Source: Desulfarculus sp.
GTDB taxonomy: Bacteria > Desulfobacterota > Desulfarculia > Desulfarculales > Desulfarculaceae
Length of the DNA: 40,124 bases
Assembly: GCA_016218705.1 (NCBI GenBank)
Contig: JACRDC010000054.1
Span: 1 to 40,124 of the forward strand
Reading direction: 5' to 3'
Shown here: piece after piece, positions 1-40,124 of the stretch
Numbering within the stretch: the first letter of the stretch is position 1
How the letters are laid out: each line of letters begins with the position of its first letter
Notes under the pieces: generated by a model
The model's database searches: none
What the model was told of the DNA's origin: nothing
What the model saw: only the letters and a program-made list of their open reading frames with translations
Position numbers and translations under genes: made by a program

Positions 1-36
1 GGCCTTGCGGCCAGGGCCAAGGCTGCCGGCTCCCGT
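1..36 (+). repeat. Family A repeat, partial copy cut by window edge
   Basis: This is the right half of a family A unit. It runs from GGCCTTGCGGCC to GGCTCCCGT and matches 105-140 almost base for base. The period between this copy and the next is 104 bp, and the flanking sequence (CCGGGAAAA..GGT.TTAAT) also repeats, so the two form a short tandem array. The left half lies outside the window. Confidence 0.8.
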
Positions 37-70
37 ACAGAGGTAGTTCCGGGAAAAGGGTTTTAATATG

Positions 71-140
71 GCCCGGTGCCCGGGCTGGCATATACGGGTC
101 GGGTGGCCTTGCGGCCAGGGCCAAGGCTGCCGGCTCCCGT
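71..140 (+). repeat. Family A repeat, full copy
   Basis: A full 70 bp unit that starts GCCCGGTGCCCGGG and ends GGCTCCCGT. It can fold into a long imperfect hairpin: ACGGG near 95 pairs with CCCGT at 136-140, and GCCTTG at 106-111 pairs with CAAGGC at 122-127. Related copies lie at 3654, 15522 and, reversed, 38571. Bases 141-323 hold the tail of the tandem unit, the family B pair and the livH leader; no gene was seen in 1-323. Confidence 0.8.
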
Positions 141-169
141 AGAGATGTGGCCCCGGGAAAACGGTCTTA

Positions 170-246
170 ATGTAGGGGCGGGGTTTACCCCCGCCCGCTA
201 GGGCCTCGCCCAGAAATTGCACGGGAGGGGGTAAACCCCTCCCCTA
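170..246. repeat. Family B palindrome, inverted pair
   Basis: Two GC-rich palindromic arms face each other. The left arm, 170-197, reads ATGTAGGGGCGGGG with a TTTA centre; the right arm, 221-246, is its imperfect reverse complement. A 23 bp spacer separates them. Here the GTAGGGG ends point outward, the opposite of the pairs at 28481 and 34016. It lies just upstream of the liv operon. Confidence 0.8.
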
Positions 247-323
247 CGAAAACAGAAAACGCATTCGCCCCGGTTTTCATGCAGGCAGGAGGGTTATCCC
301 CCTCTCCCTTGGAAGTAGGTTGC

Positions 324-1217
324 ATGGATTTCGCCTCCCACATAACCCTGGCCGCCCTGGGCCAGCAGATTCTGGTGGGCCTTAGCCGCACCACCATCCT
401 GTTCATCGTCTCCTCGGGCCTGAGCCTGATCCTGGGCGTCCTGCGCATACCCAACGTCTCCCACGGATCCCTGTACATGATCGGGGCCTTTGCCACCTAC
501 TCGGTGGCCACCCTCATCGGCGGCACCACGGGCTTCTGGCTGGGGCTGATCCTGGCCCCCCTTTTGGTGGCCCTCTTGAGCCTGGTGGTGGAGCGCGGGC
601 TCTTCTGCCACCTCTACGAGCGCGAGCATTTGATGCTCCTGTTGTTCACCTTCTCGCTGACGCTGGTCTTCGGCGACCTGGTCAAGCTGGTCTGGGGCTC
701 CGACTTCCGCTCGCTCTCCCTTCCGCCAACCATTCAGGGCTCCTTCACCTTGCTGGGCCTGCCCTTCCCGCGCTACAACCTCTTCCTGCTGGTGCTGGGC
801 CCCCTAGTGGCCTGGGGCCTGTGGTTTCTGACCAACCGCACCAAGATCGGCAAGATCGCCCGCGCCGCCGCCGTGGACCGCGAGATGGTGGCGGCCATGG
901 GCATCAACGTCAGTTGGATCTTCGCGGCGGTGTTCTGCATCGGCTGCTTTCTGGCCGGCCTGGGCGGCGCCCTGGTGGCCCCCACCCAGAACATCACCCA
1001 GGGCATGGGGCACGCCATCATCATGGAGGGCTTCCTCATCGTCATCATCGGCGGCCTGGGCAACATCTGGGGCGCCCTGCTGGGGGCCTTGATCTTCGGC
1101 CTGACCGACGCCGTGGGCATCCTGGTCTGGCCCCAGTTCGCCATCGTCTTCCCCTACCTGGCGGTGGTGGTGGTGCTCTTGTTCCGCCCCCGTGGGCTGC
1201 TTCGGTCCACCTGGTGA
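324..1217 (+). CDS. livH: Branched-chain amino acid ABC transporter permease LivH
   Basis: An inner-membrane permease of the LivH/BPD_transp_2 family, about 297 residues, that forms half of the channel of a high-affinity branched-chain amino acid (or similar) importer. The protein is almost wholly hydrophobic and has the family features SSGLSLILGVLRIPNVSHGSLYM near the N-terminus and a conserved GGLGNIWGALLGA loop near residues 245-257. An in-frame ATG at 279 exists, but the ATG at 324 is preferred: GGAAG lies 8 bases before it and the family N-terminus begins there. It is the first of four same-strand genes, livH-livM-livG-livF. The substrate-binding protein is not in view, so substrate specificity is inferred from family alone. 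Confidence 0.9.
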   Translation: MDFASHITLAALGQQILVGLSRTTILFIVSSGLSLILGVLRIPNVSHGSLYMIGAFATYSVATLIGGTTGFWLGLILAPLLVALLSLVVERGLFCHLYEREHLMLLLFTFSLTLVFGDLVKLVWGSDFRSLSLPPTIQGSFTLLGLPFPRYNLFLLVLGPLVAWGLWFLTNRTKIGKIARAAAVDREMVAAMGINVSWIFAAVFCIGCFLAGLGGALVAPTQNITQGMGHAIIMEGFLIVIIGGLGNIWGALLGALIFGLTDAVGILVWPQFAIVFPYLAVVVVLLFRPRGLLRSTW

Positions 1218-1257
1218 TGGCCCGGCCCGGTCCGGCATAATAGAGGAGAACGTCCCC

Positions 1258-2217
1258 TTGTCGCCCTTGACCCCAGAACGCCGCAATCTGGCCCTGCTGT
1301 TGTTCCTGGGCCTGGGCCTGGCCCTGTTGCCGGCCATGGCCAGCCGCTTCTACGTCTATTTCACGGCCCTGATACTGGTCACCGGCCTTCTGGCCACCAG
1401 CCTGAACATGGTGCTGGGCTTCGGCGGCATGTACCAGTTCCACCACGCCGTGTTTTACGGCCTGGGGGCCTATGCCGCGGCGCTCACCCTCAACAAGACC
1501 ACCCTGTGGCCCTGGCTGGGGCTCCTGGCCGGGCCGCTGGCCGCCGCCCTGCTGAGCCTGGTCATGGGCCTGATCTGCCTCAGGCTATCCAAGCTCTACT
1601 TCGGCATGCTGCAAATCTCCCTGGGCTCGCTGGTGTGGGCCATCGTCTTCCGCTGGTACTCCTTCACCGGCGGCGACGACGGCATCCATGGGGTCAAGCT
1701 GCCCGAGGCCATCGCGGGCATCACCGGCTCCTACTACTTCTGCCTGGCGGTGACGGTGACCTGCCTGTTTTTGATGCACCGCGTCATCACCTCGCCCTTT
1801 GGCCAGACCTTCCAGGCCATCCGCGACAACCCCGAGCGGGCCGCCGCCCTGGGGGTGCCGGTAAAACGCCACCAACTGCTGGGCCTGGTCATCGCCGGCT
1901 TCTTCGGGGGCGTGGCCGGGGTGCTCTTCATGGCCGTGGAGAATTCGGTCTTCCCGGACCTCTTGTTCTGGACGCTGTCCCTGGAGGTGCTGGTGATGTG
2001 CCTGCTTGGCGGCTGGTACACCTTCCTGGGACCAATGCTGGGGGCGGCCATCATAGTGAGTCTGCGCACCGTGGTGGGCATCTACACCGAGTACTGGACC
2101 CTGGTGCTGGGCGTGATACTGATGCTCTTGATCTTCTTTTTGCCCCAGGGCGTGCTGGGCTACCTGCTCAGCCGCTGGCACCGGCCCGGCCAGCCGGCCC
2201 TGGCCAAGGACAAGTAG
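1258..2217 (+). CDS. livM: Branched-chain amino acid ABC transporter permease LivM
   Basis: The second permease of the importer, about 319 residues and highly hydrophobic. It shows the LivM signature ATSLNMVLGFGGMYQFHHAV and, further on, AIRDNPERAAALGVPV followed by FFGGVAGVLF. The start chosen is TTG at 1258, because a strong GAGGAG site ends 9 bases before it and translation from there gives a normal LivM N-terminus. An in-frame ATG at 1192 would overlap livH and adds a Gly/Pro-rich stretch unlike the family. The stop codon touches the livG start, so the two are probably translationally coupled. Confidence 0.88.
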   Translation: MSPLTPERRNLALLLFLGLGLALLPAMASRFYVYFTALILVTGLLATSLNMVLGFGGMYQFHHAVFYGLGAYAAALTLNKTTLWPWLGLLAGPLAAALLSLVMGLICLRLSKLYFGMLQISLGSLVWAIVFRWYSFTGGDDGIHGVKLPEAIAGITGSYYFCLAVTVTCLFLMHRVITSPFGQTFQAIRDNPERAAALGVPVKRHQLLGLVIAGFFGGVAGVLFMAVENSVFPDLLFWTLSLEVLVMCLLGGWYTFLGPMLGAAIIVSLRTVVGIYTEYWTLVLGVILMLLIFFLPQGVLGYLLSRWHRPGQPALAKDK

Positions 2218-2953
<736 letters not shown>

Positions 2954-2961
<8 letters not shown>

Positions 2962-3649
2962 GGTCAAGGGCATACACACCTACTACGGCCTGAGCCACAT
3001 CCTCTTCGGCGTGTCGCTGAGCGTGCAAAAGGGCGAGATCGTCTGCGTGCTGGGGCGCAACGGCGCCGGCAAAAGCACCATCATGCGCAGCATCATGGGG
3101 CTCACCCCGCCTCGCGAGGGTTCGATCGCCTTCAAGGGGCGCGAGGTGGCCGGGGTCAAGCCCCACCTGCTGGCCCGTCAGGGCCTGGGCTACGTGCCCG
3201 ACGACCGCCGGGTCTTCGCCGACCTGACCGTGGGCGAGAACCTGGAGATCGTGGCCAGGCCGGGCATGGGCGGCGGCTGGAGCAAGGAGCGGGTCTACGA
3301 GTTCTTCCCGCCGCTGGGGGTCATTGACGGCCGCCAGGCCGGCTTTCTTAGCGGCGGCGAGCAGCAGATGCTCACCATCGCCCGCGCGCTGATGACCAAC
3401 CCCGACTTTCTGCTATTGGACGAGCCCACCGAGGGCCTGGCGCCCCTGGTGGTGAAGATGCTGGCCGAGCAGATCGCCCGCCTCAAGCAAACCGGCCTGA
3501 CCGTGCTCTTGGCCGAGCAGAACCAGGAGGTGGCCCTGAGCCTTAGCGACCGGGGCTACATCCTGGACAACGGCCAGATACGCTACTCGGGCAGCATTGA
3601 CGATCTCAGGGCCAACGAGGAAATCCGCCGCAAGTACCTGTTGGTCTAG
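2954..3649 (+). CDS. livF: Branched-chain amino acid ABC transporter ATPase LivF
   Basis: The second ATPase of the importer, 231 residues. Walker A is GRNGAGKS (34-41), the signature is LSGGEQQ (132-138) and Walker B is FLLLDEPTEGLAP (from 152). The EPTEGLAP form is characteristic of LivF. It starts inside the last codons of livG, consistent with coupled translation. It is the last gene of the operon; a family A repeat begins 4 bases after its stop codon. Confidence 0.92.
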
Positions 3650-3653
3650 CGGC

Positions 3654-3724
3654 GGCCCGGTGCCCGGGCCGGCGGATACTGGCCGGGAGGCGGCCTAGCC
3701 TTGGCCAGCGCCGGTGGCTCCCGT
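3654..3724 (+). repeat. Family A repeat at 3' end of livF
   Basis: It starts GCCCGGTGCCCGGG 4 bases after the livF stop and ends GGCTCCCGT. The central stem has changed to GGCC..GGCC but still pairs. It may act as a 3' hairpin on the liv mRNA; no U-run follows, so it is not a standard intrinsic terminator. Confidence 0.75.
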
Positions 3725-3748
3725 TGCGAGACTCGTCCCAAAAAATAC

Positions 3749-3772
3749 ACGGGCGGGGGTAAACCCCGCCCG
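3749..3772. repeat. Family B palindrome, single arm
   Basis: A lone family B palindrome (CGGGCGGGG, a TAAA centre, CCCCGCCCG), without the usual inverted partner. It sits between convergent livF and the membrane gene ending at 3843. Confidence 0.7.
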
Positions 3773-3842
3773 CTCTTCATGGCCGATGAAGATGGGTCCG
3801 CCGCTGCCCCCTGGCGGTGACGGCATTCACCCAGCCCCCGCC

Positions 3843-4466
3843 CTATTCCTTATCCCCCCGGCGGTCGGCGGCCATCTGGCAGCCCCAGGCCGCCACCACC
3901 AAGAACAACAGCACCGTGCCCAAGAGGGTCATGCTGGCCTTGGTGCCCAGCCACAGGATGAGGAAGAAGCTGGTGCCGATGGTGCCCAGGATGCTGCCGC
4001 AGGTGCCGATGGCGTAGAGGTTGCCGGCGCCCTGGCCGGCCAGGCGGTGGTCGCGCACCAGAAGCTGCACGGTGTAGGGCGAGACGGTGCCCAAAAAGGC
4101 CGTGGGCAGGGTGAATAGGAACAGCGAGGCGAACAGAGGCCCCAGGCGCTGACCCAGGTTGAGTTCGAAGAGCCACTCGCAGATGGGCCAGGCATAGATG
4201 GGGAAGAAGGAAATCAAGAGGGCCGGCGCGAACAGGAGCACGGACAGCCCCCGGAAGGAGCTGCCCCGGCTGGAGAGGACCCCGCCTCCGTAGTAGCCCG
4301 CCGCCAGGCCCAGCATGAAGACGCTAATCAGGCTGCCCCACACGAAGATGGAGTTGCCGAAGAAGGGCGCCAGCACCCGGCTGCCCAGTATCTCGAAGGC
4401 CATCACCACCGCGCCGCTGACAAAGGTGATGAAGTAGACGGCCCAGGCCAGGTAGCGCGCGCTCAT
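3843..4466 (-). CDS. Spermidine-synthase-associated membrane protein
   Basis: A 207-residue integral membrane protein with about six hydrophobic segments (near 8-28, 38-60, 74-94, 105-130, 143-168 and 172-195). The N-terminal FVSGAVVMAFEILGSRVLAPFFG and the later FLGTVSPYTVQLLV resemble the membrane half of fused MFS/spermidine-synthase-like proteins. Its ATG overlaps the stop of the upstream spermidine-synthase-like gene (ATGA), so the two are co-translated. In the usual fused form the membrane part comes first; here it is separate and second. The transported molecule, if any, is unknown. Confidence 0.72.
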   Translation of the reverse strand: MSARYLAWAVYFITFVSGAVVMAFEILGSRVLAPFFGNSIFVWGSLISVFMLGLAAGYYGGGVLSSRGSSFRGLSVLLFAPALLISFFPIYAWPICEWLFELNLGQRLGPLFASLFLFTLPTAFLGTVSPYTVQLLVRDHRLAGQGAGNLYAIGTCGSILGTIGTSFFLILWLGTKASMTLLGTVLLFLVVAAWGCQMAADRRGDKE

Positions 4467-5434
4467 GGCCGGCCCTCCCCGGGGGCCGAGGCCTCCAGGT
4501 TCCTGAGCAGGTTCACCGGCGCGAAGTCGTCGGTGAGCACCTTGTCCTCCACCCGCCGTCCGGTGAAGCAGGCGTACTCGCTTTTCACCCGCGCCGCCAG
4601 GTCGAAGCTCCAGGCCCGGCCCTTGGCCAAGGCCCGCGCCCGCGCCTCGGCCTGTTCGGCGCTGACCTGGCGGGCGTCCTGGGTGGCGATGAAGATATAG
4701 TTGGCCCCGCCGCCGGCCTGCAAGAGGTAAAGCTGGGGGAAGACCTCCTGGTAGGTCTTGATCTGGGCCGTGAAGTAGCGGTTGAGCCCCTGGCTCCAGA
4801 CGTTGCTGGCCACCACCCCGCCGGGCTTGAGCCGCGAGCGTGTCAGTTCCAAAAACTCACGCGTGGTGAGGTGGAAGGGCACCGCGTGGTCGTTGTAGGC
4901 GTCCAGGAAGATCAGGTCGTAGCGCTGGGGGTTGCGCTTCATGAACAGCCGCCCGTCGTTCACCGCCACCTTCATGCCCTCGTCGGCCTTGAAGCTCAGG
5001 TACTTCTCGGCCACGCGCACCACCTCGGGGTCTATCTCGGCGATGTCCATGCGTGCCTGTGGGAAGAGCAGGCGCAGGTACATGGGCATGGAGCCGCCGC
5101 CCAGGCCCACGAAGAGCACCTCCTGGGGCTCGCGCTCCAAAAAGGCCAGGGCCGCGAAGGCGCTCTGGGTGTAGGCGAAGGTGAGCACCTCGGGCCGGCC
5201 CGGCATCACCGCGCTCTGGTGGCCCATGGCGCGGTTGAAGGACAGATAGCGCAGGCCGCTGGCCGCCTCTATGACCATGATGTGGTGGTAGAGCGAGTCG
5301 GCCTCAAAGAGCATGCGGCCTGACTCGGCGGCCGGCGCCCCGGCGGGCCAGCACAGGAGCAGCAGGGCCAGCAGGGCCAGGCACGGCCCCGGGCGGGGGC
5401 GGCGGTGGCGGTGTCGCGCGAAGATGGGGTTCAT
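4463..5434 (-). CDS. Secreted spermidine-synthase-like protein
   Basis: A 323-residue protein with the Rossmann fold of spermidine synthases. Visible elements are the nucleoside-binding GLGGGSMP (110-117), an acidic AEIDP (132-136), NDGRLF (159-164) and LDAYND (178-182). These suggest binding of S-adenosylmethionine or a derivative. The N-terminus is basic, then a strongly hydrophobic stretch (about 18-29), then APAAE (33-37), which looks like a Sec signal peptide or anchor. That would place the enzyme domain outside the cytoplasm, unusual for polyamine synthesis. It overlaps the membrane protein gene by 4 bases. Polyamine synthesis itself is not supported; the substrate is unknown. Confidence 0.7.
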   Translation of the reverse strand: MNPIFARHRHRRPRPGPCLALLALLLLCWPAGAPAAESGRMLFEADSLYHHIMVIEAASGLRYLSFNRAMGHQSAVMPGRPEVLTFAYTQSAFAALAFLEREPQEVLFVGLGGGSMPMYLRLLFPQARMDIAEIDPEVVRVAEKYLSFKADEGMKVAVNDGRLFMKRNPQRYDLIFLDAYNDHAVPFHLTTREFLELTRSRLKPGGVVASNVWSQGLNRYFTAQIKTYQEVFPQLYLLQAGGGANYIFIATQDARQVSAEQAEARARALAKGRAWSFDLAARVKSEYACFTGRRVEDKVLTDDFAPVNLLRNLEASAPGEGRP

Positions 5435-5469
5435 GTTGGTCCCATGGGGTTACTGGCCAGGTGGCGGTC

Positions 5470-6828
5470 CTAATTGCGCAGGGCGCCCACGGGGGCCGGC
5501 AGGCGGCCGCCCCGGGCGATGAACTTCTCGCCGCTGAAGGGGTTGAGGGCCATCACCGGGGCGCGGCCCAACAGCCCGCCGAAGTCCACGGCCTGGCCGG
5601 CCTTGAGCCCCGGGGCCGGGATGACCCGCACGCCGGTGGTCTTGTTGCCCACCATGCCGATGGCCAGCTCGTCGGCGATCAAGGCCGCCAGGGCGTGGGG
5701 CGGCGTGTCGCCGGGCACCGCGAACATGTCCAGGCCCACCGAGCAGACCGCGGTCATGGCCTCCAGCTTCTCCAGGGTGAGCGCCCCGCACTCCACGGCC
5801 TCGATCATGGCCAGGTCCTCGCTCACCGGGATGAAGGTGCCCGAAAGCCCGCCCACGTGGCCGGATGCCATGGCCCCACCGCGCTTGACCGCGTCTATCA
5901 AGAGCGCCAGGGCGGCGGTGGTGCCGGGCGCGCCCACCCGCTCCAGGCCCATGGCCTCCAGGATGCGCCCCACCGAGTCGCCCACCATGGTGGTGGGGGC
6001 CAGGCTGATGTCCACCACCCCGAAGGCCACCCCCAGGCGGCGGGCCAGCTCGCGCCCCACCATCTCGCCGGCGCGGGTGATCTTGAAGACCGTGCGCCGG
6101 ATGATGTCGCTCAGGGTGGTGAGATCGCAGTCGGGGTGCTGGGCCACCACGGCGCGCACCACGCCCGGGCCGCTGATGCCCACGTTAAGCGCGCAGTCGC
6201 CCTCGCCGGCGCCGTGGAAGGCCCCGGCCATGAAGGGGTTGTCCTCGGGGGCGTTGGCAAAGGCCACGAACTTGGCGCAGGCGATGCCTAAAGGCGCCGC
6301 CGCGGCCATGTCTTTCAGGATATGCCCCAGACGGGCGATGGCGTCCAGGTTCATGCCCGCCGCCGTGCTGGCCAGGTTGAGGAACCCGCACAGCCGCGAG
6401 GTCTGCCCCAGGGCCTGGGGCAGGGACTCCATGAGCCGCCGGTCGGCGGCCGTGGCGGCCTTGTGCACCAGGGCGCCGAAGCCGCCGATGAAGTCCACGC
6501 CCGCCTCGCTGGCGGCCTGGTCCAGGGCCTGGGCCAGATACAGGGGCGCGCGCTCCTCGGGGCAGGGCTCGATGAGCCAGGCCGCCGGGGTGATGGACAG
6601 GCGCTTGTTGACGATGGGTAGGCCGAGCGCCTCGCTCACCTCGCCGGCCTCGCGCACCAGCCGCCCGCCCAGGTCGGCCAGGCGCCGGCGGCAGGCCTCG
6701 GCCAGGCGCAGGTGGTCGGGGTGGGCCAGGTCCTTGAGGTTGACGCCCAGCGTCACCGCGCGGATGTCGAAGTTGTGGAACAGGATCATGCCGGCGGTTT
6801 CGTAGGCCTCTTCAACGCTGATGGTCAT
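5470..6828 (-). CDS. UPF0210 (DUF711) family protein
   Basis: A 452-residue cytoplasmic protein that matches the UPF0210/DUF711 family. It begins TISVEEAYETAGMI and carries NFDIRAVTLGV, a glycine-rich GGFGAL stretch, the NVGISGPGVV segment and a C-terminal NPFSGEKFIARGGR. The family is widely conserved and almost always lies next to a small ACT-domain protein (UPF0237), as here, where the ACT gene ends 4 bases upstream of this ATG. The biochemical role is not established. The pairing suggests that the ACT protein binds a small ligand and controls this one. Confidence 0.88.
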   Translation of the reverse strand: MTISVEEAYETAGMILFHNFDIRAVTLGVNLKDLAHPDHLRLAEACRRRLADLGGRLVREAGEVSEALGLPIVNKRLSITPAAWLIEPCPEERAPLYLAQALDQAASEAGVDFIGGFGALVHKAATAADRRLMESLPQALGQTSRLCGFLNLASTAAGMNLDAIARLGHILKDMAAAAPLGIACAKFVAFANAPEDNPFMAGAFHGAGEGDCALNVGISGPGVVRAVVAQHPDCDLTTLSDIIRRTVFKITRAGEMVGRELARRLGVAFGVVDISLAPTTMVGDSVGRILEAMGLERVGAPGTTAALALLIDAVKRGGAMASGHVGGLSGTFIPVSEDLAMIEAVECGALTLEKLEAMTAVCSVGLDMFAVPGDTPPHALAALIADELAIGMVGNKTTGVRVIPAPGLKAGQAVDFGGLLGRAPVMALNPFSGEKFIARGGRLPAPVGALRN

Positions 6829-6832
6829 GGCC

Positions 6833-7111
6833 CTATACCCTGTGCATGGCTTTGACCACCGACTCGTTGTGCACCATCACGGTCAGCCCCATGGCGGCGC
6901 CCACCTCCTCCAGGCCCTGGCGCAGGCCCGAGAGCCCCACCTTGCAGCCGCTGACGTCGGCCAGCATGGTCATGACGAAGGTGCCGTCCATGACCTTCTG
7001 CTGCACGTCCTCGATGTTGGCGCCGTGCTCAAAGAGCAGAGTGCTGACGCGGGCGATGATGCCCTTCTGGTCGGTGCCGATGACCACCACGAAGACGCGT
7101 TCCCGTTCCAT
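6833..7111 (-). CDS. ACT domain protein (UPF0237 family)
   Basis: A single ACT domain of 92 residues. It has the IGTDQKGIIARVSTLLFEHGANIEDVQQ core typical of ligand-binding ACT domains related to the GcvR type. Start at 7111: AGGAG lies about 8 bases upstream and the product matches the family length. A longer frame begins at 7210, but it would add 33 Pro-rich residues and overlap nth. It probably forms dimers that sense an amino acid and regulate the adjacent UPF0210 protein; this is inferred from pairing. Confidence 0.88.
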   Translation of the reverse strand: MERERVFVVVIGTDQKGIIARVSTLLFEHGANIEDVQQKVMDGTFVMTMLADVSGCKVGLSGLRQGLEEVGAAMGLTVMVHNESVVKAMHRV

Positions 7112-7128
7112 GATCGCCGCGCTCCTGT

Positions 7129-7800
7129 CTAGGCCGGGGTGTGTGCCTGGCCGTGGGGGCAATGGGGCAAGAGAAGGCACTCCGGGCAGCGGGGCTTCTT
7201 GGCCTGGCACACCCGCCGGCCGTGCAGGATGACCTGGTGGCTGAAGAGCGTCCAGCGTTTTGGGGGCACCAGGGCCATCAGGTCGAACTCCACCTTGACC
7301 GGGTCGTCCTGGGTGGTGAAACCCAGGCGCTTGGCCACCCGGCCCACATGGGTGTCCACGGTGATGCCCGGTATGCCGAAGGCGTCGCCCAGCACCACGT
7401 TGGCCGTCTTGCGCCCCACGCCCGGCAGCTTGACCAGATCATCCAGGTTGCCCGGCACAATCCCCCCGTGGCGCTCCACCAAGGCCCGGGCCGCCCCCTG
7501 GAGGGACTTGGCCTTGTTGCGGAAAAACCCGGTGGAGCGGATCAGCTCCATGAGTTCCTCTGGCTCGGCCTTTGCCATGGCCTCCGGGCCGGGCAGGCGG
7601 GCAAAAAGCCCGGGCGTGACCTGGTTGACCCGCTCGTCGGTGCACTGGGCCGAGAGGATGGTAGCCACCAAAAGCTGCCAGGGGTCCTGGTGGTCCAGGG
7701 TGCACTTGGCCTGGGGGTAGAGCCTGTCGAGGAGACCCAGCACCGCCCGCACCCGCGTTGGCGCGGGCGGCTGGCTGGGCGCCTTGGCTTGGGTGGTCAA
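7129..7800 (-). CDS. nth: Endonuclease III (DNA glycosylase/AP lyase)
   Basis: A base-excision repair enzyme that removes oxidised pyrimidines and cleaves abasic sites. The 223-residue protein has a helix-hairpin-helix LPGVGRKTA with catalytic Lys131, catalytic Asp149 in VDTHVGRV, and a C-terminal [4Fe-4S] loop with Cys at 198, 205, 208 and 214 (spacing 6-2-5, as expected). The start is TTG at 7800, with GGAG 8 bases upstream. It lies 5 bases after the cytosolic cyclophilin gene, in one minus-strand run. Confidence 0.95.
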   Translation of the reverse strand: MTTQAKAPSQPPAPTRVRAVLGLLDRLYPQAKCTLDHQDPWQLLVATILSAQCTDERVNQVTPGLFARLPGPEAMAKAEPEELMELIRSTGFFRNKAKSLQGAARALVERHGGIVPGNLDDLVKLPGVGRKTANVVLGDAFGIPGITVDTHVGRVAKRLGFTTQDDPVKVEFDLMALVPPKRWTLFSHQVILHGRRVCQAKKPRCPECLLLPHCPHGQAHTPA

Positions 7801-7805
7801 GCCGG

Positions 7806-8300
7806 CTACTCCACCACCTCGGCCTTGATGATGGTCACCGCCTCCCGGGGCACGTCATCGAACATGCCCTTGCTGCCGGTGGGCACGGCCTTGATCTTGT
7901 TGATTACGCCGTGGCCCTTGACCACCTTGCCGAAGACCGCGTAGCCCCAGCCCTGGGGGGTCTTGGAGGTGTGGTTGAGGAAGTCGTTGTTCTTGACGTT
8001 GATGAAGAACTGGGCGCTGGCGCTGTGGGGATCGTTGGTGCGGGCCATGGCCAGGGTGTAGGCCTCGTTCTTCAGGCCATTGTCAGCCTCGTTCTCCACG
8101 GGGTTCTTGGTGGGCTTCTGCTTCATGTCGGCGGTGAAGCCGCCGCCTTGGATCATGAACCCGTTGATGACCCGGTGGAAGATGGTGCCGTCATAGTGGC
8201 CGTCCTTGACGTAGGCCAGGAAGTTGGCCACCGATTTGGGGGCCTTGTCCTCGTAGAGTTCGACCTCGATCTCGCCCAGGCTGGTTTCGATTTTAACCAC
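7806..8300 (-). CDS. ppiB: Peptidyl-prolyl isomerase, cyclophilin type, cytosolic
   Basis: A 164-residue cyclophilin that speeds cis/trans isomerisation of prolyl bonds. The active-site segment [16 protein letters not shown] and [16 protein letters not shown] are present. There is no signal peptide, so it acts in the cytoplasm. The start is GTG at 8300 with AAGGAG 7 bases upstream. It is a close tandem duplicate of the gene at 8342-8962; long DNA stretches (for example around 7973-8036 and 8514-8577) are nearly identical. Confidence 0.93.
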
Positions 8301-8341
8301 GGGAATTCTCCTTATCCTTGAGGGCCTTGGCGTTGGGAGCC

Positions 8342-8962
8342 CTAGGGCTGCACCACCTCGGCCTTGATGATGGTCACCGGCTCCTTGGGCACGTTTTCAA
8401 ACATGCCCTTGCTGCTGGTGGATACGGACTCGATCTTGTTGACCACGCCTTGGCCCTTGACCACCTCGCCGAAGACCGTGTAGCCCCAGCCCTGGGGGGT
8501 CTTGGAGGTGTGGTTGAGGAAGTCGTTGTTCTTGACGTTGATGAAGAACTGGGCGCTGGCGCTGTGGGGGTCCTGGGTGCGGGCCATGGCCAGGGTGTAT
8601 ATCTCGTTCTTCAGGCCGTTGTCGGCCTCGTTGTCGATGGGGCTCTGGGTGGGCTTCTGCCTCATGTCGGCGGTGAACCCTCCCCCCTGGATCATGAAAC
8701 CGCTGATGACCCGGTGGAAGATGGTGCCGTCGTAATGACCCGCCTTGACGTAGGCCAGGAAGTTGGCCACCGACTTGGGGGCCTTGTCCTGGTAGAGCTC
8801 GACCTCGATGTCGCCCAGGCTGGTCTGGAGCCTCACCCGGGGATGGCCCCCGGCGGCGTTGGCCAGGTCCACGGAAAAAAGGCCGGCCCCACAGAGCAGG
8901 CCCACGGCCAGCAACGCCAGCCGGCTCAGGCCAAACCGGCGGGTCTGCGAGCGAGAATGCAC
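8342..8962 (-). CDS. ppiA: Peptidyl-prolyl isomerase, cyclophilin type, secreted
   Basis: A 206-residue cyclophilin nearly identical in its catalytic part to the next gene ([28 protein letters not shown]). It has an N-terminal signal peptide: basic [10 protein letters not shown], a hydrophobic [15 protein letters not shown] stretch and a likely cut after NAA. It should act in the periplasm. GTG at 8962 is preferred, with GGAGG 6 bases upstream; a TTG one codon earlier is only 3 bases from that site. It lies 41 bases upstream of the cytosolic copy. Confidence 0.9.
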
Positions 8963-9070
8963 CAAACACCTCCACGGATCAGGGGATTGGAGGGATCGGC
9001 CGCCACGGCCGGCCCCAAAAACTCATTTTTACCACAATCATGGGCTATAGCCAGCCCTGGCCTCGCGGGC

Positions 9071-9733
9071 TCAGAGGATCACCAACTGCTTTATCAGGCG
9101 CACGGCGTCGTTGGGGTTGTCCATGATGCGCAACAGGTCCATGTCGTCGGGGCTTATCATCTCGTGCTTGAGCTGCACGTCGCGCATCCAGTCGGTGAGC
9201 CCGGTCCAGTAGTCGCTGCCCATGAGCACCACCGGGAAGGGGCGGATGCGCTGGGTCTGGATGAGGGTGATGGCCTCGGCCAGCTCGTCCAGGGTGCCGA
9301 AGCCGCCGGGCATGACGATGTAGGCCACCGAATACTTGACGAAAATAACCTTGCGTACGAAGAAGTAGCGGAAGCTTAGCCGCACGTTGGCGTAGGGGTT
9401 GGGGCGCTGCTCAAAGGGCAGTTCGATGTTCAGGCCCACCGAGTGCCCGCCGGCCTCGGCGGCGCCCTTGTTGGCCGCCTCCATCACCCCGCCTCCGCCG
9501 CCGGTGATGACCGAGAAGCCGGCCTCCACCAGCCTTTTGCCCAGGTCCTCGGCCTGGCGGTAGACCTCGGTGCCGGGCTTGACCCGGGCCGAGCCGAAGA
9601 TGCTCACGCCCTTGGTAATGCCGCCCATGGTGTCAATGGCGTCCACGAACTCGCTGATGATGCGGAACATGCGCCAGGATTCGGTGGCGCTCAGGTTGTC
9701 TATGACGTATTGCTGCGAATTGAGGTCCTTCAT
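9071..9733 (-). CDS. LOG-family nucleotide phosphoribohydrolase (TIGR00730)
   Basis: A 220-residue protein of the LOG/lysine-decarboxylase-like family, whose members cleave the N-glycosidic bond of nucleoside 5'-monophosphates. Diagnostic motifs are GGGGGVMEAANKGA and PGGFGTLDELAEA (the PGGxGTxxE motif), plus SIFGSARV near the start. The bacterial role is often nucleotide salvage rather than cytokinin production, so no specific substrate is claimed. ATG at 9733 is chosen over the TTG/ATG region near 9847, because a strong promoter (9834-9863) covers the earlier start and the family N-terminus begins here. Confidence 0.87.
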   Translation of the reverse strand: MKDLNSQQYVIDNLSATESWRMFRIISEFVDAIDTMGGITKGVSIFGSARVKPGTEVYRQAEDLGKRLVEAGFSVITGGGGGVMEAANKGAAEAGGHSVGLNIELPFEQRPNPYANVRLSFRYFFVRKVIFVKYSVAYIVMPGGFGTLDELAEAITLIQTQRIRPFPVVLMGSDYWTGLTDWMRDVQLKHEMISPDDMDLLRIMDNPNDAVRLIKQLVIL

Positions 9734-9811
9734 GTGGCATCCCTGCCTTGGCAAGAGGGGTGACGCGGGGGCGGCCCAAGGGGGGTCAAGCCGCCAAATG
9801 GGCGATCCTGG

Positions 9812-9840
9812 TTGAATAACAGCTAACCGCCTTATACTAT
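9812..9840 (+). promoter_or_regulatory. Sigma-70-like promoter for the MBL-fold operon
   Basis: A -35 box TTGAAT (9812-9817), a 17 bp spacer and a -10 box TACTAT (9835-9840). It would start a transcript near 9847, about 66 bases before the ATG at 9913. Its -10 overlaps the -10 of the opposite promoter. Confidence 0.5.
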
Positions 9841-9863
9841 TGTCCAACGCAAATAAGTGTCAA
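9834..9863 (-). promoter_or_regulatory. Sigma-70-like promoter for the LOG gene
   Basis: A perfect -35 box TTGACA (9863-9858), an 18 bp spacer and a -10 box TAGTAT (9839-9834). The transcript would start near 9827, giving a leader of about 94 bases before the ATG at 9733. Confidence 0.6.
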
Positions 9864-9912
9864 GCGGACGTCACCAGGGCGGACCGCCAACTTCTCCCAC
9901 GCCGGAGTTGAC

Positions 9913-11520
9913 ATGAAAATCACCTGCTTGGGCGCGGCGCGCACCGTCACCGGCTCCTCCTACCTGGTGGAGAAGGACGACGACTCCTGTTTTTTGGTGG
10001 ACTGCGGCCTGTTCCAGGGCTCGCGCCAGATCGAGCGGCGCAACTGGCTGGGCACCGTGTACCGGCCCAAGGACCTGGAGGCCATCATCATCACCCACGC
10101 CCACATAGACCACTCGGGCCTGACGCCCCGGGTGGTGCGCCTGGGCTACAACCAACCCATCCATGCCACCGAGGCCACCTGCGAGCTGTTGCGCATATTG
10201 TGGCTGGACTCGGCCCACATCCAGGAGATGGAGGCCGAGTGGCAGAGCCGCAAGAACAAGCGCCAGGGCAAACGCGGCGTGGAGCCCCTGTACGAGACCC
10301 GCGACGCCGAGGCGGCCATCGCCCTGTTGCGGCCCCTGGACATGGACAAGGAATACGCCCTGCTGCCGGGGGTGCGCGCCCATTTCGTGGGCGCCGGCCA
10401 TATCCTGGGGGCGGCCAGCCTGCTACTCACCATCTCGGGCAAGGGCGGCTGCCACAGGGTGGGGTTCTCCGGCGATTTGGGGCGGCCGGGCCAGCTCATC
10501 CTGCCCGAGGCCGACGACCTGCCCAAGCCCGACACCCTGTTCATGGAGACCACCTACGGCGGCCGGACGCACAAGACCCTGGACGACAGCCAGCGCGAAC
10601 TGGTGGCCGTGGTCAAGGAGGCCTATGCCTCGGGCGGCAAGGTCATCATCCCGGCCTTTGCCGTGGAGCGCACCCAGGAGCTCCTGTACACCCTGGCCGC
10701 CGCATCCCGGGCCGGCGAGCTGCCCGAGGACATGCCGGTGTACCTGGACTCGCCCCTGGCCATCGCCGCCACCGAGATATTCCGCCGCCACCCCGAGCTC
10801 TTCGACGCCGAGGCCCTGGAGCTCCTGAACAACGGCCACAAGCCCTTTGATTTCCCCAACCTCAAGTTCACCCCCTCCAGCGAGGACAGCCGGGCCATCA
10901 ACGAATTCCAAGGGCCGGCGGTAATAATCGCCGGCAACGGCATGGCCAGCGCCGGGCGGGTCAAGCATCACCTGAAGCACAACCTCTGGCGCCCCGACTG
11001 CCACGTGGTCATCGTGGGTTTCCAGGCCCAGGGCACCCCGGGCCGCCTGCTGATTGACGGCGCCCAAAAGATCAGGATTTTCCGCGAGGACGTGGCGGTC
11101 AAGGCCAAGGTGCACACCATCGGCGGCTTCAGCGCCCACGCCGACCAGAACGAGCTGCTAAGCTGGCTGGGCGCCCTGGCCCACCCCGGGCTCAAGGTCA
11201 ACCTGATGCACGGCGAGGAGACCTCGGCCATGGCCTTCCGCCGGGTGGCCGGCGAGCGCTATCCCGGCGTGCACTTCCACCTGCCCCACTGGAACGAGAG
11301 CCTGGAGCTCAAGCCACTGCACCCCGAGGGTGAGGCGCCCTGCCAGCCGGCCAGCGGCGATGACCTGACCCGCCGGGCGCGCCTGGCCCAGGAGCGCTTG
11401 GCCAGCCTGGCCAGCCGCTGGCAGCAGGAGGGCTCCCCCGCCGACGCCAGCAGCCTGGAGGCCCTGGAGCGGGCCTTGAGCGCCCTGGAGGAGCAGCCCA
11501 GCCCGGAGAAGGCGCGTTGA
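9913..11520 (+). CDS. MBL-fold/beta-CASP metallohydrolase (RNA-processing type)
   Basis: A 535-residue protein of the CPSF73/Ysh1-like group. The zinc-binding motif HAHIDHSG lies at 62-69, a second metal motif GAGHILGAA at 160-168 and SGDLGRPG near 195. A beta-CASP domain follows, then the RMMBL region with GTPGRLLIDG and GGFSAHADQNELLSWL. Such proteins cleave RNA with two zinc ions. The last 70 residues or so are Ala/Glu-rich and likely helical. The stop overlaps the TTG start of the next gene (TTGA). Linkage to a radical SAM protein and RNase G supports an RNA-related role. Confidence 0.88.
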   Translation: MKITCLGAARTVTGSSYLVEKDDDSCFLVDCGLFQGSRQIERRNWLGTVYRPKDLEAIIITHAHIDHSGLTPRVVRLGYNQPIHATEATCELLRILWLDSAHIQEMEAEWQSRKNKRQGKRGVEPLYETRDAEAAIALLRPLDMDKEYALLPGVRAHFVGAGHILGAASLLLTISGKGGCHRVGFSGDLGRPGQLILPEADDLPKPDTLFMETTYGGRTHKTLDDSQRELVAVVKEAYASGGKVIIPAFAVERTQELLYTLAAASRAGELPEDMPVYLDSPLAIAATEIFRRHPELFDAEALELLNNGHKPFDFPNLKFTPSSEDSRAINEFQGPAVIIAGNGMASAGRVKHHLKHNLWRPDCHVVIVGFQAQGTPGRLLIDGAQKIRIFREDVAVKAKVHTIGGFSAHADQNELLSWLGALAHPGLKVNLMHGEETSAMAFRRVAGERYPGVHFHLPHWNESLELKPLHPEGEAPCQPASGDDLTRRARLAQERLASLASRWQQEGSPADASSLEALERALSALEEQPSPEKAR

Positions 11521-14015
11521 GGCCCACGGAGCGCGAGCGTCTGATATGCGCGGTGGAGAAGCCGGCCCGCTACGTGGGCGGCGAGGCCGGCGGCGTGCTC
11601 AAGGACCCGTCCAACGTGCGCCTGTCACTGGCCCTGGTCTTTCCCGAGGTCTACGAGATCGCCATGAGCCACCTGGGGCTCAAGGTGCTCTACGAATCCC
11701 TGGCCCCCCGGCCCGAGTTGGCCGTGGAACGGGTCTTCGCGCCCTGGATTGACCTCATGGACCTCATGGACCAGCGCCAAGTGGCCCCCTGGTCCCTGGA
11801 GAGCGGCAGGCCCCTGGGGGAGTTTGACGTCATAGGCTTCTCGCTGCCCTACGAGCTGACCTACACCAACCTCCTGCACATGCTGCGCCTGGCCGGGGTG
11901 CCGCTTAGGCGCGAGCAGCGCGGGCCTGGGCACCCCCTGGTCATCGCCGGCGGTCCGGCCATGGTCAATCCCGAGCCCCTGGCCGACTTCCTGGACCTGG
12001 CCGTGGTGGGCGAGGCCGAGGAGCTGATCCACCCCCTGATGGATTTGTTCCTGCGGGCCAAGGAGGAGGGCTGGGAGCGGGCCAGGCTATACCAGGAGGC
12101 TGGCCGCATTGGGGGCGTCTACGCCCCGGCCCTGTTTGAGCCGGTGTATGAGGGCGGACGCCTGGTGGAGATCAAGGCCCTGGACCCCCAGGTGCCCCGG
12201 GTGCGGCGGCGCATCGTGGCCGACTTGAACGCCCACCAGCCGCCGCTCAACGTGGTGGTGCCCTCGGTCAAGCCGGTGCACGACCGCGTGGGCCTGGAGG
12301 TGTCCCGGGGCTGCACCCGGGGCTGCCGCTTCTGCCAGGCCGGCTACATCTACCGGCCGGTGCGCGAGCGCGCCCCCCAGGCGGTCTTGGAGGCGGCGCT
12401 CAAGGCCCTGGAGTTGACCGGCCTGGAGGAGTTGGCCCTGCTGTCCTTGTCCACTGGCGACTACTCCTGCGTGCAGGATCTGGCCACGGCGCTGATGGAC
12501 GCCCTGGCCGCCCGCCACGTCAGCCTGAGCCTGCCTTCGCTGCGGGTGGATTCCCTGAGTGACGAGCTGATCGCCCAGATCAAGCGGGTGCGCAAGACCG
12601 GCTTCACCCTAGCCCCGGAGGCGGGTAGCATGCGCCTGCGCCAGGTCATCAACAAGGACCTGAGCGAGGAACAGATAGTGGACACCGCCCGCCGGGTCTT
12701 CGGACTGGGCTGGAACCTCATCAAGCTTTACTTCATGATCGGCCTGCCCACCGAGACCGATCAGGACCTGGCCGAGATCGGCCGGCTGTGCTCGGCGGTG
12801 GCGGCCCAGGCCGGCAAGGGGCGCGGCAAGGGGCCGGTGGTGCACGCCGGCCTGGGGCTCATGGTGCCCAAGCCCCACACGGCCTTCCAGTGGGAGGCCC
12901 AGATCGGCCTGGCCGAGGCCCGCCGGCGCTTGAGCCTGGCCAAGGCCGGCCTGGGGGACCGCCGGGTCAAGGCCAAGTGGAACACCCCCGAGCAGAGCAT
13001 CCTGGAGGGCGTGCTGAGCCGTGGCGACCGCCGGCTCTCCCAGGTCCTGGAGCTGGCCATGGCCGCCGGCTGCCGCTTCGACGGCTGGAGCGATCAGTTC
13101 AACTACCAGGCCTGGATGCAGGCCCTGCAAGGGGCCGGCCTCTGCGTCGAGGATTACCTGCGCGCCCGCGACCCAGGCGAGGCCTTGCCCTGGGACCACA
13201 TTGACGTAGGGCTAAGCAAGGACTTCCTGCTGGCCGAGCGCGCCCGGGCCCAGGCCCAGGAGCCCACCAAGGACTGCCGGGCCGGACGCTGCCACGACTG
13301 CGGGGTCTGCGACCATAAACAGATCAAGCCCCGCCTGGCCCCGGCGGGGATCACCCCGCCGGCCCCGCCACCACCCCCACCGCCGGACAGGATGGCCTAC
13401 CGCTTCCGCCTGGAAAAGACCGGGCCGGCCCGCTTCCTGGGGCACCTGGAGACCATGCACCACCTGGGCCGGGCCTTTCGCCGGGCCGGCGTGGAACTGG
13501 CCCACAGCCAGGGCTTCCACCCCCACGCCCAGATCAAGTCCGACTCGGCCCTGCCTCTGGGCGTGGAGAGCCTGGTGGAGGTGCTGGAGATCACTACCCT
13601 GGGGGCGCAGCGCCCCGAGCGCCTGGCCGAGCGCGTCAATCCCGTGCTGCCCGCCGGGCTCAAGTTGGCCGACGGCCGCCTGGCCGCGCCGGGCGAGGAT
13701 TTGCGCGAGCCCGACGAGGTGACATATCATCTATTGAGCCCGGCGCCCCTGGAGCCCGGGCGCCTGGAGGCCTTCCGCCAGGCCCCCCAGGTGCTGGTGA
13801 CCCGCGACACCCCCAAGGGCCGCAAGGTATTGGACCTCAAGGCCACGCTCAAGCACGTGGAGCTGGTGGAGGGCGGCCTCAAGGTGGTGGTGGGCCGCGA
13901 CGGCGGCCGGCCCAAGCCGGCCGAGATTCTCAGGGCCGTCTTCGGCCTGAGCCAGGAGGAGGCCCAGGCGGCGCGGGCCATCAAGATCGGCGCCCGCCGG
14001 CTGGAGGAGGCTTAG
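11517..14015 (+). CDS. TIGR03960-type radical SAM protein fused to DUF2344
   Basis: An 832-residue fusion. Residues about 1-240 form a B12-binding-like N-terminal part. The radical SAM core has Cys266, Cys270 and Cys273 in GCTRGCRFCQAG, which hold a [4Fe-4S] cluster. Near 585-600 there is a Cys-rich segment (DCRAGRCHDCGVC) and a Pro run. The C-terminal 205 residues or so match DUF2344 (YRFRLEKTGPARFLGHLE, then AHSQGFHPHAQI). The two parts are separate genes in some bacteria. The start is TTG at 11517, overlapping the previous stop by 4 bases. The family sits next to RNase E/G genes and is suspected of RNA or ribosome modification; the reaction is unknown. Confidence 0.88.
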   Translation: MRPTERERLICAVEKPARYVGGEAGGVLKDPSNVRLSLALVFPEVYEIAMSHLGLKVLYESLAPRPELAVERVFAPWIDLMDLMDQRQVAPWSLESGRPLGEFDVIGFSLPYELTYTNLLHMLRLAGVPLRREQRGPGHPLVIAGGPAMVNPEPLADFLDLAVVGEAEELIHPLMDLFLRAKEEGWERARLYQEAGRIGGVYAPALFEPVYEGGRLVEIKALDPQVPRVRRRIVADLNAHQPPLNVVVPSVKPVHDRVGLEVSRGCTRGCRFCQAGYIYRPVRERAPQAVLEAALKALELTGLEELALLSLSTGDYSCVQDLATALMDALAARHVSLSLPSLRVDSLSDELIAQIKRVRKTGFTLAPEAGSMRLRQVINKDLSEEQIVDTARRVFGLGWNLIKLYFMIGLPTETDQDLAEIGRLCSAVAAQAGKGRGKGPVVHAGLGLMVPKPHTAFQWEAQIGLAEARRRLSLAKAGLGDRRVKAKWNTPEQSILEGVLSRGDRRLSQVLELAMAAGCRFDGWSDQFNYQAWMQALQGAGLCVEDYLRARDPGEALPWDHIDVGLSKDFLLAERARAQAQEPTKDCRAGRCHDCGVCDHKQIKPRLAPAGITPPAPPPPPPPDRMAYRFRLEKTGPARFLGHLETMHHLGRAFRRAGVELAHSQGFHPHAQIKSDSALPLGVESLVEVLEITTLGAQRPERLAERVNPVLPAGLKLADGRLAAPGEDLREPDEVTYHLLSPAPLEPGRLEAFRQAPQVLVTRDTPKGRKVLDLKATLKHVELVEGGLKVVVGRDGGRPKPAEILRAVFGLSQEEAQAARAIKIGARRLEEA

Positions 14016-14017
14016 CC

Positions 14018-15520
14018 ATGGCCAACACGCTTCTGATAAACGCGCGTTCCTACGAGACCCGCGTGGCCCTGGTGGAGAACGGCCAGGTGGTGGAGGTCTA
14101 CGTGGAGCGCCACAAGCAGGGCTCGCTGGCCGGCAACATCTACGCCGGCCGGGTGGCGCGGGTGCTGCCGGGCATGCAGGCGGCCTTCGTGGACATCGGG
14201 CTGACCAAGGCGGCGTTTCTTTACGTCAGCGACGTGCACGAGGAGCCCGACCTGAGCGAGCTGGTGCCCGGCGAGGCCCCGCCCCAGCGCCCCAGCCGTG
14301 GCGAGACGCCCCCGCGCATCGAGGCCCTGCTGCGCGAGGGCCAGGAGCTCATGGTGCAGGTGGCCAAGGAGCCCCTGGGCAACAAGGGCGCGCGCATCAC
14401 CTGTCACATCACCCTTCCCGGGCGCAACCTGGTCTTCATGCCCACCATCAACCACGTGGGCATCAGCCGCCGCATCGAGGAGGAGATCGAGCGCGGACGC
14501 CTGCGCTCCCTGATCCAGGAGATGCGCCCCGCCGCCCAGGGCTTCATCGCCCGCACGGTCAGCGAGGGCCAGGACGCCGACAAGCTCAAGGCCGAGATGG
14601 ACTTCCTCTGCTCGCTGTGGGACGCCATCGTGCGCCGCCGCGAGAGCGCCACCATACCCAGCCTGCTGCACCAGGACCTCTCGGTGAGCCTGCGCGCCGT
14701 GCGCGACCTGTTCACCCGCGAGGTGGACCACCTGGTCATTGACTGCCGGGCCGAGTACCAGCAGGTGGTGGACTTCGTCAGCGCCTTCATGCCCCGGCTC
14801 TTGCCCTGCGTGGAGCTCTACACCGGCGGCGAGCCCATCTTCGACGCCTTCGGGGTGGAGCCCGAGTTGGCCCGCGCCCTGGGGCGCAAGGTCTGGCTAA
14901 AAAGCGGCGGCTACGTGGTCATCGAAAAAACCGAGGCGCTCACGGCCATAGACGTCAACACCGGCCGCTACGTGGGCGGCCATAACCTGGAGGAGACCAT
15001 CCTCAAGACCAACCTGGAGGCCGTCAAGGAGATCGCCTACCAGCTTCGTCTGCGCGACATCGGCGGGCTCATCGTCATTGACTTCATTGACATGGAGCGC
15101 GAGTCCAACCGCGCCAAGGTGGTGGCGGCCCTTAAGGAGGCCTTGGCCCGTGACCGCTCCAAGACCAACGTGCTGGGCATGAGCGCGCTCGGCCTGGTGG
15201 AGATGACCCGCAAGCGGGTGCGCGAGTCCCTGGGCGAGAGCCAGAGCGAGCCCTGCTTCTACTGCGACGGCGTGGGCTTCATCAAGGACACCACCACGGT
15301 ATGCTACGAGATCTTCCGCACCCTGGAGCGCGAGCTCAAGGGCTCCTCGGCGCCGGCGGTGGACGTGCGCGTCAATCCCCGGGTGGCCGAGGTGCTCCTC
15401 CAGGAAGAACGCTACGCCCTTGAGGAGCTGGAGTCCTTCCTGGGGCTGACCATCCACGTGCTGCCCGACGGCGAGCTGCACCGCGAGCACTTCGAGATCA
15501 GGCCCTTTCACCCCCGCTAG
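14018..15520 (+). CDS. rng: Ribonuclease G (RNase E/G family)
   Basis: A single-strand endoribonuclease that matures 16S rRNA and degrades mRNA; 500 residues, the usual RNase G length. An S1-type RNA-binding domain spans about 33-130 (GNIYAGRVARVLPGMQAAFVDIG). Catalytic, Mg-binding aspartates are Asp312 (AIDVNTGR) and Asp355 (VIDFIDME). A zinc-link CFYC lies at 413-416. The ATG is 3 bases after the previous stop, with GGAGG upstream, so it is co-transcribed with the TIGR03960 gene. It lacks the long C-terminal scaffold of RNase E. Confidence 0.94.
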   Translation: MANTLLINARSYETRVALVENGQVVEVYVERHKQGSLAGNIYAGRVARVLPGMQAAFVDIGLTKAAFLYVSDVHEEPDLSELVPGEAPPQRPSRGETPPRIEALLREGQELMVQVAKEPLGNKGARITCHITLPGRNLVFMPTINHVGISRRIEEEIERGRLRSLIQEMRPAAQGFIARTVSEGQDADKLKAEMDFLCSLWDAIVRRRESATIPSLLHQDLSVSLRAVRDLFTREVDHLVIDCRAEYQQVVDFVSAFMPRLLPCVELYTGGEPIFDAFGVEPELARALGRKVWLKSGGYVVIEKTEALTAIDVNTGRYVGGHNLEETILKTNLEAVKEIAYQLRLRDIGGLIVIDFIDMERESNRAKVVAALKEALARDRSKTNVLGMSALGLVEMTRKRVRESLGESQSEPCFYCDGVGFIKDTTTVCYEIFRTLERELKGSSAPAVDVRVNPRVAEVLLQEERYALEELESFLGLTIHVLPDGELHREHFEIRPFHPR

Positions 15521-15521
15521 C

Positions 15522-15592
15522 CGCCCAGTGCCTGGGTTGGCATATGCGAGTCGGTTGGCGTTGCGGCAATGGCAATGGCTGGCGGCTCCCGT
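15522..15592 (+). repeat. Family A repeat at 3' end of rng
   Basis: It starts GCCCAGTGCCTGGG-like sequence one base after the rng stop and ends GGCTCCCGT. The central stem differs in sequence from other copies (CGTTGC with GCAATG) but still pairs, a sign of selection for the fold. Confidence 0.75.
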
Positions 15593-15658
15593 TGTGGGCC
15601 ATCCAGGCCCACCCGCGCCGCCAAGCGCCCTGGACTTGCCGGCCTGTCCGGGGTATGC

Positions 15659-15680
15659 TGTAGCTATATTGTAGCTTACA
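15659..15680 (+). promoter_or_regulatory. Possible operator: 11 bp-spaced TGTAGCT repeat
   Basis: TGTAGCT occurs at 15659 and again at 15670, one helical turn apart. The second copy runs into TACA, which gives an approximate TGTA..TACA inverted repeat. The site is AT-rich against its surroundings, contains a TATATT that could be a -10 box, and ends 16 bases before the TTG start of the lipoate ligase gene. The binding protein is unknown. Confidence 0.4.
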
Positions 15681-15696
15681 TGCAAGGCGGGTAGTC

Positions 15697-17256
15697 TTGA
15701 CGCGATTTCGCCTGCTGGATACCGGCTGCCTGAGCGCCGCCGAGAACATGGCCCTGGACGAGGTGCTCACCCGCCGGGCCGGCTTGGGAACCAGTCCGCC
15801 CACCCTGCGCTTCCTGCGTTTCAAGCCCGACGCGGCCCTGGTGGGCTATCACCAGGAGGCGGCCCGCGAGCTGCGCCTGGACTACTGCGCCCAAGAAGAC
15901 ATCGAGGTCAACCGCCGTCTTACCGGCGGCGGGGCCTTGTTGTTCCAGGGCTCGGCCCTGGGCTGGGAGCTGATCGCCCCCCTAGGCGCCGCGCCCTTCC
16001 AGGGCGGCTTCGAGGCGGCGCTGACCCGCATCTGCGAGGCCGCCGCGCGTGGCTATTCCCGCTTGGGGCTGGAGGCCCGCTTCCGGCCGCGCAACGACAT
16101 CGAGGTGGACGGCCGCAAGATATCGGGTACCGGCGGTTTCGTGCTGGATGGCGGGGCCTTGTTCCAGGGCACGGTGCTGGTCAAAAACGAGATCGGCCGC
16201 TTCCTGCGCGCCCTGCGCGTGCCGGTGGAGAAGCTGAAAAAGCGCGAGATCGAGTCCCTGATGCAGCGCCTGGCCTTTGTGGAGGACCTGCTGGGCCGCG
16301 AGTTGGACTTGGCGGAGTTGAAGGCCGCCCTGAAGGCCGGGTTCACGGAAAGCCTGGGCCTGACCCTGGTCCCCGGGGAGCTTACGCCCCAGGAACGCGA
16401 CGAGTTGGCCGCGCGGTTGCCCTATTTCCGCTCGCAAAAGTGGCTGCACCTGCGCCGGCCCCGGGAGGACCGCCCGTCCTGGTTGCAAAGCACCCTGCAG
16501 ACCGGCCATGGCACCCTGCGCGTGCACCTGTGGCTGGACAGCCGGGGCGGCCGCGTGCAGAAGGCCCTGCTCACGGGCGACTTCTTCAGCCGGCCCCAGC
16601 GCCTGGTCATGGACCTGGAGGCGGCCCTCCTGGGACAGAAGGCCCAGCCGGAGATCCTGCGGCGGGTGGTGCTGGATTTCTTGGCCAGCCAGGAGGGCGG
16701 CCTGGAGGGCATCGCGCCAGGAGAGGTGGCCCAGGCCGTGGCCAGCGCCGCCGCCCGGCGGTCCTTGGGCCAGCGCTTCTCCCAGGAGGAAGCGGCCCAG
16801 CTTTTCCTGGTGGGCCTGGCCGCCGAGGAAGTAGGGCACCGGCGGGCGGGGTGGTTGCTCCTGCCCTACTGCGCCAAGCCGCTGCAATGCGAGTTTCGCG
16901 CCATCGCCGACTGCGGCCGCTGCGGGCAGTGCCAACTGTCGCCGCTTTACGACCTGGCCGAGGCGCTGGGGCTAACCCCCACGCCCATCCAGAGCTTCGA
17001 GCACCTGATGGCCGTGCTGGCCCAGGTCAAGGCTCAAGGCAGCGCCTTCGTGGGCTCCTGCTGCGAGGCCTTCTACTCCAAGCACCAGCGCGAGCTTGAG
17101 CACAGCGGCGCCAGCGGGGTGCTGGTCAACCTGGACTCCACCACCTGCTACGACCTGGGCAAGGGCATGGAGGCCTACGCCGGCCGCTTTGACCAGCAGA
17201 CGAGCATGAACGCGCCCCTGATCGAGAAGGTGGCGCGGATCATGAGCAAGGGCTAG
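15697..17256 (+). CDS. Lipoate-protein ligase A fused to a DUF116 domain
   Basis: A 519-residue three-part protein. Residues 1-220 form the LplA catalytic domain, with the adenylate-binding RRLTGGGA (73-80) and the NDIEVDGRKISG motif (133-144) whose Lys141 contacts lipoyl-AMP. Residues about 240-345 resemble the ligase C-terminal domain (LplB-like), needed for activating free lipoate or octanoate. Residues about 385-519 match DUF116, with Cys at 392, 398, 406, 409, 412, 455, 456 and 484, likely an iron-sulfur site. TTG at 15697 is the start, with AAGGCGGG upstream. It leads an operon with an FAD protein and a radical SAM protein, suggesting lipoyl assembly on carrier proteins. Confidence 0.85.
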   Translation: MTRFRLLDTGCLSAAENMALDEVLTRRAGLGTSPPTLRFLRFKPDAALVGYHQEAARELRLDYCAQEDIEVNRRLTGGGALLFQGSALGWELIAPLGAAPFQGGFEAALTRICEAAARGYSRLGLEARFRPRNDIEVDGRKISGTGGFVLDGGALFQGTVLVKNEIGRFLRALRVPVEKLKKREIESLMQRLAFVEDLLGRELDLAELKAALKAGFTESLGLTLVPGELTPQERDELAARLPYFRSQKWLHLRRPREDRPSWLQSTLQTGHGTLRVHLWLDSRGGRVQKALLTGDFFSRPQRLVMDLEAALLGQKAQPEILRRVVLDFLASQEGGLEGIAPGEVAQAVASAAARRSLGQRFSQEEAAQLFLVGLAAEEVGHRRAGWLLLPYCAKPLQCEFRAIADCGRCGQCQLSPLYDLAEALGLTPTPIQSFEHLMAVLAQVKAQGSAFVGSCCEAFYSKHQRELEHSGASGVLVNLDSTTCYDLGKGMEAYAGRFDQQTSMNAPLIEKVARIMSKG

Positions 17257-17260
17257 GGCC

Positions 17261-18313
17261 ATGGCCACGCGGAGCCTGACGGTGGACGTGCTGGTGGTGG
17301 GCGGCGGGCCAGCCGGGGCCCGCGCGGCGCGGGCCGCCGCCCAGGCCGGAGCCAAGGTGCTCCTGGTGGAGGCCAAGCGCCGGGGCGGCGCCCTGCCCCA
17401 CTGCGCCGAGTTCGTGCCTAGGTTGCTGGGCCTGGAGGTGGAGGTGCCGGCGCGGGCCAGGGTGCAGGCCGTGCAGGGCATGGAAACCCGCCTGGCCGGC
17501 CAGGTCGTCTTCACGCCCGGTCCGGGCTGGGTGCTGGACCGCCAGGTCTTCGACATGGCGCTCCTGGAAGACGCCGCCCAGGCCGGGGCCGAGGTGTGGG
17601 TCAACTGCCGGCTGCTGGGCCGCCAGGAGCAGCGCTGGCTCTTGGCCCGGGGCGGCCAGCGCCTGGCGGTGCGGGCCGGCGCCGTGGTGGCCGCCGACGG
17701 CGCAGCCTCTGGTTGCGCCCGCCTGGCCGGCTGGCCCCGGCAGGCCCTGATGCCTGGCCTACAAGTAACGGTGCCCCTGGCCCAGCCGCTGGAGCGCACC
17801 TTGATCTTCCTGGCCCCGGAGTATGCCGGCGGCTACGCCTGGCTTTTCCCCAAGGGCCGGGTGGCCAACCTGGGCCTGGGCTGCCGCGCCGCCGCCCGGC
17901 CCCGCCTGCTCCTGGAGGCCCTGCGTCAACGCCTGCTGCGCGACGGCCTGATTCTGCCCGGGGTGCTGGCTTATGCCGGCGGGGCCATCCCCGTGGGCGG
18001 CCCGCGCCAGGAGTGGGCGCGCGCTGGCGTCATCCTGGCCGGCGACGCCGCCGGGCTCACCCACCCGGTGACCGGCGCGGGCATACCCCAGGCCGTGTTC
18101 TCAGGTGGCGAGGCGGGCCAGGCGGCGGTGGCCCTGGCCGGCGGCCAGGCCGGGGCGGGCGACAGCTACGCCCAGGCGCTCACCCTGCGCTACCGGCGCT
18201 ACCTGGCCAGGGGCCTGGCGGCCCGCCAGCGCCTGGCGCGGGAATGGCGGGGCGATGACTTCAGCGGCCTGATGCGCGCCACCTGGCCGGCCTGGGGGAC
18301 CCATGGGGCCTGA
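17261..18313 (+). CDS. Geranylgeranyl-reductase-family flavoprotein (LipT-like)
   Basis: A 350-residue FAD oxidoreductase. The dinucleotide motif GGGPAGARAARAA lies at 14-26, followed by an acidic VEAKRRGG. The second FAD motif, ILAGDAAGLTHPVTGAGI, lies near 257-274. An HCAEFVP segment (48-53) is notable. It starts 4 bases after the lipoate ligase stop and overlaps the radical SAM gene by 11 bases. In sulfur-oxidising bacteria a flavoprotein of this family, LipT, is encoded with the lipoyl synthases LipS1/LipS2 and is thought to feed them electrons. That role here is inferred from context. Isoprenoid reduction is the alternative. Confidence 0.75.
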   Translation: MATRSLTVDVLVVGGGPAGARAARAAAQAGAKVLLVEAKRRGGALPHCAEFVPRLLGLEVEVPARARVQAVQGMETRLAGQVVFTPGPGWVLDRQVFDMALLEDAAQAGAEVWVNCRLLGRQEQRWLLARGGQRLAVRAGAVVAADGAASGCARLAGWPRQALMPGLQVTVPLAQPLERTLIFLAPEYAGGYAWLFPKGRVANLGLGCRAAARPRLLLEALRQRLLRDGLILPGVLAYAGGAIPVGGPRQEWARAGVILAGDAAGLTHPVTGAGIPQAVFSGGEAGQAAVALAGGQAGAGDSYAQALTLRYRRYLARGLAARQRLAREWRGDDFSGLMRATWPAWGTHGA

Positions 18314-19232
18314 GCTTGGCGAGCTCCTGGACGAGGCCCGGCGCCTGGCCCACCAGGCCCAGCCGCCGGGGCTGACCATCTATCTGCCGGGCATGTTTGA
18401 GGCCTATGGCCGGCGGGGGCGCTACCCGGCGGTGAGCATCACCGGCCCTCATTGCGGGCGGGCCTGCCTGCACTGCGCGGGCCGGTTGCTGGCGCCCATG
18501 CACCCAGCCACCACGCCCGCCGAACTGCTGGCCCTGGGCCGCCGCCTGGCCGATGGCGGCCAGGCCGGCTTGCTGCTCAGCGGCGGCGGCGACGAGCATG
18601 GCCGCCTGCCCTGGCGGGCCATGCTGCCGGCCATCGCCGAGCTCAGCGCCAGCACCAACCTGGTTATCACCGCCCACGTGGGGCGCGTGGACGCCGACCT
18701 GGCCCGCCAGATCAAGGCCGCCGGGGTACGCCAGGCGCTCATTGACGTGGTGGGCAGCGCGGACACGGCCCGCGAGATTCTGCGCCTGCCCGACGGCCTG
18801 GCCGGCCAGGAGGAAACCCTGGCCGCCTGCGCCGCCGCCGGCCTGGAGGTGGTGCCCCACATCATCCTGGGCCTGCACGGCGGCCAAATGCGCGGCGAGC
18901 ACGCGGCCCTGGAGATGGTGGCCGGCCTGAAGCCAACGCGCGTGGTGCTGGTGGTCTTCATGCCGCTCAAGCGCACGCCCCTGGCCGGGGCCGCGCCCCT
19001 GCCCGTCGGCGAGGCCGCGCGCTTCATCGCCCAGGCCAGGCTGCGCCTGCCGCGCGCCAGCCATCACCTGGGCTGCGCCCGGCCCCGGGGCCGCTACCGC
19101 CACGCCCTGGACGCCCTGGCGGTGCGGGCCGGCATCAACGCCCTGGCCATCCCCTCCGACGGCGCCCTGGCCGCCGCCCAGGACTTGGGCCTGCCGGTGG
19201 ATTTCAGGGATACCTGCTGCTCGTTGGGCTAG
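18303..19232 (+). CDS. Radical SAM protein, possible LipS-type lipoyl synthase subunit
   Basis: A 309-residue radical SAM enzyme. Cys51, Cys55 and Cys58 (CGRACLHC) bind the [4Fe-4S] cluster. The barrel shows LLLSGGGDEHG and HIILGLHGGQMRGE. Additional Cys occur in LGCARPRGRYRHALD and at the very end (CysCys at 306-307), which could bind a second cluster that donates sulfur, as in BioB and LipA. It overlaps the flavoprotein gene and shares an operon with a lipoate ligase. LipS1 and LipS2 are radical SAM proteins once annotated as biotin synthases. Only one such gene is visible here, so the assignment is tentative. Confidence 0.65.
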   Translation: MGPELGELLDEARRLAHQAQPPGLTIYLPGMFEAYGRRGRYPAVSITGPHCGRACLHCAGRLLAPMHPATTPAELLALGRRLADGGQAGLLLSGGGDEHGRLPWRAMLPAIAELSASTNLVITAHVGRVDADLARQIKAAGVRQALIDVVGSADTAREILRLPDGLAGQEETLAACAAAGLEVVPHIILGLHGGQMRGEHAALEMVAGLKPTRVVLVVFMPLKRTPLAGAAPLPVGEAARFIAQARLRLPRASHHLGCARPRGRYRHALDALAVRAGINALAIPSDGALAAAQDLGLPVDFRDTCCSLG

Positions 19233-19253
19233 GGCGCGAGGGAAAAGACTCGC

Positions 19254-20093
19254 TCAGGCCGGCCCCTCTTCCGAGGCCTTCTTGTAGGCGCTCATGGCCT
19301 GCAGGGTGCGCACCTCCAACTGGTCGCGCACTTCTATCTCGGCCTGGGGCCGGGGCAACTCCTGGGTTATCACCAGCCCGCGCTGCAATAGCACCTGGAA
19401 CAGGTCCTCCACCTGATGACGGCCCGCCTCGGGCATGACCTTGAGCGTGCTCGCCATGATGCGGCCAAAGCTCTGGCGGCCATCCACCAGGGTCAGGACC
19501 TGGTGGGCCAGGGCGCGGGCCTGGTAGCTCTTGCCGCGGGCGCTGTCGTCCAGGCGGTAGATGAGCTTGCCGTCGCGCTCCACGGGTTTCAGACTCACGC
19601 CCGGGGCCAGGCTGGGCACCAGGCGCGACCAGGGGCGCGCCCCCTGGTCCAGGCTGTCGCGGGCCATGACCAGGCACAGCCGGCGCTCCTGGCCCTTGCG
19701 GGTGAGCGTGATGCTCTGGGCGTACTGCTTGACCAAATGCAGACCCAGGCCCTGGGGATCGCCGCCCTCCAGCACCGCGCCCAGGGAGTACTCGGGGGTG
19801 TTCTGGGGGTCGTAGGTCAGATGGTCGGTGATGAAGCAGATGCTCAGGCCCTCGGCGATGACCTCCAACTCCAGGCTGCACTGTTCGCGCCTGCCGGACT
19901 GGATGCACTCCTGGGCGATGTGGTCGAATATCTCCTCGGCCATGAGCCGGCAGCGCCCCGCGCCGTGGGGACCGAAGCCGGCCAGGCGGGCCATGCCCTC
20001 GCAGAAGTCCAGCACCAGGGCGCCGTAGGCCGGCGTGCTGGGCACCGTCAGGCTGGCGCTGTCGCCGGTCACCTCCCGAGAGCAACTGTCCAT
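19254..20093 (-). CDS. RsbW-like anti-sigma-type ATPase with C-terminal extension
   Basis: A 279-residue protein. Residues about 20-145 look like the GHKL ATPase fold of RsbW/SpoIIAB-type serine kinases, with an N-box region EEIFDHIAQE (53-62) and the G-box GLGLHLVKQYA (115-125). The N-box Asn that normally coordinates magnesium appears to be Asp57. Residues about 165-250 form an extra domain that resembles small PqqD-like winged helices; this is uncertain. RsbW-type proteins bind a sigma factor or an anti-anti-sigma factor and are reversed by PP2C phosphatases such as the one at 32064-34001. GGAGGGGA precedes the ATG. Confidence 0.7.
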   Translation of the reverse strand: MDSCSREVTGDSASLTVPSTPAYGALVLDFCEGMARLAGFGPHGAGRCRLMAEEIFDHIAQECIQSGRREQCSLELEVIAEGLSICFITDHLTYDPQNTPEYSLGAVLEGGDPQGLGLHLVKQYAQSITLTRKGQERRLCLVMARDSLDQGARPWSRLVPSLAPGVSLKPVERDGKLIYRLDDSARGKSYQARALAHQVLTLVDGRQSFGRIMASTLKVMPEAGRHQVEDLFQVLLQRGLVITQELPRPQAEIEVRDQLEVRTLQAMSAYKKASEEGPA

Positions 20094-20171
20094 GGCTTCC
20101 CCTCCTGCATGATCCAGCCAGCGTCAACGGGAGCCTGTAGCGATGGCCAGTAAGGCGGCCCCAGCCAAGAG

Positions 20172-22844
20172 CTACAGGAATTCTTGCATGCGCTGCCGGC
20201 TGGCCGCCAGGCGTTCCATCTTGGAGGCTATCTCGGCCACCTTGGCCTTTTCCTTCTCCACGACCTCGGACGGGGCCTTGGCGAGGAACCCCTGGTTGGC
20301 CAGCTTGTTGCGGCTGGGGGTGATCTCCTTCTGTAGCTTGGCGATCTCCTTGTCCAGGCGCGCCACCTCGGCGGCGAAGTCCACCAGGCCGGCCAGGGGC
20401 ACGTAGACCGTCACCCCGGCCACGGCGGCGCTGGCGGCCTGGGCGGGGGGCTGGCCCTCCGCCGCCCACTCCAGGCTCAAGGCCTTGGCCAAGACGGTCA
20501 GGCGCGGGGCCTGGGACTCAAGCACCTGGCGCGCGCTGTCCTCGTGGGGCATCAGCACCACGGGCAGGGCCTGGCCGGGGCTGATGCCCATCTCGCCGCG
20601 GATGTTGCGCACCGCGCCGATCACGGCCATGAGCAGTTCCATCTGGGCCTCGGCCTGGGGGTCCACCTCGGCTGGCGTGCCCACGGGCCACTGGGCCTGC
20701 ATCACGCTGCCCGCCGCGCCGGGTAGGCGCTGCCAAAGCTCCTCGGTGACAAAGGGCATCAGTGGATGCAGCAGGCGCACCAGGCGCGAGAAGACCTCGC
20801 CCAGGGTGCGGCGGGCGGCGGCCTGGCGGGCGGGGTCATCGTGGTTGTACAGCGGGGCCTTGACCAGCTCCAGGTACCAGTCGCAGAACTCGTGCCAGGT
20901 GAATTGGTAGAGGGCGCTGGCCGCGTCGTTGAAGCGGTAGTCCTCGATGGCGGCGGCAACCTCTGACGCCGTGCGGTTGACGCGGCTAAGTATCCAGCGG
21001 TCCTCCAGGGTGGGGGGCAGGCCGGCGCCGGCGGCCATGTCGCCTTGCAGGTTCATCAGGGTGAAGCGGGCGGCGTTCCATATCTTGTTGACGAAGTTGC
21101 GGTAGCCGGCGATGCGCTCCTCGCTCATCTTGATGTCGCGGCCCTGGGCGGCGAAGGCGGCCAGGGTGTAGCGGAAGGCGTCGGTGCCATACTGGTCCAT
21201 GATTATCAGCGGGTCCATGACGTTGCCCTTGGACTTGGACATCTTCTGTCCCGATGCGTCGCGCACCAGGGCGTGGATGCACACGTCCTTGAAGGGCACC
21301 TGGCCCATGAACTTGATGCCCATCATCATCATGCGGGCCACCCAGAAGAACAGGATGTCGAAACCGGTGACCAGGCAGGAGGTGGGGTAGAACTTCTTCA
21401 GCTCCGGGGTCTGGTCGGGCCAGCCCATGGTGGAGAAGGGCCACAGGGCGCTGCTGAACCAGGTGTCCAGCACGTCGGTCTCCTGCTGGAGTTCCGTACC
21501 GCCGCAGGCCGGGCAGGCCGTGGGCGTGGCGCGGCTGACGATCACCTCACCGCAGCCGCAATACCAGGCCGGGATGCGGTGGCCCCACCAGATCTGGCGG
21601 CTGATGCACCAGTCGCGGATGTTGGTCATCCACTCGTAATAGGTCTTGGTCCACATCTCGGGCACGATGCGGGTACGCCCTTCCTGCACGGCCTTCAGCG
21701 CCTCGGCCGCCAGGGGCCCCACCTTGACGAACCACTGCTGGCTCAGGATGGGCTCCACCATGGTCTTGCAGCGGTAGCAGTGCCCCACGGCGTGCATGTG
21801 CACCTCGTGCTTCTCCAGCAGGCCCTGGGCCTCCAGATCGGCCACCACCCTCTTGCGGGCCTCGAAGCGGTCCAGGCCGGCGTAGGGTCCGCCCAGCTCG
21901 TTGATGCGCCCGCTGTCGTCCATCACGCGGATGGCCGGCAGGTTGTGCGTGCGGCCCAGGTCAAAGTCGTGGGGGTCGTGGGCCGGGGTGACCTTGAGCG
22001 CGCCGGTGCCGAACTCCAGGGAGACGTAGGCATCGCGGATGATGGGCAACTCGCGGCCCAGCAGCGGCAGGACCAGGGTGTCGTCGGCCAAGTTCTTATA
22101 GCGCGGGTCCTCGGGGTTGATGGCCACCGCCGTGTCGCCCAGCATGGTCTCGGGCCGGGTGGTGGCCACGGTGAGATGGCCCTGGCCATTCTTGAAGGGA
22201 TAGCGAATGTAGTACAGCCCGCCTTGGACCTCCTCGTGCTCGCTCTCCAGGTCGCTTAGGGCCGTGTGGCAGCGGGGGCACCAGTTGATGATGTAATCGC
22301 CCCGGTAGATGAGCCCCTCCTCGTAGAGGCGCACGAAGACCTCGCGTACCGCCCGGGATAGCCCCTCGTCCATGGTGAAGCGCTCGCGGCTCCAGTCGCA
22401 GGAGGCGCCCAGGCGCTTGAGCTGGTTGATGATCTTGCCGCCGTACTCCTGGCGCCACTGCCACACGCGCTCGATGAACTTCTCGCGCCCCAGGTCGTGG
22501 CGGGTGAGCCCCTCGCCGGCCAGGTGGCGCTCCACCACGTTTTGGGTGGCGATGCCGGCGTGGTCGGTGCCGGGCATCCACAAGACGGCGTGTCCGCGCA
22601 TGCGCTTGAAGCGGCAGAGGATGTCCTGCAGGGTGTTGTCCAGGGCATGGCCGATGTGCAATTGGCCCGTGACGTTGGGCGGCGGGATGACGATGGAGTA
22701 GGACGGCTGGGGCGAGGTGGGCTCGGCCACGAACATGCCGTTCTGCTCCCAGTAGGCGTACCAGCGGGCCTCCACCTGGGCGGGCTCGTAGGATTTGTCC
22801 AACACGCTGGGGGTGGCGCTAGTCTTGGTGTCGTCGCTGGCCAT
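20172..22844 (-). CDS. valS: Valyl-tRNA synthetase
   Basis: A class I aminoacyl-tRNA synthetase that charges tRNA-Val; 890 residues, normal for ValS. The HIGH motif is LHIGH (62-66, after PNVTGQ) and the KMSKS motif lies at about 534-538. A zinc-ribbon-like CGCGEVIV...CPACGG and the editing domain lie between them. The last 75 residues form the ValS coiled-coil arm. ATG at 22844 is chosen: GGAG precedes it, and the 15 extra residues of a longer frame from 22889 do not fit the family. Confidence 0.97.
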   Translation of the reverse strand: MASDDTKTSATPSVLDKSYEPAQVEARWYAYWEQNGMFVAEPTSPQPSYSIVIPPPNVTGQLHIGHALDNTLQDILCRFKRMRGHAVLWMPGTDHAGIATQNVVERHLAGEGLTRHDLGREKFIERVWQWRQEYGGKIINQLKRLGASCDWSRERFTMDEGLSRAVREVFVRLYEEGLIYRGDYIINWCPRCHTALSDLESEHEEVQGGLYYIRYPFKNGQGHLTVATTRPETMLGDTAVAINPEDPRYKNLADDTLVLPLLGRELPIIRDAYVSLEFGTGALKVTPAHDPHDFDLGRTHNLPAIRVMDDSGRINELGGPYAGLDRFEARKRVVADLEAQGLLEKHEVHMHAVGHCYRCKTMVEPILSQQWFVKVGPLAAEALKAVQEGRTRIVPEMWTKTYYEWMTNIRDWCISRQIWWGHRIPAWYCGCGEVIVSRATPTACPACGGTELQQETDVLDTWFSSALWPFSTMGWPDQTPELKKFYPTSCLVTGFDILFFWVARMMMMGIKFMGQVPFKDVCIHALVRDASGQKMSKSKGNVMDPLIIMDQYGTDAFRYTLAAFAAQGRDIKMSEERIAGYRNFVNKIWNAARFTLMNLQGDMAAGAGLPPTLEDRWILSRVNRTASEVAAAIEDYRFNDAASALYQFTWHEFCDWYLELVKAPLYNHDDPARQAAARRTLGEVFSRLVRLLHPLMPFVTEELWQRLPGAAGSVMQAQWPVGTPAEVDPQAEAQMELLMAVIGAVRNIRGEMGISPGQALPVVLMPHEDSARQVLESQAPRLTVLAKALSLEWAAEGQPPAQAASAAVAGVTVYVPLAGLVDFAAEVARLDKEIAKLQKEITPSRNKLANQGFLAKAPSEVVEKEKAKVAEIASKMERLAASRQRMQEFL

Positions 22845-22881
22845 GAAAAATCTCCAGCCGGGTGCTCCGGCGATCTCAGGA

Positions 22882-22914
22882 CAAAACAAGGGCGGGGGCT
22901 TTTTGCCCCGCCCC
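22882..22914 (-). terminator. Rho-independent terminator after the repeat-motif gene
   Basis: Read on the minus strand, GGGGCGGGGC, an AAAAA loop and GCCCCCGCCC form a strong stem, followed by TTGTTTTG. It lies 25 bases after the stop at 22939 and upstream of valS, so valS must have its own promoter or depend on read-through. Confidence 0.75.
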
Positions 22915-22938
22915 GGACCGGCCCGCCGGGCCGGTGGT

Positions 22939-24189
22939 CTAGTCTACTACGCTCTGGGAGTTGCGGCCGGCGGCGGCCTGGCGCTTGATGGCCTCGATCT
23001 CCCGGGCCACCTGCTCGGCCACCAATTGGGGCACCATCTGGCCCACCAGGCGCTCCACGGTCTCGCGGGCCACCCGCTCGAAAATGGCCCGGGCCTCTTC
23101 CAGGGGCAGCCCCTGGGGCACGGCCAGCCCGCCGGGGCCAGCCTGTGGGGCCACGGGGGCCGTGGGTTGGGGCGTGGCCGGGGCCTTTTTGGCCTTGGCG
23201 GCCAGGGCGGCGGCGCCAGCGCCGGCGGCCAGGGCGGCGCCCGCCGCCACGGCGGGAGCCACGGGGGCTGGGGCCTCGCCCTCCAAATCGGCTAGCAGGC
23301 TGTCCAGGTCATCGCTCCCCGAGGCGGCGGGCGCGGCCGGCGGCGGCGGCGCGGCGGCGGCCTGGGCCGTGGGCTCGCCGCCCAATTCGGCCAGCAGCGC
23401 CTCCAGGTCGCCCTCGTCCGCCGAGGCGGCTGGCGCCGTTGGCGCGGCCATGGCGGGGGCGGGGGCGGCCTGGCTGTCGCCGCCCAGTTCGTTCAAGAGG
23501 GCATCCAGGTCGTCCTGGGCCAAGTCAGCCCCCGCATCGGAGGCCGCCGGGGCCTGGGCCGCCGGGGCCTGGGCCGCCGGGGCCGGCGCCGCCTGCGGGG
23601 CCTGGCCTCCCAGGTCGGCCAGGAGGGCCTCCAGGTCGTCCTGGGCCAACTCGGGGGCGGGGTTGCCGGCCAGCGGCGGGGAGGCGGGCGCCGGCGCGGC
23701 GGGGGCCTGACCACCCAGTTCGGCCAGCAGGGCGTCCAGATCGTCGTCACCACCGGCGGCGGGCGCCGGGGCCGGGGCCGCCGGGGCCGTGGGAGCGGCG
23801 GGCGTCTCTGGGGCCTGGCCACCCAGTTCGGCCAGCAGGGCGTCCAGATCGTCGCCACCGCCGCTGGCGGGCGCCGGGGCCGCTGGGACCGCTGGGGCCG
23901 CCTTGGCGGGCGCCTCTGGTGCCTGGCCACCCAACTCGGCCAGCAGGGCATCCAGGTCGTCGCCACCGCCGCTGGCGGGCGCCGGGGCCGCTGGGACCGC
24001 TGGGGCCGCCTTGGCGGGCGCGGGCCTGGCCGCCGGGGCCGCGGGCTGGCTGTCACCGCCCAACTCGGCCAAAAGCGCGTCCAGGTCGTCGCCGCCGGCG
24101 GCGGCCGGGGGCGCGGCGGGGCCTTCCTCGACCACCTCTAACAAATCTATGATTTCCGCGTCTGGAGGCGGTGTGGACTTGCCGGCCAA
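22939..24189 (-). CDS. Ala/Pro-rich protein with eight DDLDALLAELGG motifs
   Basis: A 416-residue protein with no family I can name with certainty. An acidic head (EIIDLLEVVEEG, 12-23) is followed by eight copies of a 12-residue motif at about 34, 77, 113, 149, 184, 226, 260 and 293, 33 to 43 residues apart on Ala/Pro linkers. Next come an Ala-rich stretch and a charged helical C-terminus (about 362-403, EEARAIFERVARETVERLVG). No signal peptide, so likely cytoplasmic. The motif resembles the SQDEIDALLNG peptide by which FliM binds CheY. TTG at 24189 has GGGGAGG upstream. A terminator follows. Confidence 0.75.
   Translation of the reverse strand: MAGKSTPPPDAEIIDLLEVVEEGPAAPPAAAGGDDLDALLAELGGDSQPAAPAARPAPAKAAPAVPAAPAPASGGGDDLDALLAELGGQAPEAPAKAAPAVPAAPAPASGGGDDLDALLAELGGQAPETPAAPTAPAAPAPAPAAGGDDDLDALLAELGGQAPAAPAPASPPLAGNPAPELAQDDLEALLADLGGQAPQAAPAPAAQAPAAQAPAASDAGADLAQDDLDALLNELGGDSQAAPAPAMAAPTAPAASADEGDLEALLAELGGEPTAQAAAAPPPPAAPAASGSDDLDSLLADLEGEAPAPVAPAVAAGAALAAGAGAAALAAKAKKAPATPQPTAPVAPQAGPGGLAVPQGLPLEEARAIFERVARETVERLVGQMVPQLVAEQVAREIEAIKRQAAAGRNSQSVVD
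23806..24021 (-). repeat. In-gene tandem duplication of 108 bp
   Basis: Residues 57-92 and 93-128 of the repeat-motif protein are the same 36 amino acids. At DNA level these are two nearly identical 108 bp units (24021-23914 and 23913-23806), the mark of a recent in-frame duplication. Confidence 0.85.
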
Positions 24190-24226
24190 GCAAACCTCCC
24201 CACTTTATGGTTCGTCCATTCAAGAG

Positions 24227-24254
24227 AATTAACACAACACCCAAAAAGTGTCAA
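24227..24254 (-). promoter_or_regulatory. Possible promoter of the repeat-motif gene
   Basis: A perfect -35 box TTGACA (24254-24249) overlaps the nfo stop codon. A weak -10, TTAATT (24232-24227), follows after 16 bp. The transcript would start about 30 bases before the TTG at 24189. Confidence 0.45.
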
Positions 24255-25102
24255 CCATTGCATATTTGGCGCTGGAGGCGGCGCAGAAAGGCCAGGTTGC
24301 GCCGGTCGCTCCAGCGCGAATCCTTGGGGGTTTCCATCACCGCCGCGGCCCTTGCCAGGCGCCCATCGGCCAACAAGGCGCCAAAGGCCCCCCGCCCCAG
24401 CCGGCCCCGTCCCAGGTGGGTGTGCTGGTCGCGGTGGCCGCCCCGGACGTGCGGGGTGTCGTTGAAATGCCACAGCCCCACCCGCTCCAGGCCCACCAGC
24501 GCCTGTACCCGGTCCAGGAAGCGCCCCACCGCCGCTTGGTTCTCCAGGCGGTAGCCGGCGGCATAGGCGTGGGCCGTGTCCAGGCACACGCCCACATCTT
24601 GGCCGCGCAAACGCCCCAGAAGCCAGGCCAACTGGGACAAAGTGCCGCCCATCTGGCCCCCGCCGCCGGCGGTGTTCTCCAACCAGCAGGCCGCCCCCGG
24701 CCCGGCCTGCTCAAGGGCCTGGGCCACGCCCACCGCCACCCGTTCCAGGCCCCAGGCCAGGGACCGGTCCCCCCGGCTGCCGGGGTGCACCACCACCGCC
24801 TGGGCGCCCAGGGCCTTGGCCCGCCTGAGTTGCCCGGCCAGCCCGGCCACCGAGCGTTGCCAAAGGTCTTCCTGGGGGCTGGCCAGGTTGATGAGGTAGG
24901 GGGCGTGCACGCTGACGGGATGCAGCCCGGCCTGGCCGGCCTGGCGGCCGAATTCCCGGGCCAGGGCCTCATCCAGGGGGCGCTGGGACCAGGAGCGGGG
25001 GTTGCCGGCGAAGATTTGCAGGCATTCCAGGCCCAAGGACCGGGCCACGGCCACCGCCTGCAAGAGCCCGCCGGCAATGGGCAGGTGAAAGCCCAGGCGC
25101 AC
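24251..25102 (-). CDS. nfo: Endonuclease IV (AP endonuclease)
   Basis: A metal-dependent TIM-barrel nuclease that cuts DNA 5' to abasic sites; 283 residues. Family landmarks are VSVHAPYLINLASP, VVVHPGS, ENTAGGG (a metal-binding Glu), VCLDTAHAYAAGY (Asp and His ligands) and the FNDT..DQHTHLGRG segment near residue 222. The start is GTG at 25102, sharing one base with the dgt stop (TAGTG), so it is coupled to dgt. It also complements endonuclease III at 7129-7800, which makes abasic sites. Confidence 0.93.
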   Translation of the reverse strand: MRLGFHLPIAGGLLQAVAVARSLGLECLQIFAGNPRSWSQRPLDEALAREFGRQAGQAGLHPVSVHAPYLINLASPQEDLWQRSVAGLAGQLRRAKALGAQAVVVHPGSRGDRSLAWGLERVAVGVAQALEQAGPGAACWLENTAGGGGQMGGTLSQLAWLLGRLRGQDVGVCLDTAHAYAAGYRLENQAAVGRFLDRVQALVGLERVGLWHFNDTPHVRGGHRDQHTHLGRGRLGRGAFGALLADGRLARAAAVMETPKDSRWSDRRNLAFLRRLQRQICNG

Positions 25103-26142
25103 TAAAACCGCCCCCAGGGCCGGGGCAAGAAGGTCTGCTCGTAGAGGGAGAGGGCGTAGCGGTCGGTCATGCCGGCGATGTAGTCGGCGGCCCGGCGCGG
25201 GCGCTCTCCGGGCGGCGGCAGTTCCCCCACCTGGGCCAGGTAGAAACGGTCATCCTTGACCAAGCGCTCGAACAGCTCCTCTATCACCTTGGAGGCCTTG
25301 ATGAAATCGGCATGGACCTCCAGGTTGTCGTAGACCCGCTGATAGAGGAACTCCCTGAGTTCCCACATGGCCTCGGTGACCTGGGGGCTCATCAAAAGAC
25401 AATTGCCGTCGCCGGCCAGGGTCTGGTTCAACAGGTCGCGCACCATGGTGTCTATCTGGCGGCTCAAGCGCGGCCCCAGCACCTGGAGCACCAGGGTCGG
25501 CAGGTCCTCCTGGGCGATGACCCCGCCGCGCGCGGCGTCGTCGGTGTCGTGGGCGATGTAGGCCATGACGTCGGCGGCGCGCACCAGTTGGGCCTCCAGG
25601 GTCAGGCCGGGCTCCTCCCCCGGCGCGGCCAGGAACTGGCCCCGGCCCTTGGAATGCCCCTGGATGCCCATGCGCACCTCATGGGTAAGGTTGAGGCCCT
25701 GGCCATCCTTCTCCAGCACGTCCACCACCCTGAGCGACTGTTCCCAGTGGTGGAAACCCTCGGGCAGCAGGCGGTTAAGCACCGACTCCCCGGCGTGGCC
25801 AAAGGGGGTGTGCCCCAGGTCGTGGCCCAGGGCGATGGCCTCGGTCAGGTCTTCGTTGAGCTTTAGCCCCCGGGCCAGGGTGCGGGCGATCTGGGCCACC
25901 TCCAGGGTGTGGGTGAGCCGGGTGCGATAGTGGTCGCCGGTGGGGGCCAAAAAGACCTGGGTCTTGTGCTTGAGCCGGCGGAAGGCCTTGGAATAGAGGA
26001 TGCGGTCGCGGTCGTGCTGAAAGGAGGGCCTTAGGGAGCACTCATCCTCGGGCTTGAGGCGGCCCCGGCTGGCCGCCGAACGGGCGGCAAAGGGCGACAG
26101 CCACTGATCCTCGCGCAGTTCCAACCGCCGGCGCAGGTTCAT
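25102..26142 (-). CDS. dgt: Deoxyguanosinetriphosphate triphosphohydrolase-like protein
   Basis: An HD-domain nucleotidase of the dGTPase family that converts dNTPs to nucleoside and triphosphate; 346 residues, typical for the type 2 form. It begins with the conserved SRGRLKPEDECSLR-like region and FRRLKHKTQVF, then THTLEVAQIARTLA and GHDLGHTPFGHAGE, which contain the metal-binding His and HD residues. Substrate range beyond dGTP is unknown. AGGAGG precedes the ATG at 26142. It is divergent from lptF across 47 bases and leads into nfo, giving a nucleotide-pool/DNA-repair pair. Confidence 0.92.
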   Translation of the reverse strand: MNLRRRLELREDQWLSPFAARSAASRGRLKPEDECSLRPSFQHDRDRILYSKAFRRLKHKTQVFLAPTGDHYRTRLTHTLEVAQIARTLARGLKLNEDLTEAIALGHDLGHTPFGHAGESVLNRLLPEGFHHWEQSLRVVDVLEKDGQGLNLTHEVRMGIQGHSKGRGQFLAAPGEEPGLTLEAQLVRAADVMAYIAHDTDDAARGGVIAQEDLPTLVLQVLGPRLSRQIDTMVRDLLNQTLAGDGNCLLMSPQVTEAMWELREFLYQRVYDNLEVHADFIKASKVIEELFERLVKDDRFYLAQVGELPPPGERPRRAADYIAGMTDRYALSLYEQTFLPRPWGRF

Positions 26143-26153
26143 GCCCGTCCTCC

Positions 26154-26182
26154 TTTACAAATGGGCCTCGACCCTTTAGACT
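26154..26182 (+). promoter_or_regulatory. Promoter for lptFG, placed for a leaderless mRNA
   Basis: A -35 box TTTACA (26154-26159), a 17 bp spacer and a -10 box TAGACT (26177-26182). Transcription would begin at about 26189-26190, which is the A of the lptF ATG. No Shine-Dalgarno sequence is present. Confidence 0.5.
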
Positions 26183-26189
26183 CCCAGCC

Positions 26190-27374
26190 ATGCCTGGTGC
26201 AAGGATAATCCAACGTTACCTCTTTTGGGAGATGGTGGGCCCCTTTTTCGTGGCCCTGGGGGTCTTCACCTTCGTGCTATTGATCGCCAAGGTCATGGAG
26301 CTGACCGACCTGGTGGTCACCCGAGGGGTGGGCCTGGACGTGGTGGGCCGCCTGCTGCTCTACACCCTGCCCTATTTCTTCGTCTTCACCATCCCCATGG
26401 CCACCCTGCTGTCGGTGCTGCTGGCCTTCCTGAGGCTCTCGGCCGACAACGAGATCACCGCCCTCAAGGCCGCCGGCGTGGGGCTGATGCAACTGGTGCC
26501 GCCGGTGGCCCTGCTGGCGGCCTTGGCCTGGATGGGGTGCAGCGCCCTGGCCATCTGGGGCCTGCCCTGGGGCAACCACAACTTCGAGAACCTCATCTTC
26601 CAGACCGCCCGGGCCAAGACCGAGCTGGCCCTGCGCGAGCGGGTCTTTCTGGACACCTTCCCCGGCCTGGTGATCTACATCAACCGCCTGCCCGGCGAGG
26701 GCCAGATGCAGGACATCTTCATCGTGGACGAGCGCGACCCCAGCCGGGTGTACACCGTGGTGGCCAAGCGGGGCAAGGTCTACCCGGTCAGCCAGGGCAA
26801 GGTGACCGTGCGCTTGTTTGATGGCACCCTGCATACCGTGGGCAGCGGCCTCAAGTCGGCCCAGACCGCCCAGTTCGACTCTTACGACGTGACCATGGAA
26901 GCCGGGGCTTTCTCCACGGCGCAGCGCACCGGCCAGAAGCACGAAAAGGAAATGTCGGTCCAGGAACTCCTGGAGGAGATGGACAAGGAGGCCCCCACGG
27001 GCAAGCGCCACAACCTGTTGGACATGGAGCTGCAAAAAAAGTTCACCGTGCCCTTCTCCTGCCTGGTGATGGCCCTGATCGGCCTGCCTCTGGGCATCCA
27101 CTCCCGGGGCGGCCGTTCCTGGGGCGTGGCCGTGGCCATGGTCATCTTCTTCGCCTACTACATCATGCTCTCGGCGGCCTGGTCCTTCGGCTCCCAGGGG
27201 GTTTACCCGCCCAAGATCGGCATGTGGGTGCCCAACGCCGTCTTCGGCCTGGTGGGGCTAATGTTGTTCAACCGCGAGCTCAAGGAGACGCCCATGCCTC
27301 TCCTGGACCAGATCAACAAAATCCCCGCCCTGCTCAACCGTCTGCGCGGCGGCGGCGCCGCCCAGGAAGGCTAG
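26190..27374 (+). CDS. lptF: LPS export ABC transporter permease LptF
   Basis: An inner-membrane subunit of the LptB2FG machine that pulls lipopolysaccharide from the inner membrane toward LptC/LptA; 394 residues. The N-terminal IIQRYLFWEMVGPFFVALGVFTFVLL and the paired N- and C-terminal membrane segments around a periplasmic beta-jellyroll (about 125-260) are those of the YjgP/YjgQ family. It is directly followed by lptG; lptB is not in view. No ribosome-binding site is seen before the ATG. Confidence 0.9.
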   Translation: MPGARIIQRYLFWEMVGPFFVALGVFTFVLLIAKVMELTDLVVTRGVGLDVVGRLLLYTLPYFFVFTIPMATLLSVLLAFLRLSADNEITALKAAGVGLMQLVPPVALLAALAWMGCSALAIWGLPWGNHNFENLIFQTARAKTELALRERVFLDTFPGLVIYINRLPGEGQMQDIFIVDERDPSRVYTVVAKRGKVYPVSQGKVTVRLFDGTLHTVGSGLKSAQTAQFDSYDVTMEAGAFSTAQRTGQKHEKEMSVQELLEEMDKEAPTGKRHNLLDMELQKKFTVPFSCLVMALIGLPLGIHSRGGRSWGVAVAMVIFFAYYIMLSAAWSFGSQGVYPPKIGMWVPNAVFGLVGLMLFNRELKETPMPLLDQINKIPALLNRLRGGGAAQEG

Positions 27375-27377
27375 GCC

Positions 27378-28457
27378 GTGCGCATCCTGGCCCAGTACAT
27401 GTCCCGCGAGTTCCTCAAGCTCTTCGGCATCCTGGTCATGGGCTTCGTGGCCATCTACACCATCTTTGACTTCATCGAAAAGGCCGACAACTTCGCCCAC
27501 GCCGGCGTGCCCACCTCGGCCATGCTCTCCTTCTTCCTGCTCCAGGTGCCCGAGATCACCTCCCTGATGGTGCCGGTGGCGGTGCTGATGTCCACGGTGA
27601 TAACCCTGGGCCTGATGGGCAAGCGCAACGAGCTGGTGGCGGTCAAATCCAGCGGGGTGAGCCTGTTTCGCTTTTCCCTGCCCATACTGCTGACGGCCCT
27701 GGCCATGACCATGGCCGTGGCGCTGTTGAACGAGACCATCCTGCCGCGCACCAAGGCCAAGACCAACTACATCTGGGACGTGCTGGTGGAGAAGCGCCCC
27801 GACAAGATATTCCTCAAGGAGAAGTTCTGGTACAAGGGGCAGAACTCCATCTACCGCGTGGGCTTCTACGACCCGGATACCCAGTCCCTGGCCGACGTGG
27901 TCTACTACCGTTTCGACAAGGACTTCAACCTGGCCATGCGCGTGGACGCCCGCCGGGTGCGCTACCTGGGCGGACGTTGGGTCTTTTTCTCGGGGCTGAT
28001 GCAGCAACGCCTGGCCGGCGGCGGCTACAGCGGCCAGTCCTTCGAGGAGCAGGTGGTGGACCTGCCCGAGAAGCCCCACGACTTCACCAAGCTCTCAAAG
28101 CCCAGCGAGGAGATGAGCTTCGGCGAGTTGGTGCGCTTCGTCAAAAAGATCGAGGACGAGGGCTACGACTCCCGGCGCTACCGCGTGGATTTGCAGTCCA
28201 AGCTCAGCTTCCCCTTCGTCTGCCTCATCATGGCCCTGGTGGGCGTGCCCCTGGCCCTGTTCAAGGAGCGCGGCCAGTACCTGGCCGCCGGCGTGGTGCT
28301 GGGTCTGGGCGTGGCCCTGTTGTACTGGATAAGCTTCTCCTACATGCGCTCCATCTTCGGCTATACCGGGGTGCTGCCCCCCTTCCTGGCGGCCTGGCTG
28401 CCCAACGGCATCTTCAGCCTGCTGGGGCTGTGGCTGTTCAGCACCATTAGGCAATAG
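27378..28457 (+). CDS. lptG: LPS export ABC transporter permease LptG
   Basis: The second YjgP/YjgQ permease, 359 residues, partner of LptF in the LPS exporter. It begins RILAQYMSREFLKLFGILVMGFVAIYTIFDFIEK and has three N-terminal and three C-terminal membrane segments around a periplasmic domain. GTG at 27378 starts 4 bases after the lptF stop. It ends in a family B inverted pair that separates it from the convergent response-regulator gene. Confidence 0.9.
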   Translation: MRILAQYMSREFLKLFGILVMGFVAIYTIFDFIEKADNFAHAGVPTSAMLSFFLLQVPEITSLMVPVAVLMSTVITLGLMGKRNELVAVKSSGVSLFRFSLPILLTALAMTMAVALLNETILPRTKAKTNYIWDVLVEKRPDKIFLKEKFWYKGQNSIYRVGFYDPDTQSLADVVYYRFDKDFNLAMRVDARRVRYLGGRWVFFSGLMQQRLAGGGYSGQSFEEQVVDLPEKPHDFTKLSKPSEEMSFGELVRFVKKIEDEGYDSRRYRVDLQSKLSFPFVCLIMALVGVPLALFKERGQYLAAGVVLGLGVALLYWISFSYMRSIFGYTGVLPPFLAAWLPNGIFSLLGLWLFSTIRQ

Positions 28458-28480
28458 CCCAGTCCGCGCCTGTCCAAAAA

Positions 28481-28570
28481 GACGGGCGGGGGTAAACCCC
28501 GCCCCTGCATCAAGATAAAATACGCCAATACAGTGTCTTAATGTAGGGGCGGGGTTTACCCCCGCCCGTC
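28481..28570. repeat. Family B element: 30 bp arms, 30 bp spacer
   Basis: The left arm (28481-28510) and right arm (28541-28570) are inverted repeats of 30 bp with one mismatch, and each arm is itself palindromic around TAAA/TTTA. It lies between convergent lptG and the response regulator, 24 bases after the lptG stop. It could serve as a two-way terminator, or be a miniature mobile element. Confidence 0.85.
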
Positions 28571-28639
28571 TTTCTTTCGGCTCGGCCGCCCCAGGCGCCC
28601 ACCGGCCGCCAGTCACCCAGGCGGCCGGCCCCGCGCGTC

Positions 28640-29011
28640 CTAGGGCTTGGCCGGCACCGCCGTCTCTAGGGCCATCTTGATCTTGTTTTTCAATTCGGTG
28701 AGGTCGAAGGACTTGATGACGTAGAAGTCGGCGGCGATGGACTTCATGTCCTCCTTGAATGTGTCGTAGGCCGTGCAGAGGATCACCGGCAGGTCGTAAT
28801 ACTTGTTGCGTATGTCCTGCAAGAGGTCCAGGCCGTTGTAATCCACCATCTTGATGTCCAGGATGATGAGGTCCGGCTTTTCCGCGTCTATGCGCTCCAG
28901 GAGCTTGAGGCCCGAGTCGGCGGTCACCACCTCGTAGCCCTCGTCGGTCAACTCCTCGGAGTAGAGGAAGCGGATGTGTTCTTCATCGTCCACGATCAGT
29001 ATCTTTGGCAT
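28640..29011 (-). CDS. Single-domain response regulator (CheY-like receiver)
   Basis: A 123-residue receiver domain with no output domain. The acidic pocket is VDDEE (8-12), the phosphorylated residue is Asp52 in IILDIKM, the switch residue is Thr80 (ILCTAYD) and the conserved Lys is Lys100 (VIKS). It must act by docking to a partner protein or by relaying phosphate. No kinase is encoded nearby. It lies 22 bases after the glycosyltransferase stop, so co-transcription is likely. The partner is unknown. Confidence 0.93.
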   Translation of the reverse strand: MPKILIVDDEEHIRFLYSEELTDEGYEVVTADSGLKLLERIDAEKPDLIILDIKMVDYNGLDLLQDIRNKYYDLPVILCTAYDTFKEDMKSIAADFYVIKSFDLTELKNKIKMALETAVPAKP

Positions 29012-29033
29012 TCGTACACCTCGGGGAGGGCGT

Positions 29034-30257
29034 TCACGACCCCCAACGGTCCACCAGGTAGGGCTTGGACTCCTCGAAGACCATGCATTCGTTTTCTATG
29101 AATTCCTCGGCCTGCTGCACGCTCATGCGGGCGGTCTTGCGCACGTAGGAGAGCGTCTTGCCGAAATACAACGGAATGAGCGAGCCCAGGAGCTCCTCGC
29201 GCTCCACCCGGCGGGACTGGTGGCAGACGGCGAAGTCGTAGAGCGCCTTGGCCCACAGTTGGGTGGGGAAGTCGAACTGGTCGGGGGGCAGGTCGCCGAT
29301 CTCCAGGAGCTTGGTCATGATGTCCGGCGCCACCACGCGCGCCCAGGTGTCCTGGTAGCGGGCAAAGCCCTCGCGGAAGTTGGCCGCCAGCTTCTCCTCG
29401 CTGACCTTCACCGGCGGGGGCATCTCCACCTCGCCCAGGCCGAAGCCGTAGATGGAGGTGGGCTTGGACCATTTTACCCGCATCCAGTAGCCGGTGGTGG
29501 AGGCCATCAGATCGAAGATGGTGCCCACCACCTGGTTGAACATGGGTCCCAGCTCGGCCGAGGGGTCCTTGGGCTTGTGTATCTTGGGCCGGCCCATGTA
29601 GGCCTGGCAGATGGGCACGTTGTTGTTGACGGCCAGGGTGGTCATCCAGATGTCTATGCCGAACTGGCTGGCGGCCTCGGTCCAGGTGGGGCTGGCCAGG
29701 AACACCCGGGCCAGGTCGCCGGACAGGCCGAAGTCGCCACCGATGGGCTGGCGCACCCGCCGGCCGTACAAGGCCCTGGTCAGGGGGTAGGCGATGGAGT
29801 TGGTGATGGTGCCGTCGAACTTGTGGCGCACGTACAGGGGCGCCACGTAGCCGAAGTCGTTGAACAAGGGCTCGCCCAGATGCTTGATCCACTGGGGGGT
29901 GATGGACTTGAGGTCGGCGTCCACCGCCACCACGGCGTGGGCCTTGAGCTCCACCGCCTTGCGGAAGAGGTTCTTGAAGTTGTTGCCCTTGCCGCGCACC
30001 CCCGGGGCCGTGGACAGGTAAATGCGCGGCACGCCCTCGGTGTCGGCCGCGAAGAAGGCCTCCTTGGTGCCGTCGTCGGAGTTGTTGTCGCAGTTGATCA
30101 GCACGCACTTCTTGTCGCCGAAGTAGCGCTTGAGCCCCAGGGCCGCCTGGGTGGTGGGGTAGGCCACGTGCTTGGCCTCCCGATAGGAGGGAATGGCCAC
30201 CACCATGTCGGCCTGGGCTATGTTCTGCGGATTTTCCTCCAGATAAGCCTCGGCCAT
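29034..30257 (-). CDS. GT-A glycosyltransferase, GT81/GT78-like
   Basis: A 407-residue soluble glycosyltransferase. The nucleotide-sugar fold starts at VVAIPSYREA (19-28), with DNNSDDGTKEA (57-67), a GKGNN loop (89-93) and the metal-binding DAD at 113-115. QPIGGDFGLSGDL and FGIDIWMTTLAV resemble the acceptor region of glucosyl-3-phosphoglycerate and mannosylglycerate synthases, which make glyceryl-glycoside compatible solutes. The extra C-terminal 130 residues are helical. Product therefore tentative. AAGGAG lies 6 bases before the ATG. It shares a strand and a short gap with the response regulator. Confidence 0.7.
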   Translation of the reverse strand: MAEAYLEENPQNIAQADMVVAIPSYREAKHVAYPTTQAALGLKRYFGDKKCVLINCDNNSDDGTKEAFFAADTEGVPRIYLSTAPGVRGKGNNFKNLFRKAVELKAHAVVAVDADLKSITPQWIKHLGEPLFNDFGYVAPLYVRHKFDGTITNSIAYPLTRALYGRRVRQPIGGDFGLSGDLARVFLASPTWTEAASQFGIDIWMTTLAVNNNVPICQAYMGRPKIHKPKDPSAELGPMFNQVVGTIFDLMASTTGYWMRVKWSKPTSIYGFGLGEVEMPPPVKVSEEKLAANFREGFARYQDTWARVVAPDIMTKLLEIGDLPPDQFDFPTQLWAKALYDFAVCHQSRRVEREELLGSLIPLYFGKTLSYVRKTARMSVQQAEEFIENECMVFEESKPYLVDRWGS

Positions 30258-30311
30258 GGGGTCTCCTTGAACTGGGCCGCCACCACGCCCCGCCTGCGGG
30301 CCGTATAGTTA

Positions 30312-30340
30312 GAAATACTGCAAACGCCTGACAAAGTCAA
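30312..30340 (-). promoter_or_regulatory. Possible promoter of the glycosyltransferase operon
   Basis: A -35 box TTGACT (30340-30335), a 17 bp spacer and a weak -10 box TATTTC (30317-30312). The leader would be about 50 bases. Confidence 0.35.
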
Positions 30341-30363
30341 ACCTGACCCGAGGATGAGAATGC

Positions 30364-30393
30364 TTGACACCCTGGGGTTGGGAAGAGCATATT
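30364..30393 (+). promoter_or_regulatory. Promoter of the lipid A deacylase gene
   Basis: A perfect -35 box TTGACA (30364-30369), an 18 bp spacer and CATATT (30388-30393). Its position rules out the in-frame TTG at 30364 as the translation start, since that codon is part of the -35 box. Confidence 0.5.
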
Positions 30394-30414
30394 CTGGGCC
30401 AACGGGAGCATGCG

Positions 30415-31041
30415 GTGTCAGATCAAGCGGGTTGGCGTCAAGTTGGATCGCCGGCCGGTGGGGCCGGTTTTGTGGTGGGGCCTGGACTGCGCCTTTTGGC
30501 CGTGGCCTTGCTATTGGCCCTGGCCACCGCCCGGCCCGGGCCGGCCCTGGCCTGGCAGATACAGGTCAAGGAGTGGGGCGGCGGGGCCCAGTACAGCACC
30601 GACTTCAGCCTGCGCCATCAAAACCTGCAATCCACCGGCGCCCTGGCCTACCTGTCCACGCCCCTGTGGGAGGGCTCCAGCCTGCGCCTTGAGGGGCGCC
30701 TGGAGGGGCAGTTGGCCAAGTTCTGGAACTACAGCAGCGGTGTCGAGCTGGCCCTGGTGCCCGCCCTGCGCCTGTATCTGCTCAGCGGCCACGCCTGCAA
30801 ATTAAGCCTTTATGGCGAGGCGGGGGTGGGTCCCAGCTACAACACCCTGCACGTCAAGGAACTGGGCCTGGGCTTCAACTTCCTGTCCTTCGCCGGCCTG
30901 GGCCTGCGCCTACCCCTGGTCAAGGCCATGTCCCTGGACCTGGGCTACCGCCTGCGCCACATCAGCAACGCCGGCCTGGACGACGCCAACGGCGGAGTGA
31001 GCAGCCACCAGTTCCTCGTGGAGTTGGGTTATGAGTATTAG
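30415..31041 (+). CDS. PagL-type lipid A 3-O-deacylase
   Basis: A 208-residue outer-membrane beta-barrel of the acyloxyacyl hydrolase/PagL family, which removes an ester-linked acyl chain from lipid A. A hydrophobic segment (LRLLAVALLLALATA) and a cut after ALA form the signal peptide. The catalytic signature RHISNAG has His182 and Ser184, and the protein ends in an aromatic residue (GYEY), as barrel proteins do. GTG at 30415 is favoured because GGGAG lies 7 bases before it; GTG at 30472 is an alternative. It lies 15 bases upstream of the NMT1-type gene, so they may share a transcript. Confidence 0.8.
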   Translation: MSDQAGWRQVGSPAGGAGFVVGPGLRLLAVALLLALATARPGPALAWQIQVKEWGGGAQYSTDFSLRHQNLQSTGALAYLSTPLWEGSSLRLEGRLEGQLAKFWNYSSGVELALVPALRLYLLSGHACKLSLYGEAGVGPSYNTLHVKELGLGFNFLSFAGLGLRLPLVKAMSLDLGYRLRHISNAGLDDANGGVSSHQFLVELGYEY

Positions 31042-31056
31042 CCGGCGGAGGCCCTC

Positions 31057-32067
31057 TTGCGGCTAGGTTGCCAGCGCCCCGCCCGCCACCGGCCCTGGCT
31101 GCCCCTCTTGGGGCTGCTGTTGGCCTGGGGCCTGTGCTGCCCGCCCGGGGCCACGGCGCTGGACAAGGTCAAGGTGCGCCTGATGTGGGTGCACCAGGCC
31201 CAGTTCGCCGGCTTCTACCTGGCCCAGGACCAGGGGCTCTACCAGCAGGCCGGCCTGGAGGTGGAGCTGATGCCCGCCAACCCCCATGGCCATGGCCCCC
31301 TGGAGGAGCTGGGCCAGGGCGAGTGCGACTTCGCCATGGGCTGGCTGGCAGAGGCCCTCATCAAGCGCGCCCAAGGGCTGCCCCTGGTGCACCTGGCCCA
31401 ACTGGTGCAGCGCCCGGCCTCGCTCATAGTCACCTTCCAGGACAGCGGGCTCAGCGACCCCAAGTCCCTGGACGGCCAGAGGGTGGGCCTGTGGCAGGGC
31501 CACGCCGCCGCCGCGCCCCGGGCCATGTTCCGTGGCCTGGACATCAGGGTCAACGAGATACGCCAGGGCTCATCGATTGCCCCCTTCTTGAGCCGGGCCG
31601 TGGACGCCGCCTCGGCCATGCTCTACAACGAGATTCACATGCTCTATCAGGCCGGCGTTGACCAGGAGGAACTGAATATCTTCGACCTGGGCAAGCTGGG
31701 CTTAGCCTTTCCCGAGGACGGCATCTACGCCCACGAGAACACCTGGCACAACAACCCGGACCTGTGCCGGCGCTTCATCCAGGCCACCCTGGAGGGCTGG
31801 CGCCTGGCCTTCAAGGAGCCGGAGGTGGCCCTGGCCGCCACCATGAAACGCGTGGACGACTCGCGCCTGGCCAGCAACCAGGCCCACCAGCGCTGGATGC
31901 TCAAGGTCATGTCCCAGATCATCACCGAGCGCGTGGGCCTGGAGAAAATGGGTGAGCTTGATCCCCAAGGCCTGGCGCTCGCGGGCGAGCTGCTGTTCAA
32001 GCACGGCTTCCTGCCCCGGGCCATTCCCAACGGCGCCTTCTGCGTGCCCGCCTGGCAAAAGCCATGA
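31057..32067 (+). CDS. NMT1/THI5-type periplasmic binding protein
   Basis: A 336-residue binding protein. A signal peptide (LPLLGLLLAWGLCCPPG, likely cut after ATA) leads into the family start VRLMWVHQAQFAGFYLAQDQGLYQQAGLEVEL. Relatives bind thiamine precursors, sulfonates or similar small molecules for uptake. Here no permease or ATPase follows; instead the stop overlaps the ATG of a membrane PP2C phosphatase by 4 bases (ATGA). It therefore probably serves as a ligand sensor for that protein. The start is TTG at 31057, with GGAGG 5 bases upstream. The ligand is unknown. Confidence 0.85.
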   Translation: MRLGCQRPARHRPWLPLLGLLLAWGLCCPPGATALDKVKVRLMWVHQAQFAGFYLAQDQGLYQQAGLEVELMPANPHGHGPLEELGQGECDFAMGWLAEALIKRAQGLPLVHLAQLVQRPASLIVTFQDSGLSDPKSLDGQRVGLWQGHAAAAPRAMFRGLDIRVNEIRQGSSIAPFLSRAVDAASAMLYNEIHMLYQAGVDQEELNIFDLGKLGLAFPEDGIYAHENTWHNNPDLCRRFIQATLEGWRLAFKEPEVALAATMKRVDDSRLASNQAHQRWMLKVMSQIITERVGLEKMGELDPQGLALAGELLFKHGFLPRAIPNGAFCVPAWQKP

Positions 32068-34001
32068 CCGCCATAGCCCGCCTGCGCCCCCACTGGCTGC
32101 GGCTGCGCACCCGCTTCACGGTCTTCGTGCTGGCCGGGGTGGGGCTCATCTCCCTGGCCATGGCCCTGTTGACCTACCACGGCAGCAGCCAGGCCCTGCT
32201 GGCCGCCCGCCAGGAACACCTCATGGCCTTTGCCCGCTCCCAGGCCTGGGAGCTGGCGCGTTCCCTGGGCCAGGTCTCGGGCGCGGCCCGCAACCTGTCC
32301 ACCTTCCTGGAGGTCTGGCATCCGGCCAACAGCGAGGAGGCCATGGCCTTGCTGCGCCACCATTTGCAGGAAGCCCCCAAGGTCTACGGCATGGCCCTGG
32401 CCTACGCGCCCTTTGCCTTCGACTCCCGCCAGCGCTTCTACGCGCCCTATATCTACCGTTCGTCCCAGGGCTTCAAGGAACTCAACCTGGACAGCCCCAC
32501 CTACGACTACCTGGCCCAGGACTGGTTCTTGATCCCCAACCAGTTGCAGAATCCCAACTGGGCCGAGCCCTATTTCGACGAGGGCGGCGGCGAGGTCCTG
32601 ATGACCACCTATTCCGCGCCCATGGTCAAGAACGGCCAGGTGCTGGGCGTGGCCACCGCCGACGTGGACCTGGAGCGCCTGGGACGCGAGGTGGCCGGCC
32701 TGGCCGTGGGGCAGCGGGGCTACGCCTTCCTTATCACCAAGCAGGGCACCTTCCTGGCCGCCCCCGAGGAGTCCTGGGTGATGCGCGAAACCTTCTTCTC
32801 CCTGGCCGAGGCCCTGCAACGGCCGGACATGCGCGCCCTGGGCCAGCGCATGGTGCGGGGAAGCTCGGGCCTGGTGAAAGTCACCGACTGGCGCAGCGGC
32901 CGGCCGGCCTGGCTGGCCTTCGTGCCGGTGCCCGGTCCGGGCTGGAGCCTGGGAGTGATGGCCCCCGAGGACGAGGTGCTGGCGCCCGTGGTTTCCCTGG
33001 CCCACCAGCAGACCCTGTGGGCCATGGGGGGCCTGGCGGCCCTGGTGCTGGTGGTGTGGTGGATGATGGTGCGCCTGACCGAGCCCCTGCATCACCTGGT
33101 GGCCGCCGCCCGGCGCCTGGCCGGCGGCGACCTGTCTACCCATGTTGAGGACGTGCGCCCCGGCGACGAGGTGGGCGACCTGGCCCAGTCCTTCAACCTC
33201 ATGGTGGACGACCTGAAGCGCTACGTGCAGGAGTTGACCTTCACCACCAAGGCCAAGGAGCGCATCGAGAGCGAGCTGGACCTGGCCCGCCAGATACAGC
33301 AGTCGGTCTTGCCGCGCACCTACCCGCCCTTCCCCGACCGCTCGGAGTTCGACCTCTTCGCCCAGAGCCTGCCGGCCCGCGAGGTGGGCGGCGACTTCTA
33401 CGATTTCTTCTTCATAGACCCCGACCACCTGGGCCTGGTGATGGCCGACGTCTCGGGCAAGGGGGTGCCGGCGGCCCTGTTCATGACCGTGGCCCGCACC
33501 CTCATCAAGACCGCCGCCCAGCACCACCCCGAGCCCTTGAAGGCCATCAACGAAGTCAACGCCCAGATCATCCCCGACAACGAGATGTGCATGTTCGTGA
33601 CCGTGTTCTACGGGGTATACGGCATCAAGACCGGCCAATTGCGCTACGTCAGCGCCGGCCACCCGTCGCCGCTCTTGCGCCGGGCCGGGGGACAAGTGGA
33701 GCAACTGCCGCGTGCCCAGGGCCTGGCCTTGGGCATCATGGACGACCTCAGGCTGGAGATGGGCCGGATCAACCTGGAGGTCGGAGACACCCTGCTGGTC
33801 TTCACCGACGGCCTGGACGAGGCCATCAACCAGGACAACCAGATGTTCGGCCTGGGGCGGGTCGGCCAATGGCTGGCCCAGGCCCTGCCCAACGATGCCC
33901 CCCAGATGCTGGACGACCTGATTGCCAACTGGCGCGGCTTCACCGGCCCGGTGGAGCAATTCGACGACCTGACGCTGTTGCTCTTCCGCCGGCGGCAGTA
34001 G
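32064..34001 (+). CDS. Membrane sensor with Cache, HAMP and SpoIIE-type PP2C phosphatase
   Basis: A 645-residue signalling protein. Membrane segments lie at about 20-40 and 315-335, with a Cache-like sensor between them outside the membrane (YFDEGGGEVLMTTYSAPMV). A HAMP linker (about 335-390) and a coiled stretch (about 390-420) lead to a PP2C domain with metal-binding Asp in VGGDFYDF (442-449), MADVSGKGVPAAL and FTDGLDEA. Such phosphatases dephosphorylate an anti-sigma-factor antagonist in partner switching. Its gene overlaps the NMT1-type binding protein, suggesting ligand-controlled phosphatase activity. No antagonist is adjacent; an RsbW-like protein lies 12 kb away. Confidence 0.92.
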   Translation: MTAIARLRPHWLRLRTRFTVFVLAGVGLISLAMALLTYHGSSQALLAARQEHLMAFARSQAWELARSLGQVSGAARNLSTFLEVWHPANSEEAMALLRHHLQEAPKVYGMALAYAPFAFDSRQRFYAPYIYRSSQGFKELNLDSPTYDYLAQDWFLIPNQLQNPNWAEPYFDEGGGEVLMTTYSAPMVKNGQVLGVATADVDLERLGREVAGLAVGQRGYAFLITKQGTFLAAPEESWVMRETFFSLAEALQRPDMRALGQRMVRGSSGLVKVTDWRSGRPAWLAFVPVPGPGWSLGVMAPEDEVLAPVVSLAHQQTLWAMGGLAALVLVVWWMMVRLTEPLHHLVAAARRLAGGDLSTHVEDVRPGDEVGDLAQSFNLMVDDLKRYVQELTFTTKAKERIESELDLARQIQQSVLPRTYPPFPDRSEFDLFAQSLPAREVGGDFYDFFFIDPDHLGLVMADVSGKGVPAALFMTVARTLIKTAAQHHPEPLKAINEVNAQIIPDNEMCMFVTVFYGVYGIKTGQLRYVSAGHPSPLLRRAGGQVEQLPRAQGLALGIMDDLRLEMGRINLEVGDTLLVFTDGLDEAINQDNQMFGLGRVGQWLAQALPNDAPQMLDDLIANWRGFTGPVEQFDDLTLLLFRRRQ

Positions 34002-34015
34002 GCCGGGGGAGGAAA

Positions 34016-34103
34016 ACGGGCGGGGGTAAACCCCACCCCTACATTAAGGCAGCGGAACTAAGGACTTTTCTTGATGTAGGGGCGGGGTTTATCCCCGCCC
34101 GTC
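34016..34103. repeat. Family B inverted pair between convergent genes
   Basis: Left arm 34016-34044 and right arm 34074-34103 are imperfect inverted repeats of about 30 bp around a 29 bp spacer, the same design as 28481-28570. It begins 14 bases after the PP2C stop and ends 41 bases before the stop of the convergent ATPase gene. Confidence 0.82.
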
Positions 34104-34144
34104 TTGCCCACCAAGGCAACGCGATGCGTGGTGCCGACCAGCCT

Positions 34145-34852
34145 CTAGGCCCGGCAGGCCGCTAACTTCACCTGCATCAGCCCTTCCTCCATGAGCCGGC
34201 CGTCCTGCATGTTAATCACCCGCGAAGCGTAAGCCGCGCAGTCGGGGCTGTGGGTGACCATGGCGATGGTCATGCCCTCGCCACCCAGGCGCGCCAGAAG
34301 TTCCATGACTTCGCGGCTGGTGCGGGCATCCAGGTTGCCGGTGGGCTCGTCGGCCAAGAGTATGGGCGGGCTGTTGACCAGGGCGCGGGCCACGGCGGTG
34401 CGCTCCTGCTCGCCGCCCGAGACCTGGCTGGGCAGGCGGTCCTGCTTGCCGGCCAGGCCCACCCGCCCCAGGGCCGCGATGGCCAGCTCGCGCTTCTGGC
34501 GTGAGGCCATCTTCCGCACCGCCAGGGGCAGCATGACGTTCTCGCAGAGGCTTAGGTAGGGCACCAGGTTGAAGCTCTGGAACACGAAGCCCAGATACTG
34601 GCGCCGAAAGTCGGCCCGCTGGTCGGAGCCCAGGGCGTAGATATCCAGGCCGTCCACCAGGTAGCGGCCCCGGCTGGGGGTGTTCAGGGCGCCCAGCACC
34701 GACAGCAGGGTGGACTTGCCCGAGCCCGAGGGCCCCATCACGGCCACGAACTCGCCTTTTTCTATGCTGAAGCTCACGCCGTCCAGGGCGGTCATGGCCG
34801 CCTCGCCGCTGCCGTAGGTCTTGGCCAGGTCCTGGCCTTGTATGAAGCTCAT
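34145..34852 (-). CDS. MacB/LolD-type ABC transporter ATPase
   Basis: A 235-residue ATPase of the MacB/LolD/FtsE group. Walker A is GPSGSGKS (40-47), the signature is [15 protein letters not shown], and Walker [13 protein letters not shown] has the GNLD ending diagnostic of this group. Its partner is the FtsX-type permease whose stop lies 21 bases upstream. With the DUF2318 protein it forms a three-gene module. Confidence 0.9.
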
Positions 34853-34873
34853 ATTGGTATCTCCTGACCGGGG

Positions 34874-36031
34874 CTAAAGGGTGCGCAGGGCCTCGTGGGG
34901 GTCCATGCGCGCGGCCATGAGCGAGGGGTACAGGCTGGCCGCCAGGCCCACCACCAGGGCCAGGAGCAGCGAGCCAACCGCCAGCCAGGGGTCGAAGGCC
35001 ACATGGGCGCCGTGGCCCTGGCTGAAAAGCGGCAAGGCCAGCTCGCCGGCCCCCAGGCCCAAGAGATAGCCCAGCACCCCGGCGGCCAGGGAGAGCAGCG
35101 CAGCCTCCAGGAGCACCACGCGCATCACGTGGCTCTGGCGAAAGCCGATGGCCCTAAAGATGCCGATCTCCTGGGTGCGCTCCTTGACGGATGCCATCAT
35201 GGTCACCAGGACCACCAGGCTGCCCACCAGGGCCACCAGGCCCGAGACCCCCATGCCGAAGCTCTTGAAGTGCTTGAGCGTCTCCATGCGGCCCTTGACC
35301 ACCGACTGGATGGCCACCACCTTGGCCGTGGGCAGCACCTCGCTGATCTGCTCCACCATGTCCTCCACCGGGCAGTCCTTGCACAGGGCCGCCACCTCCA
35401 CCATGGAGACCAGGCCCTGCTTGCCAAGTAGCCCCTGGGCAGTGGCCACCTGGCTGAAGATCAGGCCGTCATCCTGGGAGCCGGTGGGGGTCAGAAGACC
35501 GCTGATTGTCAGGCGGCGGTCCTGGATGACGATTTCCTGGCCCAGGGCCAGGCCCAGCACCCGGGCCGCCTCGGAGCCCAGCACCACCTGGCCGGGGCCG
35601 GGCGCCGCGCCCTCCACCTTCCACCAGGGCTTGAGTATCTCCGAGGCCTCGAAGTCCACCCCCGAGAGCAGCACCTCTTGCCGGCCCACCCGCACCACGC
35701 CCAGGACCATGGGTCCCACGGCGGCCAGGTTGCCGGCGTTCTTGATGTGCCTGATCTTCTCCAGGTCGGCCTCCTTCAGCTCCTTGGTCTCAAAGGAGAA
35801 GCCGCCCAGGCTCATGCCCTCGTAGGTCAGCGAGAGCTGGTCGGAGCGGGGCGTGACCAGGATATTGGCCCCATATTTCTCCAGCTTGTGGTTGATCTCG
35901 TGGGTGAGCGCCTCGGCCAGGCCCACCAGGGCCACCATGGTGGCCACGCCGATAAGCAAGCCGGCCAGCACGAAGGCGGCCTTGGCCTTGCGGCGCCGCA
36001 GGTTGAGCAAGGCTATGTCCTTGAGGTTCAT
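34874..36031 (-). CDS. FtsX/MacB-type ABC transporter permease
   Basis: A 385-residue permease with an N-terminal membrane segment (KAAFVLAGLLIGVATMVALVG), a periplasmic MacB-PCD-like domain (about 45-240) and three C-terminal membrane segments. The periplasmic part carries a CKDC pair (in ALCKDCPVEDM), unusual for the family and possibly metal- or redox-active. ATG at 36031 is chosen for its GGAGG site; the frame extends 73 residues upstream but those overlap the DUF2318 gene. These transporters usually couple ATP use to a periplasmic partner rather than moving a solute. Confidence 0.88.
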   Translation of the reverse strand: MNLKDIALLNLRRRKAKAAFVLAGLLIGVATMVALVGLAEALTHEINHKLEKYGANILVTPRSDQLSLTYEGMSLGGFSFETKELKEADLEKIRHIKNAGNLAAVGPMVLGVVRVGRQEVLLSGVDFEASEILKPWWKVEGAAPGPGQVVLGSEAARVLGLALGQEIVIQDRRLTISGLLTPTGSQDDGLIFSQVATAQGLLGKQGLVSMVEVAALCKDCPVEDMVEQISEVLPTAKVVAIQSVVKGRMETLKHFKSFGMGVSGLVALVGSLVVLVTMMASVKERTQEIGIFRAIGFRQSHVMRVVLLEAALLSLAAGVLGYLLGLGAGELALPLFSQGHGAHVAFDPWLAVGSLLLALVVGLAASLYPSLMAARMDPHEALRTL

Positions 36032-36042
36032 GGCCGGCCTCC

Positions 36043-36555
36043 CTAGCGCTTCAGATCGAAGTAGTGCTGGCCCTGGTAGATGTCGGACTTCTTGATGCGC
36101 ACCTGGTCGCCCGTCACGCTGATGGCCAAAGGCCCGGGGTTGCAGCCGCCACGCTTGAGGCCCACCTGAGAAGAGGCGAAGCGCCGGCCGCAGTTCTTGC
36201 AGACCATGTTGTCGCCCTCCTGCGCGTAGCCCTTGCCCGAGCGCCAGCACACATCGCAGGCGTCGAAGGCGGCGCGGATGCCGCCGCCGGAGGCCTTGAG
36301 CAGGAAGTAGCGCACGGTTATGCCCTCGGGCGACTTGAGGGAGTAGTGGCGGGCCTTGCCGTCCTGGAACTCGCTGACCGGGTAGACCACCTCGTCGCCG
36401 GGGGTTTCGGCGGCCCGGGCCAGGGAGGCCCCCAAGAGCAGGATCACAAGGGCCAGGATGAGGGTCAGTGAGAGCCAGCCAGCGGCCAAGGGCCGGCTGG
36501 ACGCGGGTTGGGCGATGGCGCGAGGCACGGGTCTGGAGATGATCCGCGGGGACAT
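36043..36555 (-). CDS. DUF2318 membrane-anchored cysteine protein
   Basis: A 170-residue protein with one N-terminal membrane segment (LTLILALVILLLGASLA) and a periplasmic DUF2318 domain: VRYFLLKASGGGIRAAFDACDVC, then CKNCGRRF and GGCNPGPL. The CxxC, CxxCG and GGC cysteines probably bind metal. DUF2318 proteins occur with FTR1/P19 iron uptake systems and with FtsX-type permeases, as in the Campylobacter P19 locus. Here the FtsX permease and ATPase follow directly. ATG at 36555 has AGGAG 7 bases upstream; the ATG at 36561 is too close to it. Confidence 0.85.
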   Translation of the reverse strand: MSPRIISRPVPRAIAQPASSRPLAAGWLSLTLILALVILLLGASLARAAETPGDEVVYPVSEFQDGKARHYSLKSPEGITVRYFLLKASGGGIRAAFDACDVCWRSGKGYAQEGDNMVCKNCGRRFASSQVGLKRGGCNPGPLAISVTGDQVRIKKSDIYQGQHYFDLKR

Positions 36556-36687
36556 ATGCATGCTCCTATGCGGGCGGCGAAAGGGGGCCGCCGCGGGCTT
36601 TATGGTTTAAACGTGCGTGATGACTAGCTTTATTTTGCGAGGTCACCAAAGGCGAGACAAGCGCCGCCGGGACCAGGGGGGCCGGGA

Positions 36688-37050
36688 CTAGATCAGCAGG
36701 GAGGCTTTTTGCAGATACAGGGGTTCGGGCGGCGGGGCCGGGGGCGCCGGGCGGCTGGCCACCTGCTGGGCAGGCCCCTGGTGACAGGCCACCCAGCCCC
36801 CAAAGGACAGGCCCGGGTCCTGGGGCCAATCCAGGGTGTTGACCGCCATGGGCGCGGCGGGGGCCGGCAGGTCCTGGCTCATGTGGCAGGAGGAGTCAGC
36901 CGGGCACTGGCAGGGGCTATCAGGCATGCAGGGGCAGGACCGGGGCGCCTCGGGGGGCGCGGGCAGGGGTCCGGCCACGGGCGCGCCGCCTCCCAGGGCG
37001 GAGAGCAGGAGCAAGAAGCTCAACAGCAGGCTGGTCAGGCCACGGCGCAA
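36688..37050 (-). CDS. Small secreted Cys/Pro-rich protein, unknown
   Basis: A 120-residue protein I do not recognise. A hydrophobic N-terminus (LTSLLLSFLLLLSALGGGA) suggests export. Six cysteines lie in a compact pattern (39, 41, 47, 49, 55) and at 89, within Pro-rich sequence, consistent with metal binding. The start TTG at 37050 has AAGGGG 8 bases upstream; the longer frame from 37113 starts inside a likely promoter. It lies 132 bases upstream of the DUF2318 gene on the same strand, so it may belong to that metal-related module. Confidence 0.55.
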   Translation of the reverse strand: MRRGLTSLLLSFLLLLSALGGGAPVAGPLPAPPEAPRSCPCMPDSPCQCPADSSCHMSQDLPAPAAPMAVNTLDWPQDPGLSFGGWVACHQGPAQQVASRPAPPAPPPEPLYLQKASLLI

Positions 37051-37084
37051 AGGGTGGTCCCCTTCCTGGGAACAGGTTGTAAAA

Positions 37085-37113
37085 AAGTTAACACCCCGTA
37101 TGGCCATCGTCAA
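37085..37113 (-). promoter_or_regulatory. Possible promoter of the Cys-rich protein gene
   Basis: A -35 box TTGACG (37113-37108), a 17 bp spacer and TAACTT (37090-37085). It lies in the gap after the aminotransferase stop and supports the internal start at 37050. Confidence 0.4.
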
Positions 37114-37137
37114 GCTGGGGTGGCGCGGGCTAGGCCC

Positions 37138-38304
37138 CTAGCCGTAAAAGCGGCCCAAATACTCCCGCAGGCGGCGCAGGCCCTCCTCGATGTTTTGCAG
37201 GTTGTTGGCGTAGGTGAAGCGCAAAAAGCCATGCCCGCCGGGGCCGAAGTCGCGCCCCGGGGTGACGGCCACGCCGGCGTGCTCCAGGATGTGGAAGGCC
37301 AGGCGGAAGTCGTCGGCGTCCAGGTGGTCGCAGCGGGTGAAGACATAGAAGGCCCCGGTGGGGGTCACGGGAATCTGGAAGCCCAGATCCCGGAGGCCCT
37401 GCACCAGCCTGATCCGGCGGGCGTCGTAGCGGGCCTTCATGCGGGCCACGTCCCCCTGGGCCTGTTCCAGGGCCGCGATGCCCGCCCACTGGGCCAGGGA
37501 GGGCGCGCAGATGGCGAAGTTCTGGTGCATCTTCTGCAAGGGGCGGATGTAGTGGGGCGGCACTATGCAAAAGCCCAGGCGCCAGCCGGTCATGGCGTAG
37601 AGCTTGCTGAAGCCGCCCAGGACAAAGGCGTTGTCCGTGAACTCCAGGATGCTGTGCTCCTGGCCCTCGTAGACCAGGCCGTGGTAGATCTCATCGCTGA
37701 TGACGTAGGGCGGCCCGGAATGACCCGGGGCCAGCTTGGCCACGGCGGCCATTCGCTGGGCGCTCAAAAGCTGCCCCGTGGGGTTGGCCGGCGAGTTGAT
37801 GACGATGCCCTTGGTGCGCGGGCTCAAGCGCTTGGCGATCTCCTCGGGCCGGTACTGGAAGGCGTCCTCCTCGGCCACGGGCACGTAGACCGGTTGGCCG
37901 CCCACGAAGCAGATGAAGTTGGGGTAGCAGGCGTAGCAGGGGTCGCTGACCACCACCTCGTCGCCTTCCTCCAAGAGGGCCGCGAACATCAAGAGCATGG
38001 CCGGGCTGGTGCCCGCCGTGACCAGCACCCGCATGGGGTCCACCTCCACGCCATAGCGGGCGCGGTAGTGCCGGGCGATGGCCTGGCGCAGCTCCTTGAG
38101 GCCCAGGGAGTGGGTGTAGTGGGTGCGGTTGTCGTTCAGGGCCTGGATGGCCGCGTCCTTGACGCAGCGGGGGGTGTCGAAGTCGGGCTCGCCCACCTCC
38201 AGGTGGATGACGCTCTTGCCCGCCGCCTCCAACTCCTGGGCCCGCTCCAGCACGTCCATGACGATGAAGGGCGGGATGTCGCAGGCGCGCTTGGTTATGC
38301 CCAT
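37138..38304 (-). CDS. PLP-dependent aminotransferase, class I/II
   Basis: A 388-residue fold-type I aminotransferase of the aspartate/alanine group. It begins MGITKRACDIPPFIVMDVLERAQELE, with VIHLEVGEPDFDTP. The cofactor-binding Lys is at about 234 (GGFSKLYAMTGWRLGF), with NSPANPTGQ and SDEIYHGLVY upstream of it. Preferred amino acid not predictable by eye. ATG at 38304 chosen over the longer TTG frame at 38346, which has no properly spaced ribosome site. It is on the same strand as hisIG, but 350 bases of repeats separate them, so co-transcription is uncertain. Confidence 0.88.
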   Translation of the reverse strand: MGITKRACDIPPFIVMDVLERAQELEAAGKSVIHLEVGEPDFDTPRCVKDAAIQALNDNRTHYTHSLGLKELRQAIARHYRARYGVEVDPMRVLVTAGTSPAMLLMFAALLEEGDEVVVSDPCYACYPNFICFVGGQPVYVPVAEEDAFQYRPEEIAKRLSPRTKGIVINSPANPTGQLLSAQRMAAVAKLAPGHSGPPYVISDEIYHGLVYEGQEHSILEFTDNAFVLGGFSKLYAMTGWRLGFCIVPPHYIRPLQKMHQNFAICAPSLAQWAGIAALEQAQGDVARMKARYDARRIRLVQGLRDLGFQIPVTPTGAFYVFTRCDHLDADDFRLAFHILEHAGVAVTPGRDFGPGGHGFLRFTYANNLQNIEEGLRRLREYLGRFYG

Positions 38305-38391
38305 GGATGCCCCCAGACTTGATCGCCATGGGGCCACTGGTGGCAACCCCTAGAACGACCCTTGATGTCTTGCCCATATACTGAAACGGCT

Positions 38392-38510
38392 GTCATTGCG
38401 AGCGAAGCGAAGCAATCTTCCGCTTCGTCCTTTTCTCGTTGGGCAACCAAGCAAGAGCGAAGCGGTGGATTGCCGCGTCGCATCCCTGCCGGGATGCTCC
38501 TCGCAATGAC
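38392..38510. repeat. Family C element with TCATTGCGAG ends
   Basis: A 119 bp element with 11 bp terminal inverted repeats GTCATTGCGAG and CTCGCAATGAC, and an inner GCGAAGCAATC / GATTGC pair. Elements with these ends are common, non-coding and mobile-looking in many bacteria. The gap 38305-38653 (about 350 bases) holds this element and a family A copy and no gene. Confidence 0.8.
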
Positions 38511-38570
38511 ACTATGGCTATAGCCGCTATTCTTCCTTTCCCTGACTGCCCTTATCGGCACTAGCCCGCC

Positions 38571-38653
38571 ACGGGAGCCGCCGGCTTTTGCCCATTACCG
38601 CAACGTCTCCCGACCCGTATATGCCAGCCCGGGCACCGGGCCGGGCACCGGGC
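38571..38653 (-). repeat. Family A repeat at 3' end of hisG
   Basis: On the minus strand it starts directly after the hisG stop with GCCCGGTGCCCGG, repeats that block once more, and ends GGCTCCCGT. The copy is otherwise like 71-140. Confidence 0.8.
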
Positions 38654-39529
38654 CTAGATGACCTTGTTCAGCGAGTACTCGATGATGCCCTCGGCCCCCC
38701 CACGCAGCAGCTTGGGGATGAGGTCGCGCACGATGCTCTCGTCCACCACGGTCTCCACCGAGAACCAGTCGCTGTTGTACAGGTTGGCCACGGTGGGAGC
38801 GTTGAGGCTGGGCAGCACCTCCACGATGTCGGTGAGCTTGAGCTTGGGCACGTTCATCTTGAGCCCCACCATCTTCTGGGCCACCAGGGCGCCCTTCAAG
38901 AGCAGGGCGAGCTGCTCGATCTTCTGGCGCTTCTCGGGGTTGGCCCAGGCGGTCTTGTTGGCGATGAGCTGGGTGGTGGACTGCATCAGGTCCTTGATGA
39001 TCTTGAGCCCGTGGGCCTTGATGGTGCTGCCGGTCTCGGTGACCTCCACGATGGCGTCGGCCAGGCCGTTGACCACCTTGGCCTCGGTGGCCCCCCAGGA
39101 GAAGTGCACCTCGACCGGCACGCCTTGGTCCTCGAAGTAGCGGCGGGTGAAGTTGACCATCTCGGTGGCGATGCGCTTGCCCTTGAGGTCGCCGATGTCG
39201 TTGATGCCCGAGTCCCTGGCCACGGCCAGCACCCAGCGGGCAGGACGCGCCGAGACCTTGGAGTAGATCAACTCGTCCACGTAGTGCACGTCCGAGTCGT
39301 TCTCCAATATCCAGTCGCGGCCGGTGATGCCGGCGTCCAGGGTGCCGCTCTCCACGTAGCGGCTCATCTCCTGGGCGCGGCAGATGGAGCAGTCTATCTC
39401 GTCGTCGTCAATCTCCGGGAAGTAGGACCGGCCGTTGACGTTGATCTTCCAGCCCGCCCGCGCGAACAGGCGCACGGTGGCCTCCTGCAGGCTGCCCTTG
39501 GGCACGCCCAGCTTCAGCGGCTCTTTCAT
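38654..39529 (-). CDS. hisG: ATP phosphoribosyltransferase, long form
   Basis: Catalyses the first step of histidine synthesis, joining ATP and PRPP; 291 residues, the long form that includes a C-terminal ACT-like regulatory domain for histidine feedback and needs no HisZ. It shows [27 protein letters not shown] and the E/T-rich PRPP-binding region around [15 protein letters not shown]. The ATG overlaps the hisI stop (ATGA). A family A repeat begins right after the stop. Confidence 0.95.
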
Positions 39530-39903
39530 TTGCCGTAGACCTTTCTGGGATCAAAGACCGGCGCGCCCTCGCTGACCAGTTCCTGGCCCTCCACCCGCCG
39601 GTAAAAACAGCTTTTCATGCCAGTGTGGCAGGCGGCGCCGCCCACCTGCTCCACCTTGAACAGCACGGTGTCGTTGTCGCAATCCACATAGATGGCCTTG
39701 ATCTTCTGCACGTGCCCGCTGGTGCCGCCCTTGTGCCACAGCTCCTGGCGCGAACGCGACCAGTAGTGCACCTCGCCGGTGGCCAACGATTTTTCCCAGG
39801 ACTCGCGGTTGATGTAGGCCAGCATCAGCACCTCGCCGGTGGCCGCGTCCTGGGCTATGGCCGGCAAAAGCCCGCCCGTCTTGCCAAAAGCCAAATCTAT
39901 CAT
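39526..39903 (-). CDS. hisI: Phosphoribosyl-AMP cyclohydrolase
   Basis: Opens the adenine ring of PR-AMP, the third step of histidine synthesis; 125 residues, HisI only, without a fused HisE. Zinc- and magnesium-binding residues are seen in [10 protein letters not shown] and in [15 protein letters not shown]. It begins [37 protein letters not shown] lies before the ATG at 39903. It is followed by hisG with a 4-base overlap. Confidence 0.95.
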
Positions 39904-39938
39904 GTCGGTTACGCCCCTTGGCTCACGGTGAATCTAGT

Positions 39939-39967
39939 TTTTTATCCTTGGCGCACCGACTTGTCAA
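39939..39967 (-). promoter_or_regulatory. Promoter of hisIG
   Basis: A perfect -35 box TTGACA (39967-39962), a 17 bp spacer and TAAAAA (39944-39939). The leader is about 29 bases, with no attenuator-like His-rich peptide or terminator pair visible. Confidence 0.6.
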
Positions 39968-39984
39968 GCCGTGGCGCCGGCTGC

Positions 39985-40124
39985 TGTGTTAGCAACGCAA
40001 TAGTGTCCCCTTCAATTGCAAAGCTAAAATGTCCCCTTCATGGGAGACATAATTAGCATGAGCCAATCGGAGAGGGGACGGCACCACGCCTTGCGGATGG
40101 TGCTTGAGGGCAGGATCAGCCTGA
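39985..40124 (+). mobile_element. Left end of an insertion sequence, partial
   Basis: The base composition shifts to AT-rich after about 39985. TGTCCCCTTCA occurs twice (40004 and 40030), just before a transposase start. This layout is like IS elements with TGTCCCC-type ends (ISNCY-like). The left boundary is approximate, and the right end is outside the window. Confidence 0.6.
40058..40124 (+). CDS. Transposase N-terminus, partial (cut by window edge)
   Basis: The first 22 codons only. It begins MSQSERGRHHALRMVLEGR, resembling the start of ISNCY-type transposases, which opens with a short basic helix before a helix-turn-helix. GGGAG lies 11 bases upstream of the ATG. Too short to assign to a family with confidence. 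Confidence 0.5.
   Translation, partial: MSQSERGRHHALRMVLEGRISL

Follow-up and report, generated by a model that had tools for sequence, protein, structure and literature searches.

The window analyzed here is the whole 40,124-nucleotide stretch of Desulfarculus sp. DNA, and the gene of interest lies near its middle, directly upstream of valS (Table 1). The gene starts with TTG, 5 nt downstream of GGGAGG, and encodes a 416-aa protein (the window protein) that has no Pfam or NCBIfam match at an E value of ≤1 and no paralogue in its own genome. The gene order nfo-scaffold gene-valS is kept among the Desulfarculaceae orthologues. The hairpin that separates the gene from valS may act as a terminator or a valS attenuator; one terminator-like hairpin was observed in the region upstream of valS, with 0.7 expected by chance. 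Elsewhere in the window, two adjacent genes for cyclophilin-type peptidyl-prolyl isomerases (7806-8300 and 8342-8965), the second with a signal-like N terminus, look like a tandem duplicate.

Table 1. Features of the putative scaffold gene and its surroundings in the window
Feature	Position	Strand	Basis
Putative scaffold protein gene	22939..24189	-	ORF of 416 aa and orthologues
Ribosome-binding site GGGAGG ahead of the TTG start	24195..24200	-	Direct reading
Conserved N-terminal motif EIIDLLEVVEE, residues 12-22	24124..24156	-	IIELTxVVE in relatives; DEVLELTDPI in PopZ
Motif copy 1, DDLDALLAELGG	24055..24090	-	Pattern and AlphaFold helix
Motif copy 2, DDLDALLAELGG	23926..23961	-	Pattern and AlphaFold helix
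Motif copy 3, DDLDALLAELGG	23818..23853	-	Pattern and AlphaFold helix
Motif copy 4, DDLDALLAELGG	23710..23745	-	Pattern and AlphaFold helix
Motif copy 5, DDLEALLADLGG, LAQ just before	23605..23640	-	Pattern, peptide matrix, and AlphaFold helix
Motif copy 6, DDLDALLNELGG, LAQ just before; most FliM-like of the eight	23479..23514	-	Pattern, peptide matrix, and AlphaFold helix
Motif copy 7, GDLEALLAELGG	23377..23412	-	Pattern and AlphaFold helix
Motif copy 8, DDLDSLLADLEG	23278..23313	-	Pattern and AlphaFold helix
RomR-C/DUF2497-like C-terminal helix with the terminal VVD (residues 361-416)	22942..23109	-	Profiles and AlphaFold
Terminator-like hairpin, GGGGCGGGGCAAAAAGCCCCCGCCC then TTGTTTTG, between scaffold gene and valS	22889..22914	-	
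valS, conserved downstream neighbour of scaffold gene	20172..22844	-	ATG start likely

The pattern DL[DE][AS]LL[AN][ED]L occurs eight times in the 416-aa protein, compared with 0 occurrences in 2000 composition shuffles. The 12-residue copies begin at residues 34, 77, 113, 149, 184, 226, 260, and 293, spaced by 33 to 43 aa, and their helices are acidic and amphipathic (L..LL..L), with Ala/Pro-rich linkers between them. An earlier note on this DNA had described one motif repeated eight times on Ala/Pro linkers; the array is confirmed, but the exact 12-mer DDLDALLAELGG is found in four of the eight copies, with DDLEALLADLGG, DDLDALLNELGG, GDLEALLAELGG, and DDLDSLLADLEG as the other four. A 108-bp tandem repeat at 23702-24021 (3.0 copies, 89% match) spans part of the array, indicating that this part was duplicated recently. 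As the AlphaFold model was built from a three-sequence alignment and has a mean pLDDT of 53, only helix positions were taken from it: eight short predicted helices coincide with the eight motifs, the linkers are predicted to be disordered (pLDDT of <50 across most of residues 1 to 357 apart from the motif helices), and a single long C-terminal helix covers residues 363 to 407 with a pLDDT of about 83. A search of the genome with the pattern D-[DE]-x-[DE]-A-L-L returned the scaffold gene and one type I restriction subunit, the latter judged to be a chance match.

Orthologues were identified in the Desulfarculaceae, Desulfocarbo indianensis included, and share the N terminus PPPxxxIIDLVEVVE and a C terminus mostly ending in VVD. 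They carry 3 to 9 motif copies, with 6 to 9 in flagellated Desulfarculaceae and 3 to 4 in genus g4. Some wider relatives have a single motif-like helix (DDSLADLLAALKE, EESLEDLLYSLKE), and no recognizable motif was found in the sequences of some short relatives, such that the copy number across relatives is 0, 1, 3 to 4, 6, or 8 to 9. The array expanded via tandem duplication, probably from one motif like that of some relatives. This drift from 0 to 9 among species is what a tuning parameter would show, and the motifs could bind one another or their own C-terminal helix, which is likewise amphipathic, the array then tuning assembly without any client. The condensates driven by the C-terminal domain of the polar protein PopZ are tuned by the length of its intrinsically disordered region and by helix valency (PMC9512792). 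The motif sequence is, however, strongly conserved inside the Desulfarculaceae, and we regard such a client-free array as rather unlikely.

Motif copies and flagellar docking peptides

The earlier note had likened one motif copy to the FliM peptide that binds phosphorylated CheY. In the same genome, FliM begins MSKILSQDEVDALLKG and CheZ ends MAQEEVDKVLSSLG...LNQDAVNSMLQSMGF, two successive docking-like peptides. This CheZ (L063, contig C54), at 640 to 645 aa, is far longer than usual, and its terminal peptide pair is conserved in the family. Using a scoring matrix built from the family's FliM and CheZ peptides, copy 6 scored 15.6 and copy 5 scored 10.0, while the remaining six copies scored about 0 or less; the reference peptides scored 20.7 to 27.8, and the highest score among 500 shuffled proteins was 14.8. 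The FliM likeness is confined to two copies, 5 and 6, which have the LxQDxhDxLL core of the FliM N-terminal and CheZ C-terminal peptides yet score under every one of these references. The core is also common to some copies in flagellated relatives, where more FliM/CheZ-like copies were found, scoring up to 21.2 (in G009). In contrast to the FliM and CheZ peptides, the motifs in the window protein are repeated inside a putative scaffold, and most lack the LxQ part.

In eight genomes of the sister genus g4, neither FliM nor CheZ was detectable, and the protein was present with 3 to 4 motif copies at all seven loci read. Its motifs (for example, ELDRILAEL and ELRNLLAEL) have lost the Ala of DALL, which may reflect descent or loss of a flagellar client in this one clade. 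As g4 keeps the motifs without detectable FliM or CheZ, the motif partner is not restricted to FliM/CheZ chemotaxis, and clients that occur solely alongside this system are ruled out.

These observations bear on what the motifs might bind. If each motif bound phosphorylated CheY in the manner of FliM and CheZ, the protein would store or concentrate CheY-P. The core common to copies 5 and 6 and to the genome's own FliM and CheZ, together with the additional copies of this kind in flagellated relatives, is consistent with such docking, as is the binding of a response regulator by PopZ. Six of the eight copies nevertheless fail to score on the matrix, g4 retains protein and motifs without a FliM or CheZ match, and the FliM-like form in flagellated genomes compares one clade with another and could be due to plain descent; a CheY store is unlikely. 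A receiver domain in general is a possible partner, by analogy with CpdR, a response regulator that attaches to the N-terminal region of PopZ in a contact weakened by phosphorylation (PMC11519897).

The earlier note also pointed to a lone receiver gene at 28640-29011. The open reading frame is present (Response_reg, E value of 2.3e-26), but nothing ties it to the array: it belongs to another gene group 4.5 kb away, with nfo, dgt, lptF, and lptG in between, its best NCBIfam matches are receivers of the NtrC/PhoB type rather than chemotaxis CheY, and it was rejected as the partner. The receiver is single-domain, lies upstream of a glycosyltransferase gene, and is 93% identical in the L023 genome, with the same order beyond lptG.

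The same class of peptide would suit an ATPase of the MinD/ParA type (FlhG or ParA), FlhG having been reported to bind the EIDALL region of FliM. The protein would then act at the pole as a hub for placing flagella or chromosomes. FlhG alone would leave g4 unexplained, whereas a chromosome-segregation client would exist in g4 too, and ParA/ParB are known partners of polar hubs, PopZ for one (PMC5182065). This reading is likewise unlikely. For the flagellated members, our best candidates for the client are a receiver domain or a MinD/FlhG-like ATPase.

Relatives encoded upstream of valS

A profile of the final 60 residues was used to search genomes of the phylum at an E value of ≤0.01, and matches were found in 84 of 395 Desulfobacterota genomes. 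Outside the family, the top 24 matches are mostly receiver-linker-helix proteins, with a CheY-like receiver (KKILLADDSITIQKV) at the start, an acidic linker, and REVIEKVVWEVVPELAEELIKEEI at the end; the rest are short proteins without a receiver (REC-less) that have an IIELT-like N terminus of the form EEIIELTQVVE. As valS lies in the flank at 23 of these 24 loci, a single slot upstream of valS holds receiver-bearing or receiver-less proteins with the same C terminus, and comparison of the two types of C terminus with hhalign gave 98.7% and an E value of 2e-16. The window gene is the Desulfarculaceae form of a gene that many Desulfobacterota carry immediately upstream of valS, and at the level of sequence profiles its 40- to 50-residue C-terminal helix is shown to be homologous to the C termini of these valS-linked proteins. 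In G022 (L123), which belongs to a different family in the class, the approximately 1 kb read upstream of valS contained no scaffold gene; the gene may have been lost or moved in that family.

When Pfam was run on the relatives, the family most often matched was DUF2497, weakly (5 of 22, best E value of 0.0088). Using hhalign, the C-terminal profile matched an alphaproteobacterial DUF2497 profile of three or four sequences, including a Caulobacter PopZ sequence whose residues 1 to 134 agree with 6xry, at 90.8% with an E value of 1.2e-6 and a score of 31.8. In controls, 300 column shuffles scored at most 17.6, the reversed profile 17.8, and natural control profiles at most 14.4. With a PopZ profile from database records alone, which omits the Caulobacter C terminus, the score was 29.8 versus 15.1 for the control. 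DUF2497 (PF10691) had no match in the genome, and the window protein has no DUF2497 match in Pfam at an E value of ≤1. A PDB search with the C-terminal profile returned nothing useful; 6xry comprises PopZ residues 1 to 134, without the C-terminal domain. In alphaproteobacterial records (Sphingomonas and Sinorhizobium) the gene order is tolC-popZ-valS, and Caulobacter popZ and its relatives adjoin valS (PMC6414705).

Because it does not pass as a member of DUF2497 and lacks the PopZ N-terminal helix, the window protein was filed, from sequence comparison, as a distant relative that would work like PopZ and not as a PopZ. A literature search found neither a PopZ relative in the Desulfobacterota nor a link between PopZ and RomR. 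The order kept with valS across the phylum and in the Alphaproteobacteria might instead suggest a factor acting on valyl-tRNA synthetase, but PopZ has the same neighbour and is a polar scaffold, and a terminator-like hairpin separates the scaffold gene from valS. We know of no link between PopZ and ValS, and such a factor is highly improbable.

Proposed scaffold and its likeness to PopZ, RomR, and HubP

We consider that the gene probably encodes a cytoplasmic, self-assembling scaffold of the PopZ/RomR type in which a client-binding helix has been amplified. By analogy, its C-terminal helices would self-assemble, probably at the cell pole, in line with reports that RomR residues 371 to 420 form a trimer (PMC12719032) and that the PopZ C-terminal domain drives condensates (PMC9512792). 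The motifs would be client-binding helices, eight of them in disordered linkers that fold upon binding, so that each chain could hold up to eight client molecules and each assembly many, with high valency turning weak single contacts into strong recruitment. The IIDLLEVVEE segment may provide a second conserved contact. Against this scaffold stand the lack of a Pfam or NCBIfam match for the window protein and of any strong DUF2497 match among relatives, the absence of the PopZ N-terminal helix, of RomR Trp394, and of a roadblock protein, the small alphaproteobacterial profile, and the lack of a recognizable motif in some short relatives. The multivalent hub of docking helices with a helical C terminus proposed in the earlier note is supported, and CheY docking in part; its statement that no protein of this design had been described overlooked the kinship to the C-terminal domains of RomR and PopZ.

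PopZ has been described across the Alphaproteobacteria, and RomR has been studied mainly in Myxococcus and Bdellovibrio. It is plausible, if somewhat short of probable, that PopZ and the RomR-like proteins of the former Deltaproteobacteria derive from one valS-adjacent polar scaffold whose N-terminal working end was swapped (PopZ helix, CheY-like receiver, or IIELT motif) and whose linker became an eightfold client-docking array, a natural high-valency hub, in the Desulfarculaceae. PopZ and RomR appear as separate inventions in the cited papers, and a common C-terminal domain and valS neighbour would join them. If so, searching upstream of valS would be a simple route to polar scaffolds in phyla without described ones. 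The eight-copy array, with relatives carrying 0, 1, 3 to 4, 6, and 8 to 9 copies, also offers a natural test of binding valency against assembly in bacteria.

The receiver-bearing Desulfobacterota relatives match the published layout of RomR (PMC3441718, PMC12719032), and the E-K-x-x-W...E spacing reported for the MglC-binding residues of RomR-C (PMC12719032) recurs in them. RomR-C by itself brings GFP to the poles (PMC3441718). In its linker and C-terminal helix the window protein resembles the receiver-bearing Desulfobacterota relatives, against which the homology was computed, and to that extent would resemble RomR; the helix keeps the invariant Pro of RomR-C and has Gly at the position of the invariant Trp394. 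No Response_reg match corresponding to the RomR receiver was found in the window protein, and no Robl_LC7 domain (PF03259), as in roadblock partners of the MglB/MglC type, in its genome.

HubP/FimV of the Gammaproteobacteria is a polar hub with acidic repeats, HubP also having LysM, transmembrane, and FimV parts. Compared by description only, the acidic repeats are alike, whereas none of the LysM, transmembrane, or FimV parts was seen in the window protein. With respect to PopZ, the window protein belongs to a different phylum, has no Pfam match, lacks the client-binding helix of the PopZ N terminus (MEEILASIRRII; SMEEILASIRRII), and repeats client-like helices in its linker. By eye, DEVLELTDPI of PopZ (6xry) resembles IIDLLEVVEE of the window protein and ILELTDVVE/IIELTxVVE of its relatives. 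The two proteins are alike in a gene position upstream of valS, a disordered middle, and a C-terminal helical domain that matches at the profile level.
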